DNA from: an uncultured Sphingomonadaceae bacterium
Lineage (GTDB): Bacteria > Pseudomonadota > Alphaproteobacteria > Sphingomonadales > Sphingomonadaceae
Assembly (NCBI GenBank): GCA_903871605.1
Contig: CAIQHF010000051.1
Location: 124,001 to 188,000, forward strand
Direction: 5' to 3'
DNA length: 64,000 bases
Of the stretch, positions 1-64,000 are shown piece by piece. A program made the translations under genes and the position numbers. The stretch's first letter is position 1. The number at the start of each line of letters is the position of its first letter. The notes under the pieces were generated by a model that saw only the letters and a list, made by a program, of their open reading frames with translations, was not told the origin of the DNA and did no database searches.

Positions 1-1
1 C

Positions 2-94
2 TATCGCGACTCGGTCGCGCGGTGGAAGCAGCATGCCGAAGCGCTCGGACCGGCGCGTACCTATCTCGAGGCACAGGGTATCGCGGTCGACTAG
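2..94 (+). CDS. C-terminal end of a truncated gene (possibly sulfotransferase family)
   Basis: An open frame enters from the left edge and stops at TAG 92-94, giving 30 residues that end YLEAQGIAVD. The pattern YRDSVARWKQHAEALGP resembles the C-terminal tail of bacterial TPR/sulfotransferase-family proteins, where a tryptophan is followed by an LGP-type motif. This is a guess from a very short tail. The rest of the gene lies outside the window, so the product cannot be fixed. It is followed by the oppositely oriented UrcA-family gene. Confidence 0.4.
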   Translation, partial: YRDSVARWKQHAEALGPARTYLEAQGIAVD

Positions 95-159
95 CCGGTC
101 GGGGCGCGGACCGGGCGGAGGGGCAAAACGCACTGCGCCCGATCCGCCCCGGCACCGCG

Positions 160-489
160 TCAGCGCGAAGCGAGCCGAGTGACGCCAGCCGCATCGGCGG
201 CTGCGGTCGCGGTCGCGATGCGCGCGCGGATGTCGGCGATCACGTCCGCACGGCATTCGCGCGTCTGCGCGCCGAGCGCGAGGTGGATCGAACTCAGCCC
301 CTCGCCGCAAACGCTGCTCGCCGCCTGATCCATGCGGATCGCGAGGCGCTGCTGGCCGTCGACACTGGTGAGATCGAGCCCCCTGAGATCGAGGACGATG
401 CTGTCCGCTGAAAACGGGTTGCTGCCCGGCGCGGCGTAGGAAGGCGCCGCAACGAGGATTGCGGCGAGCGCCGCTATGCCGATCTTCAT
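160..489 (-). CDS. UrcA family protein (small secreted)
   Basis: The product is about 109 residues. It has an N-terminal signal peptide (MKIGIAALAAILVAAPSYAA) and a mature part with the UrcA-family pattern: a V-x-L-D-L-x-G-L-D-L-type strand, an R-M-D-x-A-A-S-S-V-C helix, then a second cysteine in TRECRADV followed by an Ala-rich helix. UrcA proteins are small periplasmic proteins of unknown role, abundant in Sphingomonadales. I chose the ATG at 489 because AGGAG lies six bases upstream. ATGs at 492 and 504 are alternatives, but AGGAG is only three bases from the first and inside the coding part of the second. It stands alone, facing the partial gene to its left. Confidence 0.8.
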   Translation of the reverse strand: MKIGIAALAAILVAAPSYAAPGSNPFSADSIVLDLRGLDLTSVDGQQRLAIRMDQAASSVCGEGLSSIHLALGAQTRECRADVIADIRARIATATAAADAAGVTRLASR

Positions 490-628
490 CATCTTCTCCT
501 GCATCTGCTCGGCCCGTCGCTCTGCGGCGACCAGGTTGAGGCCAGCTAATCGCTGCCGACAGTCGATGCAAGTATAGCCATGATTATTATTATTGCGGCT
601 TTTGTTGGGAATATTACGAAAGCAAAGA

Positions 629-1027
629 CTAGTGTGCGCTGACCAGCAAGCTGGCGAGTTCGACTCGTCGTCCCAGTGCGCCCGGCGGCACCACCGCCAG
701 GTCCGCCGTCTCGGAGCCGGTCGCCGGGTCGACGAGCATCAGACGGAGCGTGCCGCCGGCAGCACCCGGCCAGTCGCGCGCCGTTGCAAGCGGCACCGTC
801 GCATGCCACGCACGACCACCCTCGACCGCGAGCAATCGCCCTGCGACGCGGACCAGATGTGCGGAATCGAATCGATGGCCGGACAGACGGAGACAGGTCT
901 CGGCGCCACAGCGCACGAGCCGCGCCTGCGCCGCCTCCGCGATGCCGGGCGACAAGGCGGCCGCTGCGAAACACAATAAACCGGCGAAAATCCGTGACGC
1001 GCGCGGCGCGCAAAGGGGAATGGCCAT
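629..1027 (-). CDS. hypothetical secreted protein
   Basis: The product is 132 residues. It has an N-terminal hydrophobic segment (residues about 12-32, ending in IAEAAQA) consistent with a Sec signal peptide, and a mature domain with two cysteines (VRCGAETCLRL) likely to form a disulphide. The rest is beta-rich and ends ELASLLVSAH. I do not recognise a family. The gene is divergent from the TBDR at 1249, and the 221-base gap between them carries a 10-base inverted repeat that could serve both. No strong ribosome-binding site precedes the ATG, so the exact start is uncertain. Confidence 0.6.
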   Translation of the reverse strand: MAIPLCAPRASRIFAGLLCFAAAALSPGIAEAAQARLVRCGAETCLRLSGHRFDSAHLVRVAGRLLAVEGGRAWHATVPLATARDWPGAAGGTLRLMLVDPATGSETADLAVVPPGALGRRVELASLLVSAH

Positions 1028-1068
1028 GGCGAGGAGATAGATCGCGCTGCAACGCGGCAGAATGCGCC

Positions 1069-1111
1069 GTTTGACGTAGGGCCGGCGATCGACGCTTCGG
1101 TTACGTCAAAC
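1069..1111. promoter_or_regulatory. 10-base inverted repeat in a divergent promoter region (operator candidate)
   Basis: GTTTGACGTA at 1069-1078 is repeated in exact inverted form as TACGTCAAAC at 1102-1111, with a 23-base spacer. It lies between the divergent starts at 1027 (minus) and 1249 (plus). Arm length, symmetry and location fit a dimeric repressor or activator site. No regulator can be assigned. Confidence 0.4.
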
Positions 1112-1143
1112 ACCCCATGTTACAAGCCTGTTATTATCCTTTA

Positions 1144-1160
1144 GCGTATTCGTAATACGC
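1144..1160. promoter_or_regulatory. small perfect hairpin/palindrome in the TBDR leader
   Basis: GCGTATT-CGT-AATACGC forms a 7-base-pair stem with a three-base loop, about 90 bases upstream of the TBDR start at 1249. There is no T-tract, so it is not a terminator. It may be an operator half or an mRNA hairpin. Confidence 0.3.
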
Positions 1161-1248
1161 GAGGGGCTCGCAGAAGGCCCGCAAACGCGACGACGGGAAA
1201 GGATGTCGAAGGAGGCGCTGGGGTTCGATCAGTCGAGGGGGCTTTAAG

Positions 1249-3738
1249 ATGGGTGGACGTTTCTCCCGCACTGGGTTGCTGTGTGCGACCGCGCTTGTCA
1301 GTATCGCGGGTACATCCGCCCGGGCCCAGGAGGCGCCTGCCGCGGGGCAGGAAGAGGCCTCGGCCACGGTCAAGGCAGACGCCAACCAGATCGTCGTGAC
1401 GGGCAGTCGCCGGCGGACCACGCTGCAGGACGCACCGATCAACATCAGCGCCGTCTCGGCCGAGACGCTTGCCAGGGACCGGATCGAGGACGTCCGCGGG
1501 CTGGGCGCGTTCACTCCCGGCCTGACCGTGACCGATACCGGCCCTGCCTCGACGGGCAACATCATCCTGCGCGGCATCAATTCGGGGGACACCGGCGACA
1601 CCGGAGCGAACAAGAATAATTCGGTCGGCGTCTATCTCGGCGAGGTTCCGCTCTATCTCGACTTCAAGCTGATCGACATTCAGCGCGTCGAGGTGCTCGA
1701 GGGGCCGCAGGGCACGCTTTATGGCCTAGGCACGCTCGCCGGCGCGCTGCGCTACATCCCGAACCGGCCCGACACGGACCGCTTCTCGGTCGATCTCCAC
1801 GGCCGCGGCTATGCCGAATCGCATTCCGACGATTTCGGCGGCAGCGGCGACGTCACGATCAACGTACCGATCGTGAAGGATCACATCGCCTTCAGGACCT
1901 CGACGGGCTATTATGACGAGGCCGGGTTCATCGACTATGATCACATCCTGCAGAATCCCGGCACCTCCGATCCGCAGCCGGCGCGCGGCGTGTCGATCGG
2001 CCAGAACGGGTTCGGCAGCGCGACGGACTATGCCGCCAATTTCCGCGCGCAGAAGGACATCAATTACGAGCACACCTTCACGACGCGCAATCAGCTGCTC
2101 CTGGAATATAATCCCAACATCAAGGCCTATCTGACCTACGCGCATCAGGAGACCAAGACGGGCGGACGCCAGGTCAACGCAGCAGGCGTGCTCGGCAGCG
2201 GCGAATATGAGGGCCCGTTCCGTTACGCCGAGCCCTTCGATCGCAAGGCGGACCTCTATTCGGCCGAGGTTTACGTCAACCTGTTCAACGTCGCGCAGCT
2301 CGTCAGCGCGACCGCCTATACCAAGGAGCAGCGCACCAACACCGAGGACAATACCGACCTGCTGCTCGACCTTAACTATGGCTATGAGGCGTTTCCGGAC
2401 TTCTCCTCCTACGCGATCAACCACTCGCGCGACACGCAGTTCAACCAGGAGCTTCGCCTCGTCTCGACGCATGGCGGCCCGATCAACTGGGTGATCGGCG
2501 GCTTCTACAACCAGCAGAAGTCCGAATCCGATCGCCATGAATATACGCCGGGCTTCGCCCAGTTCGCCGGCATCGATCGTCCGGACAATCTTGAATATGA
2601 GTCGTCCTCGCACGACAAGCTGACCGAGAAGGCCGTGTACGGCGAAGGCACGCTGCACATCACCAAGGCATGGCAGGTCACCGGCGGCATCCGCTACTTC
2701 AAATATGCCGTGAATACGGTCGGCGGGCAGGCGCTGCCGCTGATCGGCGTCGGCGTCGACGATTATCCAGCGACGGCGATCAATGCGGATCGCTTCACGC
2801 CGGGCCACGCCGCCGCCGACGGCATCGTTTGGAAAGCGAATACGTCGTACAAGTTCAGCCCCAATCTGCTCGCCTATGCGACCTATTCGACCGGCTACCG
2901 CGTCGGCGGCGCGAACCGGGTGGTGGCCTGCAAGCCCGAGGATCTGGCGAGGGCGGCGCTCGGCGAGCAGGTGCTCTGCGCGCTGCCCGACGAGCTGTTC
3001 TACAATCCGGACAAGACCCGCAACGCCGAGATCGGAATCCGCGCGGCGCTTTTCGACAAGCGGGTCCAGTTCACGCTCGATGGGTTCCGCACGAACTGGA
3101 CGGGCATCCAGGTGCCCAGCCAGACCGTTTACGGCGCGATCGGCATCCTCAAGAACGCCGGTACCGCGCGATCGCAGGGGCTCGAATTTACCGGCACCTT
3201 CAAGGTCACGCCCCGCCTCGTCGTCCAGGCGACCTATGCCTACACCGACGCTCATCTGACGAGCGACGCACCGGGCCTGGTCGTCGTGCAGGATCCGGGG
3301 CCGGGTTACGACAGCAACCACTTCGACGCGAAATCGGGCGACCGGCTTCCCGGCTCGACCAAGAATTCGGGCAGCGCGCAGGCGACCTACACCTATCCGC
3401 TCAGCGACGATCGCGCGATCGAGGCGAACTGGACGACCGCCTACACCGGCAGCATCTATTCGCGCGTCGGGCTACGCGGCTTCGGCACGCGTATCCCGGG
3501 CTATGTCACGCACCGCGCCTCGCTGACCTATCGCACCAAGCAATTCGACATCAGCCTGTTCGCCGACAATATCTTCGACAAATATGCGGTAACCTCGATC
3601 GGCAACGACCAGAGCTCGCTCTATCGCATCCGCGACGCCTTCGGCAGCGTAACGGGCGCAGGCGTCGTCGAGCGCTTCTACACGCAGACGGTGTTGACGC
3701 CGCGTCGCGTCGGGATCGACTTCAACGTCCATTATTGA
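1249..3738 (+). CDS. TonB-dependent receptor
   Basis: An outer-membrane receptor of 829 residues, within the usual 700-1000 for the family. It has a signal peptide ending near ARAQE, a TonB-box/plug entry at NQIVVTGSRRRTTLQDAPINI (residues about 45-65), a plug domain with VEVLEGPQGTLYGLGTLAGALRYI, a 22-strand-type barrel, and a C-terminal strand ending FNVHY. No N-terminal STN signalling domain is present, so it should act in transport only. GAGGGGG lies eight bases before the ATG. The substrate is unknown. It is followed by a membrane hydroxylase and a beta-propeller gene on the same strand, which may belong to the same uptake and modification pathway. Confidence 0.93.
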   Translation: MGGRFSRTGLLCATALVSIAGTSARAQEAPAAGQEEASATVKADANQIVVTGSRRRTTLQDAPINISAVSAETLARDRIEDVRGLGAFTPGLTVTDTGPASTGNIILRGINSGDTGDTGANKNNSVGVYLGEVPLYLDFKLIDIQRVEVLEGPQGTLYGLGTLAGALRYIPNRPDTDRFSVDLHGRGYAESHSDDFGGSGDVTINVPIVKDHIAFRTSTGYYDEAGFIDYDHILQNPGTSDPQPARGVSIGQNGFGSATDYAANFRAQKDINYEHTFTTRNQLLLEYNPNIKAYLTYAHQETKTGGRQVNAAGVLGSGEYEGPFRYAEPFDRKADLYSAEVYVNLFNVAQLVSATAYTKEQRTNTEDNTDLLLDLNYGYEAFPDFSSYAINHSRDTQFNQELRLVSTHGGPINWVIGGFYNQQKSESDRHEYTPGFAQFAGIDRPDNLEYESSSHDKLTEKAVYGEGTLHITKAWQVTGGIRYFKYAVNTVGGQALPLIGVGVDDYPATAINADRFTPGHAAADGIVWKANTSYKFSPNLLAYATYSTGYRVGGANRVVACKPEDLARAALGEQVLCALPDELFYNPDKTRNAEIGIRAALFDKRVQFTLDGFRTNWTGIQVPSQTVYGAIGILKNAGTARSQGLEFTGTFKVTPRLVVQATYAYTDAHLTSDAPGLVVVQDPGPGYDSNHFDAKSGDRLPGSTKNSGSAQATYTYPLSDDRAIEANWTTAYTGSIYSRVGLRGFGTRIPGYVTHRASLTYRTKQFDISLFADNIFDKYAVTSIGNDQSSLYRIRDAFGSVTGAGVVERFYTQTVLTPRRVGIDFNVHY

Positions 3739-3968
3739 CCGGGACGGGATCGGCGCCGCGCAAAGCGACGTCGATCCGGCCGGCTGTTCCGGGAGATGGC
3801 GTCTTGGCCTGGCCGGCCAAGATGCCGAGCACGCTACGTCATTCGGCCACGTGCGTTTTAATGCCGCGATCCTATGATGGACCGAGGCGGATTATCGCGG
3901 ATCGTGATCGGGCCAGCGTGCCCGCAAGGATGAAGGCTGTTTCTCGCGGACGTAACCGGGGTGGGACG

Positions 3969-4907
3969 ATGATGAAGAAGATCCTGTTCAGCTACGTGCA
4001 GCCCGCAATGGTGGCGATGGTGCTGCTGTTCTGGGCGTTCGGCCCAGCGACATGGCTCGCCAACGCCTGGGCACTGACCGCGGCGACGTCGGTCACCACC
4101 CTGATCGTGCTCGGGCTCGAATGGATCAACGAACGCCATGCCAGCTGGCGGATGACCAGGACCGAATTCTTCACCGACCTGTTCTACATGGTCCTCGGCG
4201 CGACCGTCATCTCGTGGGTCACGACCAAATTGGCCGACGATCAGCTCAAGTCGGCCAAGCATGCGCTCGGCATCGCCACGCCGTGGGCGATGCACCTGCC
4301 CTTCCTCGCGCAGGTCGCGCTCGTCGTCTTCCTCGTCGAATTCGGCCAATATTGGATGCACCGGCTGATGCACAATGCGACGCCCTTCTGGCTGACGCAT
4401 GCGCCGCACCACCACATCACGCAGTTGAACGCGATGAAAGGCGCGGTCGGCAATCCGATCGAGCTGTTCCTGATCAGCCTGAGCGTCGTCGCGCTGTTCG
4501 ATCTGCCGCTGTCGGCCGAGCTCTGCGCGTTCAATATCCTGTCGGTGGTGTCGACCTTCGCGCATGCCAATACGCGCTGCGATCCGCCGCGCTGGTACGC
4601 GTTCCTCTTCACCACCATCCGGCATCACAGCCTCCACCATTCGGTGACCTATGAAGATACGCGCTGCAACTATGCCAATTCGCTGATCCTGATCGACCGC
4701 GTGCTCGGCACCTATCGCGACGGCGAGTCCGAGATGGTCGGCCAGGACGAGCGGCGGCGGCTCTCGATCCCCGAGCAATTCATATTCCCCTTCCAGCCCG
4801 TGATCGCGAAGGTCCGCGCGTGGCGCACCGTCGGCAGGGTCGCGGCCGAACGCGGCAATGGCGCCGACCGGGAGGCTGTCATCCCATCGTCGACAGCCGC
4901 CGTTTGA
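3969..4907 (+). CDS. membrane fatty acid hydroxylase / sterol desaturase family protein
   Basis: The product is 312 residues with several hydrophobic segments (residues about 8-30, 36-55, 70-90, 110-130 and mid-protein). It carries the histidine clusters of the fatty acid hydroxylase superfamily: HRLMHN, THAPHHH, HAN, and HHSLHHS. These histidines bind a di-iron centre that hydroxylates or desaturates lipid-like substrates in the inner membrane. I chose the ATG at 3969 (MMKKILFSY) because the frame upstream is only a shadow of the receptor gene. A 230-base gap separates it from the TBDR, and a secreted beta-propeller gene begins 29 bases downstream. The substrate (sterol, carotenoid, hopanoid or fatty acid) cannot be told from sequence. 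Confidence 0.85.
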   Translation: MMKKILFSYVQPAMVAMVLLFWAFGPATWLANAWALTAATSVTTLIVLGLEWINERHASWRMTRTEFFTDLFYMVLGATVISWVTTKLADDQLKSAKHALGIATPWAMHLPFLAQVALVVFLVEFGQYWMHRLMHNATPFWLTHAPHHHITQLNAMKGAVGNPIELFLISLSVVALFDLPLSAELCAFNILSVVSTFAHANTRCDPPRWYAFLFTTIRHHSLHHSVTYEDTRCNYANSLILIDRVLGTYRDGESEMVGQDERRRLSIPEQFIFPFQPVIAKVRAWRTVGRVAAERGNGADREAVIPSSTAAV

Positions 4908-4936
4908 CCTATCGAGCCAGGGGGCGTTTCACGGTG

Positions 4937-5914
4937 ATGATGCGGGGCTATTGGACAAAGGGCGTAGCTGTCATGGCGATCGGCGCAGGCCTCGCATCCG
5001 CGGCGACCGCCGCCACCGCGCCGGAGCCGCGGGTGATGACCGTTCCGGGTTTTGCCGACTTCCTCGCCGTCGACGGATCGTCGGTCTGGGCGACCAACAA
5101 GGGGCGCGTCGAGCGCTGGTCGAAGAAGGGCAAGTTGGCCGAAGTCGCAATGGCGCACCCGTGCGGCGCGATGGCGGTCGCATTCGGGTCGCTGTGGGTT
5201 GCCGACTGCAAGGAGCAGACACTCAACCGGATCGACCTCAAGACCGCGAAGATCTCGGCGGTGATCGCGACCGGCGTCGCCAATCCCAAGGGCGAGCTGA
5301 ACGTCGTCGCCGGCGCCGGCTCGATCTGGGTGGCAAGCGACGACAAGGGCGTCATCGCGCGCGTCGACCCCGCGACCGACACCGTGACCGCGTCGATCGC
5401 GGTCGATCCCAGCACCTATTATCTGGCCTTCGGCCTTGGATCGCTCTGGGCGGTCAGCGCGGTTCACCAGAGCCTCCAGAAGATCGATGCGCAGACCAAC
5501 GCCGTGGTCACCCGAACGCAGCTCGGCAAAGAGCCCGGCTTCCTCGTCGCGGGCGAGGGCGCGGTCTGGGTGCAGGAACAGGGCGACGGGACGGTGGCGC
5601 GGATCGATCCCGCGACGGGCATCATATCGGGGCGGGTCAAGGTCGACGAGACGCTCGAATATGGCGACATCGATGCCGGCGGGGGGAAGATCTGGCTGCG
5701 CACCACCGCCGGGCAGACGTTCGTCGTGATCGATCCCCAGACGCTTGCGATCCGCGCGCGGGTCGGCGCCGAGACGGGCAGCGGCGCGCTGCGCTATACC
5801 GCCAAGCGCGTTTGGACCACGTCGCACGATGTCCACACGCTGTCATGGTGGAAGCAACCGGCCAAGATCGGCGCCGGGTCCGGCGCCAGGGCCGACGCCA
5901 AGCCCGGTGAATGA
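4937..5914 (+). CDS. secreted beta-propeller protein (YncE / virginiamycin B lyase-like fold)
   Basis: About 325 residues with a signal peptide (GVAVMAIGAGLASAATAATA) followed by six to seven blades. Each blade carries a G-x-G-S-[LIV]-W motif, such as GSSVWATN, GSLWVADC, GSIWVASD, GSLWAVSA, GAVWVQEQ and GKIWLRTT, followed by R-I-D-P-A-T-type strands. This is the YVTN/Vgb-like propeller seen in periplasmic proteins. Only the fold is recognised; lyase activity is not implied. A GGGGG stretch lies about ten bases upstream, with GTG at 4934 and ATGs at 4937 and 4940 all possible. It probably forms one transcription unit with the hydroxylase gene upstream. Confidence 0.75.
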   Translation: MMRGYWTKGVAVMAIGAGLASAATAATAPEPRVMTVPGFADFLAVDGSSVWATNKGRVERWSKKGKLAEVAMAHPCGAMAVAFGSLWVADCKEQTLNRIDLKTAKISAVIATGVANPKGELNVVAGAGSIWVASDDKGVIARVDPATDTVTASIAVDPSTYYLAFGLGSLWAVSAVHQSLQKIDAQTNAVVTRTQLGKEPGFLVAGEGAVWVQEQGDGTVARIDPATGIISGRVKVDETLEYGDIDAGGGKIWLRTTAGQTFVVIDPQTLAIRARVGAETGSGALRYTAKRVWTTSHDVHTLSWWKQPAKIGAGSGARADAKPGE

Positions 5915-6088
5915 CGCCACGCCGGCCTTGGCGCGCCGGCACATCGTCGCGTCATTCCGCGATGATCAGGCACGGTGTCGATCGTTACCGTGCGCGACGC
6001 GCGCCTGCTTTGGGCGAAAGCCCCCTCTGGGGTAAGCCGGCCGGCTGCGTGATCCGTCGCGATCGGCTTGGACCGAATGGCTGGCCCC

Positions 6089-6850
6089 TCAGATCGCCTG
6101 CCCGCCCGAGACCTCGATCCGCTGCGCGTTCACCCAGCGATGGTCCTCCGACAGCAGCGATGCGATCATCGGACCGATGTCGTCGGGCACGCCCGGACGG
6201 CCAAGCGCGGTCGCCTCGGCGATGTGGCGCGCGATCTCGGGGTTGTCGCGCACCGCGCCGCCGCTGAAGTCGGTCGCGATGGCACCGGGAGCGACGGTAT
6301 TCACCGCAATGCGGCGCGGCCCGAGTTCCTTGGCCATGTAGCGGGTCATCACCTCGACCGCGCCCTTCATCGCGGCATAGGCGATGCGGCCGGGATAGAT
6401 GATGCGGGTCAGCCCCGACGAGATATTCACGATACGGCCGCCATCCGCGATAAGCGGCAGCAGCGTCTGAGTCAGGAAGAAAATGCCCTTCACGTGCACC
6501 CGGTAGGCGGCGTCGAAATCCTCTTCGGTGATGCTGCCGAATGCGCCCGTGTGCGAGGTTCCGGCCATGTTGACGAGGAAGTCGAATCGCTCGGCGCGCC
6601 ATTCGCCGAGAACGCGCCGGACCTCGTCTGCGAAGGCCGGCAAGGCGGCACAGTCGCCGGTGTCGAGCCGAAGCGCCACCGCTTGCGCGCCTGCCTGACG
6701 GACCGCGGCGACGACCTCGTCTGCGGCGGCGCGGTTGCTGTTGTAGGTAAGGATCGACGAGACGCCGCGTCGGGCGAGCGCCTCGACCGTCGATCGGCCG
6801 AGGCCGCGGCTGCCACCGGTGACGAGCGCGATAGGGGATTGACCAGGCAT
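6089..6850 (-). CDS. SDR family oxidoreductase
   Basis: A classical short-chain dehydrogenase/reductase of 253 residues. The N-terminal Rossmann motif is TGGSRGLG (residues about 11-18), the NxAG-type motif is VNMAGT, the catalytic serine lies in NISSGLT, and the YxxxK pair is YAAMK. The C-terminal region resembles FabG-like 3-oxoacyl reductases (VAPGAIATDF; PDDIGPMIASLLS). It reduces or oxidises a keto/hydroxy substrate with NAD(P)H in the cytoplasm; the substrate is not evident. It is divergent from the LysR gene at 6952 with about 100 bases between, the usual layout when the regulator controls the neighbouring enzyme. Confidence 0.92.
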   Translation of the reverse strand: MPGQSPIALVTGGSRGLGRSTVEALARRGVSSILTYNSNRAAADEVVAAVRQAGAQAVALRLDTGDCAALPAFADEVRRVLGEWRAERFDFLVNMAGTSHTGAFGSITEEDFDAAYRVHVKGIFFLTQTLLPLIADGGRIVNISSGLTRIIYPGRIAYAAMKGAVEVMTRYMAKELGPRRIAVNTVAPGAIATDFSGGAVRDNPEIARHIAEATALGRPGVPDDIGPMIASLLSEDHRWVNAQRIEVSGGQAI

Positions 6851-6951
6851 AGCGAACTCCGTTCCGATGAAGGCGCGAGGGTAAGCGAGCGCCGCCCGTT
6901 TGATTAGGCCGCTATTGTCGGCCAGTTTGTTCTGGCCCAGGAAACGATCTG

Positions 6952-7848
6952 ATGGACCGTTTCACGACCCTCGCGCTCTTTGTCCGCATCGTCGACCGCG
7001 GCAGTTTCAGGGGCGCCGCCGCCGATCTCGGCATATCGCGCCCGGCCGCCACCTCCGCGATCAAGGAACTCGAGCAGCGACTTGGCACGCGGCTTCTCCA
7101 GCGCACGACGCGTCACGTTCAGGCGACGGCGGAGGGCCAGGCCTATTATCATCGCTGCGTGGCGATCCTCGCTGATCTCGAAGACGCCGATCGTGGTGCC
7201 GGTGGCGCGGTCGCCGGGCTGCTGCGCGTCGACGTCGTCGGCAATCTCGCGCGCACCATAATGCTTCCGGCGTTGCCCGCGTTTCTCGCGCGCCACCCCG
7301 CGCTCACCGTCCATCTCGGCGAGGGGGAGCGGTTCGTCGATCTCGTGCGGGAGGGCGTCGATTGCGTCGTGCGCGCCGGCGAACTGGCGGACAGCGACAT
7401 GGTGGTGCGCAGGCTCGGGACCATGGAGGAGATCACGGTCGCAAGCCCCGCCTATCTCGCCCGGCACGGAACACCCGGGTCGCCGGATATGCTCGACGGG
7501 CATGTCATGGTGGGCTTCGTTTCCTCGCGCACCGGCCAGCCGCTGCCGCTCGAGTTCACGCGCGACGGCGAGGTGGTCGAGGTCGCGCTGCCGGCGCGCG
7601 TGTTGGTCGGAGGCGCCGATACGAGCGCAGAGGCGGCGCGGCTCGGTCTGGGGCTTGTCCAGGCACCGCGCTATCGCTTCGCGGGCGACCTCGCCTCGGG
7701 CCGGCTGGTTGAGGTGCTGCCCGACTTCCCGCCGACGCCGACGCCCGTGTCGGTCCTCTATCCCAGCAGCCGTCAGCTATCGCCCCGGGTGCGGGTGTTC
7801 ATCGACTGGCTGGTCGAAACCGTCACCCCGACATTCGCTACCGCCTAG
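6952..7848 (+). CDS. LysR family transcriptional regulator
   Basis: The product is 298 residues. An N-terminal winged HTH (residues 1-60; FVRIVDRGSFRGAAADLGIS, then SAIKELEQRLGTRLLQRTTR) is followed by a periplasmic-binding-protein-like effector domain. The linker and substrate half resemble the DhpR/AaeR-like LysR group that often sits beside SDR genes. It is divergent from the SDR at 6850, so it probably activates that gene and represses itself from the shared 101-base gap. The effector is unknown. Confidence 0.92.
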   Translation: MDRFTTLALFVRIVDRGSFRGAAADLGISRPAATSAIKELEQRLGTRLLQRTTRHVQATAEGQAYYHRCVAILADLEDADRGAGGAVAGLLRVDVVGNLARTIMLPALPAFLARHPALTVHLGEGERFVDLVREGVDCVVRAGELADSDMVVRRLGTMEEITVASPAYLARHGTPGSPDMLDGHVMVGFVSSRTGQPLPLEFTRDGEVVEVALPARVLVGGADTSAEAARLGLGLVQAPRYRFAGDLASGRLVEVLPDFPPTPTPVSVLYPSSRQLSPRVRVFIDWLVETVTPTFATA

Positions 7849-7904
7849 CGGTGTGCGGGTCTCCGTTGTCTTGTCCAGCCGAAGAGCGAGTATCCAGCGT
7901 CATT

Positions 7905-8327
7905 CGGTCGCTAGGGTAGCCGTAACAGCAGCATCTTGTAGCGGCGTCGGCCAGCGATAGGAAACCAGCGCGCGTTCACGCACGTGCTCGACGCCGAGCA
8001 CCGCGCAGCTACGCCGGCCGTTGACCCCATGCGACGTCTGGACGGGCGCGATGCGCTCGCGCCGCCGCCCAGTCTCGAACATTGTTTTGGCAGCACCTCC
8101 TGCAGGTACGCTTGTCCAGGCTGAGATCCGCGACAAGCGGCTCGAGCTTACGATTTTCGTAGTCGAGCTGCCGCGCTTAGGAGCTCGCCAACGCTGAGCC
8201 CGCGAACATCGCCTTCCAATGGTAGAATGCCTGTCCCACCCCCTCGGCGCATGACTTCGGCCACCGGCGTCCCGTCCGCGCCTCCGCAAAAGCAATCTGC
8301 TCGTCCGTGTGTCGCGATTTTCTTCAT
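7905..8327 (-). pseudogene. decayed IS3-family transposase (orfA and start of orfB)
   Basis: Read on the minus strand from an ATG at 8327, pieces of an IS3-family OrfA can be followed by hopping frames: MKKIATHG, then GTPVAEVMRR, then GLSVGEL, then QLDYENRKLEPLVADLSLDK, then LQEVLPKQ. Beyond these lie traces of the OrfB start (RRSCAVLGV; YRWP). Intact OrfA has AGTPVAEVCRK, GVSELRRLRQLEDENRKLK and VADLSLDK in the same order. Several frameshifts make it non-functional, and no terminal repeats could be fixed. It marks past mobile-element activity at the left edge of the defence-like island. Confidence 0.6.
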
Positions 8328-8440
8328 TTCCGGCTCTTTGCCCGAAGGCTTCACGAGGCCGGAAAGCGCTCACCTAGAATGGACCGAAAAGCAGGGAGGG
8401 AGGGTAAATCGCAATCCTGGCTTTTGCGTCGAACGAGAAA

Positions 8441-8468
8441 AGCCCGGCCTTCTTTCGAAGGCCGGGCT
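8441..8468. terminator. perfect 12-bp hairpin
   Basis: AGCCCGGCCTTC, loop TTTC, GAAGGCCGGGCT: a flawless GC-rich stem of 12 base pairs. On the minus strand it is followed by TTTCTCGTT, a short T-rich run, so it best fits a rho-independent terminator for leftward transcription coming from the Ntn-hydrolase operon. The region from 8469 to 8714 holds no gene I can support, only a diverged sequence resembling a tRNA 3' end near 8498-8535. Confidence 0.6.
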
Positions 8469-8714
8469 GTCAGGCGATTATTTATCGCCGGTATCGTTGG
8501 TTGCGGGGACAGGCTTTCAACTCAACTTGCGACCGCCCGCGTTTCTTCCGATAGACGCATTTATGCGGGCTTTTAGCCAAGTCAAAGCCACTGCAAAGCT
8601 GTTCCGCGTGGCCGCGTAGAGTCCTGAGGCAATCGGTCGCATTCGGCATTTGAACGTCGAATAAGGGCCAGCATTGTCCGATGTTGCCGCTTAGCCGACC
8701 ATAGGCGCCCAACG

Positions 8715-9755
8715 TCAGTATCGATCCATGCGGAAGGCGCTCCCCTTGCCGACATGATCGATCGCCATTTTGACGCAACGCTTAAGATAACCGTGATCCA
8801 TTGACCAACCCGTCAGCGCCCCATTGGTGAGCTCCACGAAATCCTCCGTTGGTCGCTCGTCTGGATGGAATCGTGCGAACTCTACGAAGCTTCCGGTCGG
8901 TTCGTGGACGAACACATCGACGGTCCACGCAATATGCGTGATTTCAAAGGGCGGCGGCTCGATTCCGGCGCCGATTGGGCAGGCGACGACGTAAGTCCGC
9001 TCATCAGGATTGAAGGCGCTCAGGTAGAGGTCGGCTCCATAATAGCGGACGAAGAACGATCGACCGGAATTGAAATAGTCGCCGGCAACGTCAATTCGCC
9101 AGGCCCTAAACAGAATTCGGTCAAGCTTCCGAAAACCGTCGGGTTCCGGATAGGCGACCTCAAAGCCGCCGCCCCAAGAGGCTTCAAGGCCGCCACCGCT
9201 GATCCACTGTGTTGCGATGGCCCTTGCACCAAATCTGAGTGCTGCGGCCCGCGCCACGAGGCCTTCGTCATCCCCTTCCGGTACGACATCGGTATGGGCG
9301 GACAGATAATCGAAGAAGGCCGGTCCGCCCGAACCCATTAGGTAGACGCGCTTACCGTCGATCTCAAAACCGCGGGTGCGAATGCCGAGCGGTTGAACAA
9401 GACCGTCGCCGACGATCAGCGCAACCATTTCGCTGTCTTCCGCACAGCTTTCCAAGACATCCCAGACTGGCGTCGGATCGGCGGTACGGTCGAAAGCATC
9501 GGGAAGGAGTCGGTCCAGCTCGCGTAGGATCCGGTCCGCGTTTGCTCGCGAGCCCGCCCAGGCTAGTAGGAAATAGGGACGCACGATGACGAGCTTTTGT
9601 GCCAATGAGGTGGCGAAAAAGCCGTCCTCTCCCGGATGTACGGCCTCTTCCGGCCGTGTTGGTAGATCGGTCGGAGCGGGCAACCTCCGCGAGATCAGCA
9701 AATCGCCGATGAATGCGGGCATGCCGCCCAGGCTTATGCCGGCAACCAGAGTCAC
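8715..9755 (-). CDS. proteasome/HslV-like Ntn hydrolase with extra C-terminal domain
   Basis: Starting at GTG 9755 gives 346 residues. The upstream gene stops in the same four bases (GTGA, 9755-9752), which supports this start. Removing Met leaves an N-terminal threonine: TLVAGISLGGMPAFIGDLL. Counting that Thr as 1, Asp falls at 17. A Q-K-L motif (Lys 53) is followed by V-x-x-x-P-Y-F-L-L-A-W-A-G, and GSGG occurs at about 140-143. This matches the proteasome beta/HslV layout of Thr1, Asp17, the catalytic Lys before the ..AG.. strand, and the GSGG loop. About 130 further C-terminal residues are unlike proteasome subunits. The likely role is an N-terminal-nucleophile protease or amidase. Its only partner is a membrane coiled-coil protein. 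The assignment rests on motif alignment by eye. Confidence 0.65.
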   Translation of the reverse strand: MTLVAGISLGGMPAFIGDLLISRRLPAPTDLPTRPEEAVHPGEDGFFATSLAQKLVIVRPYFLLAWAGSRANADRILRELDRLLPDAFDRTADPTPVWDVLESCAEDSEMVALIVGDGLVQPLGIRTRGFEIDGKRVYLMGSGGPAFFDYLSAHTDVVPEGDDEGLVARAAALRFGARAIATQWISGGGLEASWGGGFEVAYPEPDGFRKLDRILFRAWRIDVAGDYFNSGRSFFVRYYGADLYLSAFNPDERTYVVACPIGAGIEPPPFEITHIAWTVDVFVHEPTGSFVEFARFHPDERPTEDFVELTNGALTGWSMDHGYLKRCVKMAIDHVGKGSAFRMDRY

Positions 9756-10429
9756 TCGGCACCGACGATCTGCCGATCGAGCTTTGCGATCCGCACGCGG
9801 AGCGACCGGATCCAATCCTGTTGCGCGCCCTCAAGGCCGCGGTACGCCCGCCTGACATCGCCGACCCGATCCGAAGCGTCAACTTTGGCGGCGGCGCAGC
9901 GCGCCTGAATTATGGCCCACTCGTCGTCGGGGATGTTGTGATCCTCATCCTGTTGTTCGTTATGATCGGCCCAGTGTGCCTCACCAAGGGTCTCGACCAG
10001 CTTATCAATCGCGGTCCTTAGGATCGCCTTGCACGTCTCGATGTCGGCATGCTCGGTATCCGCGAGAGTGACGAGATACCATTCGAGCACGCCATTGAAC
10101 ATTTGCTCGAGATGGTGCGCGTCTTCCGGTTCGATCTCGATGGGTTCGCCGATCGGATCGCTTGTTACATGATCGGCGGTCGAAAGCGGCTCGCGCATCG
10201 CTTTGTCGACCTTTGCGTAGCGAGCGAGCGCATCGCGCATGAGCGTCGAAAGTGTTTCACGATGCGATATCCGGGTTTGGAGGTTGGTGTCCTTCAGCTG
10301 CTTCCAGACAGGAATCCCCGCGACGACTGCGACGACGATCGCTGCCGCGCCTGTCAGGAGTGTCTGAAAATTATAAATAAAGCAGCCGATGGTGGTGAGG
10401 ATGCAATGACTGGCCTGGCTGCAGATCAT
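9752..10429 (-). CDS. membrane-anchored coiled-coil protein, partner of Ntn hydrolase
   Basis: The product is 225 residues. One strong transmembrane segment (FQTLLTGAAAIVVAVVAGIPVW, residues about 21-42) is followed directly by a charged helix (KQLKDTNLQTRISHRETLSTLM), a largely helical cytoplasmic domain, and a C-terminal coiled-coil-like stretch ending LRVRIAKLDRQIVGAE. GGGGAGA lies seven bases before the ATG. The stop codon overlaps the GTG start of the Ntn hydrolase, so the two are translationally coupled. I do not recognise a family. A membrane sensor or anchor for the downstream peptidase is an inference from the operon, in the style of many two-gene defence modules. Confidence 0.6.
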   Translation of the reverse strand: MICSQASHCILTTIGCFIYNFQTLLTGAAAIVVAVVAGIPVWKQLKDTNLQTRISHRETLSTLMRDALARYAKVDKAMREPLSTADHVTSDPIGEPIEIEPEDAHHLEQMFNGVLEWYLVTLADTEHADIETCKAILRTAIDKLVETLGEAHWADHNEQQDEDHNIPDDEWAIIQARCAAAKVDASDRVGDVRRAYRGLEGAQQDWIRSLRVRIAKLDRQIVGAE

Positions 10430-10478
10430 CTACGTTTCTCCCCGGATCGAAATTGGCTTATCCGCTCAGACCATGTTC

Positions 10479-11360
10479 TCATTTCGTATCACTCGGAAAC
10501 AGGATCTCGATCGGCGTAAACACCTCGCCAGTTTCAGCTGCGCGTCGCACCTTCAGTGTCACTAGGGCATCGATTCCGATCTCGCGTTCGAGCGCAATCT
10601 TGATTTCCCGCCCTTCCAGACAGACAAGTTTTTTGCCCTTTCCAAAAGCGGCGAGCCCTTGGGTCGTGAATCCGCCAAAGCTGACGAACAGGCCCCTCGC
10701 CCACGCGGCCTTCTGCTCGATTTTGCCATGGAAGCCGTGCAGCTCCGCAATGCTAACCTTTCGATTGATCCATTTCGCTTCAAGCAAATAGGTCTCGCTC
10801 GCGAGATGGAAACTTCCATCAATCTGCTCGCCGTCCAGTCGGAATGGCTCCCGGGCTGCCAATCCGAACGCATTGAAAAGCTCCGTCAGATAGGCCTCAA
10901 ACGCGTAGCCGCGCTCGTGCGGTGAAAGATCGCGCACCGCGAACAGGCGATCGCGAAGCCCTGCGAAGTCCTGCATCGCCAATTTTGGCGCTGGCACCAA
11001 TCCGGTAGGGATGCTCGTCGCGGTGCCTTCCAGACGCGCGATCACCGCAAAGATCTGCTTGCGGGAAAGCGGCGGTCCGTCGTCCTGGTTCTGCCCCTGC
11101 AGCATCGCCTCGCGATATTCCCACAGGAGCCGTAGCGTCCTTGCGGCGGTCCCGTCGTCGACAATCGCGAGGAAGCCGCGAAGCCGCTTGCCTTTCGAGG
11201 TACCCTCGCGCTCGTAGATCTTAGCGTCGATGTCGATGTCGAGCTCCAGCGCGAAGAACTCGGAAAAGGTCCGGTTCGAAAAATCGAGGATGTAGCCACG
11301 CTCCCCGCCCCGGAAGACGAGGTCGACCATGTCCAGCTCGACGGGCCGAATCGTGCTCAT
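10479..11360 (-). CDS. Mrr-type restriction endonuclease-like protein (PD-(D/E)XK)
   Basis: The product is 293 residues. The C-terminal half (about 145-250) fits an Mrr_cat nuclease: GYAFEAYLTELF with E155, D181 in EQIDGSF, E194-A-K196 in YLLEAKW, then a Q216-bearing helix (GKIEQKAAW). The N-terminal half (1-85; GGERGYILDFSNRTFSEFF, TSKGKRLRGFL) resembles a domain seen at the front of Abi-type and nuclease proteins in defence loci. I chose the ATG at 11360 (MSTIRPVEL). A 15-codon reading frame starting at 11404, inside the preceding toxin gene, ends TGA overlapping this ATG, which may couple translation. No methylase is nearby, so a type IV (modified-DNA) or abortive-infection nuclease is likely. 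Confidence 0.72.
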   Translation of the reverse strand: MSTIRPVELDMVDLVFRGGERGYILDFSNRTFSEFFALELDIDIDAKIYEREGTSKGKRLRGFLAIVDDGTAARTLRLLWEYREAMLQGQNQDDGPPLSRKQIFAVIARLEGTATSIPTGLVPAPKLAMQDFAGLRDRLFAVRDLSPHERGYAFEAYLTELFNAFGLAAREPFRLDGEQIDGSFHLASETYLLEAKWINRKVSIAELHGFHGKIEQKAAWARGLFVSFGGFTTQGLAAFGKGKKLVCLEGREIKIALEREIGIDALVTLKVRRAAETGEVFTPIEILFPSDTK

Positions 11361-11400
11361 AACAGCGCGCCCGATCGCGCGATGTAGCAACCGGCCACCA

Positions 11401-11676
11401 TCATGAGAACAGTTCGCTGTGTGACCCCAACCGGGCCAAGGTCAGCGTAGTCTCGTTCGGCTTCGCATAGATCAGCACGAGATCCGGGCGCACATGGCAG
11501 TCCCGGTAGCCCGCCCATGTCCCGCTGAGGCCGTGGTCCCGATGCTTCTCAGGTAAGGCCGCGTCGGCGATGAGCAGTTCGATCACGAGCACCAACATGG
11601 CGTCGAGCGCCGCATCGGTCCGCTTCTCCCGCTTATAGTCGCGCTTGAACTTGCTGGTGCGTTCGATCTCACGCAT
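11401..11676 (-). CDS. yafQ: YafQ-family type II toxin (RelE/ParE superfamily mRNA interferase)
   Basis: The product is 91 residues and follows YafQ closely: REIERTSKFKRDYKREKR, a helix with LIADAALPEKHRDHGLSGTWAGYRDCHVRPDLVLIYA, and a terminal LARLGSHSELFS. YafQ cleaves translating mRNA at lysine codons. Active-site histidines of the family fit H-R-D-H, the H of CHVRPD and the final GSHSELF. The start ATG overlaps the stop of the upstream gene (bases TGATG, with a GTG alternative at 11679). The gene directly upstream is not an antitoxin. A DinJ-type antitoxin lies instead at 12712 on the opposite strand, an unusual split arrangement. Confidence 0.85.
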   Translation of the reverse strand: MREIERTSKFKRDYKREKRTDAALDAMLVLVIELLIADAALPEKHRDHGLSGTWAGYRDCHVRPDLVLIYAKPNETTLTLARLGSHSELFS

Positions 11677-12308
11677 CACGACGTCGCATTCGTATCCGCA
11701 GCGGGAGCTTCAGGTGCGGTGGGTGCCGCCGGCACCGGCGGCGGTGGCGGCGGTGGCGGCGGAGGAGGAGCCGTCTTCGGAGAATGCGGCGTCTCCCACG
11801 GCTGCGTCATGTCGACGGCTCCGACTTCAAGCGCCGTTTCGATCAGCGCATTGTAGCTCGCCTCCGTCAGCCCCGGCGTCTTGATGTGGTGGTGCCAGCG
11901 CAGGATGTAGTGCGGATTCCAGATGATCGCGTTTCCAAGCGGCCCCGACTTCCCCGGCTTGATGTCGATAAATTCAAGATCTTGCAGCATCTTCATGCGC
12001 GTCGCCCATGTGTGCTCTCCACGCTGGCCGCCGAACCCCGAGGCGTTGGCCATGTCGGCATTTTTGTTGAGAACGACGAAATTATTGTCCCAGGTGTTGC
12101 ACCATAGGGTCAGGTAGGTCGCCGACACCGGCGTCCCCTTCGTCATTTCGTCCATAATTTTGAGCATAAGCGGCATAGTTTTCGGGATCGTCGTAAAGCC
12201 CTTTTGCTTCTTACGATCCCAGAGCCAAACTTCTTTGCCCGGCCACAGATGATCGCGCAGTTGCTGCTGCTTCTTCGTTATCGCGCTTACTTCCCGTACT
12301 GACGCCAT
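11676..12308 (-). CDS. conserved hypothetical protein with polyproline tail
   Basis: The product is 210 residues starting at ATG 12308 with AAAAGGGG eight bases upstream. The first 150 residues form a compact domain (VWLWDRKKQKGFTTIPKTMP, then PVSATYLTLWCNTWDNNFVVLN, then GQRGEHTWATRMKMLQDLEFIDIKPG). It looks like a winged-helix DNA-binding protein of the replication/regulatory type, but I cannot name the family. The C-terminus is a tract of about eleven prolines followed by PVPAAPTAPEAPAA, likely a disordered linker or SH3-like binding tail. It heads an operon with the YafQ-type toxin and then the Mrr-like nuclease, so it could be the DNA-binding regulator or the missing antitoxin. Confidence 0.6.
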   Translation of the reverse strand: MASVREVSAITKKQQQLRDHLWPGKEVWLWDRKKQKGFTTIPKTMPLMLKIMDEMTKGTPVSATYLTLWCNTWDNNFVVLNKNADMANASGFGGQRGEHTWATRMKMLQDLEFIDIKPGKSGPLGNAIIWNPHYILRWHHHIKTPGLTEASYNALIETALEVGAVDMTQPWETPHSPKTAPPPPPPPPPPPVPAAPTAPEAPAADTNATS

Positions 12309-12435
12309 CGTAAAACCCCTTTTCTCGTAACCCGGACCGGACGCTTGCCGACTTCGCAAATGGCGTTCTACAGGAAATGCTATGTTTCTCAATGACTTAG
12401 GTATTTTTGCAATCGAAACGAGTCGTGGTTATAGT

Positions 12436-12507
12436 GCAACTCTCGATACCAAGTATCCGGTATCGGCTACAACTTAAAAATGGTTCTGCAACATCTATTG
12501 CACTAAG
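12436..12507. promoter_or_regulatory. divergent intergenic region with inverted repeats
   Basis: The 403 bases between the divergent starts at 12308 and 12712 hold no gene I can support, but they are rich in symmetry. TAGTGCAA at 12436-12443 pairs with TTGCACTA at 12500-12507. Between them GATACC...GGTATC forms a second nested repeat. These could be operators serving the minus-strand toxin operon. The A+T content is clearly higher than in the flanking genes. Confidence 0.4.
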
Positions 12508-12571
12508 AGCCGGGTTTATCCCGTTATATCAGCGGGTTCTATGATATCGCGCTGTTCTCATATGTCCTGGT

Positions 12572-12607
12572 TGTGCTGTATGTGCTGCATGTTCTGCATG
12601 TGCTGCC
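12572..12607. repeat. four 9-base tandem repeats
   Basis: TGTGCTGTA, TGTGCTGCA, TGTTCTGCA and TGTGCTGCC run head to tail with two-base divergence at most. They lie about 105 bases upstream of the DinJ-type start. If translated in the DinJ frame they give a Cys/Met-rich string, but the antitoxin homology begins only after 12712, so this is more likely non-coding. Confidence 0.55.
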
Positions 12608-12674
12608 GGGGATGGTGCAGGAAGGGGGTGGGCGAAAAACTTGACCTCAGAGGCGTAACGGACCATTTAGAATG

Positions 12675-12684
12675 TGTAGCTACA
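12675..12684. promoter_or_regulatory. palindrome before dinJ-like gene (autoregulatory operator candidate)
   Basis: TGTAGCTACA is a perfect 10-base palindrome ending 27 bases before the antitoxin ATG. DinJ/RelB antitoxins are ribbon-helix-helix proteins that repress their own promoters at short palindromes, so the position fits. A TTGACC hexamer lies upstream at 12641. Confidence 0.45.
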
Positions 12685-12711
12685 ATGTGGCCACTAGACA
12701 GGATGAAAGCC

Positions 12712-12978
12712 ATGGCCGCCGCTGAAGTCGTTAGAGCGCGCATCGACGCGACCTTGAAGAAGGAAGCCACTAGCGTCCTCGGGACGATGGGCCTGTCCGT
12801 GTCGGACGCTATTCGCATGATGCTCGTCCGCGTCGTCGCGGACCGCAGCTTGCCGTTTGAGGTCCGCTCACCCAACCGGGAGACGGAAGCTGCCCTAGAG
12901 GCGGCAGCGCGGGGAGATGTGACTCGCTTTTCGAGCGTCTCCGACCTCATGGCTGACCTGAACGACGATAAGGACTGA
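12712..12978 (+). CDS. dinJ: DinJ/RelB-family antitoxin
   Basis: The product is 88 residues from ATG 12712 (AGGA at 12699-12702). The ribbon-helix-helix part is VVRARIDATLKKEATSVLGTMGLSVSDAIRMMLVRVVADRSLPF, which matches DinJ (R-x-D-x-x-L-K-x-x-A; G-L-x-x-S-x-A-I-R). The C-terminal toxin-binding tail is PNRETEAALEAAARGD...SVSDLMADLN. No toxin follows it. The cognate toxin is presumably the YafQ-type gene at 11401-11676, about 1 kb away on the other strand. A longer frame from 12541 would add a Cys-rich N-terminus encoded by tandem repeats, which I regard as untranslated. Confidence 0.82.
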   Translation: MAAAEVVRARIDATLKKEATSVLGTMGLSVSDAIRMMLVRVVADRSLPFEVRSPNRETEAALEAAARGDVTRFSSVSDLMADLNDDKD

Positions 12979-12989
12979 ATTTCCACCAG

Positions 12990-13017
12990 TCCGATAATGA
13001 GAGCGACTGCTATCGGA
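12990..13017. terminator. weak hairpin after dinJ-like gene
   Basis: TCCGATA and TATCGGA form a 7-base-pair stem with a 14-base loop, starting 12 bases after the antitoxin stop. There is no clear T-tract, so termination is only a possibility. The HEPN gene converges from the right and ends at 13112. Confidence 0.3.
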
Positions 13018-13111
13018 TCTCATGTCGGGTTTGATGGGCGGCACGGCCAACTTACTTAGCCTGACTCAGATATCGTCGCGAATGGCCATTTCGTTCAAGC
13101 CGTTGGGGCCG

Positions 13112-13810
13112 CTATTCACCGATGAGATTGATCTTGCCTATCCGCTTGAGCTCGCGACGAAACCAAGCCTTATAGTCCTTATTTGCCGTGGCGATTTCCG
13201 ATCCCGCATCGATCTCGCCAAGATTAAAATCGTCGGGCACCGAGAAGCGAATGCCTTTTCGAAGCAGGGTGCCAACGAGATAGTCGTAGCCGATGTGGTG
13301 ATCCTCGTGATGCTCGATAGCATACAGATTGAACCGGTCACGGATCAGGGGGTCTATGATCCGATAGATAAACTTCAGTGCAATCGCCGATGGGTTCTCG
13401 TCTTCAGGCGGGCAAAAATGCTGGACCGCATTTCGTGTTTTGCGCAAGCGTTCGTAGCATGCCGGATCTGGAATCCGGATGCCGGTGGTCGCCCAGAGCA
13501 CCTGCGGAAGTTTCTCGAAGTCGTGCGTCCGGCCACGTTTCAATAGGGTGGGCAAATCGAGATCGACCGAGCTGGCGTCATCGAGGCCGGGGACATCCTT
13601 GAAGATTAGCAGGGGGTGCTCGGTTGCGATGATCGCCTTGATGAAAAGCTCTCCCGCATGAGCGGCATTGAGTACCGACATCAGGGGCCAATGCTCGTTT
13701 CCGGGGTCCATGAAACCGGCGTGCATGTTCGCCTGCATGAGCGATGCCCGTGCAAGACCAAGGATGCGCGAGGGTATCTCAGCGAGGAGTTCGTGCCTAG
13801 ATCCCGTCAC
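13112..13810 (-). CDS. HEPN-domain protein (candidate RNase, partner of the GHKL ATPase)
   Basis: From GTG 13810 the product is 232 residues. GTGA at 13810-13807 overlaps the ATPase stop codon, which fixes the start. The N-terminal 130 residues are helical and end in RLRKTRNAVQHF. RNAVQH (R126, H131) matches the R-x4-6-H motif of HEPN ribonucleases. An earlier helix (NAAHAGELFIKAII) resembles the first HEPN helix of Abi-type proteins. The C-terminal 100 residues (ALKFIYRIIDPLIRDRFNLYAIEHHEDHH) are not recognised. The tight coupling to a GHKL ATPase suggests a sensor/effector pair in which the HEPN protein cleaves RNA on activation. That function is inferred. Confidence 0.65.
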   Translation of the reverse strand: MTGSRHELLAEIPSRILGLARASLMQANMHAGFMDPGNEHWPLMSVLNAAHAGELFIKAIIATEHPLLIFKDVPGLDDASSVDLDLPTLLKRGRTHDFEKLPQVLWATTGIRIPDPACYERLRKTRNAVQHFCPPEDENPSAIALKFIYRIIDPLIRDRFNLYAIEHHEDHHIGYDYLVGTLLRKGIRFSVPDDFNLGEIDAGSEIATANKDYKAWFRRELKRIGKINLIGE

Positions 13811-15891
13811 TCCTCTTCGGCCTCGACGGCCGGCTCCTTCGGTTCGAGCGGCGTCGCTCGCTTCCTGCTCAGGCCGGCAGCATGAAGTGTCGCGCGGTTG
13901 CGCATCCACGCATCGTTGACTAGATCCTGCCACTGAATGACTTCAATCTGCCCGCTATACTGGCCCCGAAGCGAGCGTATCCGCCCCTTTCCGTTTGATG
14001 TCGTATCCCAAGCCGAGAGCTGTTGCTCGAGATCGCCGACGATGTCGGCGACGACGTAACAATAGTAGATGCAGTCATTTGCGACTCGCACGCGGGCGCG
14101 ATCGAACGTCTCGATCTCGCCGCCTTTCATCTGCGCGAGATACTTCGTGATCTGCTGCTCGATCTGATCCTCGGCCTTCCGATAGAGCTTGCGGCCTGGC
14201 TTCTTGAATTCGACGACCATCACGGTCCGCAACGGCTCATTGAGCTCCACCTCTTCCGGATCCGTTGGATCGGTCGCGCCTAGTCCGTAGGCCAAATCCC
14301 AGACCAGAAGGTCCGGGCGATCACCGGAACCGCCCTCGGCCATGATCGCGTCGAGTCGCTTGTCCGAGGAGAACGCACGAGTGAATGCCAGCCGCTCGTC
14401 AATCACCCAGAGATCGTGCGCACGGCTCTTGAATTCGGTCGCATCATCGCCCTTCACGCTCATCGGAACGATGAAGGAATGGAGCGTGCGCTCTAGGTGA
14501 TAATCATCCTCTTGATCCCCTCGCCCCCGGATGCGTCTGATGAGCTTGTCGAGTAGTTCAAGCGCAAGCTTGCGACGGACGACGTGCTGGGCAAGCGCTA
14601 GGCGCTCCGACGTTTGGATGTCTTGGGCCGCCTTGGCGACCGATGCCTCGTAGCTGAACGGCACTGCTTCCAGATCTAGGGCATCGATGAGAGTCTGTAG
14701 ACTCTCCTGCCGCCGCTCCTCCCGCCGGATTTGATATTTGATCAGCCCCGAAGCGAAGTCTTCGGCGCTCGTGGCGTGGAAGGGCACGCGACCGAGCTGA
14801 GTATCGTCATCATCGAAGCCGAAAGTCGGATACCGCTCGACAAAATCCACATAATCTTCTCTGCGCTTCTCGACATAAATCTTCACTTGGTCGGGCAGCA
14901 GCTTCTCTCGGACCTGCTCCATGCACGCACGGCTGATATCCTTGAGCATGCGCTCCGGCAGATTGAAGGCCGTGCGGCCCTCATTTACGCGCAGATCGAG
15001 ATACTCGCCCGACACGCACCCATGAAAGACGAGGTGCTCCTTGCCGTCACGTACCAGATTCACGACGCCCAGCAGGTTATCAACCTTCCGGGTCTCCACG
15101 GTCCGGCTATTCGCAAGAAGATGGAGTTGGTGCTGTCCATCGAGGCCCGTGCTTGCCTCGGCATGACAGGTAAATCCGACGATGCTCAGCTCGCCGAAGA
15201 TGTCATGCTCGAAGCTGGTTTCGAGCGGGCCGCCGACTTTGAGCTCGGAAATCTCCTTGGGATATGCGACCGTTTCGCCATCGAGATCCACGGCGATCGA
15301 CGCGCCGCCGCCCAGCAGGAAATCGGCTATGAAGTGCGCACTGAAATAGCGGAAAAAAGTTTCGGCGCGCTTCGGGAAGGTCTCGGCATATTCCTTGATG
15401 CGTAGTCCTTTGAAGCGGACTGTCGTCCCTCTTGAGGAGCCAGCTTGGACCTGCTGCTCATCGCCATTGGGTAGGACTTGCTCGTCGTTGTTGAGCATAA
15501 ACGCAAATTCGCGCCGGATCGGGAGGCCCTCCTGCTCATAAGTGCTTTCGACCGTGATCTCGCTAAACGCATCCAGCCAGAAGAGACGGCCAACCCCCTT
15601 GCCACCGCGCTTCCTTTTGAAGTCGGTATCGATTTGGCAGAACGCGCGATAGCGATCGAGGTCCAAGCCAATTCCGTTGTCCGTAATCGCAATCTCGATA
15701 CGCTGTGGATCCGACAGCGCCGTGATGCGGATGCCGATCGTGCCCAGTGCGGCTTTATCGTCGAAACGGTCCTCGATCGCGAACATGGCATTGCTTACCG
15801 CTTCGAAAAGCGGCTGAAGGCCTTGCGTCGCGTTGGAGGGCTTAGGCAGCTTGCGGACGCGATTCTCGATGTTCGGCGTCAGCGAGGGCAT
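13807..15891 (-). CDS. GHKL ATPase fused to a PD-(D/E)XK-like domain
   Basis: The product is 694 residues, with AAGAAGGG six bases before the ATG. The N-terminal GHKL (HSP90/MutL/MORC-type) ATPase shows the N-box E30-x3-N34 (EAVSNAMFAIEDR), the G1 motif D71-N-G-I-G, and the G2 loop GGKGVGR (96-102). A middle transducer region follows (200-320), then a helical linker. The C-terminal part (about 465-600) has E468 in YHLERTLHSF, D527 in RPDLLVWD and E561-F-K563 in MVVEFKKPGRKLY, followed by DQIEQQITKYL. This is a PD-(D/E)XK-type arrangement like Shedu/DUF4263 nucleases. The C-terminus is acidic. It is coupled to the HEPN gene. No histidine-kinase phospho-acceptor is visible, so it is unlikely to be a kinase. 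I know of no named system with this exact pairing. Confidence 0.7.
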   Translation of the reverse strand: MPSLTPNIENRVRKLPKPSNATQGLQPLFEAVSNAMFAIEDRFDDKAALGTIGIRITALSDPQRIEIAITDNGIGLDLDRYRAFCQIDTDFKRKRGGKGVGRLFWLDAFSEITVESTYEQEGLPIRREFAFMLNNDEQVLPNGDEQQVQAGSSRGTTVRFKGLRIKEYAETFPKRAETFFRYFSAHFIADFLLGGGASIAVDLDGETVAYPKEISELKVGGPLETSFEHDIFGELSIVGFTCHAEASTGLDGQHQLHLLANSRTVETRKVDNLLGVVNLVRDGKEHLVFHGCVSGEYLDLRVNEGRTAFNLPERMLKDISRACMEQVREKLLPDQVKIYVEKRREDYVDFVERYPTFGFDDDDTQLGRVPFHATSAEDFASGLIKYQIRREERRQESLQTLIDALDLEAVPFSYEASVAKAAQDIQTSERLALAQHVVRRKLALELLDKLIRRIRGRGDQEDDYHLERTLHSFIVPMSVKGDDATEFKSRAHDLWVIDERLAFTRAFSSDKRLDAIMAEGGSGDRPDLLVWDLAYGLGATDPTDPEEVELNEPLRTVMVVEFKKPGRKLYRKAEDQIEQQITKYLAQMKGGEIETFDRARVRVANDCIYYCYVVADIVGDLEQQLSAWDTTSNGKGRIRSLRGQYSGQIEVIQWQDLVNDAWMRNRATLHAAGLSRKRATPLEPKEPAVEAEEE

Positions 15892-16036
15892 GGTGACCCT
15901 TCTTTGGTTTCGTCGTTGACTCGCATTGGCGCCCCCTCAGACCCATACCTAACTTATATGCTGCGATTAGCCAGCAGAGGCGTGGCGGCGACTCATGCGC
16001 TTCCCGCCGATGAGAGGGCATCTGTTAGCGGACCCC

Positions 16037-16338
16037 CTAACGGAAATCCCTTGGCTTGACCTTGATTCCCGCCGTCGGCTGACCAGGAATGATGCCGGAG
16101 CCCAATTTGAAGTCAGGAATGTATATATCGCGCGCGCTACGACCGAAGGGGCGTTGCTCGGGAGCTCGCGGGTCTGGCGACATCGGACTCTTGACCACGT
16201 CGGCCCGGCTGACCCGGTAGATATCAGCCACGTCGGCACGCCGGCCCACGCTTGCGAGCAGACCTGACAGATCGTCGAGGCGCTGCGCCACGATGTGAAT
16301 CACATCGCCTTCGCGCTGCACCTGGCCGCGTCGTGCCG
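16037..16338 (-). pseudogene. C-terminal relic of a second dnaE2
   Basis: The minus-strand frame ending at 16037 reads QREGDVIHIVAQRLDDLSGLL, then RDIYIPDFKLG and a terminal IKVKPRDFR. These are the final OB-fold strand and the typical C-terminus of DnaE2 error-prone polymerases. About 100 codons remain and nothing upstream. The relic starts directly after the stop codon of the Lamassu SMC gene (16339). It differs from the intact dnaE2 tail at 30585, so it comes from another copy. Between it and the GHKL start (15892-16036) there is only a promoter-sized gap. Confidence 0.75.
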
Positions 16339-18279
16339 TTACGGCCCATGATAATAGGAGATCAAAGGAGGGTTATCCGGATCGTCTTCTGTCATCAGGC
16401 GATCGGTAAACTCGAGCGTGCTGTCATCTGCAGGCTCAACCAGGAGTTGATCGACGATGATCACCTGATGATCGGACAGGTCGCTCTCCGCCACCTCGTA
16501 CAGATATTTGTAGAAGGCTTGAACCAGTTCCGGGTTGATATCAGGCGTAATATTTTTCAGCGGCGTGTCGATCATCAACAGCGTCGGCACCGGGAGATTG
16601 CGCTCCGCCGCCGTGCGGTGAAGCGCCAACGCGAAGCATATCGTCAGCAGCGTCTTCTTACCGCCGCTCCCGGCAGTGTAGAAGCTGTATGCTGCTGCCT
16701 CGTCGCCACTGGGCCAGATTTCGGGGATCATCGTTCGCCGATTGATATGGACCTCATCCTTCCCGCCAACGCCGGGGACATGGGTCGCGACCAAAGCCTT
16801 CAGGAAATTAGTTTCGAGCGCCGCGAAATTGGCATCTGCCTTGCTCAAGCGTCGCTGCTCCTCGCCGATCTCGCGCTCGAGCCGGTCAAGATCCTTGGAA
16901 AGCGCGTCGGCATCCTCGATCATCTTGGTGACGGCGTCGGGCATGGCACTCACCCGATCGAGGAACCTTGCGCGCTCGTCGAGCTCTGCCATTTCGCGCT
17001 GCGCGTCCCGTGTACGGGCAAGGCGATCCGACTCATAGTTCGCGAGCAGTTCTGCGACGCGCCGGTCGAGTAGATTCTTCTCCGCCATCACTGAAGCGAT
17101 GCGCGTTTCCTGCCGCTTCCTCGATAGTGCATGCCGGCGCAACGACGCTTCGATGTCCGCCAGACGGGCGTCGAGGTCGCTGTTGATCGACGCCGGCGTG
17201 ATCGCATTTTCATCCGGGCGCAGCGGCTGCAAGCACAGATAGCAATTATCACCGTGAGACCGGTGCGTGCTCACCGGTTGCCCACATTGCGGGCAATTCT
17301 CGAAAGCGCTTCCCGCCAGCACCGCGCGGGCACGGTCGGCTCGCGCCACCTTGAACTTCATCGAAAGGAGTTCCGAGCGGAGCTCACGCTGCTCTGTGAG
17401 TCGAAACTCAAGATCATCTAGCGTCTCACGCTCGCGCTCCAGCGTATCCGACATCTGCCTCAGCCGCACGCGTTGGTCGTCGACGAAATGGGTGTCCTTC
17501 AGATAGGCGGCGGTGTCGGCGCCAAGAAGGCGGCGCAGTTCGTCGGATCGCGCGCGTACCTTTTCGAGCTCGGTGGTGATTTGCCCTGTCGACGCGAAAT
17601 CGAACTCCCGCAGAAACTCGCGGATCCGTTCGGCAGCATCACGCTTGGCGCGTTGTTCCGATCGCGTCTGGTCATATTGCGTCTGCAAGGTGCTGAGCAC
17701 CTCGCTGTAATAGCCAGTGAAAAAGTTTAGGCTGTCCTTGCTCTTCTCCGCCAGCACAGGCGCGTTCAAGCGGAAGAAGGACGAGTCCAGTTCCTCCTGT
17801 TCGAGATAGCAGAATTTGAAAAGATCGCGGAAACTGAGCCTCACCATCGGTGAGTCCTCGTCGCCTGTGCGTTTGCGGACCCGGATGATTGGGTAACCGA
17901 GAAGGCGGAAGAGCAGGTCACTCAGATTGATGACATCCGTTCCGTAAACGACCGGGCCATCGCCTTTCGCGCGAACTTGGAGGCTGACGGGACCCTCGTC
18001 CGGATCCATCCACGAGACCCTTACGAAGCCCTCGCCCTTGCTGCGCTCGATCAGGACATCGAGATCCCGCACCTTGAGCGTCAACGCAGCGGCAAGGAAT
18101 TCGCGCTGAACTGCGGTAGTCAGCTCAAGGTTGCCGCCAAGGCAGAAATCGATCAGCCGAACGACCGTTGATTTTCCGAGACTAAGCGTGCCGTGGATGA
18201 AGGTGATGTTGCGCGAGAACGTCAGGACCTCCTCGCTTTGTCGGCACAATAGCTTTAGCGTTTGGAGACGGATTTTCAT
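16339..18279 (-). CDS. lmuB: Lamassu LmuB-like SMC ATPase (DUF3732, ABC-three-component system)
   Basis: The product is 646 residues. Walker A is GTLSLGKST (30-38). Long coiled coils (about 195-325 and 360-480) flank a zinc hook with C329-P-Q-C332 and C346-Y-L-C349. The C-terminal lobe has an ABC signature (SGGKKTLLTICFAL) and Walker B PTLLMIDTP. This is the Rad50-like SMC layout of Lamassu LmuB, matching the DUF3732 N-terminus with its IDFCLGG motif. The ATG overlaps the stop of the middle-component gene (ATGA). In known Lamassu systems the SMC complex senses foreign DNA ends or structures and unleashes the LmuA effector. It is the last gene of the operon and abuts the dnaE2 relic. Confidence 0.85.
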   Translation of the reverse strand: MKIRLQTLKLLCRQSEEVLTFSRNITFIHGTLSLGKSTVVRLIDFCLGGNLELTTAVQREFLAAALTLKVRDLDVLIERSKGEGFVRVSWMDPDEGPVSLQVRAKGDGPVVYGTDVINLSDLLFRLLGYPIIRVRKRTGDEDSPMVRLSFRDLFKFCYLEQEELDSSFFRLNAPVLAEKSKDSLNFFTGYYSEVLSTLQTQYDQTRSEQRAKRDAAERIREFLREFDFASTGQITTELEKVRARSDELRRLLGADTAAYLKDTHFVDDQRVRLRQMSDTLERERETLDDLEFRLTEQRELRSELLSMKFKVARADRARAVLAGSAFENCPQCGQPVSTHRSHGDNCYLCLQPLRPDENAITPASINSDLDARLADIEASLRRHALSRKRQETRIASVMAEKNLLDRRVAELLANYESDRLARTRDAQREMAELDERARFLDRVSAMPDAVTKMIEDADALSKDLDRLEREIGEEQRRLSKADANFAALETNFLKALVATHVPGVGGKDEVHINRRTMIPEIWPSGDEAAAYSFYTAGSGGKKTLLTICFALALHRTAAERNLPVPTLLMIDTPLKNITPDINPELVQAFYKYLYEVAESDLSDHQVIIVDQLLVEPADDSTLEFTDRLMTEDDPDNPPLISYYHGP

Positions 18280-18827
18280 TGATCGATTGTCTCGCCCATG
18301 CGCAAGGAAGCCACTTCCGGGAAATTCTCATAGATGAATTCCATCAAGGTTGTGGCGGTCAAATTCAGGTGCCTCTTGAGGAGGGCGGCGCGCTGACGGA
18401 TTCCGGCATACTCCGGCTCGGACTTGAGAATCTCAGCCGCCTCCCGTCCGCGCTCGGTCTGCCCGATGATAACGGTTCGTCCAGCAGTATGGACGTGGAT
18501 CAAGCCGCGACCCGCCAAGGTGTTGAGGAAGCGCCGGTAGCGATGATCCCAGGGGCCATATTTGAAACGAACCATTCGCGCTTCGATCGAATTGCGTTCG
18601 AACTCCTCGACCCGGACCTGTGATGCGTCGCTGCCGCGCACCCTGATCGCGCGCTCCAGAAACGCAGGATAACGCAGCAGGAAGTCGAGCTTGGCAAGCT
18701 TGGTAAGCCCTTCCAATTTCTGGTCGCCGGCCTTGCCGGCAAACGCATCGATCAGCACCAGCAGCCGGCCGAGATGAAGCGAGTCGTCGCCCTCAAGGTG
18801 ATTGACGATTTCGGGGAGGGTGCTCAC
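18276..18827 (-). CDS. lmuC: Lamassu LmuC-like middle component
   Basis: The product is 183 residues. The pattern LGRLLVLIDAFAG, GLTKLAKLDFLLRYPAFLERAI, FKYGPWDHRYRRFLNTLAGRGLIHV, then TERGREAAEIL is that of the ABC-three-component middle component, a winged-helix kleisin-like adaptor bridging the SMC and the effector. GTG 18827 overlaps the LmuA stop (GTGA), and its own stop overlaps the LmuB ATG (ATGA), so all three proteins are made from one coupled message. No catalytic motif is expected or seen. Confidence 0.8.
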   Translation of the reverse strand: MSTLPEIVNHLEGDDSLHLGRLLVLIDAFAGKAGDQKLEGLTKLAKLDFLLRYPAFLERAIRVRGSDASQVRVEEFERNSIEARMVRFKYGPWDHRYRRFLNTLAGRGLIHVHTAGRTVIIGQTERGREAAEILKSEPEYAGIRQRAALLKRHLNLTATTLMEFIYENFPEVASLRMGETIDQ

Positions 18828-20059
18828 GTGTCAGACACCGCCGGCGAAAGGTCACGGTCGGTGCTCCACCACACCTTGCACTCCTCGGAAAGAAGTCCCG
18901 CCGTTCCGACGAGATGCTCCGATCGGCATCCGAACAGGCTATCCCTCTCACCGGCTGTCGTCGCTCGCGTCCGCCCCCGTAGATCGGTGAGCATCGCCTG
19001 ACCGTAGGCACTGGACCCGGTCGAGGTTTGGGCTTCCGCCTCTCTTGCGGCGCGGTTGGCAAGATATTGGAAATGGGCAAGCCGCCGGTTGGCCTCGGCC
19101 AGCCCGAACTTTTCCTTCCAGCCCAGGAACGTCCGCTCGAGCGAGGCGACGTCATCCTTCATTTGCTCCACATCTGCATAGCCTATGCCGCCAGCCGCCA
19201 TCTTCAATTCCATCCGGCCCAACCCGGGTGGAATGCTTTCGCGCGCAATGAATTCACGGATGCTGAGCAGTTCCTGGTGATCCGAGGCGGCCGGTATGGT
19301 CAGACTCGCTATCAACTCACGGTCGAGACGCTTCCGGCGCGTACGAAGCTCCTCCACGTGGCTGGCGAAATCCTCAACCACGGCGTGGCTCTCGAGGACA
19401 TAGCCGTCCAACGCGAGTGAGCTTACATTCCAGATATGGGACCGGATGGCATCCGCCATCCGGTACAGCTCGAATACCGACTGATTGCCTAGCGTATCGA
19501 TCTCGCCCAGCGCCCGCACAAGGTCCAGTTCGGGCTGATCGATTCCCGTCTTGCGTTCCTCAAGGCGGACCTTGCTCAACGCCGCGATGACATGCTCGAC
19601 CGCCATCGCGGTACTTTCCGCGAACTCAGCAAGACATTTGCGCACCTTGTGCCGCGGACCGAGCCCATCCAGTTTGGGGTTCTCGCGACAGCAGCTCAAC
19701 ATTGTGCCGACGTCGTCCTCGGTCGCATTATCGTGAAACACGAAATTGGTCGCGAGGATGAATCGCTCGAACTGGCCAGGATAGCGCGCGTCTCGCACGC
19801 AGAAGCGCTTCAACGCCCCGGAGACGGATTTGTCCGTGAGACGAAATTGCGGCTGATCCAACTCCCGCGTCTTAACCTGAATCCCTGTGAACTGCCCATT
19901 GGCACCTTCGACAAGAACGTCCTCCAGATGCTCGCAATATACGCTGCGGACAGGGGAGCCGGGCGTCAGCATTTGGAGAGCCTTCAACGCCGCATAGTTG
20001 ATCTGGTATCGAAAACGCCGCTGGACTTCATCTCCCGGATCACGGGGTAGATCATTCAT
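18824..20059 (-). CDS. lmuA: Lamassu LmuA-like effector with Cap4/DUF4297-type nuclease domain
   Basis: From ATG 20059 the product is 411 residues. The N-terminal domain has DEVQRRFRYQINYAALKAL, then E46-D47 in CEHLEDVLVE and Q61-V-K63 in FTGIQVKTR. This is the ED...QxK signature of Cap4-type dsDNA endonucleases (DUF4297), a PD-(D/E)XK fold common in Lamassu LmuA. The rest is helical with a coiled-coil-like C-terminus. The frame is open to 20401, but homology starts at MNDLPRD, and the upstream part overlaps unrelated pseudogene sequence. It leads the lmuA-lmuC-lmuB operon. Activation probably degrades DNA during phage or plasmid invasion, as shown for Lamassu-Cap4. Confidence 0.82.
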   Translation of the reverse strand: MNDLPRDPGDEVQRRFRYQINYAALKALQMLTPGSPVRSVYCEHLEDVLVEGANGQFTGIQVKTRELDQPQFRLTDKSVSGALKRFCVRDARYPGQFERFILATNFVFHDNATEDDVGTMLSCCRENPKLDGLGPRHKVRKCLAEFAESTAMAVEHVIAALSKVRLEERKTGIDQPELDLVRALGEIDTLGNQSVFELYRMADAIRSHIWNVSSLALDGYVLESHAVVEDFASHVEELRTRRKRLDRELIASLTIPAASDHQELLSIREFIARESIPPGLGRMELKMAAGGIGYADVEQMKDDVASLERTFLGWKEKFGLAEANRRLAHFQYLANRAAREAEAQTSTGSSAYGQAMLTDLRGRTRATTAGERDSLFGCRSEHLVGTAGLLSEECKVWWSTDRDLSPAVSDT

Positions 20060-20488
20060 CGTCTTGCTCGCCCCCGCGGGAAGGTGACCACGGCCATCTT
20101 CCTTGTTTTCTGGCTCTAGGCGTAACACCTTTGGATGGCGGATCAAGTTGATGAAGCGGCGAGGCCGCACATCAGCCGCGAATGACCCAGGATCGGACGA
20201 TCGAAGCCGAGCGCCTGGCGCGGGAGAAGCGAAGGTCGATTGGTTGGGCGGCTGCCCGCTGCGCGGGCACCGGGCTCTTTCTCCGCTGCGCTCCGCCCGA
20301 GCTCGGGCTGCGCCCGGAAGTCTTGCCGACGCCACAACAGACCGCCGATCTCGCCGACGTCTACCAACCCGAGCGCTGGCTCGACGATGCGCTGTTTGCA
20401 CCCGAGGTCAGAGCCGCCTATTTCAGATTGCTCGATCAGGGTTGGACGGATTCACTCCGTACGATCCAATCCCGACGAGACGATCTAA

Positions 20489-21829
20489 CAGGTCGCGGAA
20501 AAAGGCTCTTCACCTGACCGGGTCTGCATGATTCAATGCCTTCAGCGAGATTTGAGGGTATTGTGATGCGCGGTGGCGATATCGAGACATCCGGCTTATT
20601 TTCCTATGTGAGCTGCGAGGCGCGTGTGCCTGTCGGTCACCCTTTGCGAGCGATCCGCGCGATCGTGGATGAAGCGCTGGAGGTGTTATCGCCGGACTTC
20701 GAGCGGATGTATTCGCCGATCGGGCGGCCATCGATTCCGCCGGAGAAGCTGCTGCGGGCGCTGTTGCTCCAGGCATTCTACACGGTGAGGTCCGAGCGTC
20801 AGCTGATGGAGCAGCTTGACTACAACCTGTTGTTTCGCTGGTTCGTCGGTCTGGCGATGGACGCGCCGATCTGGGACGTGACGGTATTCACGAAGAACCG
20901 TGAGCGCCTGCTTGCGGGCGACATCGCCGCGCAATTTCTGTCGGCCGTCATGGGGCAGTCCCGCGTGAAAGTGCTGCTGTCCGACGAGCATTTCTCGGTC
21001 GATGGCACGTTAATCGAGGCCTGGGCGAGCATGAAAAGCTTCAAGCCGAAGGGCGGTGTTGAACCCGACGACAGCGACGACAGCGGCAGCCCCGGCGCTG
21101 GGCAAGGCGTCGAGCCAGCGCCCCAGGGGCGCAACGCTGAACGCAATTTCCGCGGCGAGAAGCGAAGCAACGCGACCCATGCCTCGATCACGGATTCCGA
21201 TGCGCGATTGTTCAAAAAGGCGCGTGGTCAAGCCGCCAGGCTCTGCCACATGGGCCATGTTCTGATGGAAAATCGAAACGGTCTGGTTGTCGATGCCATG
21301 CTGACCCACGCCACCGGCACGGCCGAACGCGAGGCAGCACTGGCCATGCTCGAACGCATGGACGGGCGCCATCGCATCACCCTTGGCGCGGACAAGGCGT
21401 ACGACACCGCCGGTTTCATTGCCGCCCTGCGAGGCATCAAGGTGACGCCGCATGTCGCTCAGAATAACAACGGCAGACGCTCGGCCATCGACGGTCGCAC
21501 AACCCGCCATGGCGGCTACGCGATGTCGATCCGTATCCGGAAGAAGATCGAGGAGATCTTTGGCTGGGCAAAAACGTCTGGTGGCATGCGCAAGACACGC
21601 CATCGCGGTCACGATCGCGTCGGCTGGAACTTCACGCTGACCGCCGCTGCATATAATCTCGTGAGGCTGCCGAAACTGTTGGCGGCAGCATGAGCATGCC
21701 CGGAATCCGCCCCGGCACCCGAATTTCCGCGCAAAACCGGCCTACGCACTCGAAAAACGCCTCAAGCGACCAACGTCAAATTGACGAAGTCCTCAGATCG
21801 ATCCCGAACGAGCCTATTTCCGCACCCTG
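20489..21829 (+). mobile_element. complete IS5-family insertion sequence, 1341 bp
   Basis: The terminal inverted repeats are CAGGTCGCGGAAAAAGGCTC at the left (20489-20508) and, read inward on the minus strand, CAGGGTGCGGAAATAGGCTC at the right (21810-21829), 17 of 20 matching. The flanking bases CTAA at 20485-20488 and 21830-21833 are a 4-base target duplication fitting the YTAR preference of IS5-group elements. One transposase gene lies inside. The intact ends and open transposase suggest a recent insertion. Confidence 0.88.
20566..21693 (+). CDS. IS5-family DDE transposase
   Basis: The product is 375 residues from ATG 20566 (MRGGDIETSGLFSYV); an in-frame ATG at 20536 is also possible. It has the IS5/IS1182-like N-terminus (VPVGHPLRAIRAIVDEAL), the YSPIGRPSIPPEKLLRALLLQ helix-turn region, and the DDE triad in SVDGTLIEAW, LGADKAYDT and KKIEEIFGWAK. 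A serine/glycine/aspartate-rich linker (DDSDDSGSPGAGQG) lies between the first two. It cuts and rejoins the ends of the surrounding element. The gene is intact, so the element may still be active. Confidence 0.9.
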   Translation: MRGGDIETSGLFSYVSCEARVPVGHPLRAIRAIVDEALEVLSPDFERMYSPIGRPSIPPEKLLRALLLQAFYTVRSERQLMEQLDYNLLFRWFVGLAMDAPIWDVTVFTKNRERLLAGDIAAQFLSAVMGQSRVKVLLSDEHFSVDGTLIEAWASMKSFKPKGGVEPDDSDDSGSPGAGQGVEPAPQGRNAERNFRGEKRSNATHASITDSDARLFKKARGQAARLCHMGHVLMENRNGLVVDAMLTHATGTAEREAALAMLERMDGRHRITLGADKAYDTAGFIAALRGIKVTPHVAQNNNGRRSAIDGRTTRHGGYAMSIRIRKKIEEIFGWAKTSGGMRKTRHRGHDRVGWNFTLTAAAYNLVRLPKLLAAA

Positions 21830-22026
21830 CTAAACCTTCTTCGGCTATTACCGGAACGCCTACGACCGCAACGCCGGGCTGCGCATCGATCACCTGCTGC
21901 TCAGCCGGCCCTCGCGGACCGTCTGGTGGATGCCCAGGTCGATCGGCACGTCCGCGGCTGGGAGAAGACTAGCGACCATGCACCTGTCTGGATCGAGCTT
22001 GCGAACAAGCCGGCCTGCAAACGCCG

Positions 22027-22356
22027 TCAGGCTAAGGCCGCGAACCAGTCAGCGTAGGGCGTGTTGCGCGCCATATGCCGGTTGAGATCCGGCACACCGT
22101 CGTCCCACCAAACGGGGCCGCGCTCGCCCAAGGCGCGCTTGGCGACATCGACGGCCGCGTGCGCTGCCTTTGCCCCGACTTCGTCATGATCATACCGGGC
22201 GGTCCGCACCGCTCGTCTGGCGTTCATCAGTTCACGGACCAAGCCTTCCCGTTCGGCCGCGCGCAAGCCGGGGTTCGCCATTCGCCAGAGCCTGCCTCGC
22301 ACGACAAAATAGCGGCCGTCCGGCGTGATTGGATGCCCTCCGGCTCGGGCCGTCAT
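22027..22356 (-). CDS. conserved hypothetical protein of the trxC operon
   Basis: The product is 109 residues: MTARAGGHPITPDGRYFVVRGRLWR, a helical middle rich in Arg/Ala, then LGERGPVWWDDGVPDLNRHMARNTPYADWFAAL. Such proteins are widespread in alphaproteobacteria, often beside DNA repair genes, but have no assigned function. The conserved GPVWW and NTPYA motifs suggest a defined ligand or partner. Its start overlaps the trxC stop by four bases (ATGA), making it the last gene of the SOS-linked SRAP-alkB-trxC operon. The 3' end overlaps the xthA relic by about 30 bases. Confidence 0.75.
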   Translation of the reverse strand: MTARAGGHPITPDGRYFVVRGRLWRMANPGLRAAEREGLVRELMNARRAVRTARYDHDEVGAKAAHAAVDVAKRALGERGPVWWDDGVPDLNRHMARNTPYADWFAALA

Positions 22357-22802
22357 GTCAGGGCGCCGCGCGCCCAGTCTACGATCGCGCGCTCGGGCAT
22401 CGCGCCAGACTGGCGCGCGATCTCGCGGCCTTTGCGAAACAGGATCATCGTCGGGATAGATTGGACGCGGTAGCGTGCGGCTATCGCTTGCTCGGCTTCC
22501 GTGTCGAGCTTGCCCAGGCGGACCCAGGGCTCAAGTTGCCTGGCTGCCGCTTCGAAAGCCGGCGCCATCTGTCGGCAAGGACCGCACCAGGACGCCCAGA
22601 AGTCGACCAATAGCGGCAGGTCCGAGCGCGACGCATGGGCATCGAGGTTCGCGCTCGTGATGGTGATGGACGCTGCTGCGAACAGGGTATTCTTGCAGCG
22701 CCCGCAGGTGCCGCCCGAGCCCACCCTGTCCCGTGGCACCCGGTTGGGCGCGGCACAATTGGGACATGTGACGATCAGCGCGTCTGCTGGGGCGGTGGCC
22801 AT
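22353..22802 (-). CDS. trxC: thioredoxin 2
   Basis: The product is 149 residues. An N-terminal zinc-binding module with C13-P-N-C16 and C33-G-R-C36 is followed by a thioredoxin fold with the W72-C-G-P-C76 active site (LLVDFWASWCGPCRQMAP) and the cis-proline loop SIPTMILF. TrxC is a cytoplasmic disulphide reductase linked to oxidative stress. AGGAGA precedes the ATG. It lies 36 bases after alkB and is probably co-transcribed from the SOS-controlled SRAP promoter. Confidence 0.93.
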   Translation of the reverse strand: MATAPADALIVTCPNCAAPNRVPRDRVGSGGTCGRCKNTLFAAASITITSANLDAHASRSDLPLLVDFWASWCGPCRQMAPAFEAAARQLEPWVRLGKLDTEAEQAIAARYRVQSIPTMILFRKGREIARQSGAMPERAIVDWARGALT

Positions 22803-22838
22803 ATCACTCTCCTGCGGCGCGTTTTCCGGACAATGAAT

Positions 22839-23477
22839 TCAAACCGTGCGACCTTGCTCCGGTTGCGAAGCCGAGGCGAGCGCGGACCTCGGAGGTTGCG
22901 GAGCTCCGCCCGGAGATAACCGCTTTTGTGACGGGCTTCGAAAGGTGATCGACCAGCGTGGCACTTCCATCGCGGCGATGCTGTGCTCCCAGCCGTAGCG
23001 TACTTCATCGGACAGGTGATAGACCGATCGCGGGGCGAGCGGCACTGTCCGGCGCTCGAACCCGCTTACCGTTCTGCGCCGGAATCGCATCGCCGCGTCG
23101 TTGCCGAGCGAGATGCCGATGACATGCTCGAATACCGGCCGATCCTTGTGCCAGCCGATGCCGGCACCGGGGTCGTAGCGGATGACGAGCGCTTGGACCA
23201 AGGTATCGGGTTCGAGGCCCGCAAAGCGCGCAGCGATCGCGCGGACAGGGAACAGCCAATCGGGGATCGGGTCGGTCGGCGCGAATCGCCCGGTCTCGAA
23301 ATCATAGCTCCAGCCGAATGAGCGCGTCAGGCGCTTGCCGGTCCATTGCTGGAATCGGAAAGGGCTAAGATCCAGCGCTTCGATCCGCGCGATCAGGGCG
23401 GACTCCTCGATAACGGTGATCACGTCGGGCACGGCTGCGAGGCCAGGGATGATGGGTGCGTCGAACAGGTCGAACAT
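22839..23477 (-). CDS. alkB: AlkB-family alpha-ketoglutarate-dependent dioxygenase
   Basis: The product is 212 residues. The iron ligands are H110-x-D112 (GWHKDRPVF) and H165 (GWEHSI), with 2-oxoglutarate-binding arginines in RWSITFRS. The nucleotide-recognition lid is the N-terminal region with GKRLTRSFGWSYDF. It is an ALKBH-type enzyme removing alkyl lesions such as 1-methyladenine or 3-methylcytosine from DNA or RNA. A disordered proline/serine-rich tail of about 30 residues follows the core. It starts 11 bases after the SRAP stop, in the same leftward operon under the SOS box at 24031. Confidence 0.93.
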   Translation of the reverse strand: MFDLFDAPIIPGLAAVPDVITVIEESALIARIEALDLSPFRFQQWTGKRLTRSFGWSYDFETGRFAPTDPIPDWLFPVRAIAARFAGLEPDTLVQALVIRYDPGAGIGWHKDRPVFEHVIGISLGNDAAMRFRRRTVSGFERRTVPLAPRSVYHLSDEVRYGWEHSIAAMEVPRWSITFRSPSQKRLSPGGAPQPPRSALASASQPEQGRTV

Positions 23478-23488
23478 GTGCAGCGCCG

Positions 23489-24022
23489 TCAGACCTCAAG
23501 CGCGTTCTGGGCAGGCTTCACGGCGCCATTCTTGCCGACTTCGCGAATGTCGAAGATCCGCGGCGGCGGCGTCACCAGCAGATCACTTTCGGGGACCGTG
23601 CCGTCGAGCCAGTGCATGACGTCGCGGCGCTGGATGATCGCGCCGTGACGCTCTTGATAGCGCAGCACCTCGCGGTTGGCCTCGACGGTGATGATCCGGA
23701 AGGCCAAAGGCCAGTCCGCCATTGCCGGCTCCCACACACCCGCCAGATAGAAGAAATTGCCGTCCTCCAGGCTGACGCGGTAGCGCTTGCCCTCGACCTG
23801 CATCTCGAAAGCCGACGCCGGGACGAGACACCGGTTTTTCGGGAAGGTCTGTCTTTCCGACCGCACGAACCGATATGACACGCCCGCGTTGAAACGAGGA
23901 TCCGTGCCCCAAGTCGCCTCGACCATCTCTTTTTCTTGCGGCATGTCCGGATCGTACCGGATGATGGCACGCATGGCGCCGTCGGGCGCTTCGGAGTCGA
24001 AAGGCTTTGGAGTCGCGCTCAT
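23489..24022 (-). CDS. SRAP-family protein lacking the catalytic Cys2
   Basis: The product is 177 residues from ATG 24022. SRAP hallmarks are NRCLVPASAFE (E73 at the catalytic glutamate position), FYLAGVWEP, AFRIITVEAN and RHGAII (H126). However the N-terminus is MSATPKPF, not MC-G/N. YedK/HMCES proteins need Cys2, exposed by Met removal, to form the thiazolidine crosslink to abasic sites, so this paralog cannot use that chemistry unless another start is used. It is divergent from the canonical SRAP at 24083, with a single SOS box 8 bases from its ATG. It heads the operon with alkB, trxC and the 22027 gene. Confidence 0.8.
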   Translation of the reverse strand: MSATPKPFDSEAPDGAMRAIIRYDPDMPQEKEMVEATWGTDPRFNAGVSYRFVRSERQTFPKNRCLVPASAFEMQVEGKRYRVSLEDGNFFYLAGVWEPAMADWPLAFRIITVEANREVLRYQERHGAIIQRRDVMHWLDGTVPESDLLVTPPPRIFDIREVGKNGAVKPAQNALEV

Positions 24023-24030
24023 GGCCAAAG

Positions 24031-24045
24031 GAACATAATAAGAAC
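24031..24045. promoter_or_regulatory. SOS (LexA) box between divergent SRAP genes
   Basis: GAACATAATAAGAAC is an exact GAAC-N7-GAAC, the LexA site of alphaproteobacteria. It lies in the 60-base gap between the divergent ATGs at 24022 and 24083. On the minus strand TATTAT/TATGTT, overlapping the box, could serve as -10 for the leftward operon. LexA binding here should repress both directions until DNA damage. Confidence 0.82.
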
Positions 24046-24082
24046 GACCTTGAGTCGCAAGGGATCGAAGACAGGGTGTTTC

Positions 24083-24715
24083 ATGTGCAATGACTATCGT
24101 CTCGAAGTCGAGATCGCCTCGATCGTGGAGGACTTCGACGACCTGAAGATCAAGATCAAGACGCCCGAGGGTACGCCCAACGTGCCCGCGCGCGCCGACA
24201 TAAAGATCAGCGACACTGCACCCATCGTCCGTAGCGTCGAGGGCGAGCGCGGCGTCGGCGAGCTGGTAAACAGGCGATGGAGTTGGCCTGGGCCGACCAA
24301 GAAGCCGGTTTATAACTTCCGTTCCGAAGGCCGCGAGTTCGCATCGGGGCGCTGCCTGATCCTGACCGACGGCTTCTACGAGTTCACCGCGCCGGAGGTG
24401 GCGAAGCAGAAGCTAAAGGACAAATGGCTGTTTACGATGAAGGGCCATCGCTGGTTCTGCATTGCTGGCATCTGGCGATCACATCCCGAGGTCGGCGAAG
24501 CGTTCACGATGCTGACGATGGACGCCGGAGAGGACGTAGCACGCTACCATCATCGCCAGATTATCCCACTTACCTGCGATCAGTGGGCCGATTGGCTCGA
24601 TCCGAATGTGGCTGCCACGGACGTGCTCAAATATCTGCCAAAGGGTAGCTTGTCAGTGACGCGGGTCTATCCCCCACCATCGGCACCAACAGACGAGCCC
24701 GCACTCGCGCTCTGA
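24083..24715 (+). CDS. SRAP (SOS response-associated peptidase-like) abasic-site protein
   Basis: The product is 210 residues starting MCNDYR. Cys2 becomes the N-terminal nucleophile after Met removal. Other family residues are N78 in YNFRSEG, E100 in TDGFYEF and H157 in RYHHRQIIP. YedK/HMCES proteins crosslink to abasic sites in single-stranded DNA, protecting them from error-prone processing. Start ATG 24083 is 38 bases from the SOS box. It forms a divergent pair with the Cys-less paralog and precedes the SOS-controlled imuAB-dnaE2 cassette, so all three groups probably respond to the same damage signal. Confidence 0.92.
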   Translation: MCNDYRLEVEIASIVEDFDDLKIKIKTPEGTPNVPARADIKISDTAPIVRSVEGERGVGELVNRRWSWPGPTKKPVYNFRSEGREFASGRCLILTDGFYEFTAPEVAKQKLKDKWLFTMKGHRWFCIAGIWRSHPEVGEAFTMLTMDAGEDVARYHHRQIIPLTCDQWADWLDPNVAATDVLKYLPKGSLSVTRVYPPPSAPTDEPALAL

Positions 24716-24751
24716 CGCCAGTACGGCTCAGCGTCGGAAGATTCTTCCGGC

Positions 24752-24788
24752 TTGACGATTCGGGAGCGAAGCGGAACATAAAGCGAAC
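24752..24788 (+). promoter_or_regulatory. SOS-controlled promoter of imuA-imuB-dnaE2
   Basis: GAACATAAAGCGAAC at 24774-24788 is an exact GAAC-N7-GAAC LexA box. It overlaps a likely -10 (ACATAA, 24776-24781) placed 18 bases after a -35 TTGACG (24752-24757). The imuA ATG follows 20 bases later. This is the expected architecture for a LexA-repressed mutasome operon. Confidence 0.85.
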
Positions 24789-24807
24789 ACATGAGTCGTT
24801 TCCGCCA

Positions 24808-25584
24808 ATGTCAGCAGTCCCCCCTTTTCAGCACCGGGATCGTTCCGACCAGCTCGCCGCGCTTCGCGCCGAGTTGGCGCACGCGCAGGAAAGTCGTGGC
24901 CCCGCGCTCGCGTTCGGGATCGATGCGCTCGACCGTCGACTTGCCGATCATGGCCTGGATGGCGCTGGCCTTCATGAAATTGCGGCCGCTTCAGCCTCGC
25001 TGAGCGACGATGCCGCGGCAACCTTGTTCACGGCCGGTATCGCGGCGCGTTTCGCATCGCAGCCCGGCTTCACCGTGCTGTGGGTGCTCACGCGGTTCGA
25101 TCTCTACGCGCCAGGGCTGGAGCAGATCGGGCTTGGGCCTGATCGGATATTCTATGCCCAGGGGACGAAGGACGCCGACGTGCTGGCGATGGCCGAGGAT
25201 GGTCTCCGCGACGGCGGGCTCGCTTGCGTCGTGGCCGAGGTGAAGGCGGCCGACCAGACGGCCACGCGCCGCCTTCAACTTGCCGCCAGCGACGGCAAGA
25301 CGCCGATCCTGCTCTATCGCCGGCATCGGTCGCGCGAGCGCTGCCCCCTGTCCGAGCTCTCCGCCGCCATGACCCGTTGGCGTGTCGGCGCGGCTTCGTC
25401 CGAACCCTTGCCACATCCGGGTGTCGGCGGGGCGCGATGGTCGGTCGAGCTGGTCCGCCAGCGAAACGGCAACGCATTTTCCCTCGAGCTGGAGGCGTGC
25501 GATGCCAAGGGTCGCCTCGCTCTACCTGCCGCAGCTCGCGATCGAGCGGCTGCGTCGGGTGGAGCGGCCAGCAAAGCCGCCTGA
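24808..25584 (+). CDS. imuA: ImuA, RecA-like mutasome component
   Basis: The product is 258 residues with a shortened RecA-like fold, without a clear Walker A (GAGLHEIAAASASLSDDAAATLF takes its place). It contains VLWVLTRFDLYAPGLEQIGLGPDRIFYA and DGLRDGGLACVVAEV, typical of ImuA in alphaproteobacteria. ImuA helps deliver the translesion polymerase DnaE2 with ImuB. Start ATG 24808 lies just after the SOS box. The 3' end overlaps imuB by about 80 bases in another frame. Confidence 0.88.
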   Translation: MSAVPPFQHRDRSDQLAALRAELAHAQESRGPALAFGIDALDRRLADHGLDGAGLHEIAAASASLSDDAAATLFTAGIAARFASQPGFTVLWVLTRFDLYAPGLEQIGLGPDRIFYAQGTKDADVLAMAEDGLRDGGLACVVAEVKAADQTATRRLQLAASDGKTPILLYRRHRSRERCPLSELSAAMTRWRVGAASSEPLPHPGVGGARWSVELVRQRNGNAFSLELEACDAKGRLALPAAARDRAAASGGAASKAA

Positions 25585-27325
25585 GGCGTTGCCGGTCCAG
25601 CCCGGCCCACGCTTTCCGGCACCGATCGACGACGATCCCGGCGCCTGCTCGGTCCCGCGCGGCGGCGGCTGGCGTCCCGGCGCGCGCTGGGCGCGCGACG
25701 GGGCGATCAGCGCGAAGCCGAGCCAAGGCGACATCGACGCCTTGCCCGCGCACCAGCGTCCGACAATGCGGGAAATGGGTCGGCGCAGCGAGCATGCTGA
25801 GCATCCCTTCAAGGCGATGCCGCCCGACGAAGGTGCGCCCGGCTCGGCTCGCGTGCAGGCTTCGCCACCGACATGGGCCATGCTGTGGGGTAGGCCGACC
25901 ATTCTGGTCATGCGGACCGGCCAGCGCGACATCGTCACCGCGGCCTGTCCCATCGCGCTGGACCAGGGGCTCAGGCCGGGCATGGCGGCGGCGCACGCGC
26001 GTGCCTTGGTAGCGGATCTGGAAGTTCGCGACGCCGAGCCGGAGAAGGATCGAGCCCTGCTCGATCGCTTCGCGCTCCATGCGGTCGGCCATTGGACGCC
26101 GACGGCGAGCGTCGCCGGGATGGATGGGCTGTGGCTCGACCTCAGCGGCGCCACACATCTGTTCGGCGGCGAACAGCGCTTCTGCCGACGCCTGCTCGGC
26201 TTCCTGCGACGATTGGGCTTTACCGCGACGATCGCGATCGCGGGCACGCCCGGCGCGGCGCATGCGCTCGCGCGCTATCGAGGCGACGCCGTCACGATCC
26301 TGCCGATCGGCGCGGAGACGGAGGCGCTCGCGGAATTACCGCTCGCCGCGCTTCGGCTGGAGCCCGGCGCGCTGGTCGCGGCGGCGCGCTTCGGGCTGGA
26401 ACGGATCGCGGACCTCTACCCGATGCCGCGTGGGCCGCTCGCGCGACGGCTCGGCATGAAGACGGTGGAGCGGCTCGATCAGGCGCGTGGCGTCGTCGGC
26501 GAGCCGATCGTGCCGGTGGTGCCGTTCGAAGCGCCGCGCGTGGAGCGCCGCCTGCTCGAGCCGATCGGCACGGCCGAGGCGATCGCGCAGGTCATCACAG
26601 ATCTCGTCGGCGATATGGTCGATGTCCTTCAGGCGCGCGGCCTCGGCATTCGCGCCGCCGTCCTGAGCTGCGACGTCGTCAACGGCGGCGTGCAGCGGAT
26701 CGGCATCGGCACCGCCAAGGCGACCCGTGATGCCGGGCACCTGACCCGCATGCTCGTGATGCGCATCGAACGGATCGATCCGGGGCTTGGCATCGAGGCG
26801 ATGGCGCTGGCGGCCCCGCGCGTCGAGGATCTCCACCCGGTGTCGTTGGCCGCCGTGCTGGGGGACGCCGATCGCGCACCGGACATCGCGCCTTTGGTAG
26901 ACCAGCTCGGCGGACGTGTCGGTTCGGGAGCGATGTTCCGACTGACGTCGGTCGAAAGCGACGTCCCCGAGCGCGCGATCCAGCGCGTCAAGCCGCTGAG
27001 CGAGACGACAGGCTGGCCAGCGTGGAAACGACCGGTGCGCCTGCTGTCGCGCCCCGAAGCCTTGTCGAACGTCGTGGCGTTGTTGCCCGACCACCCACCG
27101 CGCCGGTTCACTTGGCGCGGCAAGCCCTACCGCGTCGTCGCGGGCGACGGTCCCGAGCGCATCCACGGCGAATGGTGGCGGCGTCCCGGCGAGCTCTGGG
27201 CGGTGCGCGACTATTTCCGGGTCGAAGCCGAGGGTGGCGAGCGCTTCTGGCTGTTTCGTCGGGGCGACGGCGTCGAGACGTCGACCGGCGATCTCAGCTG
27301 GTACGTCCATGGGATGTTCGGCTGA
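25502..27325 (+). CDS. imuB: ImuB, catalytically inactive Y-family polymerase-like protein
   Basis: From ATG 25502 ([17 protein letters not shown]) the product is 607 residues. It follows the Y-family fold ([47 protein letters not shown]) but lacks the DxD carboxylates at the N-terminus (LYLPQ where DinB has D-x-D-x-F), as usual for ImuB. The C-terminal region ([29 protein letters not shown]) contacts partners. It acts as a scaffold binding the beta clamp, ImuA and DnaE2. The stop codon shares bases with the dnaE2 start (TGATG). Confidence 0.92.
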
Positions 27326-30300
27326 TGCCCCGCTATGTCGAGCTTCAGGTGACGAGTCATTTCTCGTTCCTGCGCGGGAGCAGCTCGCCCGAGGAATTGT
27401 TCGCGGCGGCCAGCCTGCTCGGCCACACCGCGCTCGGCATGGCCGATTGGGGCAGCGTTGCCGGCGTCGTGCGGGGATGGGACGGACAGAAGACGACCGG
27501 CGTCCGCATGATCGCAGGCGCGCGGATCGCGTGTACCGACGGGCGGGCGTTGCTGCTCTACCCGACGGATCGGCCCGCCTGGTCCCGGCTCACCCGGTTG
27601 CTGACGCTTGGCAAGGCCCGCGGCGGCAAGGGGAAGTGCATCCTCGACTGGAGCAACGTCGCCGACCATGCCGAGGGGCTGGTCGCGATCCTCGTGCCCG
27701 ATCTCGCCGACAAAGTGACGGCAGGTCATCTGGCTGACCTTCGGCGCGTGTTCGGGCCAAGCGGCTATCTCGCGCTGTCGCTGCGCCGACGGCCGGAGGA
27801 TGCGGCCCGCCTGCATGCGCTCGACGCGCTAGCGCGGGAGGCCACTGTGCGCTGCGTTGCGACCGGCGCCGTCCTCTACCATGCGGCCGATCGGCGGCCG
27901 CTGCAGGACGTGATGAGCGCGGTCCGCGAGAAGACCACCGTCGATGCGCTCGGCTTCAAGCGCGAGCGCTTCATGGATCGGAACCTCAAGTCGCCCGAGG
28001 AGATGGAGCGCCGGTTCGCGGCCTTCCCCGATGCGATCCAGGCCACCGCCGATATCGCCGCCGCCTGTCAGTTCGATCTCGGCGAGATCCAGTATCAATA
28101 TCCCTATGAGCAGGTGATGGCGGGCCGGACCGCGCAGGAAGCCTTGGCCGGGCTCACCGAGGAGGCAGGCAGCCGGATGTTTCCGGAGGGCCTGCCCAAG
28201 CCGTATCGCGACCAGATCGACCATGAGCTGCGGCTGATCGCCCAGCTCGGCTACGCACCCTACTTCCTGACCGTGAACGCCATCGTCGCCGAGAGCCGCA
28301 GGCGGGGCATCCTTTGTCAGGGGCGCGGGTCGGCCGCGAACAGCTGCGTCTGCTACATGCTCGGCATAACCTCGATCGATCCGATCCAGCACGAATTGTT
28401 GTTCGAGCGGTTCGTCTCCGGCGAGCGCAAGGAGCCGCCCGATATCGACGTCGACTTCGAGCATGAGCGCCGCGAAGAGATCATCCAGTGGATCTATGAG
28501 ACCTATGGCCGCCATCGCTCGGCGCTGACCGCCGTCGTCACGCGCTATCGCACGCGCGGTGCCGTCGCCGAGGTCGGCAAGGCGCTCGGCCTGCCGCGCG
28601 ATCTCACCAAGATGTTGACCGGCCTGGTCTGGGGCTGGTCGATGGACGGCATCTCCGAGGACCAGATCGCCTCGCTCAATCTCAACGCCGATGATCATCG
28701 CCTACGCATGACGCTCGATCTCGCGCGCCAGCTGATCGGCAGTCCACGCCACCTCTCGCAGCATCCCGGGGGCTTCGTGCTTACCCAGGAGCGGCTCGAC
28801 GATCTCGTGCCGATCGAGCCGGCGCGGATGGAAGATCGCCAGATCATCGAATGGGACAAAGACGATATCGACGCGCTCAAGTTTATGAAGGTCGACGTCC
28901 TGGGCCTCGGCATGCTCGGCTGCATGAACCGCGCCTTCAACCTGCTGGAGCAGGACAAGGGGATCACGGTCGGCATGGCCGACCTGCAGGATGACGATCC
29001 CGCCGTCTACGCGATGATCCAGAAGGCCGACACCTTGGGTGTTTTCCAGATCGAGAGCCGCGCACAGATGTCGATGCTGCCGCGGATGAAGCCGACCCGC
29101 TTCTACGATCTCGTCATCGAGGTTGCGATCGTCCGGCCGGGGCCCATCCAAGGGGATATGGTTCATCCTTATCTCCGCCGCCGCGAGGGCAAGGAGAAAC
29201 CCGAATATCCGAAGCCCGAACTGCGTGCCGTGCTCGAGAAGACGTTGGGCGTGCCACTCTTCCAGGAGCAGGCGATGAAGGTCGCGATCGTCGGCGCCGG
29301 CTTCACGCCCGCCGAGGCCGACCAGCTCCGCCGCGCGATGGCGACGTTCAAGCTGACCGGCGGCGTCAGCCATTTTTACGACAAGCTGGTCGGTGGCATG
29401 GTCGAGCGCGGCTATCCCAAGGACTTTGCCGAGCGCACGTTCAAGCAGATCGAGGGGTTCGGCAGTTACGGATTCCCGGAAAGCCACGCCGCGAGCTTCG
29501 CCAAAATCGCTTACGCATCCTGCTGGGTGAAGCATCATCATCCCGACGTCTTCTGCGCGGCCCTGCTCAATGCTCAGCCGATGGGCTTCTACGCGCCCGC
29601 CCAGATCGTCGCCGACGCGCGCAAGCACGGCGTCGAAGTGCGGCCCGTCTCGATCAACCACAGCCATTGGGATTGTACGCTGGAGCCGACGCGCGGTCGC
29701 TACCTCGCTGTCCGGCTCGGCTTTCGACAGGTGCGCGGCCTCGCCAATGTCCACGGCGCCGCCATCGTCGGTGCGCGCGGGCCGGCGGCCTATGAGAGCG
29801 TCGAGGAAGTCTGGCGGCGGGCCGCCACGCCACGTGCCGCGATCGAGCGCCTCGCCGAGGCCGATGCGTTTCACTGCATAGCCGAGAACCGACGGCAGGG
29901 ACTGTGGAAGGTCAAGGGATTGGGCGAAGCGCCGCTGCCGCTGTTCGCCGCCGCCGATGGCCGCGAGGCGAAATTCTCGCCCGAAGGGCTGGAGCCTTCG
30001 GTATCGCTGCGGCCGATGACCGACGGGCGCGAAGTGGTCGAGGATTACCGTTCGCTCAGCCTGTCGCTACGCGGCCATCCACTCCAGTTCCTGCGCGCCG
30101 AACTCGACGCGATGCGGATCGTACGTTGCGCCGATCTCGCCTCCATCCGCGACGGCCGCAACATCGAGGTGGCGGGTGTCATCCTCGTCCGCCAGCGGCC
30201 CGGCTCCGCCAAGGGTGTGCTGTTCGTGACGATCGAGGACGAGACTGGCATCGCCAACGGCATCCTCTGGCCTGATCGCTTCGAAATTTACCGGCGCCAG

Positions 30301-30585
30301 GTCATGTCAGCGTCGATGATCGCGATGCGCGGCCGGCTGCAGAAGGAAGGCGAGGTCATTCATATCATCTGCGATCGTATCATCGACCATGACGACATGC
30401 TGCGCTCGATCGGGCGGACAGCGTTCACCGTCGCGCCGGGGCCGGGCGACGGCGCCACCAACGGCGGCGGTCCCCATCCTCGCGATCCGACATTCCCGCG
30501 CGGACGGACGCTTGGCGCACCTCCGTTCGGGACGGTCGCTGAACAAGAAGAGATTCTGCGAATCCGCAGCCACGATTTTCACTGA
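27325..30585 (+). CDS. dnaE2: error-prone DNA polymerase DnaE2 (ImuC)
   Basis: The product is 1086 residues. It has an N-terminal PHP domain ([23 protein letters not shown]), a polymerase core with the acidic [17 protein letters not shown] motif (about 370-385) and [15 protein letters not shown] (about 600), a helix-hairpin-helix region, and a C-terminal OB fold ([28 protein letters not shown], about 948 onward). The end IRSHDFH is the DnaE2 terminal motif. It is the translesion polymerase of the ImuABC mutasome, responsible for damage-induced mutagenesis. The ATG overlaps the imuB stop. It is expressed from the SOS promoter at 24752. Confidence 0.95.
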
Positions 30586-30800
30586 GTCCCAAAGCGGCGA
30601 CATTGAAGTTCATCGGCGCATAGCAGAGCACGATCAGGGAATTTGAAGCACGATTTTTCTTAATAAAGAGAATAAAGAAGCATCGCACAGTTGAATGAAA
30701 CGGAGCGCCAACTCCTCCTTCTGCTCAAACGGAATGGTAGTGATAGTAAATGTGCCCAAACGTGTTTTGCTTGCACGAGCGCACCCGTCGACCAGGGGGG

Positions 30801-31715
30801 TCATAATGCGCCGAGCGTATCGGACATCACTTGCTGAGCGAGCTGTAGAGCGCCGATCAGTCCGGCTCGATCTCCGAGACCCGGCGGGCTGACGAAGGTG
30901 TCTTCAAGCACTCCCGCGTCAGTGAGATAGCCGCCGAGCCAATGCCGCATCCGTGCCGCTATCGCGGCATGAAAGCCGGGCGCCTGGGATACGCCACCGC
31001 CGACGACGATACGTCCCACTGAGAGCGTCAGCGCGAGCGTTGCGCAGGCTTGCCCAAGGTAATCGGCGATCAGGTGGTGCGCGACATGATGGTGTGGCAG
31101 CTCGCTGAGAGAGGCTCCCCAGCGCCGCTGTATGGCCGGTCCGGCCGCGAGACCTTCGAGACAATCGCCGTGAAAGGGGCAGCAGCCAGGAAAATTGTCG
31201 TCATCTGGGAGGAGCCGAAGGACACGGACATGCCCAACCTCAGGATGCAGCATTCCGTGAATCAGAGCGCCGCCTGCAACGAACCCGCCGCCGATGCCGG
31301 TCCCGACGGTAAGAAAGGCACCGGACGGTAGTCCCCGCAACGCTCCGAGCAGATGTTCAGCGAGAGCGGCGGCGTTCACGTCCGTATCAAGGCCCACCGG
31401 CAAGCCGAACGCGGAAGCTAGGGGGTCAACAAAACTCGCACCTGACCAGCCAGGTTTAGGCGTCGCGAGCAACCTGCCCCAATCTGGGGCCGCGCGGTTG
31501 ATCCGGATCGGGCCGAATGACGCTACGCCGAACCCTCGCAGCCTGGACCGATACGGTTCAAAGAATGCCAGGATCGAGGTGATGGTGGCTTCCGGCGTCG
31601 TCGTATTCAAGCGGGCCGACGCCAGTATGTCGGTCGCAGTCGCGCCGACCGCCACATTGATTTTGGTCCCGCCTGCCTCGATCCCTCCGAGCAAGCGAGC
31701 AGGTTCCTCAATCAT
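30801..31715 (-). CDS. ROK family sugar kinase (fructokinase-like)
   Basis: The product is 304 residues, with AGGAGG six bases before ATG 31715. The N-terminal ATP-binding loop is GGIEAGGTKINVAVG, the second phosphate motif is GTGIGGGF, and the ROK zinc site is H162, then CCPFHGDCLEGLAAGPA. The EAGGTK form is typical of bacterial fructokinases of the ROK family. It follows a mannitol-type dehydrogenase and a polyol MFS permease on the same strand, so it most likely phosphorylates fructose made from mannitol or another polyol, using ATP, in the cytoplasm. Fifty-two bases separate it from the dehydrogenase gene. Confidence 0.9.
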   Translation of the reverse strand: MIEEPARLLGGIEAGGTKINVAVGATATDILASARLNTTTPEATITSILAFFEPYRSRLRGFGVASFGPIRINRAAPDWGRLLATPKPGWSGASFVDPLASAFGLPVGLDTDVNAAALAEHLLGALRGLPSGAFLTVGTGIGGGFVAGGALIHGMLHPEVGHVRVLRLLPDDDNFPGCCPFHGDCLEGLAAGPAIQRRWGASLSELPHHHVAHHLIADYLGQACATLALTLSVGRIVVGGGVSQAPGFHAAIAARMRHWLGGYLTDAGVLEDTFVSPPGLGDRAGLIGALQLAQQVMSDTLGAL

Positions 31716-31767
31716 CAGCGCCTCCTGCCGTCTGCAGGCTGGATTGAACGCATCCGGCGCGGCGCCG

Positions 31768-33243
31768 TCACTTCGCAGCCTCCGAGTATGACACCAGCGT
31801 CGCAGTAACGCCCCGTTTCCACAGGGTATCAAGCGCGGAAGAAAATGCGTCGCGGAAGCGGCTAGCACGACCGACAGCACCGTATATCGCCTGCTGATCA
31901 AGCCATATGCCGGGATCCATGCGGGCTGCGAGAGCCGCGTCGTTCACCTGATCCCATCGAGGGTCATTGGGCGCAATCGGCGTCCCGTCGTCACGCGTGC
32001 CCGCGCAATAGCGGCACCACAGAGCTGAGGCCAAAGCGAGACCAACCACGGGCAGGCCGCGATCGAGCGCATGCCGGACAGCCGGCACGATGAACTTGGG
32101 CTGGCGATTGGAGCCATCATAGCAAAGGCGATCAATCGTATCGGCGATGTTGGGATTGGCAATACGGCTACACACGATGTTGAAATAGCGGGTCGGTCTC
32201 ATCTCAGGCACGGGCGCGACACCGGGGATGATCTCCTCATGTTGAACCCTTTCCAGCATTTGCATGATCAGAGGGTGAGCCACGGCATCATGTGCATAGC
32301 CGATCCCGATCAACGCCGCTGGATAGGCGATGATGGCGTGGCTGGCATTCAGAACCCGAAGCTTCATGTCTTCGTACGGCGTAACGTCCTTCACAAAGGT
32401 CACGCCGACCGCCTCAAGTTCAGGTCGCCCCTGCGAAAATTCGTCCTCCAGCACCCATTGAATGAAATCCTCGGAGAACACTGGCCATTGGTCCGCGACA
32501 CCATATTCGTCGCGGGCGATCTGGCGCTCACGGTCAGACGTCGCGGGCGTGATGCGGTCGACCATACTGTTGGGGAAGGAGACGTGGGTGTCGATCCAGT
32601 CCGCAAGTTCGGGATCGCGAAGGCGCGCAAGGCCGGTCACCGTGCCGCGCGTGAGCTTGCCGTTATGGGGTAAATTGTCGCAGCTCATCACCGTGAAGGG
32701 CCTAACGTCGGCCGCCCGGCGGAGCTTGAGCGCTTTGACGATGAGACCGAAAACTGTCCGTGGCGTGTCCGGTTCGGCTGCATCCGCCTGAATGGCGCTG
32801 TGGGTAAGATCGAACTGGCCATCCGCGTCGAGGAAGTAACCGCCCTCTGTCACCGTCAACGAGACGATGCGTATCGCAGGGTCAGTCAGCCGCGCGATGA
32901 TCGCCGGTTCGTCGCCGATCGGTAGGAACTCGACCATCGGGCCGATGATCCTCGCCACGCTTCTCGCGGCCGACCGCGTTACCAGCAAGCTCAGATAATC
33001 CTGCTCGATGAGAATGTGCCGAAGGCGCTCTTCGGCGGGCATCACGCCCGCCCCGACGATAGCCCAATCCCGTCCGAGCCCCTTGGCGAACAGGCGATCG
33101 AGGTAGCTGCTCTGATGCGAGCGATGGAAATTGCCTACCCCGAAATGAACGATACCGGCGTGGAGATCTTCACGCTGGTACGACGGCCTGCCCACGTTGG
33201 CGGGAAGCGAGGCGAGCGATTGGAGGGACAACCTCAGGGACAT
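31768..33243 (-). CDS. mannitol dehydrogenase family protein
   Basis: The product is 491 residues of the long-chain mannitol/fructuronate reductase family. The Rossmann entry is HFGVGNFHRSHQ (33-44), followed by TVTEGGYF, SCDNLPHNG (187-195) and the catalytic K294-x4-N299-x2-H302 (KLRVLNASHAIIAY). It oxidises a polyol such as mannitol, arabitol or sorbitol to a ketose with NAD+. UxuB-type fructuronate reductase is the alternative. The neighbouring permease and ROK kinase favour polyol catabolism to fructose 6-phosphate. Confidence 0.92.
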   Translation of the reverse strand: MSLRLSLQSLASLPANVGRPSYQREDLHAGIVHFGVGNFHRSHQSSYLDRLFAKGLGRDWAIVGAGVMPAEERLRHILIEQDYLSLLVTRSAARSVARIIGPMVEFLPIGDEPAIIARLTDPAIRIVSLTVTEGGYFLDADGQFDLTHSAIQADAAEPDTPRTVFGLIVKALKLRRAADVRPFTVMSCDNLPHNGKLTRGTVTGLARLRDPELADWIDTHVSFPNSMVDRITPATSDRERQIARDEYGVADQWPVFSEDFIQWVLEDEFSQGRPELEAVGVTFVKDVTPYEDMKLRVLNASHAIIAYPAALIGIGYAHDAVAHPLIMQMLERVQHEEIIPGVAPVPEMRPTRYFNIVCSRIANPNIADTIDRLCYDGSNRQPKFIVPAVRHALDRGLPVVGLALASALWCRYCAGTRDDGTPIAPNDPRWDQVNDAALAARMDPGIWLDQQAIYGAVGRASRFRDAFSSALDTLWKRGVTATLVSYSEAAK

Positions 33244-33300
33244 TAGGCCACCTTGAATAATGAGCTAGGCGCGCCCTCGGCGCCGCCAACGAGACGCCAA

Positions 33301-34560
33301 TCAGGCGGCTAAGGGCTTTCCATCCCCCGGCGACGTGATCGACAGGCATAGGAATGCGGAGGCCAGATGAAGCGCGGCGTAGATCCACACGACGCCTTGA
33401 ATCCCGAGCGAGCCGATGAACAAAGTACCGACCAGTGGCCCGATCGCGGCTGATGCTCCCGCGCCCAGCGTATAGGCGGACATTGCCTGCCCCTGCCGAT
33501 CCGGCGCCTGCGCTGTCATCATCGGAGGGAGCGCGACATAGCCTGCCAGCGCGATACCATAGATTGCTGCTGCGACGACTGCGATCGGGTAGTTCGATGG
33601 CGCGCTCACGGGCGCGTAATAGAAAACGAGGCAGGCGAGAGCGCAGAACACACCGCCGAGCAAAGCGGTGGATTTGCGCCAGCTCCATCGGTCGCTGATG
33701 ACCCCGACGGCGATGACCGCGGCCATGTTGGCTCCCATCATGATGGATAGGAGGGTCGCCCATTGCTGGAGGCTGAAACCAAGCTTTTGCGTGAAGAATA
33801 TAGGAAAGAAGACCCAGAGGCCGAACTGCGAAGCGGTGTTGATGACCCGCGCGACAGCACCCCGTCCCACGGCCGGGACGGTGAACATGATGGCTATCCC
33901 GCCGGTCAATATGTCCTTGAGCGATCCGCCGCCTCCGGCGCGGAGCGGCAAGCGCCCGGTCTGGTCTCCGATGAGGAACAGCGCGACGGCGGCACCGGTG
34001 CCGACCAAAAGCCAAGACAACCACAAGAGTCCGGCAGGATGCAGGATGGAGAGAAACCTCGCCGCAAGCAGAGAGCCGATCACAGGGTAGCCGGCGGTGA
34101 AGGAGAACCAGAACCAGCCGAGTGCCGTGTTGAGCCGTTGCTTTGGTGAACCGGCGATCAGCCATATCATGAAGCCATACGCAAACAGCGGATAGCCGAA
34201 GCCGCGCAACCCGTATGTAACAATAAGGAGAGCATAGCTCCGTGTGGGAAGCGCTATCGTGAGCATCGCGAGTTGCAGCGCGAGCCAGATGGCGGCTCCA
34301 ATCGCCATCACCTTGCGTGGTCCCCAAAGATCAGACAGTGCCCCGGCCAGGTACGCGCCCACCGCGGCCGCAAGGCCGTAGACGGTGAATGCCGCGCCAA
34401 CCTGCGCTTGGCTGAACCCGAAATCGAAGAACGTCCGCGAAAGGAAGCTCGTCTCCACGCCGTCGCCGATCATGAACAGGAGCAGCCCCGCATACCCCCA
34501 CGCGAACCCGGCCGGGATTCCGATCTTCGAAAGGAATCCCTCCCCCATCGGTCGTTTCAA
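33301..34560 (-). CDS. MFS transporter, polyol permease family
   Basis: About 419 residues with twelve hydrophobic segments. Major-facilitator signatures are GALSDLWGPRKVMAIG after TM2 and GVISDRWSWRKSTALLGG in the second half. The N-terminus (GIPAGFAWGYAGLLLFMIGDGVETSFLSRTF) matches polyol permeases of the RbtT/DalT type. I chose TTG 34560 because GGGAGAG lies six bases upstream. ATGs at 34548 and 34596 are alternatives. It is the first gene of the permease-dehydrogenase-kinase operon and should bring the polyol across the inner membrane. Confidence 0.88.
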   Translation of the reverse strand: MKRPMGEGFLSKIGIPAGFAWGYAGLLLFMIGDGVETSFLSRTFFDFGFSQAQVGAAFTVYGLAAAVGAYLAGALSDLWGPRKVMAIGAAIWLALQLAMLTIALPTRSYALLIVTYGLRGFGYPLFAYGFMIWLIAGSPKQRLNTALGWFWFSFTAGYPVIGSLLAARFLSILHPAGLLWLSWLLVGTGAAVALFLIGDQTGRLPLRAGGGGSLKDILTGGIAIMFTVPAVGRGAVARVINTASQFGLWVFFPIFFTQKLGFSLQQWATLLSIMMGANMAAVIAVGVISDRWSWRKSTALLGGVFCALACLVFYYAPVSAPSNYPIAVVAAAIYGIALAGYVALPPMMTAQAPDRQGQAMSAYTLGAGASAAIGPLVGTLFIGSLGIQGVVWIYAALHLASAFLCLSITSPGDGKPLAA

Positions 34561-34652
34561 GTTGGACTCTCCCTCGCTTCTTTCCCTACGATGCATGAGC
34601 AAAGGTTTTTCCGGATACGTAGATTTTGGGATGGTGGTTTACAGGCTCGGCC

Positions 34653-34844
34653 GTGACGCCTGAGCACGAGCGATGGGCCGAGGCTTTGCTCCTTGAGCGC
34701 CACCATGGTGACCGAGCGCCGCTCGCGATTGCCGACCGGGTAAGAGATTTGGCGCTCGTCGGCGACGAAGCGGGCGTGGCGCGCTGGCTAGAGATCGCTA
34801 GTCGTTACGATCGGCTTCGGAATATTGGGAATCGACCCCAGTGA
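34653..34844 (+). CDS. small conserved protein (DUF6961-like)
   Basis: The product is 63 residues from GTG 34653: MTPEHERWAEALLLERHHGDRAPLAIADRVRDLALVGDEAGVARWLEIASRYDRL. It is one helical unit. Such short proteins with the same opening MTPEHERWAEAL recur in Sphingomonadales. The function is unknown. It is divergent from the polyol operon and precedes the ECF sigma gene by 142 bases, a gap with promoter-like sequence only. Confidence 0.65.
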   Translation: MTPEHERWAEALLLERHHGDRAPLAIADRVRDLALVGDEAGVARWLEIASRYDRLRNIGNRPQ

Positions 34845-34986
34845 GGCAATCTCGGCGATTGAGAGTGTTGGCGCCGATGATCGACCGCGCGCCTTTTGCG
34901 AGACAGGATCAGACGCTTCTGCGTGTGCCTATGATTTTCGTTGACCCACCGTAAGGCGACCCATAGCTCTCTCTTCAGGAGAGCGA

Positions 34987-35673
34987 ATGTTGCCGGACGA
35001 GGCCAATCATAGGCCTGCATGGTATTTTCGCACAGATGTCACACTGGCGTGCGAAACGGATCGTATGGAGGCACCTTACCTAGCTCGTAGTCGGTGGTTG
35101 GCAGCGCATGTGTTGCCTTGCGAACCGGCTGTGCGAGCGTGGCTGCGCCGTACAACGCAAATTTCCGATCCGGATATCGACGACATTATTCAGGAAACCT
35201 ACGCGATTCTCGCGAAGCTGGAGAGCGTCGACGCGATCCGCGATCCACGCACCTATACCATGCAGGTCGCGAAATCGGTGTTCCTGCAGGGGCTTCGCCG
35301 GAGCAAGATCGTCGCGTTCGATTCGATCGCCGACGTGGCCGCACTCGAAGTAGCCGATGACGCTCCGAGCCCGGAACAGCATGCTCTCGGTCAACGCGAG
35401 CTGCGTCGGGTCGAGGCTGCGATCGGATCGATGCCGGCTCAAGTCCGGAAGGTCTTTTGGCTTCGGCGGGTCGAGGGATTGTCGCAGCGCGAGACGGCAA
35501 ACCAGCTCGGATTGGCGGAGCACACGGTTGAGAAATACAGCGCCAAGGGCATGAAATTTCTGCTCAGGCAATTTGGTCGTGGCGGAAATGTCACCGCCGA
35601 GTCATCTAAGACCCAGGACTTGAGGCTTGTAGAGTACGATCCCCGGAATGCCCATTCGCGAACAGGCCAGTGA
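34987..35673 (+). CDS. ECF sigma factor (FecI-like)
   Basis: The product is 228 residues, with AGGAG five bases before ATG 34987. Region 2 is DIDDIIQETYAILAKLE...DPRTYTMQVAKSVFLQGLRR, and region 4 is MPAQVRKVFWLRRVEGLSQRETANQLGLAEHTVEKYSAKGMKFL. It directs RNA polymerase to surface-signalling targets. Its 3' end overlaps the FecR gene by 26 bases. The two TBDR genes downstream share an upstream motif (36665 and 40651) that is the best candidate for its promoter. Confidence 0.92.
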   Translation: MLPDEANHRPAWYFRTDVTLACETDRMEAPYLARSRWLAAHVLPCEPAVRAWLRRTTQISDPDIDDIIQETYAILAKLESVDAIRDPRTYTMQVAKSVFLQGLRRSKIVAFDSIADVAALEVADDAPSPEQHALGQRELRRVEAAIGSMPAQVRKVFWLRRVEGLSQRETANQLGLAEHTVEKYSAKGMKFLLRQFGRGGNVTAESSKTQDLRLVEYDPRNAHSRTGQ

Positions 35674-36667
35674 AATTGAGGACGTTGCCACGGGATGGGC
35701 AGCGAAGGCCGAGCGCGGGCTGACTTCAGAAGAACGGACCGAACTGGATCAGTGGCTGGAGGGCGATAGTCGCCGGCTCGGCGCTTTCGTGCGCGCTCAG
35801 GCGGCCTGGATCCACTCGGAACGGGCGGCAGCGTTGGGAAAGATGCCCGACACGGCTCCGGCAGCTTCCATCGAAGCCGATCCGATCGAGACACCCTCAT
35901 CTCGAACAATCAATAGGCGGATGCTGCTCGGTGGAGGCGGCGCGATCGCCGCATCGGTCGTTGCCGTCGGTTTCATCGACTGGCCGCGCTATCGTCAGTT
36001 CGAGAGCGGTGTCGGAGAAATCAGGCACATCGCACTGGCTGGGGGGACGACCCTCACGCTCGACACCGACAGTCGCGTCGACGTTGCGATGTCATCGAAG
36101 GACCGCACTCTCAAACTCAAACGCGGGAAGATGTTCCTTGATGTCGTGCGGCATGAGGAAGGGCCCGTTGCCGTATCTGTAGCAAATGTTGTTCTGACTA
36201 CCGAAGCAGGGGCGTTCAGTCTCCAATCCCTCGCGACCGACCCCGTTGTGGCGCTCGTCACCCGGGGAGGCGTGGATGCATCGCAGTCCGATGGCATATT
36301 TGGCGACCGGCGGCAGCTTGCGCTCGACCAAGACCAGGAGCTAACGCTTGGCCCGCGCGAGAAGCTATCAATTCGTGCTGTACGTCAGGTTGCAGCAGCA
36401 CAGCGCGAACAGCTACTCGCGTGGAGAGACGGGATGCTTTCATTCGGCGGAGAACCGCTCGCCCAGGCAGTGCGGTCGTTCGACCGCTATGGACCGACCA
36501 GAATCGTCGTAGTCGATCCGGAGCTGGCGGTTCAGCGGGTCACCGGGCTCTTCAGCGGCAATGACCCACGCGGGTTCGCGAATGCGATCGCGGCGAGTTT
36601 GGGCGCGGTCGTGAACAGCCAAGGCGACACTCTCCAGATCACACCAAAAAAAGTTCCCACTGCGTAG
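35648..36667 (+). CDS. FecR-family anti-sigma/sigma regulator
   Basis: The product is 339 residues. The N-terminal cytoplasmic DUF4880 part (ATGWAAKAERGLTSEERTELDQWLEGDSRRLGAF) binds sigma. One transmembrane segment follows (MLLGGGGAIAASVVAVGFI, about 95-113), then the FecR domain (GEIRHIALAGGTTLTLDTDSRVDV) and a C-terminal STN-like tail (EPLAQAVRSFDRYGPTRIVV...GDTLQITP). It relays receptor occupancy from periplasm to the ECF sigma. The TAG stop lies within the shared promoter-like motif before the next TBDR. Confidence 0.92.
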   Translation: MPIREQASEIEDVATGWAAKAERGLTSEERTELDQWLEGDSRRLGAFVRAQAAWIHSERAAALGKMPDTAPAASIEADPIETPSSRTINRRMLLGGGGAIAASVVAVGFIDWPRYRQFESGVGEIRHIALAGGTTLTLDTDSRVDVAMSSKDRTLKLKRGKMFLDVVRHEEGPVAVSVANVVLTTEAGAFSLQSLATDPVVALVTRGGVDASQSDGIFGDRRQLALDQDQELTLGPREKLSIRAVRQVAAAQREQLLAWRDGMLSFGGEPLAQAVRSFDRYGPTRIVVVDPELAVQRVTGLFSGNDPRGFANAIAASLGAVVNSQGDTLQITPKKVPTA

Positions 36668-36695
36668 CCGGATTTTTTGCTGCTCCAGCATCTTC
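36665..36695 (+). promoter_or_regulatory. putative ECF-sigma promoter, copy 1
   Basis: TAGCCGGATT at 36665-36674 and GCATCTTC at 36688-36695 are separated by 13 bases and start 75 bases before the TBDR GTG. The same two blocks with a 12-base gap occur before the other TBDR at 40651. The first block overlaps the fecR stop codon. The paired conservation in otherwise different sequence suggests -35/-10 elements of one alternative sigma. Confidence 0.5.
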
Positions 36696-36739
36696 CTGAA
36701 TGAAGCCGGTTCGCCGGTCGTTCACAAAGGAGAAAATCC

Positions 36740-39691
36740 GTGATTTCTACCAGGGGGGCTGGCGCGCTTGTCGTGTCGTTACTGTCGTGCGTGTCGATGC
36801 CAGCGCTTGCCCAGTCCGCTTCGACAGCCGTCACTCAGGGAGCTGCGACGCAACAAAGCGATCAGACCTCAAACGCCGGCACACCAAACGAGATTGTCGT
36901 CACGGGCTCGCATATCGCCCGACCTGAAACCGAATCCGCAATGCCCGTCTCGGTCGTGCGCACGGACGATGCCAAGAATTACGGCCGCAACACGGTTTAC
37001 GACACGCTGCTGCTCAACCCAGCCGTGGGACCTGGCTTGGGCGACACGACCGCTGGTGGCCAAGAATATGATGCCGGCGTCGCCAACATCAATCTTCGCA
37101 ATCTCGGGATTAGCCGGACGCTGGTTCTGGTCGATGGTACGAGATGGGTCGCCGGCGGCGCGCGATCGTCGGCGGTCGATCTCAATACCATTCCAAGCGC
37201 GCTCATCGACCGGGCAGAAGTTGTGACTGGCGGCGCGGCGGCGATCTACGGCGCTGACGCGGTGACCGGTGCCGTCAACATCATCATGAAGAAGAACGTC
37301 ACGGGGCTGCACCTCTCGGCAACGAACGGGATCTCCGGCCAGGGCGATGCGCGGCAGAGTGATGCATCGATCGCGACCGGCTTCAAATTCGGCGATGGCC
37401 GCGGCCATTTCGTGGTTGGCGGCGACTATGAGAACACGGCACCGCTCATGGTCGGCGACCGCTACTCCAACCGCCCTTCGTACTATCCGAACCCCGCCGG
37501 CGGTCCGGAACTCCTCAACACCAACACCCGTCAGCTCAACCGTTCGTCCGTTCCGACCTTCTGCCTGCCGGCAGGAGCCTGTAAGCAATTCTATCAGGTG
37601 GTTGGTAACAGTGTCGTCGCGGTGCCTCAGAGCAGCTACACGGTCACCTCCCCAGGCGAAACCGGCGCACAGATGGGTGGTGCCGGTGTCGGCGAGTCCA
37701 ATGCCTTCGAGGACGTCTCGCTGCGCGCGAAGCAGGCGAAGGCGACAGCCTATGCCCACGCATCCTACGAACTGACGCCCGCGATCACGTGGGGCGGGAC
37801 ATTCAGCTTCGCGCATACATACAGCAAGGCGTCGCCAGAGTGGCCGGCGTATCGCGATGACAACCGTCCAACCAACTGGTGGGGCGGCACGACCGACGAA
37901 ATCGCAACGCTGACAAACCCGTATCTTCCAAGTGCGCTTCGCCAGTTCATGGTCGCTAACGGTCTGACGAAGATCCCGCTCGATCGAACCTATCTCAATT
38001 TGCCCGAGGGCTTCGAAATCCATAAGCGGGACAACATTACTGTCGGCAGCGACATCAGCGGCAAGCTGACCGACAAGATCAAGTGGCAGGCCTATGTCCG
38101 CTACGGCCAAGTGACGGATCATATCACCACGACCAACATGATCGGCAAGAATGAGTGGCTCGCAGCGCGTAATACGATCGCAGACCCGGTGACCGGTGCG
38201 ATCGAGTGCGCTGATCCCACGGCCCGTGCCAATGGCTGCCAGCCGCTTAATTTCTTCAACACCGCGCCCTACAGCCAGGCGTTGCTCGATTATCTCGAAC
38301 ATGAACGACATGAGCGGACCAAGAACACGCTCCTCGACACGGGCGGCAATCTGAACGGCAGCCTCTTCAGCCTCCCCTATGGCGACGTCACCTTCGCGGC
38401 CGGTTTCGAATGGCGTCGCGAAACCCTGCTCACGCGGGACGATCCGGATGCGGCCAAGCTTGCCGACATCATCTTCTCACCTGGCGAGGATTTCTCGCGC
38501 CACCCCAATCTCAACGCCTCGCGGGATACGGCCGAGGTCTATGGCGAGGCGGTGGTTCCGCTCCTCAAGGACCTACCTTTTGCCAAGCTTCTACAGCTCG
38601 AAGGCGCTTACCGCTTTTCGCATTATACCGACGAACCGAACACCAACACGTGGAAGGCCGGCGGATCATGGGAACCGGTGCCCGGCCTGACTTTCCGTGG
38701 CGTCTATTCGCACTCGGTGCGCGTTCCCAACTTCGGCGAGCTCTACTCGCCAGTTTCACCGTCGACATTAGGTCATATCAACGATCCCTGCCAGGCCGGC
38801 TTCATCACCAGCGGCGCGAACCGAGCCGCCAATTGCGCGGCGATCTTGCCGGGCGTGACCCTGCCTCTCGTCAATCCGAACAGCAACGCTCCAGTGATCT
38901 ACGGTGGCGGCAATCCGAACCTCAAGCCGGAAAGCTCCAACAGCTACACGCTGGGAGCGGTGTTCCAACCGACCTTCGTGCACGGTCTCGACTTCACGGT
39001 CGATTATTGGAACATCAAGATCACCAACGCGATCACCGCGCTTCCCTACACGACGATCCTCAACGCGTGCGTCGATTCCACGGGGGGGCCGAACCCGGTC
39101 TACTGTAACCTCATTCAGCGCGACGCTCAGGGTAACGTCGTCAGCGTGACGGCGAACTACCAGAACCTCGCGAGCGAACGCTCGCGCGGAATCGACTTCG
39201 GAATGAATTACCGGACACGGCTTGGCGACGGCGCTTTCCGGGCGAGCTTGAACGCGACCTATCTATTGAAGGAGCTGCTCGTTGCCCAGGCCGGCAAGGC
39301 TGGGGTCGACTATGCAGGCGAGTGGGACAATCCCCACTTCAAGTTCACGCTGATGACAGAATATACGCTTGGAAAGGTCACCTTCGGTGTCAACACGCGA
39401 TTCATCAGCCGAAGCAAGTATGATGCGACGCAGCCGGACTCTTTCTATCAATACCCACACATTCCGGCGTACGTTTACAATGACCTCACCCTTACCGTCC
39501 GACCCACTGAGAAATACAATATCTCGCTCGGCGTGAAGAATGTCAGTGGCGTGCAAGTGCCATTCGAGTTGCGCCAGTTCAATTACGCACCGCATCTGTC
39601 GGGCAGCAACTTCGGCGTCTTCAATGCGGCTGGCGGATATTATGATGTGATCGGCCGCTATCTCTTCGTCAAGGTTGGCGTCGATTTCTGA
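36740..39691 (+). CDS. TonB-dependent receptor (no STN domain)
   Basis: The product is 983 residues, with AAAGGAG nine bases before GTG 36740. It has a signal peptide (SLLSCVSMPALAQ), a TonB-box/plug entry NEIVVTGSHIARPETESAMPVSVV, and plug motifs RTLVLVDGTRWVAGG and GAAAIYGADAVTGAVNIIMKKN. A large barrel ends KVGVDF. The long loops contain paired cysteines (TFCLPAGACKQF; DPCQAGF...NCAAI). It resembles the OMR-type receptors of Sphingomonadaceae for sugars, peptides or phosphate esters. It sits directly after sigma/fecR, with GDPD and STN-TBDR genes downstream. Confidence 0.93.
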   Translation: MISTRGAGALVVSLLSCVSMPALAQSASTAVTQGAATQQSDQTSNAGTPNEIVVTGSHIARPETESAMPVSVVRTDDAKNYGRNTVYDTLLLNPAVGPGLGDTTAGGQEYDAGVANINLRNLGISRTLVLVDGTRWVAGGARSSAVDLNTIPSALIDRAEVVTGGAAAIYGADAVTGAVNIIMKKNVTGLHLSATNGISGQGDARQSDASIATGFKFGDGRGHFVVGGDYENTAPLMVGDRYSNRPSYYPNPAGGPELLNTNTRQLNRSSVPTFCLPAGACKQFYQVVGNSVVAVPQSSYTVTSPGETGAQMGGAGVGESNAFEDVSLRAKQAKATAYAHASYELTPAITWGGTFSFAHTYSKASPEWPAYRDDNRPTNWWGGTTDEIATLTNPYLPSALRQFMVANGLTKIPLDRTYLNLPEGFEIHKRDNITVGSDISGKLTDKIKWQAYVRYGQVTDHITTTNMIGKNEWLAARNTIADPVTGAIECADPTARANGCQPLNFFNTAPYSQALLDYLEHERHERTKNTLLDTGGNLNGSLFSLPYGDVTFAAGFEWRRETLLTRDDPDAAKLADIIFSPGEDFSRHPNLNASRDTAEVYGEAVVPLLKDLPFAKLLQLEGAYRFSHYTDEPNTNTWKAGGSWEPVPGLTFRGVYSHSVRVPNFGELYSPVSPSTLGHINDPCQAGFITSGANRAANCAAILPGVTLPLVNPNSNAPVIYGGGNPNLKPESSNSYTLGAVFQPTFVHGLDFTVDYWNIKITNAITALPYTTILNACVDSTGGPNPVYCNLIQRDAQGNVVSVTANYQNLASERSRGIDFGMNYRTRLGDGAFRASLNATYLLKELLVAQAGKAGVDYAGEWDNPHFKFTLMTEYTLGKVTFGVNTRFISRSKYDATQPDSFYQYPHIPAYVYNDLTLTVRPTEKYNISLGVKNVSGVQVPFELRQFNYAPHLSGSNFGVFNAAGGYYDVIGRYLFVKVGVDF

Positions 39692-39713
39692 GCCTCGAAA
39701 GGGATTTGCCGTG

Positions 39714-40601
39714 ATGATCGCCTCTCTATCGCGGCGGATTGGCATTGCGCTGGCTTCGGCCAGCGCAATGCTCGCGACGCCCCCCGCTGCTGCGCAAACG
39801 GAGATCAGGCCTCTCGTTGTCGCCCATCGCGGCGGCGCGGCGCTCATGCCGGAGAACACTTTTCCAGCCTGGGATAATGCCATTCGGCTCGGGGCCGACT
39901 GGCTCGAGTTCGATATCCAGATGACCGCCGACGATCAGCTCATCATCACGCACGATGGTACAGTGAACGCAACCTTCTGCACGGCCGACCCTGGTTCCGG
40001 TGTTCGGCCTGCGCCGGTTCGCGACCTGACGCTGGCCGACCTTCAAAAGTTCGATTGTGGCTCGAAGCATCGCGCGCTCTACCCCATCCAGAAGGCCGTT
40101 CCGGGTACGCGGATGCCTACCTTCGAGGCTCTGTTGAGGCGCTACCGGCACGTGCATCAGGTCCTGTATGGTGAAACGAAGATGCCCGGGCCAAACGAGG
40201 GTATTGTCGATCCTGTCGCTATCACCAGGCAGATCTCCGCACTGGTCCATAAATATGGCCTGGAAGACCGATTCATCCTCCAATCTGCCGATTATCGGAC
40301 GATCGATGCGATGCACGAATTAGACCCGCACATCCGCACCTGTCTCCTCTACCCATGGCTCGCGAAGACCGAATATCTGGAATTGGCTCGGCAGCATCAT
40401 GCAACCTGCATGTTGCTTCGGCTCCAGGACGCGGACGCTGCCGAAGTCCAGCGGCTTCGCAGTGCCGGCGTTACGGTCATATCGGACGTGGTCGACGACG
40501 AAGCGGATTGGGATGCCTACCGTCGCAGAGGCGTTGATGCTCTCTTCACCAACGACCCTGCGTCGCTCATTCAATATCTCAACCGCAATCCAGCCCACTG
40601 A
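39714..40601 (+). CDS. periplasmic glycerophosphodiester phosphodiesterase family protein
   Basis: The product is 295 residues with a signal peptide (IGIALASASAMLATPPAAAQ). GDPD active-site features are H38-R-G-G, E47-N-T (PENTFPAWDNAI), E65-F-D67 and H80-D (IITHDGTVNATF). It hydrolyses glycerophosphodiesters to glycerol 3-phosphate and an alcohol in the periplasm, or acts on phospholipid-type head groups. GAAAGGGA lies about ten bases upstream. GTG 39711 is an equally possible start. It lies between the two TBDRs of this locus, which suggests the receptors import phosphodiesters or their products. Confidence 0.9.
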   Translation: MIASLSRRIGIALASASAMLATPPAAAQTEIRPLVVAHRGGAALMPENTFPAWDNAIRLGADWLEFDIQMTADDQLIITHDGTVNATFCTADPGSGVRPAPVRDLTLADLQKFDCGSKHRALYPIQKAVPGTRMPTFEALLRRYRHVHQVLYGETKMPGPNEGIVDPVAITRQISALVHKYGLEDRFILQSADYRTIDAMHELDPHIRTCLLYPWLAKTEYLELARQHHATCMLLRLQDADAAEVQRLRSAGVTVISDVVDDEADWDAYRRRGVDALFTNDPASLIQYLNRNPAH

Positions 40602-40650
40602 GGCCCGATCGCGGTACGGAAACGCACGCAAACAAAATTTGTGGTCTGCA

Positions 40651-40680
40651 TAGCCGGATTCACAAAACTCCTGCATCTTC
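40651..40680 (+). promoter_or_regulatory. putative ECF-sigma promoter, copy 2
   Basis: TAGCCGGATT (40651-40660), a 12-base gap, then GCATCTTC (40673-40680), 47 bases before the GTG at 40727. It matches the motif at 36665. This copy lies in true intergenic sequence, which argues that the conservation is regulatory. Confidence 0.55.
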
Positions 40681-40726
40681 ATGAGAGGATACTGCGTACC
40701 GGTTCGTTCAAATTAGGGGATTGTGG

Positions 40727-43579
40727 GTGATCTCGGCCAAGGGGGCTGGCACACTGCTTGCGCCGCTTTTGGCGTGTGCGCCGTTGCCCGCGCTCGCGCA
40801 GCAGATCCACTTTAACGTGCCGAAGCAACTGGCGGTAACGGGTATCCCCGAATTTGCGCGTCAGGCTGGCATCCAGATCGTGGCGCCAGTAACGAAATTC
40901 CAGAGCGAGAAGACACAGGCGGTTCGCGGCTCCTACAGCGTCGACACAGCCCTTGGTATCTTGCTCCGGGGAACCGGTTTGCACGTCACGCTGCGCTCGG
41001 GAAACGCCATCAGCCTGGCGCTTGCCACGCCGGCCGAGAAGGCCGTGGTTGCTCGGCCTCTACAGCGTCGCCTGCCGCGCACAAATCCAGCCCCGGCAGT
41101 ATCGCTTCAGCTTTCCGCAAGGGGAGAGCAGGAGATCATCGTCACGGGCACGCCGAACCGGCTCAGCGCGTCTCCCCAGGACGAAAAGCAGAAGGCTATC
41201 GGGTTCATCAGTGCCGTCGGCTCGGTTGAGCTCAGCAAACGGACCGATGTCAGCGTCGCATCGGCGTCGCTCCGCCTGCCGGGCGTCGTGCTCTCGCGGG
41301 GCACCCAGACCGCTCAGGCGTGGTATCCCGCGATCAGGGGCTTCGACGGTCGGTACAGCAGCGTCACGCTCGACGGGAGCGTGCTTTACCTGTCCACTCG
41401 CAATCAGCGCGGGGTCCCACTCGATTTCCTACCGGCTGCGGCCATCAACGAGATCGTGATCAACAAGACCGTCACGCCGGAGATGGACCCCAACTCGATC
41501 GGAGGGCATATCGAAATCAAGACACTTCGCGTCTTCGACGATGATGGCAAGCCGCTCAACTCGATAGATGGCCAGCTTGTGAACTACACGAAGCCGGGAG
41601 CGCTCTCGAACGGCAATCCATCCTACAACGTGAATGGCGTAGTGAAACGCACGTTCGGCACGAACGGCGATTTTGGATTCGTACTCGCAGGGTCGGCTCA
41701 TCGGGATGAGTTCGACGAGATCATCAACAGCACGACCGCGCTTGTTCAGCAGGGCAATGTCGACATCCCATCAGGCAATCTGCAGACCGGCAACTACAAC
41801 AGACACCAGGACGGGGCCAGCCTAATGGGCAAGATCGAAGGCCGCGGGGACCGTTGGTATGGCTATGTCGCTGCCAACTATTTCGAGGAGCATATTCGCG
41901 AAGATCTCGCGCGCTCCAACATCTCGATCGCCCCGACGCTCGTAACTAACGCCAGCGACGGGACGGGGTCTTTTACCGGCGGCGTTCCCAGTGCCATTTC
42001 AAATGTTTACAAGAACGATCGAAGCATCGTGTCGATCAGGAGCGGCGGCGAATATCAGACGAGCGAACACTCGAAGCTGGTGTTCAGCACGTCCGTCCTC
42101 CATGTCGACTACAAGGAACAGTTGCTCACGGGCGCGCCGATCGCGGGCCCGCCGGTTTCCGGAACCTATAAGATCACAGGCACGCAGGTGGCGCCGCAGA
42201 TCACAGGGCCATCGTCGCTCAACGATCCTACGCAGTGGAAGCAGGGATCCGATGCGTCAGCAACCCAGCCGGTCTACCCCCTGACGGACCGGATCTTCTC
42301 AGCCCGGCTCGAATTCAAGGCAAACGATTTCGATTTTTCCCGGGGCTTTGGATACGATGTTGGGATTGATTTTCGGCGGCTCCACCGGACGCTCAATCAG
42401 ACTACTTACAACTTTACCCTTCCCGCCGGGGCAAGTATTAATCTAAGCCAGGTCCTGGCGCCGGGATCGACATTCGAGGGCAGCAATCCGAGCGCCCCTA
42501 TCTATGTCGATGAAAGGCGTTATTGGGATTTACTGTCATCGCTCGCCGTTCGATCGGTAGATCCTGGGCTGACGGCTGACTACGATCTGAGAGAGGACGT
42601 GATCGCGCCCTTCCTTTCGCTCTATTACACGAGCGACAAATTCAGGCTGCTGGCGGGCGGTCGCTACAATATCACCCGCTACACCGATGCTACCCATCAG
42701 ATCACGAACGGCGTCCCGACACCGTTTCAGATCACACGCAATCTTCCGTACCTCCTGCCGAACGTCCAAGCATACTACGACCTCGGACACGGAACACGCG
42801 TACGGGCTGCGTTCACAGAAACAACGGCGCTTCAGGATTTCAGCACATTTGCAAACGGGACGGCCCTCGGGCTCGACTATAAGGGCAATCCCGTCATCAA
42901 CCACACAAACCCTTATCTGAAACCTCGCCGGTCTTACAACGAGGACTTCAGCCTCGAGCTTTATCGACCGAAGGGTTATTTCAGCCTCGGTTACTTTCAC
43001 AAAACGATCATTGACGAATCGCAGGTGCTCACGCAATTCCAGTACGACGCGAACGGCGTCTTCGTCGCGACCATCCAGAGCACCATCAACGCCGGCGGTG
43101 AGCATACGCAGGGGCTGGAGTTCGAAGGTCAGTGGCGGGATTTCAGCGGACTCGCGCCCTGGCTTCGCGGGGTGACATTCGACATCAACGGCGCGCTCTT
43201 CGATAGCGACACCGAGGTCGTCGTCAGCCCGGGCAATGGGCGAACGATTGACGGCCTGAGGCTCCAGCCGAAATGGGTCGTCAACATGATAATGACCTAT
43301 AGTCGAGGACGGTTCTCCGGATCACTCCTCGGTATGGTTCGCGGGCGCGCTCTTGCAAGCATTGCGACGACGGCGCCGGGTGATATCTACATCGCGCCGT
43401 TTGGCACGCTGGATGCGAAGGTTGGGTATCAGTTCAATCGGGCCCTGAAATTGTATTTCGAAGGCAAGAACCTTACGAACTATTGGTACAGGGAAGAGAC
43501 CGGCACCCATGCCAACCTCGTTTCCACCGCCATCAAGGATGGCCGTACATTTGTCATAGGTGCCGCTCTGAGTTTCTAG
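40727..43579 (+). CDS. TonB-dependent receptor with N-terminal STN signalling domain
   Basis: The product is 950 residues. AGGGGA precedes GTG 40727, and the opening VISAKGAGTLLAPLLAC parallels the VISTRGAGALVVSLLSC of the receptor at 36740, which supports both GTG starts. After the signal peptide an STN domain (about 28-85; IHFNVPKQLAVTGIPEFARQAGIQI, then VDTALGILLRGTGLHVTL) is followed by the plug entry QEIIVTGTPNRLSASPQDEK and a barrel ending VIGAALSF. The STN domain contacts FecR, so this is the surface-signalling receptor of the ECF/FecR system. A convergent acid phosphatase gene follows. Confidence 0.94.
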   Translation: MISAKGAGTLLAPLLACAPLPALAQQIHFNVPKQLAVTGIPEFARQAGIQIVAPVTKFQSEKTQAVRGSYSVDTALGILLRGTGLHVTLRSGNAISLALATPAEKAVVARPLQRRLPRTNPAPAVSLQLSARGEQEIIVTGTPNRLSASPQDEKQKAIGFISAVGSVELSKRTDVSVASASLRLPGVVLSRGTQTAQAWYPAIRGFDGRYSSVTLDGSVLYLSTRNQRGVPLDFLPAAAINEIVINKTVTPEMDPNSIGGHIEIKTLRVFDDDGKPLNSIDGQLVNYTKPGALSNGNPSYNVNGVVKRTFGTNGDFGFVLAGSAHRDEFDEIINSTTALVQQGNVDIPSGNLQTGNYNRHQDGASLMGKIEGRGDRWYGYVAANYFEEHIREDLARSNISIAPTLVTNASDGTGSFTGGVPSAISNVYKNDRSIVSIRSGGEYQTSEHSKLVFSTSVLHVDYKEQLLTGAPIAGPPVSGTYKITGTQVAPQITGPSSLNDPTQWKQGSDASATQPVYPLTDRIFSARLEFKANDFDFSRGFGYDVGIDFRRLHRTLNQTTYNFTLPAGASINLSQVLAPGSTFEGSNPSAPIYVDERRYWDLLSSLAVRSVDPGLTADYDLREDVIAPFLSLYYTSDKFRLLAGGRYNITRYTDATHQITNGVPTPFQITRNLPYLLPNVQAYYDLGHGTRVRAAFTETTALQDFSTFANGTALGLDYKGNPVINHTNPYLKPRRSYNEDFSLELYRPKGYFSLGYFHKTIIDESQVLTQFQYDANGVFVATIQSTINAGGEHTQGLEFEGQWRDFSGLAPWLRGVTFDINGALFDSDTEVVVSPGNGRTIDGLRLQPKWVVNMIMTYSRGRFSGSLLGMVRGRALASIATTAPGDIYIAPFGTLDAKVGYQFNRALKLYFEGKNLTNYWYREETGTHANLVSTAIKDGRTFVIGAALSF

Positions 43580-43587
43580 AGCGAGGA

Positions 43588-43616
43588 AACTGTTCGTCGT
43601 TTTGCTCCGAACAGTT
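43588..43616. terminator. hairpin between convergent genes
   Basis: AACTGTTCG and CGAACAGTT form a 9-base-pair stem with an 11-base loop (TCGTTTTGCTC), beginning nine bases after the TBDR stop and lying before the end of the convergent phosphatase gene at 43652. It could end transcription in both directions, although neither side has a long T-tract. Confidence 0.45.
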
Positions 43617-43651
43617 GATTTCGTGCACCCAGCACCTCTCGCACTATGATT

Positions 43652-44503
43652 TCAGCGGAGTGTCTGGTTCGTGCGGTGGCGTGCGTATCTTCTTACGGTC
43701 ACCCATAAAGGAAGGTCCGCGAGGATGGACTTCTGCGTCAATGCATGTTCGGCTGCGCAATTGCCACCGCTTGAGGTAAAGCTAGGATTCATTGACCGGG
43801 ATTGCAGTTCGGCTTTCGCAGCAGCGAAATCGGCGAGATAGCGCGGGTTAGATTTAACCTGCTGCAAGCTGACGGTCACACCGAGCTCCGAAGCCTCTAC
43901 GGCGCTCATATTGTGCGCACCGCAAACGATCCGGCTCTCGCCATAGGCCCGCGCACGCGAAAGGAGCTGCGGCGCGTGGTCCGGCATTAGGTCCGCCAAA
44001 ATCAGACCGACGGTCCATCCATGCGCCGTATGGCCAGAAGGATAGTCATAGGATTTGGCGAGCTCAGCCTTGCTTTGACAAACCGGTCCGGGATCGATCT
44101 GGAACGGGCGCAGCCGCTTCCAATTCCGTTTGGCAGCCTCATTCGCATTCTGCGTATCAGTGTCGGCTTTGGTCAGGAGCCGATATGTTAGTGGAGTTCC
44201 TTCGGGCGACAGCTGTACTCCGGCTGCGCAGCTGAAATCATGCATCAGGTCCGGCATTGTGTAAGCCACGTCGCGTGTCGCCAGCAGGCCGCGGGGAGAG
44301 CTGAGCATTGACCGCGTGGCGCGGAACACGCGTCGGTCCGCATCATATCGGGCGTCCGACCGGCGCGGTGGCGGCGGAACTACCCGCGCAATGTCGGGCA
44401 CAACATCAAGGTAGCCCGTCTGCTCGCCGGCTGCTCTTAGGGTACCTAGCCCACCGAGCAACGCGACAGCAGCGCACATGACGATCAAGAATCGGGGCAT
44501 CAT
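43652..44503 (-). CDS. class A acid phosphatase (PAP2 superfamily), periplasmic
   Basis: The product is 283 residues, with AAGGAG seven bases before ATG 44503. A signal peptide (FLIVMCAAVALLGGLGTLRAAG) is followed by the PAP2 motifs: KRNWKRLRPF, the catalytic YPSGHTAHGW, and SRIVCGAHNMSAVEA. The last normally reads S-R-x5-H-x3-D; here the aspartate is alanine, with Glu two positions later. It should release phosphate from organic esters in the periplasm, which fits the neighbouring GDPD and TBDRs. The altered third motif may change activity. It converges on the STN-type TBDR. Confidence 0.88.
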   Translation of the reverse strand: MMPRFLIVMCAAVALLGGLGTLRAAGEQTGYLDVVPDIARVVPPPPRRSDARYDADRRVFRATRSMLSSPRGLLATRDVAYTMPDLMHDFSCAAGVQLSPEGTPLTYRLLTKADTDTQNANEAAKRNWKRLRPFQIDPGPVCQSKAELAKSYDYPSGHTAHGWTVGLILADLMPDHAPQLLSRARAYGESRIVCGAHNMSAVEASELGVTVSLQQVKSNPRYLADFAAAKAELQSRSMNPSFTSSGGNCAAEHALTQKSILADLPLWVTVRRYARHRTNQTLR

Positions 44504-44918
44504 GCGCAAGCTCCTTACACCGTTGCTCGGAAGCGCTCGGTAGGACCGATCGAGCACGCGACTATAGCCATTGATGCTTCGAGAGGGCCTTTTCCGGACG
44601 GACCGCCGACCGCGAGGTTTATCTCCTACGATCGCGTCAACGGCCATGTCGATCTGCTACGCTCAATCAGGCAGCCCGCACTACCGTAGTACGAGCGCGC
44701 GCTCAGTCCGAATCACGTCGAATTAGCGCGCGATCTATCGATTAATTGACGGCGCAACGATCGCCTTCAGCGGCGGCGGCGAAAGTGGGACCTACCCGTA
44801 TCTAGCCGCCCTGCGCCGGTCGTACGACGATCAGCGATAGCTGTTGTCCGCGACCGAAAACCGCATTCTTTACCTGTCTCGACGCCGCGCAATTGCTGCC
44901 GGCACTTCGGAGACAGAC
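44504..44918. other. non-coding gap between phosphatase and trb operon
   Basis: No gene could be supported here. It holds the promoter side of the leftward phosphatase gene and whatever drives trbB. Where conjugative elements of this group usually carry traG and a CopG-type regulator before trbB, neither is seen, so the trb cluster may have been cut off from its transfer genes at this point. Confidence 0.5.
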
Positions 44919-45884
44919 GTGGAACACGCCCCCAACATCGTTCGAGCGCGCGGGACGGCGATGTTGCGAAGCGCGCTCGGCGCCCATGTGAGCGGCTGGC
45001 TCGACAACGCTGAAATCGCCGAGATCATGCTCAATGCCGATGGTCGGCTTTGGCTCGACCGACTCAGCACCGGCATGATCGATAGCGGTGAGCGGATCAC
45101 CGCGACCCAGGCGGAACGCATCATTCGGCTCGTCGCCCACCATGTCGGCGCAGAAGTCCATGCCGGATCACCGCGCGTGTCGGCAGAGCTTCCGGAAGGC
45201 GGCGAGCGATTCGAGGGATTGCTGCCGCCGGTGGTGACCGTGCCGATCTTCTCAATCCGTCGCCCGGCAAACCTGCCGCTCGCGCTCTCCGACTATGTAG
45301 CGGCCGGCACGATGACGGCGACCCAGGCGGCCTATCTTGGCCAGGCGGTACGCGACCGCGCCAACATTCTTGTGGCGGGCGGCACGTCGACCGGCAAGAC
45401 GACGCTCACCAACGCGCTGCTCAGCGTTGCCGCGACGACTGGCGACCGCATCATCCTGATCGAAGACACGCGCGAGCTACGCTGCGACGCCGCTAACGTC
45501 CTGTTCCTCCGGACGGCCGCCGGTGTGACGATGGGCGATCTCGTTAAATCGAGCCTGCGTCTGCGCCCCGACCGGATCCCGATCGGCGAGGTGCGTGGTG
45601 CCGAAGCGCTCGATCTTCTGAAGGCGTGGGGCACCGGCCATCCCGGCGGGATCGGCACGATCCACGCCGGCTCCGCCTCCTCCGCTCTCCACCGGCTCGA
45701 GCAGTTGATCCTCGAAGCCGTAGCGCAGGTGCCGCGCCCGCTCATCGCCGAGACGATCGACGTGATCGCGGTGTTGTCGGGTCGCGGCACGGAGCGACGC
45801 CTCAGCGAGCTCGCGCGCCTGAATGGGCTCCGCCCCGATGGCACCTACAACGTCATCCCCCTCACCACACACATCGGAGAATGA
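44919..45884 (+). CDS. trbB: TrbB, conjugal transfer secretion ATPase
   Basis: The product is 321 residues from GTG 44919, chosen because CGGAG lies seven bases upstream; an upstream TTG at 44844 is possible. It is a VirB11-type hexameric ATPase with Walker [10 protein letters not shown] (154-162), an Asp box ([11 protein letters not shown]) and a His box ([15 protein letters not shown]). It powers assembly and substrate transfer of the type IV secretion channel at the inner membrane. It is the first gene of the trb operon, and its stop overlaps trbC (ATGA). Confidence 0.93.
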
Positions 45885-46231
45885 TCATGCGTCTTCCCAA
45901 AGTCCGTCTGCTCACCACCGCTTCGCGCAACCGCTTGTGCCTCGCGGCGCTCGGAGCGTCGGCCGCCATTTTCTGCGGCCCGGCCTATGCAGCCGGCTCC
46001 TCAATGCCGTGGGAGACGCCGCTCCAATCGATCCTGGATTCGGTACAGGGTCCGGTCGCCAAGGTCGTCGGCGTCATCATTATCGTAGTGACCGGCCTGA
46101 CCCTCGCGTTCGGCGACAGCAGCGGTGGATTCCGCCGATTGGTCCAGATCGTGTTCGGCCTGTCGATCGCGTTCGCGGCGTCGAGCTTCTTCCTCTCCTT
46201 CTTCTCGTTCGGCGGCGGAGCCTTGGTCTGA
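45881..46231 (+). CDS. trbC: TrbC, conjugative pilin
   Basis: The product is 116 residues. A long signal sequence (LCLAALGASAAIFCGPAYAAGS) is followed by two hydrophobic segments (VAKVVGVIIIVVTGLTLAF and IVFGLSIAFAASSFFLSFF), the VirB2/TrbC pilin pattern. After processing and possible cyclisation it polymerises into the mating pilus. The start ATG overlaps the trbB stop, and its stop overlaps the trbD start (TGATG). Confidence 0.9.
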   Translation: MIMRLPKVRLLTTASRNRLCLAALGASAAIFCGPAYAAGSSMPWETPLQSILDSVQGPVAKVVGVIIIVVTGLTLAFGDSSGGFRRLVQIVFGLSIAFAASSFFLSFFSFGGGALV

Positions 46232-46494
46232 TGGATCAGGACCTGCCCGGCTTCGTAGCGCCCGTTCACCGGGCGCTCGCCGAGCCGATCATGCTTGCCG
46301 GCGCGCCGCGTGCGCTCGCGATCGTCAACGGCACGCTGGCCGCCGCCATCGGCATTGGTCTGCGTCTCTGGATCGTCGGGCTGGTGATGGCGGTCGCGGG
46401 TCACGGCCTCGCCGTCATCGCTGCCCGTCGCGATCCGCAAATCCTCCCCGTCGCGCGACGCCATCTGGCGCTGCCGCACCGCTTCGAAAGCTGA
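46231..46494 (+). CDS. trbD: TrbD, VirB3-like inner membrane protein
   Basis: The product is 87 residues: PGFVAPVHRALAEPIMLAGAPR, then two adjacent hydrophobic stretches (ALAIVNGTLAAAIGIGL, LWIVGLVMAVAGHGLAVI) and a basic tail with DPQILPVARRHL. This is the VirB3/TrbD signature. It works with the TrbE ATPase in T4SS assembly. Its start overlaps trbC by one base, and trbE begins four bases after its stop. Confidence 0.9.
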   Translation: MDQDLPGFVAPVHRALAEPIMLAGAPRALAIVNGTLAAAIGIGLRLWIVGLVMAVAGHGLAVIAARRDPQILPVARRHLALPHRFES

Positions 46495-46498
46495 TCCC

Positions 46499-48964
46499 AT
46501 GCTGTTCCTCGCTGAACACCGCTCCCGCGCCGCGCGCCTGTCAGACTATCTGCCGTGGGCGGCGATGGTCGCCCCTGGCATCGTCCTCAACAAGGACGGG
46601 AGCTTCCAGCGCACCGCGCGCTTCCGCGGTCCCGATCTCGACAGCGCGACCCAGGCCGAACTGATCGCCACCTCCTCCCGGCTCAATTCCGCGCTGAAGC
46701 GCCTCGGCACCGGCTGGGCGATCTATGTCGAAGCGCAGCGCCGGCCGTCGCCGGGCTATCCGGATTCGGACGGCTTCGCCGATCCGCTGTCGATCCTGAT
46801 CGATGAAGAGCGCCGCGACATGTTCGACGGCGACGGCAACATCACCGAGCCCAACCTCACCAGCGCTTATTATCTGACGCTGCAATGGCTGCCGCCGGCC
46901 GACGACACGTCACGCGCACGTAGCTGGTTCTACGAGGGCGGCGCCGAGGGCATTGCTGCGGCGGCCGATCATCTCTCAGATTTCGAGCGCGACACCGGAC
47001 GTGTGCTCGATCTGGTCGGCGGGGTGATGCCCGAGGCCGACTGGCTCGGCGACACCGACACGCTGACCTATCTCCATTCATGCGTTTCGACGCATGACCA
47101 GCGTATCGCCTTGCCGGCCGTACCGATGCATCTGGACGCGCTGCTGGCCGATCAGTCGCTGATCGGCGGGCTAGCGCCTGAATTGGGCGGCAAGCATCTG
47201 CGTTCGCTGACCGTCACCGGGTTTCCGGCGGTCACGGTGCCCGGCATGCTCGATGAGCTTAATCGGCTCGGCTTTGCCTATCGCTGGACGACGCGGGCGA
47301 TCTGCCTCGACAAGGTCGCGGCACAGCGGATGCTGATCCGGATCCGCCGGCTGTGGTTCGCCAAGCGCAAGAGCCTCGCCGCGATCATCAAAGAGGTGAT
47401 GACCAACGAGGCGAGCGTCCTGATGGACACGGACGCCACCAACAAGTCGGCGGAGGCTGATCAGGCGCTGCAGGATCTCGGCGCCGATCTCGCCGGCTTT
47501 GCCTACGTCACGACGACCATCACGGTCTTGGGCGACACCCCGCGCGACGCCGACCTCCGCCTCGCCGCGATCGAAAAGATAGTGCGCGGCCGCGACTTCG
47601 CCTGCATCGCCGAGGGGCTGAACGGGATCGAAGCCTGGCTCGGCTCGCTTCCCGGCAACGCCTACGCCAATGTTCGCCAGCCGCCGGTCTCGACGCTCAA
47701 CCTTGCCCATATGATGCCGGTGTCGGCGGTCTGGGCCGGTCCTGACCGCGACGCACATTTCGGCGCCGCACCGCTATTTCATGCGAGGACCGAGGGCTCG
47801 ACCCCATTCCGGTTTTCGCTCCACGTCGGCGATGTCGGCCATTGCCTGGTGGTAGGCCCAACCGGCGCCGGCAAGAGCGTGCTGCTGGCGCTGATCGCGC
47901 TGCAATTCCGGCGCTACGAGGCTGCGCAGATATTCGCGTTCGATCATGGCGGATCGATACGGGCGGCGACGCTTGGCATCGGCGGTGAGTGGCATGATCT
48001 CGGCGGCGGCCTTTCGGGCGACGCCCCAGCCATCGCACTCCAACCGCTCGCGCGCATCGACCAGGCTGACGAGCGCGCCTGGGCGGCAGACTGGCTCGCC
48101 GCGATCCTTGGGCGCGAAGGCCTCGCGATCACGCCCGAGGTGAAAGAGCATCTCTGGACCGCGCTCGGCAGCCTCGCCGATGCGCCGGTCGAACAGCGCA
48201 CGCTCTCCGGTCTGACGGTGCTGATCCAGGCCTCCGGCCTCAAGCGCGCGCTCGCGCCCTACACGCTTGCCGGTCCCTATGGCCGTCTGCTCGATGGCGA
48301 CCATGAAGGACTCGGCACGAGCGACGCGCAGGCGTTCGAAACCGAAGGACTGATCGGGACGGCCGCAGCACCGGCGGTGCTCGCCTATCTGTTCCATCGG
48401 ATCGGCCGGCGATTGGACGGCCGGCCAACTCTGATCCTGATCGATGAGGGCTGGCTCGCGCTCGACGATCCGATGTTCGGCCGCCAGCTCAAGGAATGGC
48501 TGAAGACGCTACGCAAGAAGAATGCGAGCGTGGTGTTCGCGACGCAAAGCCTCGCCGACATCGAAGGGTCGGCGATTGCGCCGGCGATCATCGAGAGCTG
48601 CCCGACCCGCATCTTCCTCGCCAATGAGCGCGCGCTCGAGCCGCAGATCAGCGGCATCTACCGGCGCTTCGGGCTCAACGACCGCCAGATCGAGATCATC
48701 GCTTCGGCAACGCCCAAGCGCGACTATTATTGCCAATCGGCGCTCGGCAATCGGCTGTTCGATCTGGGGCTGGGGCCGCTCGCGCTCGCCTTCACCGCAG
48801 CATCCTCGCGCACCGATATGACCGCGATCACCGCGATCCATGCCGAGCACGGCGCGGATGGTTTCGCGGCGGCCTGGGCACGCCATCGCGGCCTCGACTG
48901 GGCCGCCGACCTGCTCCGTCCCGCAACCATTCTCACCCCCGAATCCGAGGAGTTGCTGTCATGA
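46499..48964 (+). CDS. trbE: TrbE, VirB4-family conjugal transfer ATPase
   Basis: The product is 821 residues. The N-terminal CagE/TrbE/VirB domain (YLPWAAMVAPGIVLNKDGSFQRTARFRGPD) is followed by a RecA-like ATPase with Walker A VGPTGAGKSVLLAL (about 453-466) and Walker B TLILIDEGWLALDD (about 643-656). It is the largest ATPase of the channel and drives pilus assembly. The stop overlaps the trbJ ATG. Confidence 0.95.
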   Translation: MLFLAEHRSRAARLSDYLPWAAMVAPGIVLNKDGSFQRTARFRGPDLDSATQAELIATSSRLNSALKRLGTGWAIYVEAQRRPSPGYPDSDGFADPLSILIDEERRDMFDGDGNITEPNLTSAYYLTLQWLPPADDTSRARSWFYEGGAEGIAAAADHLSDFERDTGRVLDLVGGVMPEADWLGDTDTLTYLHSCVSTHDQRIALPAVPMHLDALLADQSLIGGLAPELGGKHLRSLTVTGFPAVTVPGMLDELNRLGFAYRWTTRAICLDKVAAQRMLIRIRRLWFAKRKSLAAIIKEVMTNEASVLMDTDATNKSAEADQALQDLGADLAGFAYVTTTITVLGDTPRDADLRLAAIEKIVRGRDFACIAEGLNGIEAWLGSLPGNAYANVRQPPVSTLNLAHMMPVSAVWAGPDRDAHFGAAPLFHARTEGSTPFRFSLHVGDVGHCLVVGPTGAGKSVLLALIALQFRRYEAAQIFAFDHGGSIRAATLGIGGEWHDLGGGLSGDAPAIALQPLARIDQADERAWAADWLAAILGREGLAITPEVKEHLWTALGSLADAPVEQRTLSGLTVLIQASGLKRALAPYTLAGPYGRLLDGDHEGLGTSDAQAFETEGLIGTAAAPAVLAYLFHRIGRRLDGRPTLILIDEGWLALDDPMFGRQLKEWLKTLRKKNASVVFATQSLADIEGSAIAPAIIESCPTRIFLANERALEPQISGIYRRFGLNDRQIEIIASATPKRDYYCQSALGNRLFDLGLGPLALAFTAASSRTDMTAITAIHAEHGADGFAAAWARHRGLDWAADLLRPATILTPESEELLS

Positions 48965-49704
48965 TCCGAACCCGTTTGGTGTCGCTCGTTAACGGCGTCA
49001 CGGCGCTCGCGCTTGTCACCGCGATGCCAGCCGAGGCCCAGTTCGGCGGGATCGTCTATGATCCCACCAACCATGTGCAAACGGTGCTGACGGCGGCGCG
49101 CTCGTTGCAGCAGATCACCAACCAGATCACCCAGATCCAGAACCAAGCACAGAGCCTGATCAATCAGGCACGTAACCTCGCCAACCTGCCGACGAACCTG
49201 CTCGCGCCGATCCAGCAGGATATCGACCGCACGCGTGCACTGATCGGCCAGGCGCAGCAGATCGCCTATAAGGTCGAGAATATCGATCAGGTGTTTAGCC
49301 AGCGCTATCCCTCGGGATCGCTCGCCGGCACCAGTAACGCCTCGCTCGTCGGCAACGCCCAGACGCGTTGGACCGACGCCCTTGCCGCCTATCAAGATAC
49401 GCTGCGTACCGGCGCGACGGTCGCCGGTAACATCGATGGTACGCGCAACCAGACCGGCAGGCTCTTAACCGCAAGCCAGGGCGCGACCGGCGCCCTGCAG
49501 GCGGCGCAAGCCGGCAATCAGCTGATCGCGCTCGAAACACGCCAGCTCGCCGACCTGACCGCGATGCTCGCGGCGCAAGCACGCGCGCAGAACATTCAGG
49601 CGGCGCGCGCCGCCTCCGATGAGGCGCAGGGCCGCGAACAGACCCGCCGCTTCCTCGCTCCTGGCACCGGCTACGCGGCGCAAAGCGTGACGCTGTTCCA
49701 GTGA
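48961..49704 (+). CDS. trbJ: TrbJ, VirB5-like conjugal transfer protein
   Basis: The product is 247 residues. A signal peptide (NGVTALALVTAMPAEAQ) precedes FGGIVYDPTNHVQTVLTAARSLQQITNQITQIQNQ and further long amphipathic helices, the TrbJ/VirB5 pilus-tip adhesin pattern. The C-terminus is helical, Ala/Gln-rich, and ends SVTLFQ. ATGA overlaps trbE, and TGATG overlaps the next gene. Confidence 0.9.
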   Translation: MIRTRLVSLVNGVTALALVTAMPAEAQFGGIVYDPTNHVQTVLTAARSLQQITNQITQIQNQAQSLINQARNLANLPTNLLAPIQQDIDRTRALIGQAQQIAYKVENIDQVFSQRYPSGSLAGTSNASLVGNAQTRWTDALAAYQDTLRTGATVAGNIDGTRNQTGRLLTASQGATGALQAAQAGNQLIALETRQLADLTAMLAAQARAQNIQAARAASDEAQGREQTRRFLAPGTGYAAQSVTLFQ

Positions 49705-50141
49705 TGGAGGGGAACACCCAGGAGGGCGCGGCGGCGCCGGAATCCAGCGGCCAGCGCGCGCCCTCCTTCTGGGGAAGGCGAGGTTCGCGCGATCTCGCGT
49801 TCGCCGCGCTGACGCTGATCGGCGGCAGCGTTGCGGTGTTGGCGTTGCACGGCGGAGATGCAACCGGCCCGCACTACAAGGCGGTCGATGTGGCTTCGTC
49901 GGCCCCGCAGACGGCTGACGATCCGCTGATGACCGAACTGGTTCGCTGCCGCGCACTGCCGCCGCAGGCGAGCGATCCGGCCTGCGAACGCGCCTGGGAC
50001 GAAAACCGCCGGCGCTTCTTCGGTGAGACCCGGGCGACCCGCGTGCCGGGTGACCCGCCGCCGCAATACGCGCCGATCCCCGCTCCCGCTGGGATGGCCG
50101 TTGTCGGCCCGCCGCCGTCCCTGCTGCCGAAAGACCATTGA
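49704..50141 (+). CDS. TrbK-alt family putative entry exclusion protein
   Basis: The product is 145 residues. One hydrophobic segment (LAFAALTLIGGSVAVLALHGG) precedes a short periplasmic domain with the TrbK-alt pattern LVRCRALPPQASDPACERAWDENRRRFF, followed by a proline-rich tail. Its location between trbJ and trbL matches that family. It probably limits redundant transfer into cells that already carry the element, as for TrbK, but that role is by analogy. Confidence 0.8.
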   Translation: MEGNTQEGAAAPESSGQRAPSFWGRRGSRDLAFAALTLIGGSVAVLALHGGDATGPHYKAVDVASSAPQTADDPLMTELVRCRALPPQASDPACERAWDENRRRFFGETRATRVPGDPPPQYAPIPAPAGMAVVGPPPSLLPKDH

Positions 50142-50144
50142 GCC

Positions 50145-51347
50145 ATGGAAACGACCGGGGTCATCGACCGCTTCCTCGACCTGTTCGCGCGTTACATCGA
50201 TTCCGGCTTTGGCCTGATCCGCGGCGATGTCGGGTTCCTCGCCAGCACGCTGATCGTCATCGACGTGACGCTGGCATTCCTGTTCTACACCTGGGGTGAC
50301 GGCGACGATATTCTCGCTCGGCTGGTGAAGAAAACGCTGCATGTTGGCTTCTTCGCGTTCCTGCTGTCGAACTGGAACGGCCTCGCCAAGATCATCTATC
50401 TAAGCTTCTCCGGCCTCGGGCTGAAGACGGCCGGAGCCGGTAGCGCCGACGATCTGCTCCATCCCGGCAAGATCGCGCAGATCGGGCTCGATGCCGGCAA
50501 GCCGTTGCTCGATCAGGCGGCAGCGCTGGCCGGACCGGTCGGCCTGTTCACCAACTTCGTGCAGATCTCGGTGCTGCTGCTCGCCTGGGCGATCGTGTTG
50601 ATCGCCTTCTTCATCATCGCGATCCAGATCTTCGTGACGCTGCTCGAGTTCAAACTCGTCACGCTCGCCGGCTTCGTGCTGGTGCCGTTCGGCCTGTTCG
50701 GCCGCACCGCCTATCTCGCCGAGCGCGTGCTCGGCAACATCGTCTCGACCGGCGTCAAAGTGCTAGTGCTGGCGATCATCATCGGCATCGGCACCACCAT
50801 CTTCCGAGACTTCGTGATCGATTTCGGCGGCACGCCCCCGACGCTCGAACAGGTCGCCTCGATCGCGCTCGCCAGCCTTACGCTTCTCGGCCTGGCCATC
50901 TTCGGCCCCGGTATCGCCAACGGCATCGTCTCGGGCGGCCCGCAGCTCGGCGCGGGCGCCGCGATCGGCACCGGTGTTGCGGCCGCCGGTCTCGGCGTCG
51001 CCGCCGGCGCGGGCCTTGCCAGCGCAGCCGGCCTTGCCGCGCGCGGCGGTTCGGCCGCCGCCGCCATGCTCTCCCGATCCGCCGCTTCCCCCGGTGGCGG
51101 ATCGTCCGGAGGTTCGACTGCTCCCCTCGGACCTTCCGGCGGTGCGCCGCCCCCCCCTGGCGGCGCACCGGGAGGTGGGAGCGGCAATGGCGGAGGTGCT
51201 GCCGCCCCATCGGGCGCACCCGCCTGGGCCAAGCGACTACGCCGTCAGCAAGCGATGACCCAGGGCGCGTCGATGGCTGCCCATAGCCTGCGCGCTGCCG
51301 ATAGCGGCGGCGGTGCCACCCACGTCTCCTTGTCAGAGGAAAAATGA
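50145..51347 (+). CDS. trbL: TrbL, VirB6-like polytopic membrane protein
   Basis: The product is 400 residues with about six membrane segments (e.g. VGFLASTLIVIDVTLAFLFY, VLLLAWAIVLIAFFIIAIQIFVTLLE, LVTLAGFVLVPFGLFG, VLVLAIIIGIGTTIF). A low-complexity Gly/Ala/Pro/Ser-rich C-terminal region from about residue 285 onward (SPGGGSSGGSTAPLGPSGG) is usual for TrbL. It forms part of the inner-membrane channel. It starts three bases after the previous stop. Confidence 0.92.
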   Translation: METTGVIDRFLDLFARYIDSGFGLIRGDVGFLASTLIVIDVTLAFLFYTWGDGDDILARLVKKTLHVGFFAFLLSNWNGLAKIIYLSFSGLGLKTAGAGSADDLLHPGKIAQIGLDAGKPLLDQAAALAGPVGLFTNFVQISVLLLAWAIVLIAFFIIAIQIFVTLLEFKLVTLAGFVLVPFGLFGRTAYLAERVLGNIVSTGVKVLVLAIIIGIGTTIFRDFVIDFGGTPPTLEQVASIALASLTLLGLAIFGPGIANGIVSGGPQLGAGAAIGTGVAAAGLGVAAGAGLASAAGLAARGGSAAAAMLSRSAASPGGGSSGGSTAPLGPSGGAPPPPGGAPGGGSGNGGGAAAPSGAPAWAKRLRRQQAMTQGASMAAHSLRAADSGGGATHVSLSEEK

Positions 51348-51348
51348 T

Positions 51349-52038
51349 ATGAATCCGTTCCGCCGCAGTTGGCCGCGCTACAGTCGCGAACCCCAGCCAG
51401 AAACTCCCTATCAGCGTGCCGGCCAGGCATGGGACGACCGCATCGGGTCGGCCCGCGTCCAGGCGCGAAGCTGGCGCTATATGGCATTCGGTGCGAGCGC
51501 GCTGCTGGCCTTGAGCGTCACCGACAATCTGCGGCTCCGTTTCGGCAGCCACATCGTGCCCTATGTCGTCGAGGTCGATAAGGTCGGCGCCGCGCGCGGC
51601 GTCGCGCCGGCATTGGGCAATTACCAGCCGACCGATCCGCAAATCGCGTGGCACCTCGCGCGCTTCATCGAGAATGTCCGGTCGCGGCCGGCCGATCCGA
51701 TCGTGCTGCGGCAAAATCTCGAAAGCGCCTACGCCTTCACCAGCGAGCAGGGTGCAGCCGTGCTCAACGACTATGCGCGCGCAGCCGATCCGTTCGCGCA
51801 TCTCGCCGAAACGCAGGTCGCGGTCGATGTCCGGAATGTCGTGCGGGCGTCGGCCGACAGCTTCCGGGTCGCCTGGGATGAACGGCGATACGATCATGGT
51901 GCCTTGTCGGGCACCACCCATTGGACGGCGATCCTGACTGTCGTCGTGCGCACGCCGACCGACGAGGCAACGCTCAGCCGCAATCCGCTCGGACTCTACG
52001 TCCACAGCATCAACTGGTCCCAGAACCTCGGAGAATGA
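51349..52038 (+). CDS. trbF: TrbF, VirB8-like conjugal transfer protein
   Basis: The product is 229 residues, with AGAGGAAAA before ATG 51349. A cytoplasmic N-terminus (YQRAGQAWDDRIGSARVQARSWR), one membrane segment (YMAFGASALLALSV) and a periplasmic NTF2-like VirB8 domain (VPYVVEVDKVGAA...HLARFIENVRSRPADPIVLRQN...LGLYVHSINWSQNL). It nucleates channel assembly. The stop overlaps the trbG ATG (ATGA). Confidence 0.93.
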   Translation: MNPFRRSWPRYSREPQPETPYQRAGQAWDDRIGSARVQARSWRYMAFGASALLALSVTDNLRLRFGSHIVPYVVEVDKVGAARGVAPALGNYQPTDPQIAWHLARFIENVRSRPADPIVLRQNLESAYAFTSEQGAAVLNDYARAADPFAHLAETQVAVDVRNVVRASADSFRVAWDERRYDHGALSGTTHWTAILTVVVRTPTDEATLSRNPLGLYVHSINWSQNLGE

Positions 52039-52874
52039 TCATGCGCGCCTTATTGCTGGCCATAGTCCTCATCATGCCGGTTGCGGCTTCGGCCCAGAGC
52101 CGATCGACTTCGCAACCTGTCGCCGCTGCCACCGACGCCGCCCGGATCAGCCCGCGTCCGTCGGGCTGGCAGGGTGCGACCCAAATGTTCGTTTACGCGC
52201 CGGGCGGTCTCTATGTGGTCACCGCCGCGGTCGGCCAAGTGACTGACATCATGCTGCAGGATGGCGAGACGCTGTCCGACACCGGCGCGGTCGCGGCCGG
52301 TGACACCGTCCGATGGGTGATCGGCGAGGCCGCAAGCGGCGAAGGTATAGGCCGCCGCACCCATATCCTGGTCAAGCCGACCGATCCGGGGCTCGCCACC
52401 AATCTCGTCATCAACACGAACAAGCGAACCTATCACGTCGAACTTCGATCGACGCCCGCCATCTACATGGCGAGCGTCGGGTGGTCCTATCCTCAGGATG
52501 AATTGATCGCGATCCAGCATGCCCGCGATGCTGACGCCATCAAGGCCGAATCTCAGGTGCAGACCGGGATCGATCCCGCGCGGCTCGACTTCGGCTATCG
52601 TCTGTCCGGCCCCGACACGCCTTGGCGGCCGGCACAGGTGTTCGACGATGGTGCCAAGACGTATGTGCTGATGCCGGCCGGCATCGCGCAGAGCGAGCTG
52701 CCGCCGCTGTTCCTGCTCGGCGACAAGAACAAGGCCGAGCTCGTCAACTACCGCGTATCCGGACGCTATCTGATCGTCGACCGTCTGTTCGCGGTCGCCG
52801 AGCTACGGCTCGGCACCAAGAAACAGCAGATCGTGCGCATCACGCGCCTGGCAGGCCGGGAGCGGCGCTCATGA
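52035..52874 (+). CDS. trbG: TrbG, VirB9-like conjugal transfer protein
   Basis: The product is 279 residues. A signal peptide (RALLLAIVLIMPVAASAQ) is followed by the VirB9/TrbG beta domain (FVYAPGGLYVVTAAVGQVTDIMLQDGE, HILVKPTDPGLATNLVINTNKRTYHVEL) and the C-terminal domain (PAQVFDDGAKTYVLMP...VSGRYLIVDRLFAVAELRLG). It forms the outer-membrane core with TrbI. It overlaps trbF and trbI by four bases each. Confidence 0.93.
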   Translation: MIMRALLLAIVLIMPVAASAQSRSTSQPVAAATDAARISPRPSGWQGATQMFVYAPGGLYVVTAAVGQVTDIMLQDGETLSDTGAVAAGDTVRWVIGEAASGEGIGRRTHILVKPTDPGLATNLVINTNKRTYHVELRSTPAIYMASVGWSYPQDELIAIQHARDADAIKAESQVQTGIDPARLDFGYRLSGPDTPWRPAQVFDDGAKTYVLMPAGIAQSELPPLFLLGDKNKAELVNYRVSGRYLIVDRLFAVAELRLGTKKQQIVRITRLAGRERRS

Positions 52875-54067
52875 GCGGCGTCGATGATGACGCGATCGAA
52901 CCCGCCGGGCCGCCGATCGAGCCGCGTCTCGCCACCCGCGCGCAGCCCCCGACGCCGAGGCGATTGTCGCGCCGCGTGCTGGCGCTGTCGGCGGGCGTCG
53001 GCGCGATAGCGATTGCGGGCGCAGTGGGCGTCGCGCTGACCTCCAGCAGTCACCACGGCGGGGATCCTGAGCCGGTCGCGGTCAACAATCGCCAGATGAC
53101 CGACGCGCTCGCCAGTGCGCCGAAGGATTATAGTGCGGTGAAACTCGCCGACGCTGAAAAGCTGCCTCCGCCGGGTCCGTCAACGACAGCCTCGGCGACA
53201 ACCGCACCATCGGCGACGACCACACCGCAAACGGCCGATCGCAATGCCGCACTTCAACAGCGTCGCCAGCGGCAGGATAGTGCGCGCTCGAGCAAACTGT
53301 TTGCGGGGGATAGCCGCCCGCCGGCTCCGGTTTCGGACACCGCCGGCTCCGCCACCGCTTTAGCCGGACAGACCGGTGCCGCACCAACAGCCGCAGCCAC
53401 CGCTGACGCGCAGGATCGCAAAGCGGCGTTCGTTGCCGGCGGAGGGACGACGCCAACGGTGAACAGCGGGCGGCTCGTTCCCGCGGCCGGTCGCTTCACC
53501 TTGCAGGCGGGCTCGACGATCGCGGCCGCATTGATCACCGGGCTCTCCTCCGACATTCCCGGCGAAGTGGTCGCCCAGGTCACGGAGGATGTGTTCGACA
53601 GCGTGACCGGCCAAATACGGCTGATCCCGCAGGGCTCGCGTCTGATCGGCAGCTACGACGCCCATGTAACGTTCGGTCAGTCGCGTGCGCTTGTGGTCTG
53701 GACTCGCCTGATCCTGCCGGACGGGCGCAGCCAAGATCTGGACCGACTGATCGGCACGGACGGTGCTGGGCAATCCGGCTTCGCGGATCGGGTCGATCAT
53801 CACACTGGGAAGCTGCTGGAAGCGGGGCTGCTGTCGTCGCTCTTCGGCCTCGGCAGCAATCTTGCTACGTCGACCTCGGGCAACAACAATGACATTGCGT
53901 TTGCCATCCGCGACAGCGCTGGGCAGTCGGTCGGTCGGGTCGGCGACAAATTGGTGGACCGACAACTCGATGTTCAGCCGACCATCACGATCCGTCCGGG
54001 CGCGCGGGTTCGCGTTCTGGTCAGTCGTGATCTGGTGCTAACGGCATGGCCGGAAAAAGGGGGCTGA
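52871..54067 (+). CDS. trbI: TrbI, VirB10-like conjugal transfer protein
   Basis: The product is 398 residues. The cytoplasmic N-terminus and a membrane segment (VLALSAGVGAIAIAGAVGVAL) are followed by a proline/threonine-rich periplasmic linker and the VirB10 domain (FTLQAGSTIAAALITGLSSDIPGEVVAQV, QGSRLIGSYDAHVTFGQSRALVVW, ADRVDHHTGKLLEAGLLSSLFG). It spans both membranes in the T4SS core. It is the last gene of the operon; its final 47 bases overlap the convergent LysR gene. Confidence 0.94.
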   Translation: MSGVDDDAIEPAGPPIEPRLATRAQPPTPRRLSRRVLALSAGVGAIAIAGAVGVALTSSSHHGGDPEPVAVNNRQMTDALASAPKDYSAVKLADAEKLPPPGPSTTASATTAPSATTTPQTADRNAALQQRRQRQDSARSSKLFAGDSRPPAPVSDTAGSATALAGQTGAAPTAAATADAQDRKAAFVAGGGTTPTVNSGRLVPAAGRFTLQAGSTIAAALITGLSSDIPGEVVAQVTEDVFDSVTGQIRLIPQGSRLIGSYDAHVTFGQSRALVVWTRLILPDGRSQDLDRLIGTDGAGQSGFADRVDHHTGKLLEAGLLSSLFGLGSNLATSTSGNNNDIAFAIRDSAGQSVGRVGDKLVDRQLDVQPTITIRPGARVRVLVSRDLVLTAWPEKGG

Positions 54068-55004
54068 CCGGCGGCGTTTCATGACCGGCGCGCAGATGGC
54101 CGAGCAGGCGGTGGCGCAACGGGTTACCATCGCTTGCCGACCAAAATGCCTCGGCGGTCGCACTTGCGTGGCGACCGCGGATCGGTCGAACCACGAGGTC
54201 CGGATGCGGGACGATCGCGGATTCGAAAAGGATTGCGGAGCCAAGCCCCATCCCGACCATCGCCAGCAGCGCCTCGCGGGATACCGTGTGCTGCTCGCAG
54301 TCGAGCTTTCGTCCACCGATGCGGGACAAGACGGCATGATAGATGCTGTTCTCACCCTGCCATGTCCGCATCAGGAGCTTGAGCGACGCCACTTCCGTCC
54401 AGCCGAGCGAGGGACGTGTCGCAAAGGGATGGTTCACCGGCATCGCTACGAACAGTCGTTCTTCCCACAGAGACATGCGGTCGATCCCCACCGCAGTCTG
54501 GCGCGGCATGAAGGCAGCGACCATCAAGTCGATCGACCCTTCGTGGAGTTGGCGATGAAGGTCGCCTGGCAGGCCTTCGATCATGCGCAATTGCACCTTC
54601 GGGCTCTCTGCCGAAAAGGTGCGAAGAGCGTTACGCAGCGGCCCCGTGGTGATCCCGAGGTAGAAGCCGATCGACAATTGACCAGTGCGGCTTTGCGCGG
54701 TCTCGATGGCGCGCCGCATTTGGGTGTCGATCGTGGCGAGCACGTCGATTGCGTACGGCTCGACGGAGCGACCGATTGGCGTCAGCTCCAGTCGGCTTCC
54801 GCGGCCGCGTACGAAAAGATCCCCGCCAAACGCCTCTTCCAGCCGCGCGATCGTTTGGCTCACCGCCGGCTGGCTGCAGCCGAGCAACCGCGCTGCGCCA
54901 GTGAAGCTGCGGGTCTCCACCACCTTCAGGAAGGTCTCCAACTGGTGGAGTTCGGGACGGAGGGCCCGTTGCGGCGTCGCCCGCGCAACCGGGTCAAACC
55001 GCAT
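54021..55004 (-). CDS. LysR family transcriptional regulator
   Basis: About 327 residues. The N-terminal HTH is LHQLETFLKVVETRSFTGAARLLGCSQPAVSQTIARLEEAFGGDLFVR, followed by a type 2 periplasmic-binding effector domain (LSIGFYLGITTGPLRNAL, IDLMVAAF). It converges on trbI with an overlap, a layout often seen at the end of trb clusters in sphingomonads, so it may travel with the element. MDCL from 55016 is the alternative start. The effector and targets are unknown. Confidence 0.9.
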   Translation of the reverse strand: MRFDPVARATPQRALRPELHQLETFLKVVETRSFTGAARLLGCSQPAVSQTIARLEEAFGGDLFVRGRGSRLELTPIGRSVEPYAIDVLATIDTQMRRAIETAQSRTGQLSIGFYLGITTGPLRNALRTFSAESPKVQLRMIEGLPGDLHRQLHEGSIDLMVAAFMPRQTAVGIDRMSLWEERLFVAMPVNHPFATRPSLGWTEVASLKLLMRTWQGENSIYHAVLSRIGGRKLDCEQHTVSREALLAMVGMGLGSAILFESAIVPHPDLVVRPIRGRHASATAEAFWSASDGNPLRHRLLGHLRAGHETPPVSPLFPAMPLAPDHD

Positions 55005-55025
55005 CAGACAGTCCAAGGGCCCAGC

Positions 55026-55475
55026 TTAGTGGAGCTCTTCCTGACACCAAGAGATATCGCCGCCATTGCGCCGGCAGCGCCGGGCGTGGCGCCATGTCCC
55101 CGCCACGAGCAGCACGAGCATTGGATAGCTCCACATCGCCAGCATGAGCGCGTAGGTTATGCGGATCATCTCCAGATCCAGCATACGTGCGACGTGCACG
55201 CCCACCGTGTCGAGTTGGAGGGCGGCCAGTGCCATGGGCCAAGCACGATCGGCCCAGATCGCCACGGCCCCGAGTACAAAGAGCAGGATTAGATCGACGA
55301 CGAGGACACCCGTTTCGACACGGGTAAAACGCGAAGCCAATGGCCCATAACTGACCAGTGTCGCGAGATAAGCGAGCATCATCGCGCCGCCGGCAATCCT
55401 TTCTGGAGCACCGCCTCGCCACAGCGCAAAGGCGCATGTGGCGAGGAGCAGCGCGTCGAACAACAGAATGTGCAT
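55026..55475 (-). CDS. small integral membrane protein, unknown function
   Basis: About 149 residues with four to five hydrophobic helices (ILLFDALLLATCAFALW, IAGGAMMLAYLATLVSY, VLVVDLILLFVLGAVAIWA, ITYALMLAMWSYPMLVLLVAGTW) and a short basic C-terminus with RHARRCRRN. No catalytic motif is visible. A GTG at 55478 directly precedes the chosen ATG. It is adjacent to and co-directional with the LysR gene (21 bases), so possibly its target. Confidence 0.7.
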   Translation of the reverse strand: MHILLFDALLLATCAFALWRGGAPERIAGGAMMLAYLATLVSYGPLASRFTRVETGVLVVDLILLFVLGAVAIWADRAWPMALAALQLDTVGVHVARMLDLEMIRITYALMLAMWSYPMLVLLVAGTWRHARRCRRNGGDISWCQEELH

Positions 55476-55521
55476 CACTAGAAGGTGATTGCCGTTGCGG
55501 ACGGATCATCGCGATGACCGC

Positions 55522-56403
55522 TCAAGCAGCACGCACGATCGGCACGACCCCGGCCTGATCTACTGCGAAGGCAGTCTTGGGGCACGGCGAGCCGTCGCCG
55601 AACATGCGCTCTAGTCCAAGCTCTTTGACCAGCGCCGGGGTCATCGCATGGGCCTCGATGAAAAGCTTGCGCGCCGCGACATTGGCGCCGAGCGCAGCCA
55701 CCAACTTCTCGAGCATGTCCTGCCCAGCCGAGATTGGCAGCCGGGCGTCCTGCCGTACCCGCAGCATTTCAGCAATCAGTGTCGCCGCATCGGCCGCTGC
55801 TTGGTCGGTCTTCACCTCGGCCGCACGAAACAAGGGTTGGATCGTTTCGAAAGCCTGCTTCCTTTGAATGAGCATTGTAGATCTCCTCACTCGCCCGACC
55901 CTGACGGGGGTTGCGAGTTCATCGTCGTTGGGGGGATCGGAAAGATCGATATGCCGGGCCTCAATAAAGCGGGTGATCACGTCAGACACCTCGATCAAGG
56001 CGCCGGTCGCCGCGGCGGCGCCAAACGCCAACGCGATGATGATCCCCAGCCGGGTTAGCAGACCTAAACCATAGCGGTTCTTCCGAGCGATCCTGCCCGA
56101 AGTTTCTGGCAGAGCCGCACCCCCCATTTGATCGGCACGCTCGGCTGCCGCTATCCTTCTTGGATCAGTACCAATCCGATTGTGTCCCTCCGCCTCGGCG
56201 AGCAGTCGAGCAGCCTGAACGCTGCGTGCCACACCAAGGATGCGGCGCGCGTCGCGAAAATGCTGATTGACGGTGTTCGGGCTGATGCCGAGTTCACGCG
56301 CAATCTCCTTGGCTTCCAATCCCTGATAATAAAGCCGCAGGCATGCTTTTTGCCGCTCGTTCAAACGGGCGAGGCGATCCGGATCGTTCATCCCAACCGC
56401 CAT
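55522..56403 (-). CDS. LuxR-type HTH protein with a transmembrane segment
   Basis: The product is 293 residues. An N-terminal LuxR/sigma-4 HTH (ARLNERQKACLRLYYQGLEAKEIARELGISPNTVNQHFRDARRILGV, about 10-60) is followed by one membrane span (LGLLTRLGIIIALAFGAAAATGAL, about 112-135) and a helical C-terminal domain with AEVKTDQAAADAATLIAEML. The HTH sits on the cytoplasmic side, making it a membrane-tethered regulator. ATG 56391 is an alternative start. Related one-piece HTH-TM proteins occur widely in sphingomonads without known function. Confidence 0.78.
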   Translation of the reverse strand: MAVGMNDPDRLARLNERQKACLRLYYQGLEAKEIARELGISPNTVNQHFRDARRILGVARSVQAARLLAEAEGHNRIGTDPRRIAAAERADQMGGAALPETSGRIARKNRYGLGLLTRLGIIIALAFGAAAATGALIEVSDVITRFIEARHIDLSDPPNDDELATPVRVGRVRRSTMLIQRKQAFETIQPLFRAAEVKTDQAAADAATLIAEMLRVRQDARLPISAGQDMLEKLVAALGANVAARKLFIEAHAMTPALVKELGLERMFGDGSPCPKTAFAVDQAGVVPIVRAA

Positions 56404-56779
56404 CGCGACGGAAACGGGTGCGCAATGTTGCGGGCTATCAGTTCGAACGAGTAGCCAATTTGAGCGCCGCCATTTCGCTTGGCACCTCTTCGTCTTGCCG
56501 CGAGTAATCCGTGGCGGAGGTGACGGATGTCGATATTTCGCAGAAAAAACGAAAGCAGGTCGCTCGAAGAGCGGGACGCGTTACCACTGACCAACACTGC
56601 GGCGAACTCCAGGATTTATCAGTCGCGCGGGGTCCGATTTGGGTGGTTGCGTCGCTAACTGCGTCATCGCTTCAGGCGCCCGCGCGCGCTAGACATCGTT
56701 CACGATCAGATAGCGCGTGTTGCCGCGGCTTTGCTCCACATAAGATCTATTATCGGACAGTAGCTATTGTTACGTAGGA
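56404..56779. other. gap without a supported gene
   Basis: These 376 bases hold only short frames with no recognisable protein. A+T content rises toward 56740-56779 (ATCTATTATCGGACAGTAGC), next to the end of the hemerythrin-like gene. The left half should contain the promoter of the LuxR-type gene. Confidence 0.5.
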
Positions 56780-57286
56780 TCAAAGATCTTCAACCTTTGA
56801 TTTCACCGCAAAGGCCTTCCTGACCCAGTTCGACGTGACGGCGGCCGGAGTGTTCATGTCTATCCCGAGCCGAACAATCGCATCGATCAGTTCGGTTTCC
56901 TCGTATTTGAGCCGGGCAGTGAAGAGTTTCACCACTGCAATGGCTTTAGGCCGATAAGTACTCCAATCGCCTGTAGCTTTGGAAGTCGGCCACGCCTCCA
57001 TATGGTTGGTGTAGTCAGCGAACCTCTGGACAATGTCCGCCTTCGATTTCGCGAAAAGAGCTTGAGCCTCGGGCCGGAGGTCTGCTTCCAGTTTCGCGTA
57101 GACATGACGCTCCTTGATCGCGAGATGTTGCATAAGATTGCTTGCAAACGCCCAACGCGCACCGCTCAATTTGAAGACATCAGGCGGCGCTGGCAAATCG
57201 ATCAATGCGATGAGGTCGGCCGCTAGCGCGTTGATGCGCGCATGGTCACTGAGGAAGCGCTCTCTCATATCGATTGGATTGTGCAT
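56780..57286 (-). CDS. hemerythrin-like domain protein
   Basis: The product is 168 residues from ATG 57286, with GGGAGG eight bases upstream. It is a four-helix protein: MRERFLSDHARINALAADLIALID, then FASNLMQHLAIKERHVYAKLEAD, FADYTNHMEAWPT, and KLFTARLKYEETELIDAI. The spaced His/Glu residues (DH; QHLAIKERH; NHME; EE) fit hemerythrin HHE metal ligation, though not every ligand can be matched with certainty. The likely role is oxygen, nitric oxide or iron handling in the cytoplasm. The open frame continues upstream into the aspartase gene, but that part is a shadow. Thirty-eight bases separate the two genes. Confidence 0.75.
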   Translation of the reverse strand: MHNPIDMRERFLSDHARINALAADLIALIDLPAPPDVFKLSGARWAFASNLMQHLAIKERHVYAKLEADLRPEAQALFAKSKADIVQRFADYTNHMEAWPTSKATGDWSTYRPKAIAVVKLFTARLKYEETELIDAIVRLGIDMNTPAAVTSNWVRKAFAVKSKVEDL

Positions 57287-57324
57287 TCGATTGGCCTCCC
57301 GACCAAGCAGCCCGGGCGCGTCGA

Positions 57325-58803
57325 TCAGGCCGTTCCCGCGGCTGGAACTGACAAAAACTGATTTTCGCTGTTGGGTGTCGCTAGAAGCGCTAACGAGTCG
57401 AAAGGCCGTGTGAGCAGTTCTGGGCTTAGGACGCGATCCAGGTGTTCTCTCGTCATGAGCCCGCGCGCTAGGACGATCTCGTAAACGCCCTGCCCGGTCT
57501 TGTGGGCCTCGACCGCCACATCGGTCGCGTGTTGGTAGCCAATGAACGGGTTCAATGCCGTTACGATGCCAATCGACCGCTCTACCTGCGCGCGCAGCAG
57601 TTCCCGATTGGCCGTGATCCCTCGAACACAATGCTTTTCCAGTGTCAGACACCCTGCAGTGAGGTGCGAGATGCTCCGCTCAAGACTGTAGAAAATGATA
57701 GGCTCAAACGCATTGAGCTGAAGCTGCCCACCCTCGGCTGCCATCGTGATTGTTACGTCATTTCCAATTACCTCGAACGCGATCTGGTTAACCACTTCCG
57801 GGATAACCGGGTTCACCTTTCCCGGCATGATCGATGACCCGGCCTGACGGGGAGGAAGATTGATTTCGTTAAATCCGGCACGCGGCCCAGAAGATAGCAG
57901 TCGTAGGTCATTACATACCTTCGACAACTTTACGGCGATGCGCTTCAGGACGCCGGAAAGCTGAACGAATGCGCCACAGTCCTGAGTTGCTTCGATCAAA
58001 TCAGGCGCTGTGATCAGTTTGACGTCGACGATTGTAGACAATCGTTCACGGATCAACGCCGCATATTGAGGATGCGACGTGATCCCGGTCCCGATGGCGG
58101 TCCCGCCGAGATTAATCTCCTGGATCAAGGCTGATGCTTCGCGGAGGCGCGCCTCGTCCTCTGCCAGCATCAGTGCATAGGTGCCGAATTCCTGGCCAAG
58201 TGTCATCGGAACGGCGTCTTGAAGCTGCGTCCTGCCCATCTTCAGAACGTCGGCAAACTCCTCTGCCTTTGCGGCAAAGGACAGGCGCAATACGTTCATC
58301 GCGACAAGCAACCGCCCGATAGATGTAAGCGACGCCAGCTTGAGCGCGGTCGGGTACACGTCATTGGTCGACTGTCCGCAATTTACATGCTCGTTGGGAT
58401 GCAGACAGGCATAATCCCCTTTCGCGTGTCCAAGGATTTCGAGAGCGCGGTTGGCGATCACCTCGTTGGCATTCATGTTCGTCGAGGTGCCGGCACCACC
58501 CTGAATCGGATCAATTACAAACTGGTCGTGCAACGCGCCTTCGCGAATTTCTCGACAGGCAGTCACGATAGCCAACTTTCGCTGCTCATCCAGGAGTCCG
58601 AGTTCAGCGTTGGCTTCGGCCGCTGCTTCCTTGATGGCGGCAAGGGCCATGATCAGGTCGGACGACGCGCCAATTGTGGTCCCGGAGATCTGGAAATTCT
58701 CGACCGCGCGAAGGGCGTGGATGCCATAGTAAGCGTCGATCGGAACTGCGAGTTCACCAATGAGGTCGTGTTCCGTCCGGAACATGGCAATGCTCTGCGT
58801 CAT
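57325..58803 (-). CDS. aspA: aspartate ammonia-lyase
   Basis: The product is 492 residues, with AGGAG eight bases before ATG 58803. Fumarase/aspartase superfamily motifs are HDLIGELAVPIDAYYGIHALRAVENFQIS, GGAGTSTNMNANEVIANRA, HPNEHVNCGQSTNDVYPTALK, the GTAIGTG region, and the signature SSIMPGKVNPVIPE with the catalytic serine loop. It deaminates L-aspartate to fumarate reversibly in the cytoplasm. A hemerythrin-like gene follows closely and a Spinster-type MFS gene precedes it by 139 bases; these may form one catabolic unit. Confidence 0.94.
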   Translation of the reverse strand: MTQSIAMFRTEHDLIGELAVPIDAYYGIHALRAVENFQISGTTIGASSDLIMALAAIKEAAAEANAELGLLDEQRKLAIVTACREIREGALHDQFVIDPIQGGAGTSTNMNANEVIANRALEILGHAKGDYACLHPNEHVNCGQSTNDVYPTALKLASLTSIGRLLVAMNVLRLSFAAKAEEFADVLKMGRTQLQDAVPMTLGQEFGTYALMLAEDEARLREASALIQEINLGGTAIGTGITSHPQYAALIRERLSTIVDVKLITAPDLIEATQDCGAFVQLSGVLKRIAVKLSKVCNDLRLLSSGPRAGFNEINLPPRQAGSSIMPGKVNPVIPEVVNQIAFEVIGNDVTITMAAEGGQLQLNAFEPIIFYSLERSISHLTAGCLTLEKHCVRGITANRELLRAQVERSIGIVTALNPFIGYQHATDVAVEAHKTGQGVYEIVLARGLMTREHLDRVLSPELLTRPFDSLALLATPNSENQFLSVPAAGTA

Positions 58804-58942
58804 GCAATAATCTCCTGCGATAGCTAGATTTGCCGCATCCAGCCCGCCCCTGGCACGTCGCCTCCATTGCCAATCATTGGCAACCCGACTGGCCAACGTA
58901 CCTCTTCAGCCGCGGCGCTTTTCACGAGTTTGACGCAACCGG

Positions 58943-60322
58943 CTACCGGAAGCCGACGGCAGGCTGAGCAGCAATCGCCCGCGCTGACCAAAAGTAAAGT
59001 GCCGCTGCCGCCAATGCCGACGGCGCGACAACGATTGCCAGGGAACGTCCGAGAGCAAGTGGGTCGTGAAAGACATGTTCTGTGAGAGCGGCCGTGATCA
59101 AAGTACCGAAAGTGAGCCCAAAGATCATGTTGAAAAACGCCATGCATGCGATGCTCATGCCCCGAACTTCATTCGGAATCGCCTCCTGCATTGCCGCAAT
59201 GCCGGCAGATTGCGCGCCCCACGACATCATCGTCCACAAGGTAAAACACCCCAGAACCAGAGCCGCGCCCCCCCGCTCGATAGCGATCGCGGCAGCTCCG
59301 GATGAGAGAACAGCGAGGACGGCAGAGATATAGGATCTGTACTGATGGCCGCGGGTTCGAGCCATTCGGTCGCTCAGGAGGCCGCTCATCAGCGTACCAA
59401 AAACGCCGCCCAATACAGCGGACAATCCGAGCGTGGATCCCACGGAGCTCGCGGACTGGTGGTAGACTCGCTCCAGCAGCGCTGGCGTCCAGTTGAGCAA
59501 CGAGAAATCGCCCGCCGACATGAACGCCATCGCCCCCCACATCGGTCCGACGACGCGGCCGTGACGTGCGAGAACGCGCAGCGCATCGAACGTCGATGTG
59601 ACCATCGCAGCGTCTTCGAGGCTTCCGCGTCGCGCTGGTTCACGCATCGTCGCCAATAACATGATGACTAGGGCGCCCGGCAAGGCGAGCGCGAGGAGCA
59701 CGATCCGCCACGGTCGGAAACCGCCGACGATGGGAAGGATGCTAAATGTGCCGTGCTCGGCTGACTGTAGCAGCGCACCCCCGGCTCCCAACGCGACCCC
59801 GGCGCCGACGCAAAGTCCCATCATGAAGATGGACACCGCGATCCCGCGACGATGTGGAGGGAAGAGGTCCCCGATCATCGAGATGGCAGCTGGAGCGAGC
59901 GTGGCTTCGCCCACGCCGACGAGAACCCGTGCCAGAAACAAAGCCCAGAAGCCACTCGCCAATCCGCAACCGACAGTCGCAAGAGACCAGATCAACACAC
60001 CCGCCATGAGGATTGAACGCCGCGACCATTTGTCGGCGAGGCGCCCGAGGGGTATTCCGGCTACCGAGTAGATCAGTGCAAAGGCGAGTCCCTGCAGCAA
60101 CCCCATCTGAACGTCAGAAAGCCCAAGATCGCGCCGCAGCGGTTCGACCAGAAGACTGAGGATCTGGCGGTCCGTATAGGACAGCGTTCCGACCACGCAG
60201 AATATTCCTACCGCCCACCATGCCCGCGAGCGCGGTGGCCACGGTCGGCTGACGGCTTTGGGCGCGCTGACATTCGCCGTGTCGAAAGCATTACGCGCGA
60301 TAGCTGGGACGCCTTCCTTCAT
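58943..60322 (-). CDS. MFS transporter (Spinster/sugar-phosphate-like group)
   Basis: About 459 residues. GAGG lies five bases before ATG 60322. Twelve hydrophobic segments and MFS motifs are visible (LSYTDRQILSLLVEPLRRDLGLSD, GIPLGRLADKWSRRSILMAGVLIWSLAT, RVLVGVGEATLAPAAISMIGDLFPPHRRG). The TDRQ/ LGLSD opening is typical of the Spinster-like MFS group found beside TBDRs in sphingomonads. The substrate is not evident. It lies between aspartase and a TBDR on the same strand, suggesting inner-membrane import of the compound taken up by that receptor. Confidence 0.9.
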   Translation of the reverse strand: MKEGVPAIARNAFDTANVSAPKAVSRPWPPRSRAWWAVGIFCVVGTLSYTDRQILSLLVEPLRRDLGLSDVQMGLLQGLAFALIYSVAGIPLGRLADKWSRRSILMAGVLIWSLATVGCGLASGFWALFLARVLVGVGEATLAPAAISMIGDLFPPHRRGIAVSIFMMGLCVGAGVALGAGGALLQSAEHGTFSILPIVGGFRPWRIVLLALALPGALVIMLLATMREPARRGSLEDAAMVTSTFDALRVLARHGRVVGPMWGAMAFMSAGDFSLLNWTPALLERVYHQSASSVGSTLGLSAVLGGVFGTLMSGLLSDRMARTRGHQYRSYISAVLAVLSSGAAAIAIERGGAALVLGCFTLWTMMSWGAQSAGIAAMQEAIPNEVRGMSIACMAFFNMIFGLTFGTLITAALTEHVFHDPLALGRSLAIVVAPSALAAAALYFWSARAIAAQPAVGFR

Positions 60323-60474
60323 ACGGACCTCAATACTCGCTGGCAGGCAGCTTTTCTGATCCTGAGGCGCCAATCAATGCGGTGGCGCATACAATTTGCG
60401 ACGCAGTTCCCGTGCATCGCTGAAAGAATGCCCGGTTTCCGGTCCCGCGCCCAGGCGAGACCGGACACCAACGA

Positions 60475-62742
60475 TCAGAACTTCTTGTCGAATGCCACGC
60501 CGATCGTGCGCGGCGCTATGCCCGTCGCCCGAACGGCACTGTCGCCACCGTCCAGCCCCGTATCTTCTAGGCGGAGAAGACCAACCTTATCGAAGAGATT
60601 GGTAGCGTAGAGCGAAACGTCCCAGCCTTGGCTCTTGTCGCCAACGCCAATCCTTGCACCCAAGGTTGCGAAGCCGGGAAGCCTCTGAGTCGCCGCGTTG
60701 GTGCGCTGATAGAACATCCACTGAGCTGATTGGTAGGCGAAATCGAGCCTAAACAGACCTTGGAACCGGTCTGTCAAACTCCAGCCATACTGGGCAGATG
60801 CCTGAGCCGTGATCTTGGGTGAGCGAGGCACATAGTCACCCTTCAGACCGGCACCCGTAACTGTGATGCCGCCGGGCACCACCTGGTCGCCCTTGAGCTT
60901 GCCGACCGTGTATGATCCGGAGCCGGTCAATGTCAGCCCCCGGAACGGTGTGTAGGTCAAGTCGCCTTCAACACCGTTGACGCCGACCGTTCCGGCGTTC
61001 GCCACAATGTCGAAAATGCCGGCTTCCGCGATCGACTGGATGTCCTTCCAATCGAGGTGGAACCCGTCGACGTTCACGGTCAACTTGTGGTCGAAGAAGT
61101 TGGCTTTGATGCCTGCTTCATAGTTCGTGACGCTATCCGGCTTGTAGGGAACCAATGCGGCTGGCAGATTTAGCGCCTGGTTCGCGCCACCAGGCCTGAC
61201 ACCGGTCGAGGTCATCGCATAGACGAGAAGGTCAGGGGTCATCTGATAGGAGATGTTGAACTTGTAGAGCCAACCGTGGTTGGAAGACTTGTCCTGCGAG
61301 AAGGGCGTCTGCGTGATGCCGATCCGGGTAGCGGCGAGCGGGATTGCCCCGCCGACGGTATCCTTGAAGTCATAATAGCGGCCGCCAGCCTCGAACGTCA
61401 GCTTGTCGAACAGTTTGTAAGATACGTCGGCGTAGGCGGCCAACTGCTTCAGATTGCTTGTGATCCTTCGATCATAGATCTGAGTTCCAAGAGCGGCCGA
61501 CGCAGGCAGCAACAGTTCTCCGGTCACAGGATCCGCGTTATCCAGCTGACTAGAGCTGTGCTCCGACCTCACGGAATGGAAGCCGCCAACGGTCCATTGG
61601 AAAGGACCGCTGCTGGTGCTTGCCGCCCGAAGCTCCTGGGTTGCTGCGGTCATGTGCTGCAGCACATGGTCAGAAATCGGATTTCCTGGATAGAATCGGT
61701 TGAGTAGCTGAGAGACGTCGAAGTCATACTGTCGATATCGGCGAATCCACCCGGCATTTCCGGTGATTGCAACACCGCCAAGATCCCACTTAAAGGTCCC
61801 TGTATAGATGCGCATCTTGTCGGCCTGCTTCTGAAGACTTTTCAGCTCTGTCACGTAAGCCGGTGTAACGCCGTCGCGATAGCCATTATAGGCCCAATCG
61901 GGGTTGTTGCCGCTCGAGTCCTGAATGACGGCCATCCCGTCGATCGTCAGGTTGTCCATCGGCTTGAACCGCGCCATGACCCGACCGCCCCGGTTCGTGA
62001 CTTCGTTGAGATCCTTCCTGCCAAGTGCGGGATCGTCCACCCAGCCCGGGTTCTGGGTATAGAAGCCGACGGCGCGAACAGCGAGGATGTCCGTTACCAG
62101 GGGCACGTTGACTACGCCCTGGCCTTCATAGCCAGTGTCGCCGTGATCGACCGTGATCGACCGCCCGGCAATTTCACCCTCGTATTTTTCGAGGTTGGGA
62201 TTGTTAAAGAGGATCCGAACCGTGCCGGCCATTGAGCTGGAGCCGAATAGCGTCCCCTGTGGACCACGCAGCACCTCGACGTGGTCGACGTCAAAGAGCT
62301 GAACAGTGGGCGCTGACTCGCCAGCGTCGTTGTTGTTTCCGAGCGGGCTCGTAAGAGGGGTCTCGCCGTAATACAGTCCAACAGTTGGCTCACCCGCGGC
62401 TTGAATGCTTCGCAACACGATGCGATTGCCGCCGTCCGGTGTCGCCGCGAAGGTCAGTCCCGGCGCGATCCTCGACAGTTGAGTGCTGTCCGTAATAGTC
62501 GCGGTCTTAAGCGTGTCGCCTCGGACAGCCGTTAACGAAAGCGGTGTCTTTTCGAGCGCTGTGTCGCGCCGCAGCGCCGTTACGACAATGTCGCCAGTCG
62601 CCGGCGTGGCTGCGGCGTCGCTTGGCGCCGCAGGGGCGGCCGTCTGCGCGTTCGCCACTTGTGGCATGAACATCAGCGCGGAGCCAGCAAGGGCCAGCGC
62701 TCGGCGCGTGGGTACGTAGCAACCCAACGACTTCGAGACCAT
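60475..62742 (-). CDS. TonB-dependent receptor
   Basis: The product is 755 residues from ATG 62742, with AGGGGAA upstream. A signal peptide (ALALAGSALMFMPQVANAQ) is followed by the plug entry GDIVVTALRRDTALEKTPLSLTAV, the plug motif VEVLRGPQGTLFGSSSMAGTVRILF, and a barrel ending IGVAFDKKF. No STN domain is present. It belongs to the same receptor group as the one at 1249 (GPQGTL[FY]G with few plug cysteines). The MFS transporter, aspartase and, on the far side, a tartrate-dehydrogenase-like gene suggest uptake of a small organic or amino acid conjugate, but the substrate is unknown. Confidence 0.93.
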   Translation of the reverse strand: MVSKSLGCYVPTRRALALAGSALMFMPQVANAQTAAPAAPSDAAATPATGDIVVTALRRDTALEKTPLSLTAVRGDTLKTATITDSTQLSRIAPGLTFAATPDGGNRIVLRSIQAAGEPTVGLYYGETPLTSPLGNNNDAGESAPTVQLFDVDHVEVLRGPQGTLFGSSSMAGTVRILFNNPNLEKYEGEIAGRSITVDHGDTGYEGQGVVNVPLVTDILAVRAVGFYTQNPGWVDDPALGRKDLNEVTNRGGRVMARFKPMDNLTIDGMAVIQDSSGNNPDWAYNGYRDGVTPAYVTELKSLQKQADKMRIYTGTFKWDLGGVAITGNAGWIRRYRQYDFDVSQLLNRFYPGNPISDHVLQHMTAATQELRAASTSSGPFQWTVGGFHSVRSEHSSSQLDNADPVTGELLLPASAALGTQIYDRRITSNLKQLAAYADVSYKLFDKLTFEAGGRYYDFKDTVGGAIPLAATRIGITQTPFSQDKSSNHGWLYKFNISYQMTPDLLVYAMTSTGVRPGGANQALNLPAALVPYKPDSVTNYEAGIKANFFDHKLTVNVDGFHLDWKDIQSIAEAGIFDIVANAGTVGVNGVEGDLTYTPFRGLTLTGSGSYTVGKLKGDQVVPGGITVTGAGLKGDYVPRSPKITAQASAQYGWSLTDRFQGLFRLDFAYQSAQWMFYQRTNAATQRLPGFATLGARIGVGDKSQGWDVSLYATNLFDKVGLLRLEDTGLDGGDSAVRATGIAPRTIGVAFDKKF

Positions 62743-63300
62743 ATGTTCCCCCTTTTTATTAGAACTGAACTCCTGAGGCCTCGAACATGCCGTCTCCTTC
62801 ACCCCTTTGCAACGAACAATTCATTATAGTGACGTTTTTACGCCTTAGCCGGCGTGGCGATGTGTGAAGCGGTCAATATATTGCGCCGCAGGCGGACGGC
62901 GAGCGGCCAGTTTGAGCACGGAGCCGCATCGCTGGCGGATGGTCGGCTATCGTGTGTCAGATGCCTATGGCTCTCGTGTATGGTAGCACGAAGACGCATT
63001 CTTCATTTGAAATCGGATACCTATGAAATCGCCAGTTGACCTGGGAAGGTCCGGTGGCCGACGGCCATGGCGCGGTAATCGTCGACGAGGCGCATGGTGA
63101 CAAGGTTCACGGCGAATTGACCCACTAGGAGGAAGCGCAACATCGTCGTTTGATCGCGGTGTGGCTTACCCGTCACATCATCGCTGTAGGGATACCGGTT
63201 TCCCAAGCGCCGATCGTTTAGCGGTTCGATTTCCCGCAACTCGCATGCCGGCGAGCAAGCCCGATCTGCGGGCGATGGGTCAAAGCATTTTCGGCGACGG
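62743..63300. other. gap without a supported gene
   Basis: This contains the promoter side of the TBDR, with an A+T-rich stretch TTCATTATAGTGACGTTTTTACG near 62820, and short frames lacking recognisable protein homology. A 72-codon minus-strand frame at 63021-63239 is open but has no features that let me call it a gene. Confidence 0.5.
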
Positions 63301-64000
63301 TCAGATGGAAAGCGCGCCCTCGATCGCTAGGCCCATTTGTTGGGTCGTGGCCGTCCCGCCAAGATCGCGCGTGCGAGGCCCGAAATTAAGCACCGTTTCC
63401 AGTGCCCTCACGACGGCTGCTGCAGCAGAAGCTTCACCGAGATGGTCGAGCATCATCGCTCCGGACCAAATCATCCCGACCGGGTTCGCAATGCCCCGCC
63501 CAGCAATGTCAGGCGCCGATCCGTGAACCGGTTCGAACATCGACGGGTAGGCCCTCTCGGGGTTAATGCTCGCCGATGGCGCCAGACTGATCGGTCCGAC
63601 GCTGGCGGAGCCGAGGTCGGAAAGGATGTCCCCCATCAGGTTGGAAGCAACGATCACACCGAACTGCGCGCGCTGCTGGATCAGCCGGGCCGCGAGAATG
63701 TCAATGTGATGCTTTCCCGCGACAACGTCTAGATAGTCTGCGGCGATCAGCTCGCCGCGGGCATCCCAGTAGGGCATGCTGACATAGATTCCGTTTGACT
63801 TGGTCGCTCAGTCGAGTCTGCGCGCGTCGCGACGCGCGAGGTCGAAATCGTATCGGAAGATGCGATCCACGCCCTTTCGAGTAAAGACGCCATGCTGGAT
63901 CACCAACTCGGCATTGGTTCCGACCGCGAGATAGGATCCCTGATCCGAATATTCACCTTCGGTATTCTCGCGAACAATCAGATAGTCGATTCCGGTCGCA
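63301..64000 (-). pseudogene. tartrate/isopropylmalate-type dehydrogenase, in-frame TGA, N-terminus beyond window
   Basis: The minus strand from 64000 encodes TGIDYLIVRENTEGEYSDQGSYLAVGTN, then VFTRKGVDRIFRYDFDLARRDARRLD, a TGA at 63810-63808, then ATKSNGIYVSMPYWDARGE in the same frame and on to GSAPDIAGRGIANPVGMIWSGAMMLDHLG. This is the isocitrate/isopropylmalate dehydrogenase family, closest to TtuC tartrate dehydrogenase (S-A-T-K-S-N-G at the break). The stop replaces a codon that is usually serine, one base change away. If real, the enzyme is cut about mid-protein. An ATG at 63777 could restart the second half, but without the NAD-binding start that would hardly be active. Confidence 0.8.

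Follow-up and report, generated by a model that had tools for sequence, protein, structure and literature searches.

A paraMORC3/VcSduA-like protein with GHKL ATPase and nuclease-type domains, and its optional, probable HEPN partner, next to Lamassu

paraMORC3 proteins, named in 2008 by Iyer et al., combine a GHKL ATPase domain, a following S5-fold domain with a conserved basic residue, and a C-terminal RE-fold domain with an E-D-ExK signature; they are laterally mobile, a subset is found as stand-alone genes in proteobacteria, and some of these were suggested to work outside R-M (PMC2292703). VcSduA of V. cholerae (VSP-II WASA), described as a "Shedu with GHKL ATPase N-terminal domain," blocks phages, as a test of the single gene showed in 2025; E27A or K557A abolishes this activity (PMC12137116).

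Here, we analyzed a 64,000-nucleotide stretch of DNA from an uncultured Sphingomonadaceae bacterium (hereafter, the window), in which a gene encoding a protein of similar architecture overlaps a shorter gene:

13807-15891, minus strand: GHKL ATPase-nuclease gene, encoding 694 aa
13112-13810, minus strand: probable HEPN gene, GTG start, encoding 232 aa
13807-13810, minus strand: GTGA start/stop overlap of the two genes, read from the sequence

The coordinates, lengths, motifs and overlap, as well as the RNAVQH motif of the shorter protein, had been put forward in an earlier reading made from the DNA letters (the sequence-only reading); all were confirmed on the sequence, and the motifs are conserved among 87 relatives of the ATPase and nine homologs of the partner. 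Four bases are common to the TGA stop of the ATPase gene and the GTG start of its partner (...GAGGAGTGACGG...), an overlap through which the HEPN gene is likely translationally coupled to the ATPase gene. The partner reading frame is also open back to a GTG at 13933; however, the GTG at 13810 is favored as the start because eight other family members, delimited by annotated or first-start frames (with the start of L150 picked by eye), begin at most about 6 alignment columns from it. A search of 12980-16500 for sigma-70-like promoters, which is uninformative for this organism, gave none.

The 694-aa protein is divided into three regions:

Residues ~5-310: GHKL ATPase and S5 transducer
Residues ~313-475: helical middle
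Residues ~455-672: PD-(D/E)XK-type nuclease domain

Conservation was assessed in an alignment of 87 full-length relatives (representatives of 92 clusters, minus five short ones). The GHKL motifs comprise the N-box (E30/N34), D71-N-G73-I-G75, and a GGKGVGR stretch ending at R102. D71, G73, G75, G99, G101, and R102 are identical in 87/87 relatives, E30 and N34 are kept in 86 (the remaining row has a gap there), and position 98 holds K in 77 relatives and R in the other 10. Two basic residues of the S5 region are similarly conserved, R263 in 86/87 and R306 in 87/87, and either may correspond to the basic finger residue of the S5 domain. The nuclease-type motifs, D527 followed by E561-x-K563, lie late in the protein, and E467, H471, D527, E561, K563, and Q580 are identical in every one of the 87 relatives. 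Pfam HATPase_c matched the window protein with an E-value of 4.6e-5 (a match below the curated cut-off) and, with a limit of E 0.1, 36 of 39 relatives. When the ATPase profile was compared with PDB sequences, the matches were limited to weak GHKL ones (best E 0.028).

The AlphaFold model of the 694-aa protein (pLDDT 79.6) bore out the GHKL and S5 fold and that of the partner was mostly helical (pLDDT 75.4), but the nuclease core was modeled at low confidence (pLDDT <50 at residues 502-548). Foldseek searches with the ATPase model retrieved GyrB, MutL, MORC3, topo VI-B, and Hsp90-type ATPases (E 4e-11 to 3e-9), with alignments to GHKL+S5 fragments of GyrB, MutL, MORC3, and topo VI-B spanning 346-530 columns; the matches among those listed are ATPase proteins. 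Since the nuclease core is poorly modeled and the Foldseek matches are to ATPases, it is motif and profile similarity that supports the nuclease fold. Together, these data support the fusion of a GHKL ATPase to a nuclease-type domain, and the conserved residues suggest that the protein may have nuclease activity.

This architecture agrees with that of paraMORC3: the GHKL domain has intact ATP-binding motifs, the S5-fold domain has a conserved basic residue, and E467, D527, and E561-x-K563 correspond to the C-terminal E-D-ExK, the fold itself being assigned by profile similarity to Shedu. The GHKL ATPase is also placed as the N-terminal regulatory domain, as in Shedu type I-D/VcSduA-like proteins, and E27 and K557 of VcSduA (PMC12137116) have counterparts in E30 and K563, a likeness based on published residue positions and architecture. 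Among relatives of the window protein, L033 of Vibrio fluvialis is 672 aa long and carries E27 and K556. Dependence of anti-phage activity on the GHKL glutamate and the nuclease lysine is known for VcSduA only (PMC12137116); by analogy, the same residues, present in the window protein, could be required here.

Assignment to Shedu by sequence HMMs failed, the similarity coming from profile-profile comparison only. Pfam SduA_C (PF14082, DUF4263) matched 0/39 family members and left the ATPase gene unmatched in 25/25 records, and a four-sequence Shedu HMM gave no match better than E 0.06 against the 87 relatives. By hhalign, residues 452-672 aligned to Shedu nucleases with a probability of 65 and an E-value of 6e-5, compared with probabilities of at most 0.1 and E-values of 0.42-0.85 for three controls. 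Since the Pfam Shedu model gave no match and the profile-profile comparison did, we use the label "paraMORC3/VcSduA-like." One of the 25 records also holds a separate canonical Shedu gene. In the PADLOC check proposed with the sequence-only reading, PADLOC-DB 2.0.0 left the window ATPase unmatched (and no PADLOC family occurred in more than one of 39 relatives); the partner was matched by PDC-S64. The ATPase-nuclease family thus escapes both the Pfam Shedu model and PADLOC-DB 2.0.0.

Members of the ATPase family are carried on plasmids and viral contigs. Matches were found in 50 plasmid records, with at least 80% query coverage in 45, including Ti plasmids such as pTi_LBA4404, and 32 loci were found in viral contigs. 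In the window's own class, the family is patchy, with C-terminal coverage in about 8 of 385 genomes (the window's own included); the larger tally of 80/385 is not a family count, since most of those rows match the N-terminal GHKL region alone. These data bear on the idea that the long protein is a MutL-like housekeeping repair protein, as its MutL/GyrB-like ATPase fold and the proposed role of some stand-alone paraMORC3 outside R-M (PMC2292703) might suggest. The patchy distribution, the carriage on plasmids and viral contigs, and the protection against phages by VcSduA (PMC12137116) all argue against this idea, which we disfavor as highly improbable. Rather, the product of the long gene is probably an anti-phage nuclease of the paraMORC3/VcSduA type, which targets DNA and is self-sufficient, with a probable HEPN protein as its optional partner. 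Its mobile and defense settings, including Lamassu next to it in the window and a few neighboring R-M helicase genes in the relatives, support this reading. In this way, a hitherto uncharacterized "ATP-binding protein" of dozens of plasmids and viral contigs is placed in an experimentally supported anti-phage family.

The partner protein carries RNAVQH (R126-NAVQ-H131), which fits the HEPN R-x4-6-H motif, and R126, N127, Q130, and H131 are invariant in 9/9 homologs. PADLOC PDC-S64 also matched all nine, spanning only residues 39-139 of the window protein, whereas the HEPN model DUF3644 of PADLOC matched five of nine at E up to 0.1 (best E 5.5e-4), the window partner weakly (0.044). Pfam HEPN models at E up to 1 matched none of the nine homologs, hhalign against two DUF3644 proteins was not significant, and a PDB sequence search with the partner profile returned nothing relevant. 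None of the Foldseek matches to the partner model was significant (best E 0.28, to a designed protein), although named HEPN toxins make up 12 of the best 50 matches, with HEPN matches at E 0.49-3.5. A further entry among these matches, 7bxo, is presumably a HEPN toxin, its E-value likewise not below 0.49. Based on the motif and the weak profile matches, the small protein is probably a HEPN protein, and it may act as an RNase.

This partner is not mentioned for either described system: the available portion of PMC2292703 does not mention a HEPN neighbor of paraMORC3, and the word HEPN does not appear in the main text of the VcSduA paper (PMC12137116). The statement that no named system has this composition therefore holds for the pair only, because the ATPase-nuclease is a described family (PMC2292703; PMC12137116) with a member tested as a single gene. 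The ATPase half of the pair was already known through paraMORC3 and VcSduA.

To establish how often the pair occurs, we surveyed gene neighborhoods drawn from the 92 ATPase clusters. Rather than standing beside most ATPase relatives, as in a conserved two-gene system, the partner family was the downstream neighbor in 4/79 cases, and since the other 75 downstream neighbors are other genes, an obligate partner was ruled out. The HEPN partnership expected from the sequence-only reading is therefore not conserved, while the defense context it anticipated was supported, and mobile settings were seen as well. Even so, the partner family forms the largest recurrent downstream cluster, followed by a PIN-type cluster (3/79, with a PIN_12 match in two); other downstream-only clusters have at most two members, and two upstream-only clusters have three each. 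Pfam scans of 79/79 downstream and 77/80 upstream neighbors (L032, L104, and L109 left out) showed no HEPN among the best 25 of 52 downstream and 25 of 64 upstream families. Among the matches listed were R-M helicases (ResIII in 3/79 and 3/77), integrases, HTH proteins, toxin-like proteins, and housekeeping genes.

One explanation is that the partner is an unrelated toxin or defense gene, able to stand alone, that simply came to lie 3' of the ATPase gene within a defense island; this is quite possible, if short of an even chance. Consistent with this, 10/14 distinct partner-family loci lack such an ATPase in the stretch fetched, and the family is found without it in prophage-like E. coli loci, on plasmids, and beside other genes, namely an HNH/Mrr_N gene of a phage, a GIY-YIG gene of a different genome, and DUF3644. 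Against it, in all four co-occurrences the partner directly follows the ATPase gene on its 3' side and never lies elsewhere in the locus; for the three pairs besides the window, the probability of this placement is 4e-4 if the partner fell at random among each locus's genes. Since the partner recurs and is always the next gene 3', a functional link is possible.

A stronger version of such a link, which we consider rather unlikely, is a true two-component complex, in which a HEPN RNase serves as a back-up, set off once the DNase is engaged or blocked, in a PrrC-like manner. The 4-bp overlap, the recurrence even beside an ATPase 25% identical to that of the window, and the PIN-type family as next most recurrent downstream gene speak for it, as does the fusion of another HEPN family (Ymh) to paraMORC C-termini in R-M loci (PMC3710099). 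That arrangement likewise links a GHKL ATPase to HEPN in R-M neighborhoods, although it is a fusion for which the available text of PMC3710099 mentions no nuclease domain, whereas the window pair consists of separate genes. PrrC is also named in that paper (PMC3710099). The window pair resembles PrrC-type guarded restriction in having a putative RNase (HEPN) beside a probable DNA-cutting defense enzyme, but it has no methyltransferase or specificity subunit, and its partner is not ATPase-fused. PrrC itself guards a type I R-M enzyme. Several loci weigh against a complex: the partner is absent from the stretch fetched for L117, the closest of the relatives fetched (ATPase 79% identical), and for L029, although the L029 ATPase is 92% identical to that of HEPN-bearing L030, where the partner is convergent with the ATPase gene and thus not coupled. 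The frequent absence of either gene beside the other and the testing of VcSduA as a single gene (PMC12137116) point the same way. The two-nuclease immune module of the sequence-only reading is accordingly no more than a possibility: the GHKL-nuclease, the probable HEPN, and the defense context are in its favor, and the optional occurrence of HEPN is against it.

A different proposal, and a distinctly improbable one in our judgment, is that a small mobile HEPN family joins unrelated DNA-cutting defense enzymes (GHKL-Shedu-like, HNH/Mrr_N and GIY-YIG) as a portable RNase "guard" that fires when the nuclease is engaged or inhibited. HEPN genes would then often overlap or closely adjoin host nuclease genes, and the window would be the GHKL version. 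Two scans of viral contigs for further partner homologs found one (L116), in which the guess that the adjacent 587-aa gene is a Shedu-like nuclease was unsupported. The families of two genomes having the partner but no nearby ATPase (24 and 15 genomes) gave no new case.

Returning to the self-sufficient anti-phage nuclease that we favor, the GHKL+S5 ATPase dimer would act on invading DNA as an opening and closing clamp, which licenses cleavage of this DNA by the C-terminal PD-(D/E)XK domain. The HEPN-type RNase would be an optional mobile add-on, made along with the nuclease in the window through translational coupling, and if it contributes and cooperates with the ATPase, this would most likely be as a second, RNA-directed layer upon infection. 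The recurrence of a rare HEPN family and of a PIN-type family directly 3' of the nuclease in distant lineages makes such a layered DNA/RNA attack testable.

Finally, the pair lies next to Lamassu, as the sequence-only reading had noted, and PADLOC identified three of its genes as context outside the pair:

16339-18279, minus strand: LmuB (PADLOC LmuB, 9.5e-76)
18276-18827, minus strand: LmuC (PADLOC LmuC, 3.1e-14)
18824-20401, minus strand: LmuA with a Cap4 nuclease domain (PADLOC LmuA, 5.2e-17; Pfam Cap4_nuclease, 7.3e-17)

Because LmuB is separated from the ATPase gene by a gap of 447 bp, in which a fragment resembles a dnaE2-like gene, Lamassu and the pair probably belong to separate operons.

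Our analysis of the window confirmed two minus-strand genes that share the four bases GTGA, and the motifs named in the sequence-only reading were found at the residues given when checked in translations of both proteins:

13807-15891 (-), long protein, 694 aa
13112-13810 (-), small protein (the partner), 232 aa, with the RNAVQH motif

The long protein has a single match in the window's own genome. Its sole Pfam match was to HATPase_c (4.6e-5, sub-threshold), NCBIfam gave weak kinase-like matches only, and PADLOC gave no match; among 39 relatives, no PADLOC family was found in more than one (best LmuA, 3.7e-4). An AlphaFold model built from 39 sequences (pLDDT 79.6) was compared with the PDB by Foldseek and resembled GyrB 43K, topo VI-B, MutL/MLH1, MORC3/MORC4 and Hsp90-type ATPases (E 4e-11 to 3e-9 among the best 50 of 1038 matches), bearing out the GHKL ATPase first read from motifs. 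As modeled, the N-terminal part is a GHKL domain with an S5 transducer domain.

A helical stretch follows, and then a domain with E467, H471, D527, E561-x-K563 and Q580, each of these residues being invariant in 87/87 full-length relatives (the 92 cluster representatives of the survey below minus 5 short ones). Because the model is poor at 502-548, this C-terminal domain was tested by profile comparison. Using hhalign, it aligned with four Shedu proteins (probability 65, E 6e-5): VEFKKP fell opposite the Shedu IEIKKP, and IEVIQWQDL was matched to the Shedu C-terminal end. Three controls (Shedu alignment reversed, N-terminal domain, HEPN alignment) each stayed at a probability of 0.1 or below. 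The invariant residues and the profile similarity thus favor the proposed PD-(D/E)XK-like C-terminus, but Pfam SduA_C matched none of the 39 relatives; nor did it match the ATPase genes of 25 records or the window's genome.

As described in the literature, the paraMORC3 family combines GHKL, S5 and a C-terminal RE-fold domain with E-D-ExK, and is partly stand-alone in proteobacteria (PMC2292703). A second report describes VcSduA, with an N-terminal GHKL and a C-terminal PD-(D/E)xK domain (DUF4263), which protects E. coli from Drexlerviridae and V. cholerae from vibriophage X29, alike at every tested MOI, and which its authors link to paraMORC3 and Shedu type I-D (PMC12137116). E27A or K557A abolishes its activity; among relatives of the window protein, one from Vibrio fluvialis, 28% identical to it across 97% of its length, carries E27 and K556, VcSduA being compared here by its description. 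Based on this architecture and these residues, we file the long protein as paraMORC3, presumably working like VcSduA as described; a Shedu label for it stays provisional because the Pfam model does not reach the DUF4263 signature. In the VcSduA report, both active sites are required and infected cultures continue growing (PMC12137116), and Shedu is summarized in another source as a DNA-end sensor acting via an N-terminal clamp (PMC12904381). By analogy, the GHKL dimer may be both clamp and sensor, and its ATP-driven closure on phage DNA would release the PD-(D/E)XK cut. On a Vibrio fluvialis plasmid (L033 4622-8016), a canonical Shedu gene and a GHKL-nuclease gene overlap by 4 bp, with type I R-M genes beside them.

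The small protein is probably HEPN, as had been proposed. PADLOC PDC-S64 matched 9/9 homologues and PADLOC DUF3644 5/9, the latter being a HEPN family according to PMC3710099, although Pfam HEPN models matched 0/9. R126, N127, Q130, H131, E54 and K58 are invariant in all nine. The model, built from three sequences, is mostly helical, and 12 of its first 50 Foldseek rows were named HEPN toxins of HEPN-MNT systems (best E 0.49, none significant); 7bxo is presumably a 13th. When hhalign was run against two DUF3644 proteins, RNAVQH fell opposite RHEIEH, but the match was not significant (probability 0.2, reversed control 0.1). Such a protein would cut RNA.

To survey neighborhoods, 122 ATPase loci scoring >250 were grouped into 92 clusters at 90% identity, 78 of whose representatives have at least 1200 bp 3' of the ATPase, and neighbors no more than 600 bp away and no shorter than 90 aa were counted (79 downstream, 80 upstream). 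The partner family was the largest recurrent downstream cluster, comprising the window and three other loci:

L036, Phenylobacterium: same strand, 9 bp from the ATPase, which is 73% identical to the window's
L030, Agrobacterium plasmid: convergent, 82 bp; ATPase 58% identical
L032, Paracoccus plasmid: same strand, 137 bp; ATPase 25% identical

In all three, no gene of 90 aa or more separates the partner from the ATPase, on whose 3' side it lies (in L032 a 78-aa frame, unannotated in the record, intervenes). With the window left out and the partner placed among the 11-18 such genes per locus, a rough test gave p 4e-4 for this position, or 3e-3 with either side counted. However, on the ATPase tree only the window and L036 carry the partner within their 7-tip clade, and it is absent from the fetched stretches of L117, whose ATPase is sister to the window's, and L029, whose ATPase is 92% identical to that of L030. 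The link therefore looks non-random but dispensable. For the suggested two-nuclease module, recurrence as the next 3' gene speaks in favor, while 4 of 79 downstream neighbors and the two absences speak against. That the HEPN protein and the nuclease are mere neighbors is a serious possibility, somewhat short of even; a HEPN back-up tied to the nuclease is rather unlikely, and the remaining share goes to looser cooperation or something else. The claim that no named system has this composition needs dividing: the long protein is of the described paraMORC3 kind, but the pair was not found described in the consulted parts of the open literature on GHKL, HEPN, Shedu, paraMORC and DUF3644.

The second-largest downstream cluster is PIN-type (n=3; PIN_12 match in 2/3), which gives the GHKL nuclease a second RNase-type companion, seen in Ti plasmids and in two further lineages:

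L097 10228-11367, directly downstream, Ti plasmid cluster
L045 6625-7770, 3 bp downstream
L080 10113-10592, directly downstream

The partner family was seen at 14 distinct loci, the 4 pairs and 10 whose fetched stretch lacks such an ATPase (L034, L035, L195, L196, L197, L116, L150/L187, L151/L188, L186 and an E. coli prophage-like locus). CP039891 and CP021433, scoring identically to CP039900 and CP020476, were counted once, and the truncated pieces G773 and G976 were left out. The E. coli locus matched in 8/5,426 genomes, two of which were examined (L205, L206); the family occurs in 3/385 class genomes and 4/396 order genomes (two truncated), the window's included in both. Several members directly adjoin other nuclease or HEPN-type genes:

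L197, phage: overlaps an HNH/Mrr_N gene by 8 bp
L151: overlaps a GIY-YIG (T5orf172/MUG113) gene by 29 bp
L150: 1 bp from a DUF3644 gene
L186: overlaps by 4 bp the gene of a 238-aa RDYFVH protein, which has no Pfam or PADLOC match

At the remaining loci without the ATPase, no gene adjoining the partner in the same orientation could be named as a nuclease. In L186 (8107-12697) the partner also has as neighbors a divergent GHKL-like protein and a gene resembling nucleotidyltransferases, both named by eye, and in Rhizobium brockwellii L034 an Mrr_cat gene is close to the partner.

Finally, the surroundings in the window include:

16037-16321 (-), fragment between the Lamassu gene LmuB and the GHKL gene
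25382-27325, IMS-domain ImuB-like protein, SOS mutagenesis locus
27022-30585, dnaE2-like gene

The fragment resembles the C-terminal portion of the dnaE2-like product (29 residues, 48%, E 1e-6 in a single comparison), suggesting that the two defense units joined through separate insertions near the SOS mutagenesis locus. An Mrr_cat restriction endonuclease gene (10479-11390, -) lies near the defense island, and a YafQ-type toxin gene (11401-11679, -) is unusually separated from a RelB/DinJ antitoxin gene (12541-12978, +), which lies on the other strand.
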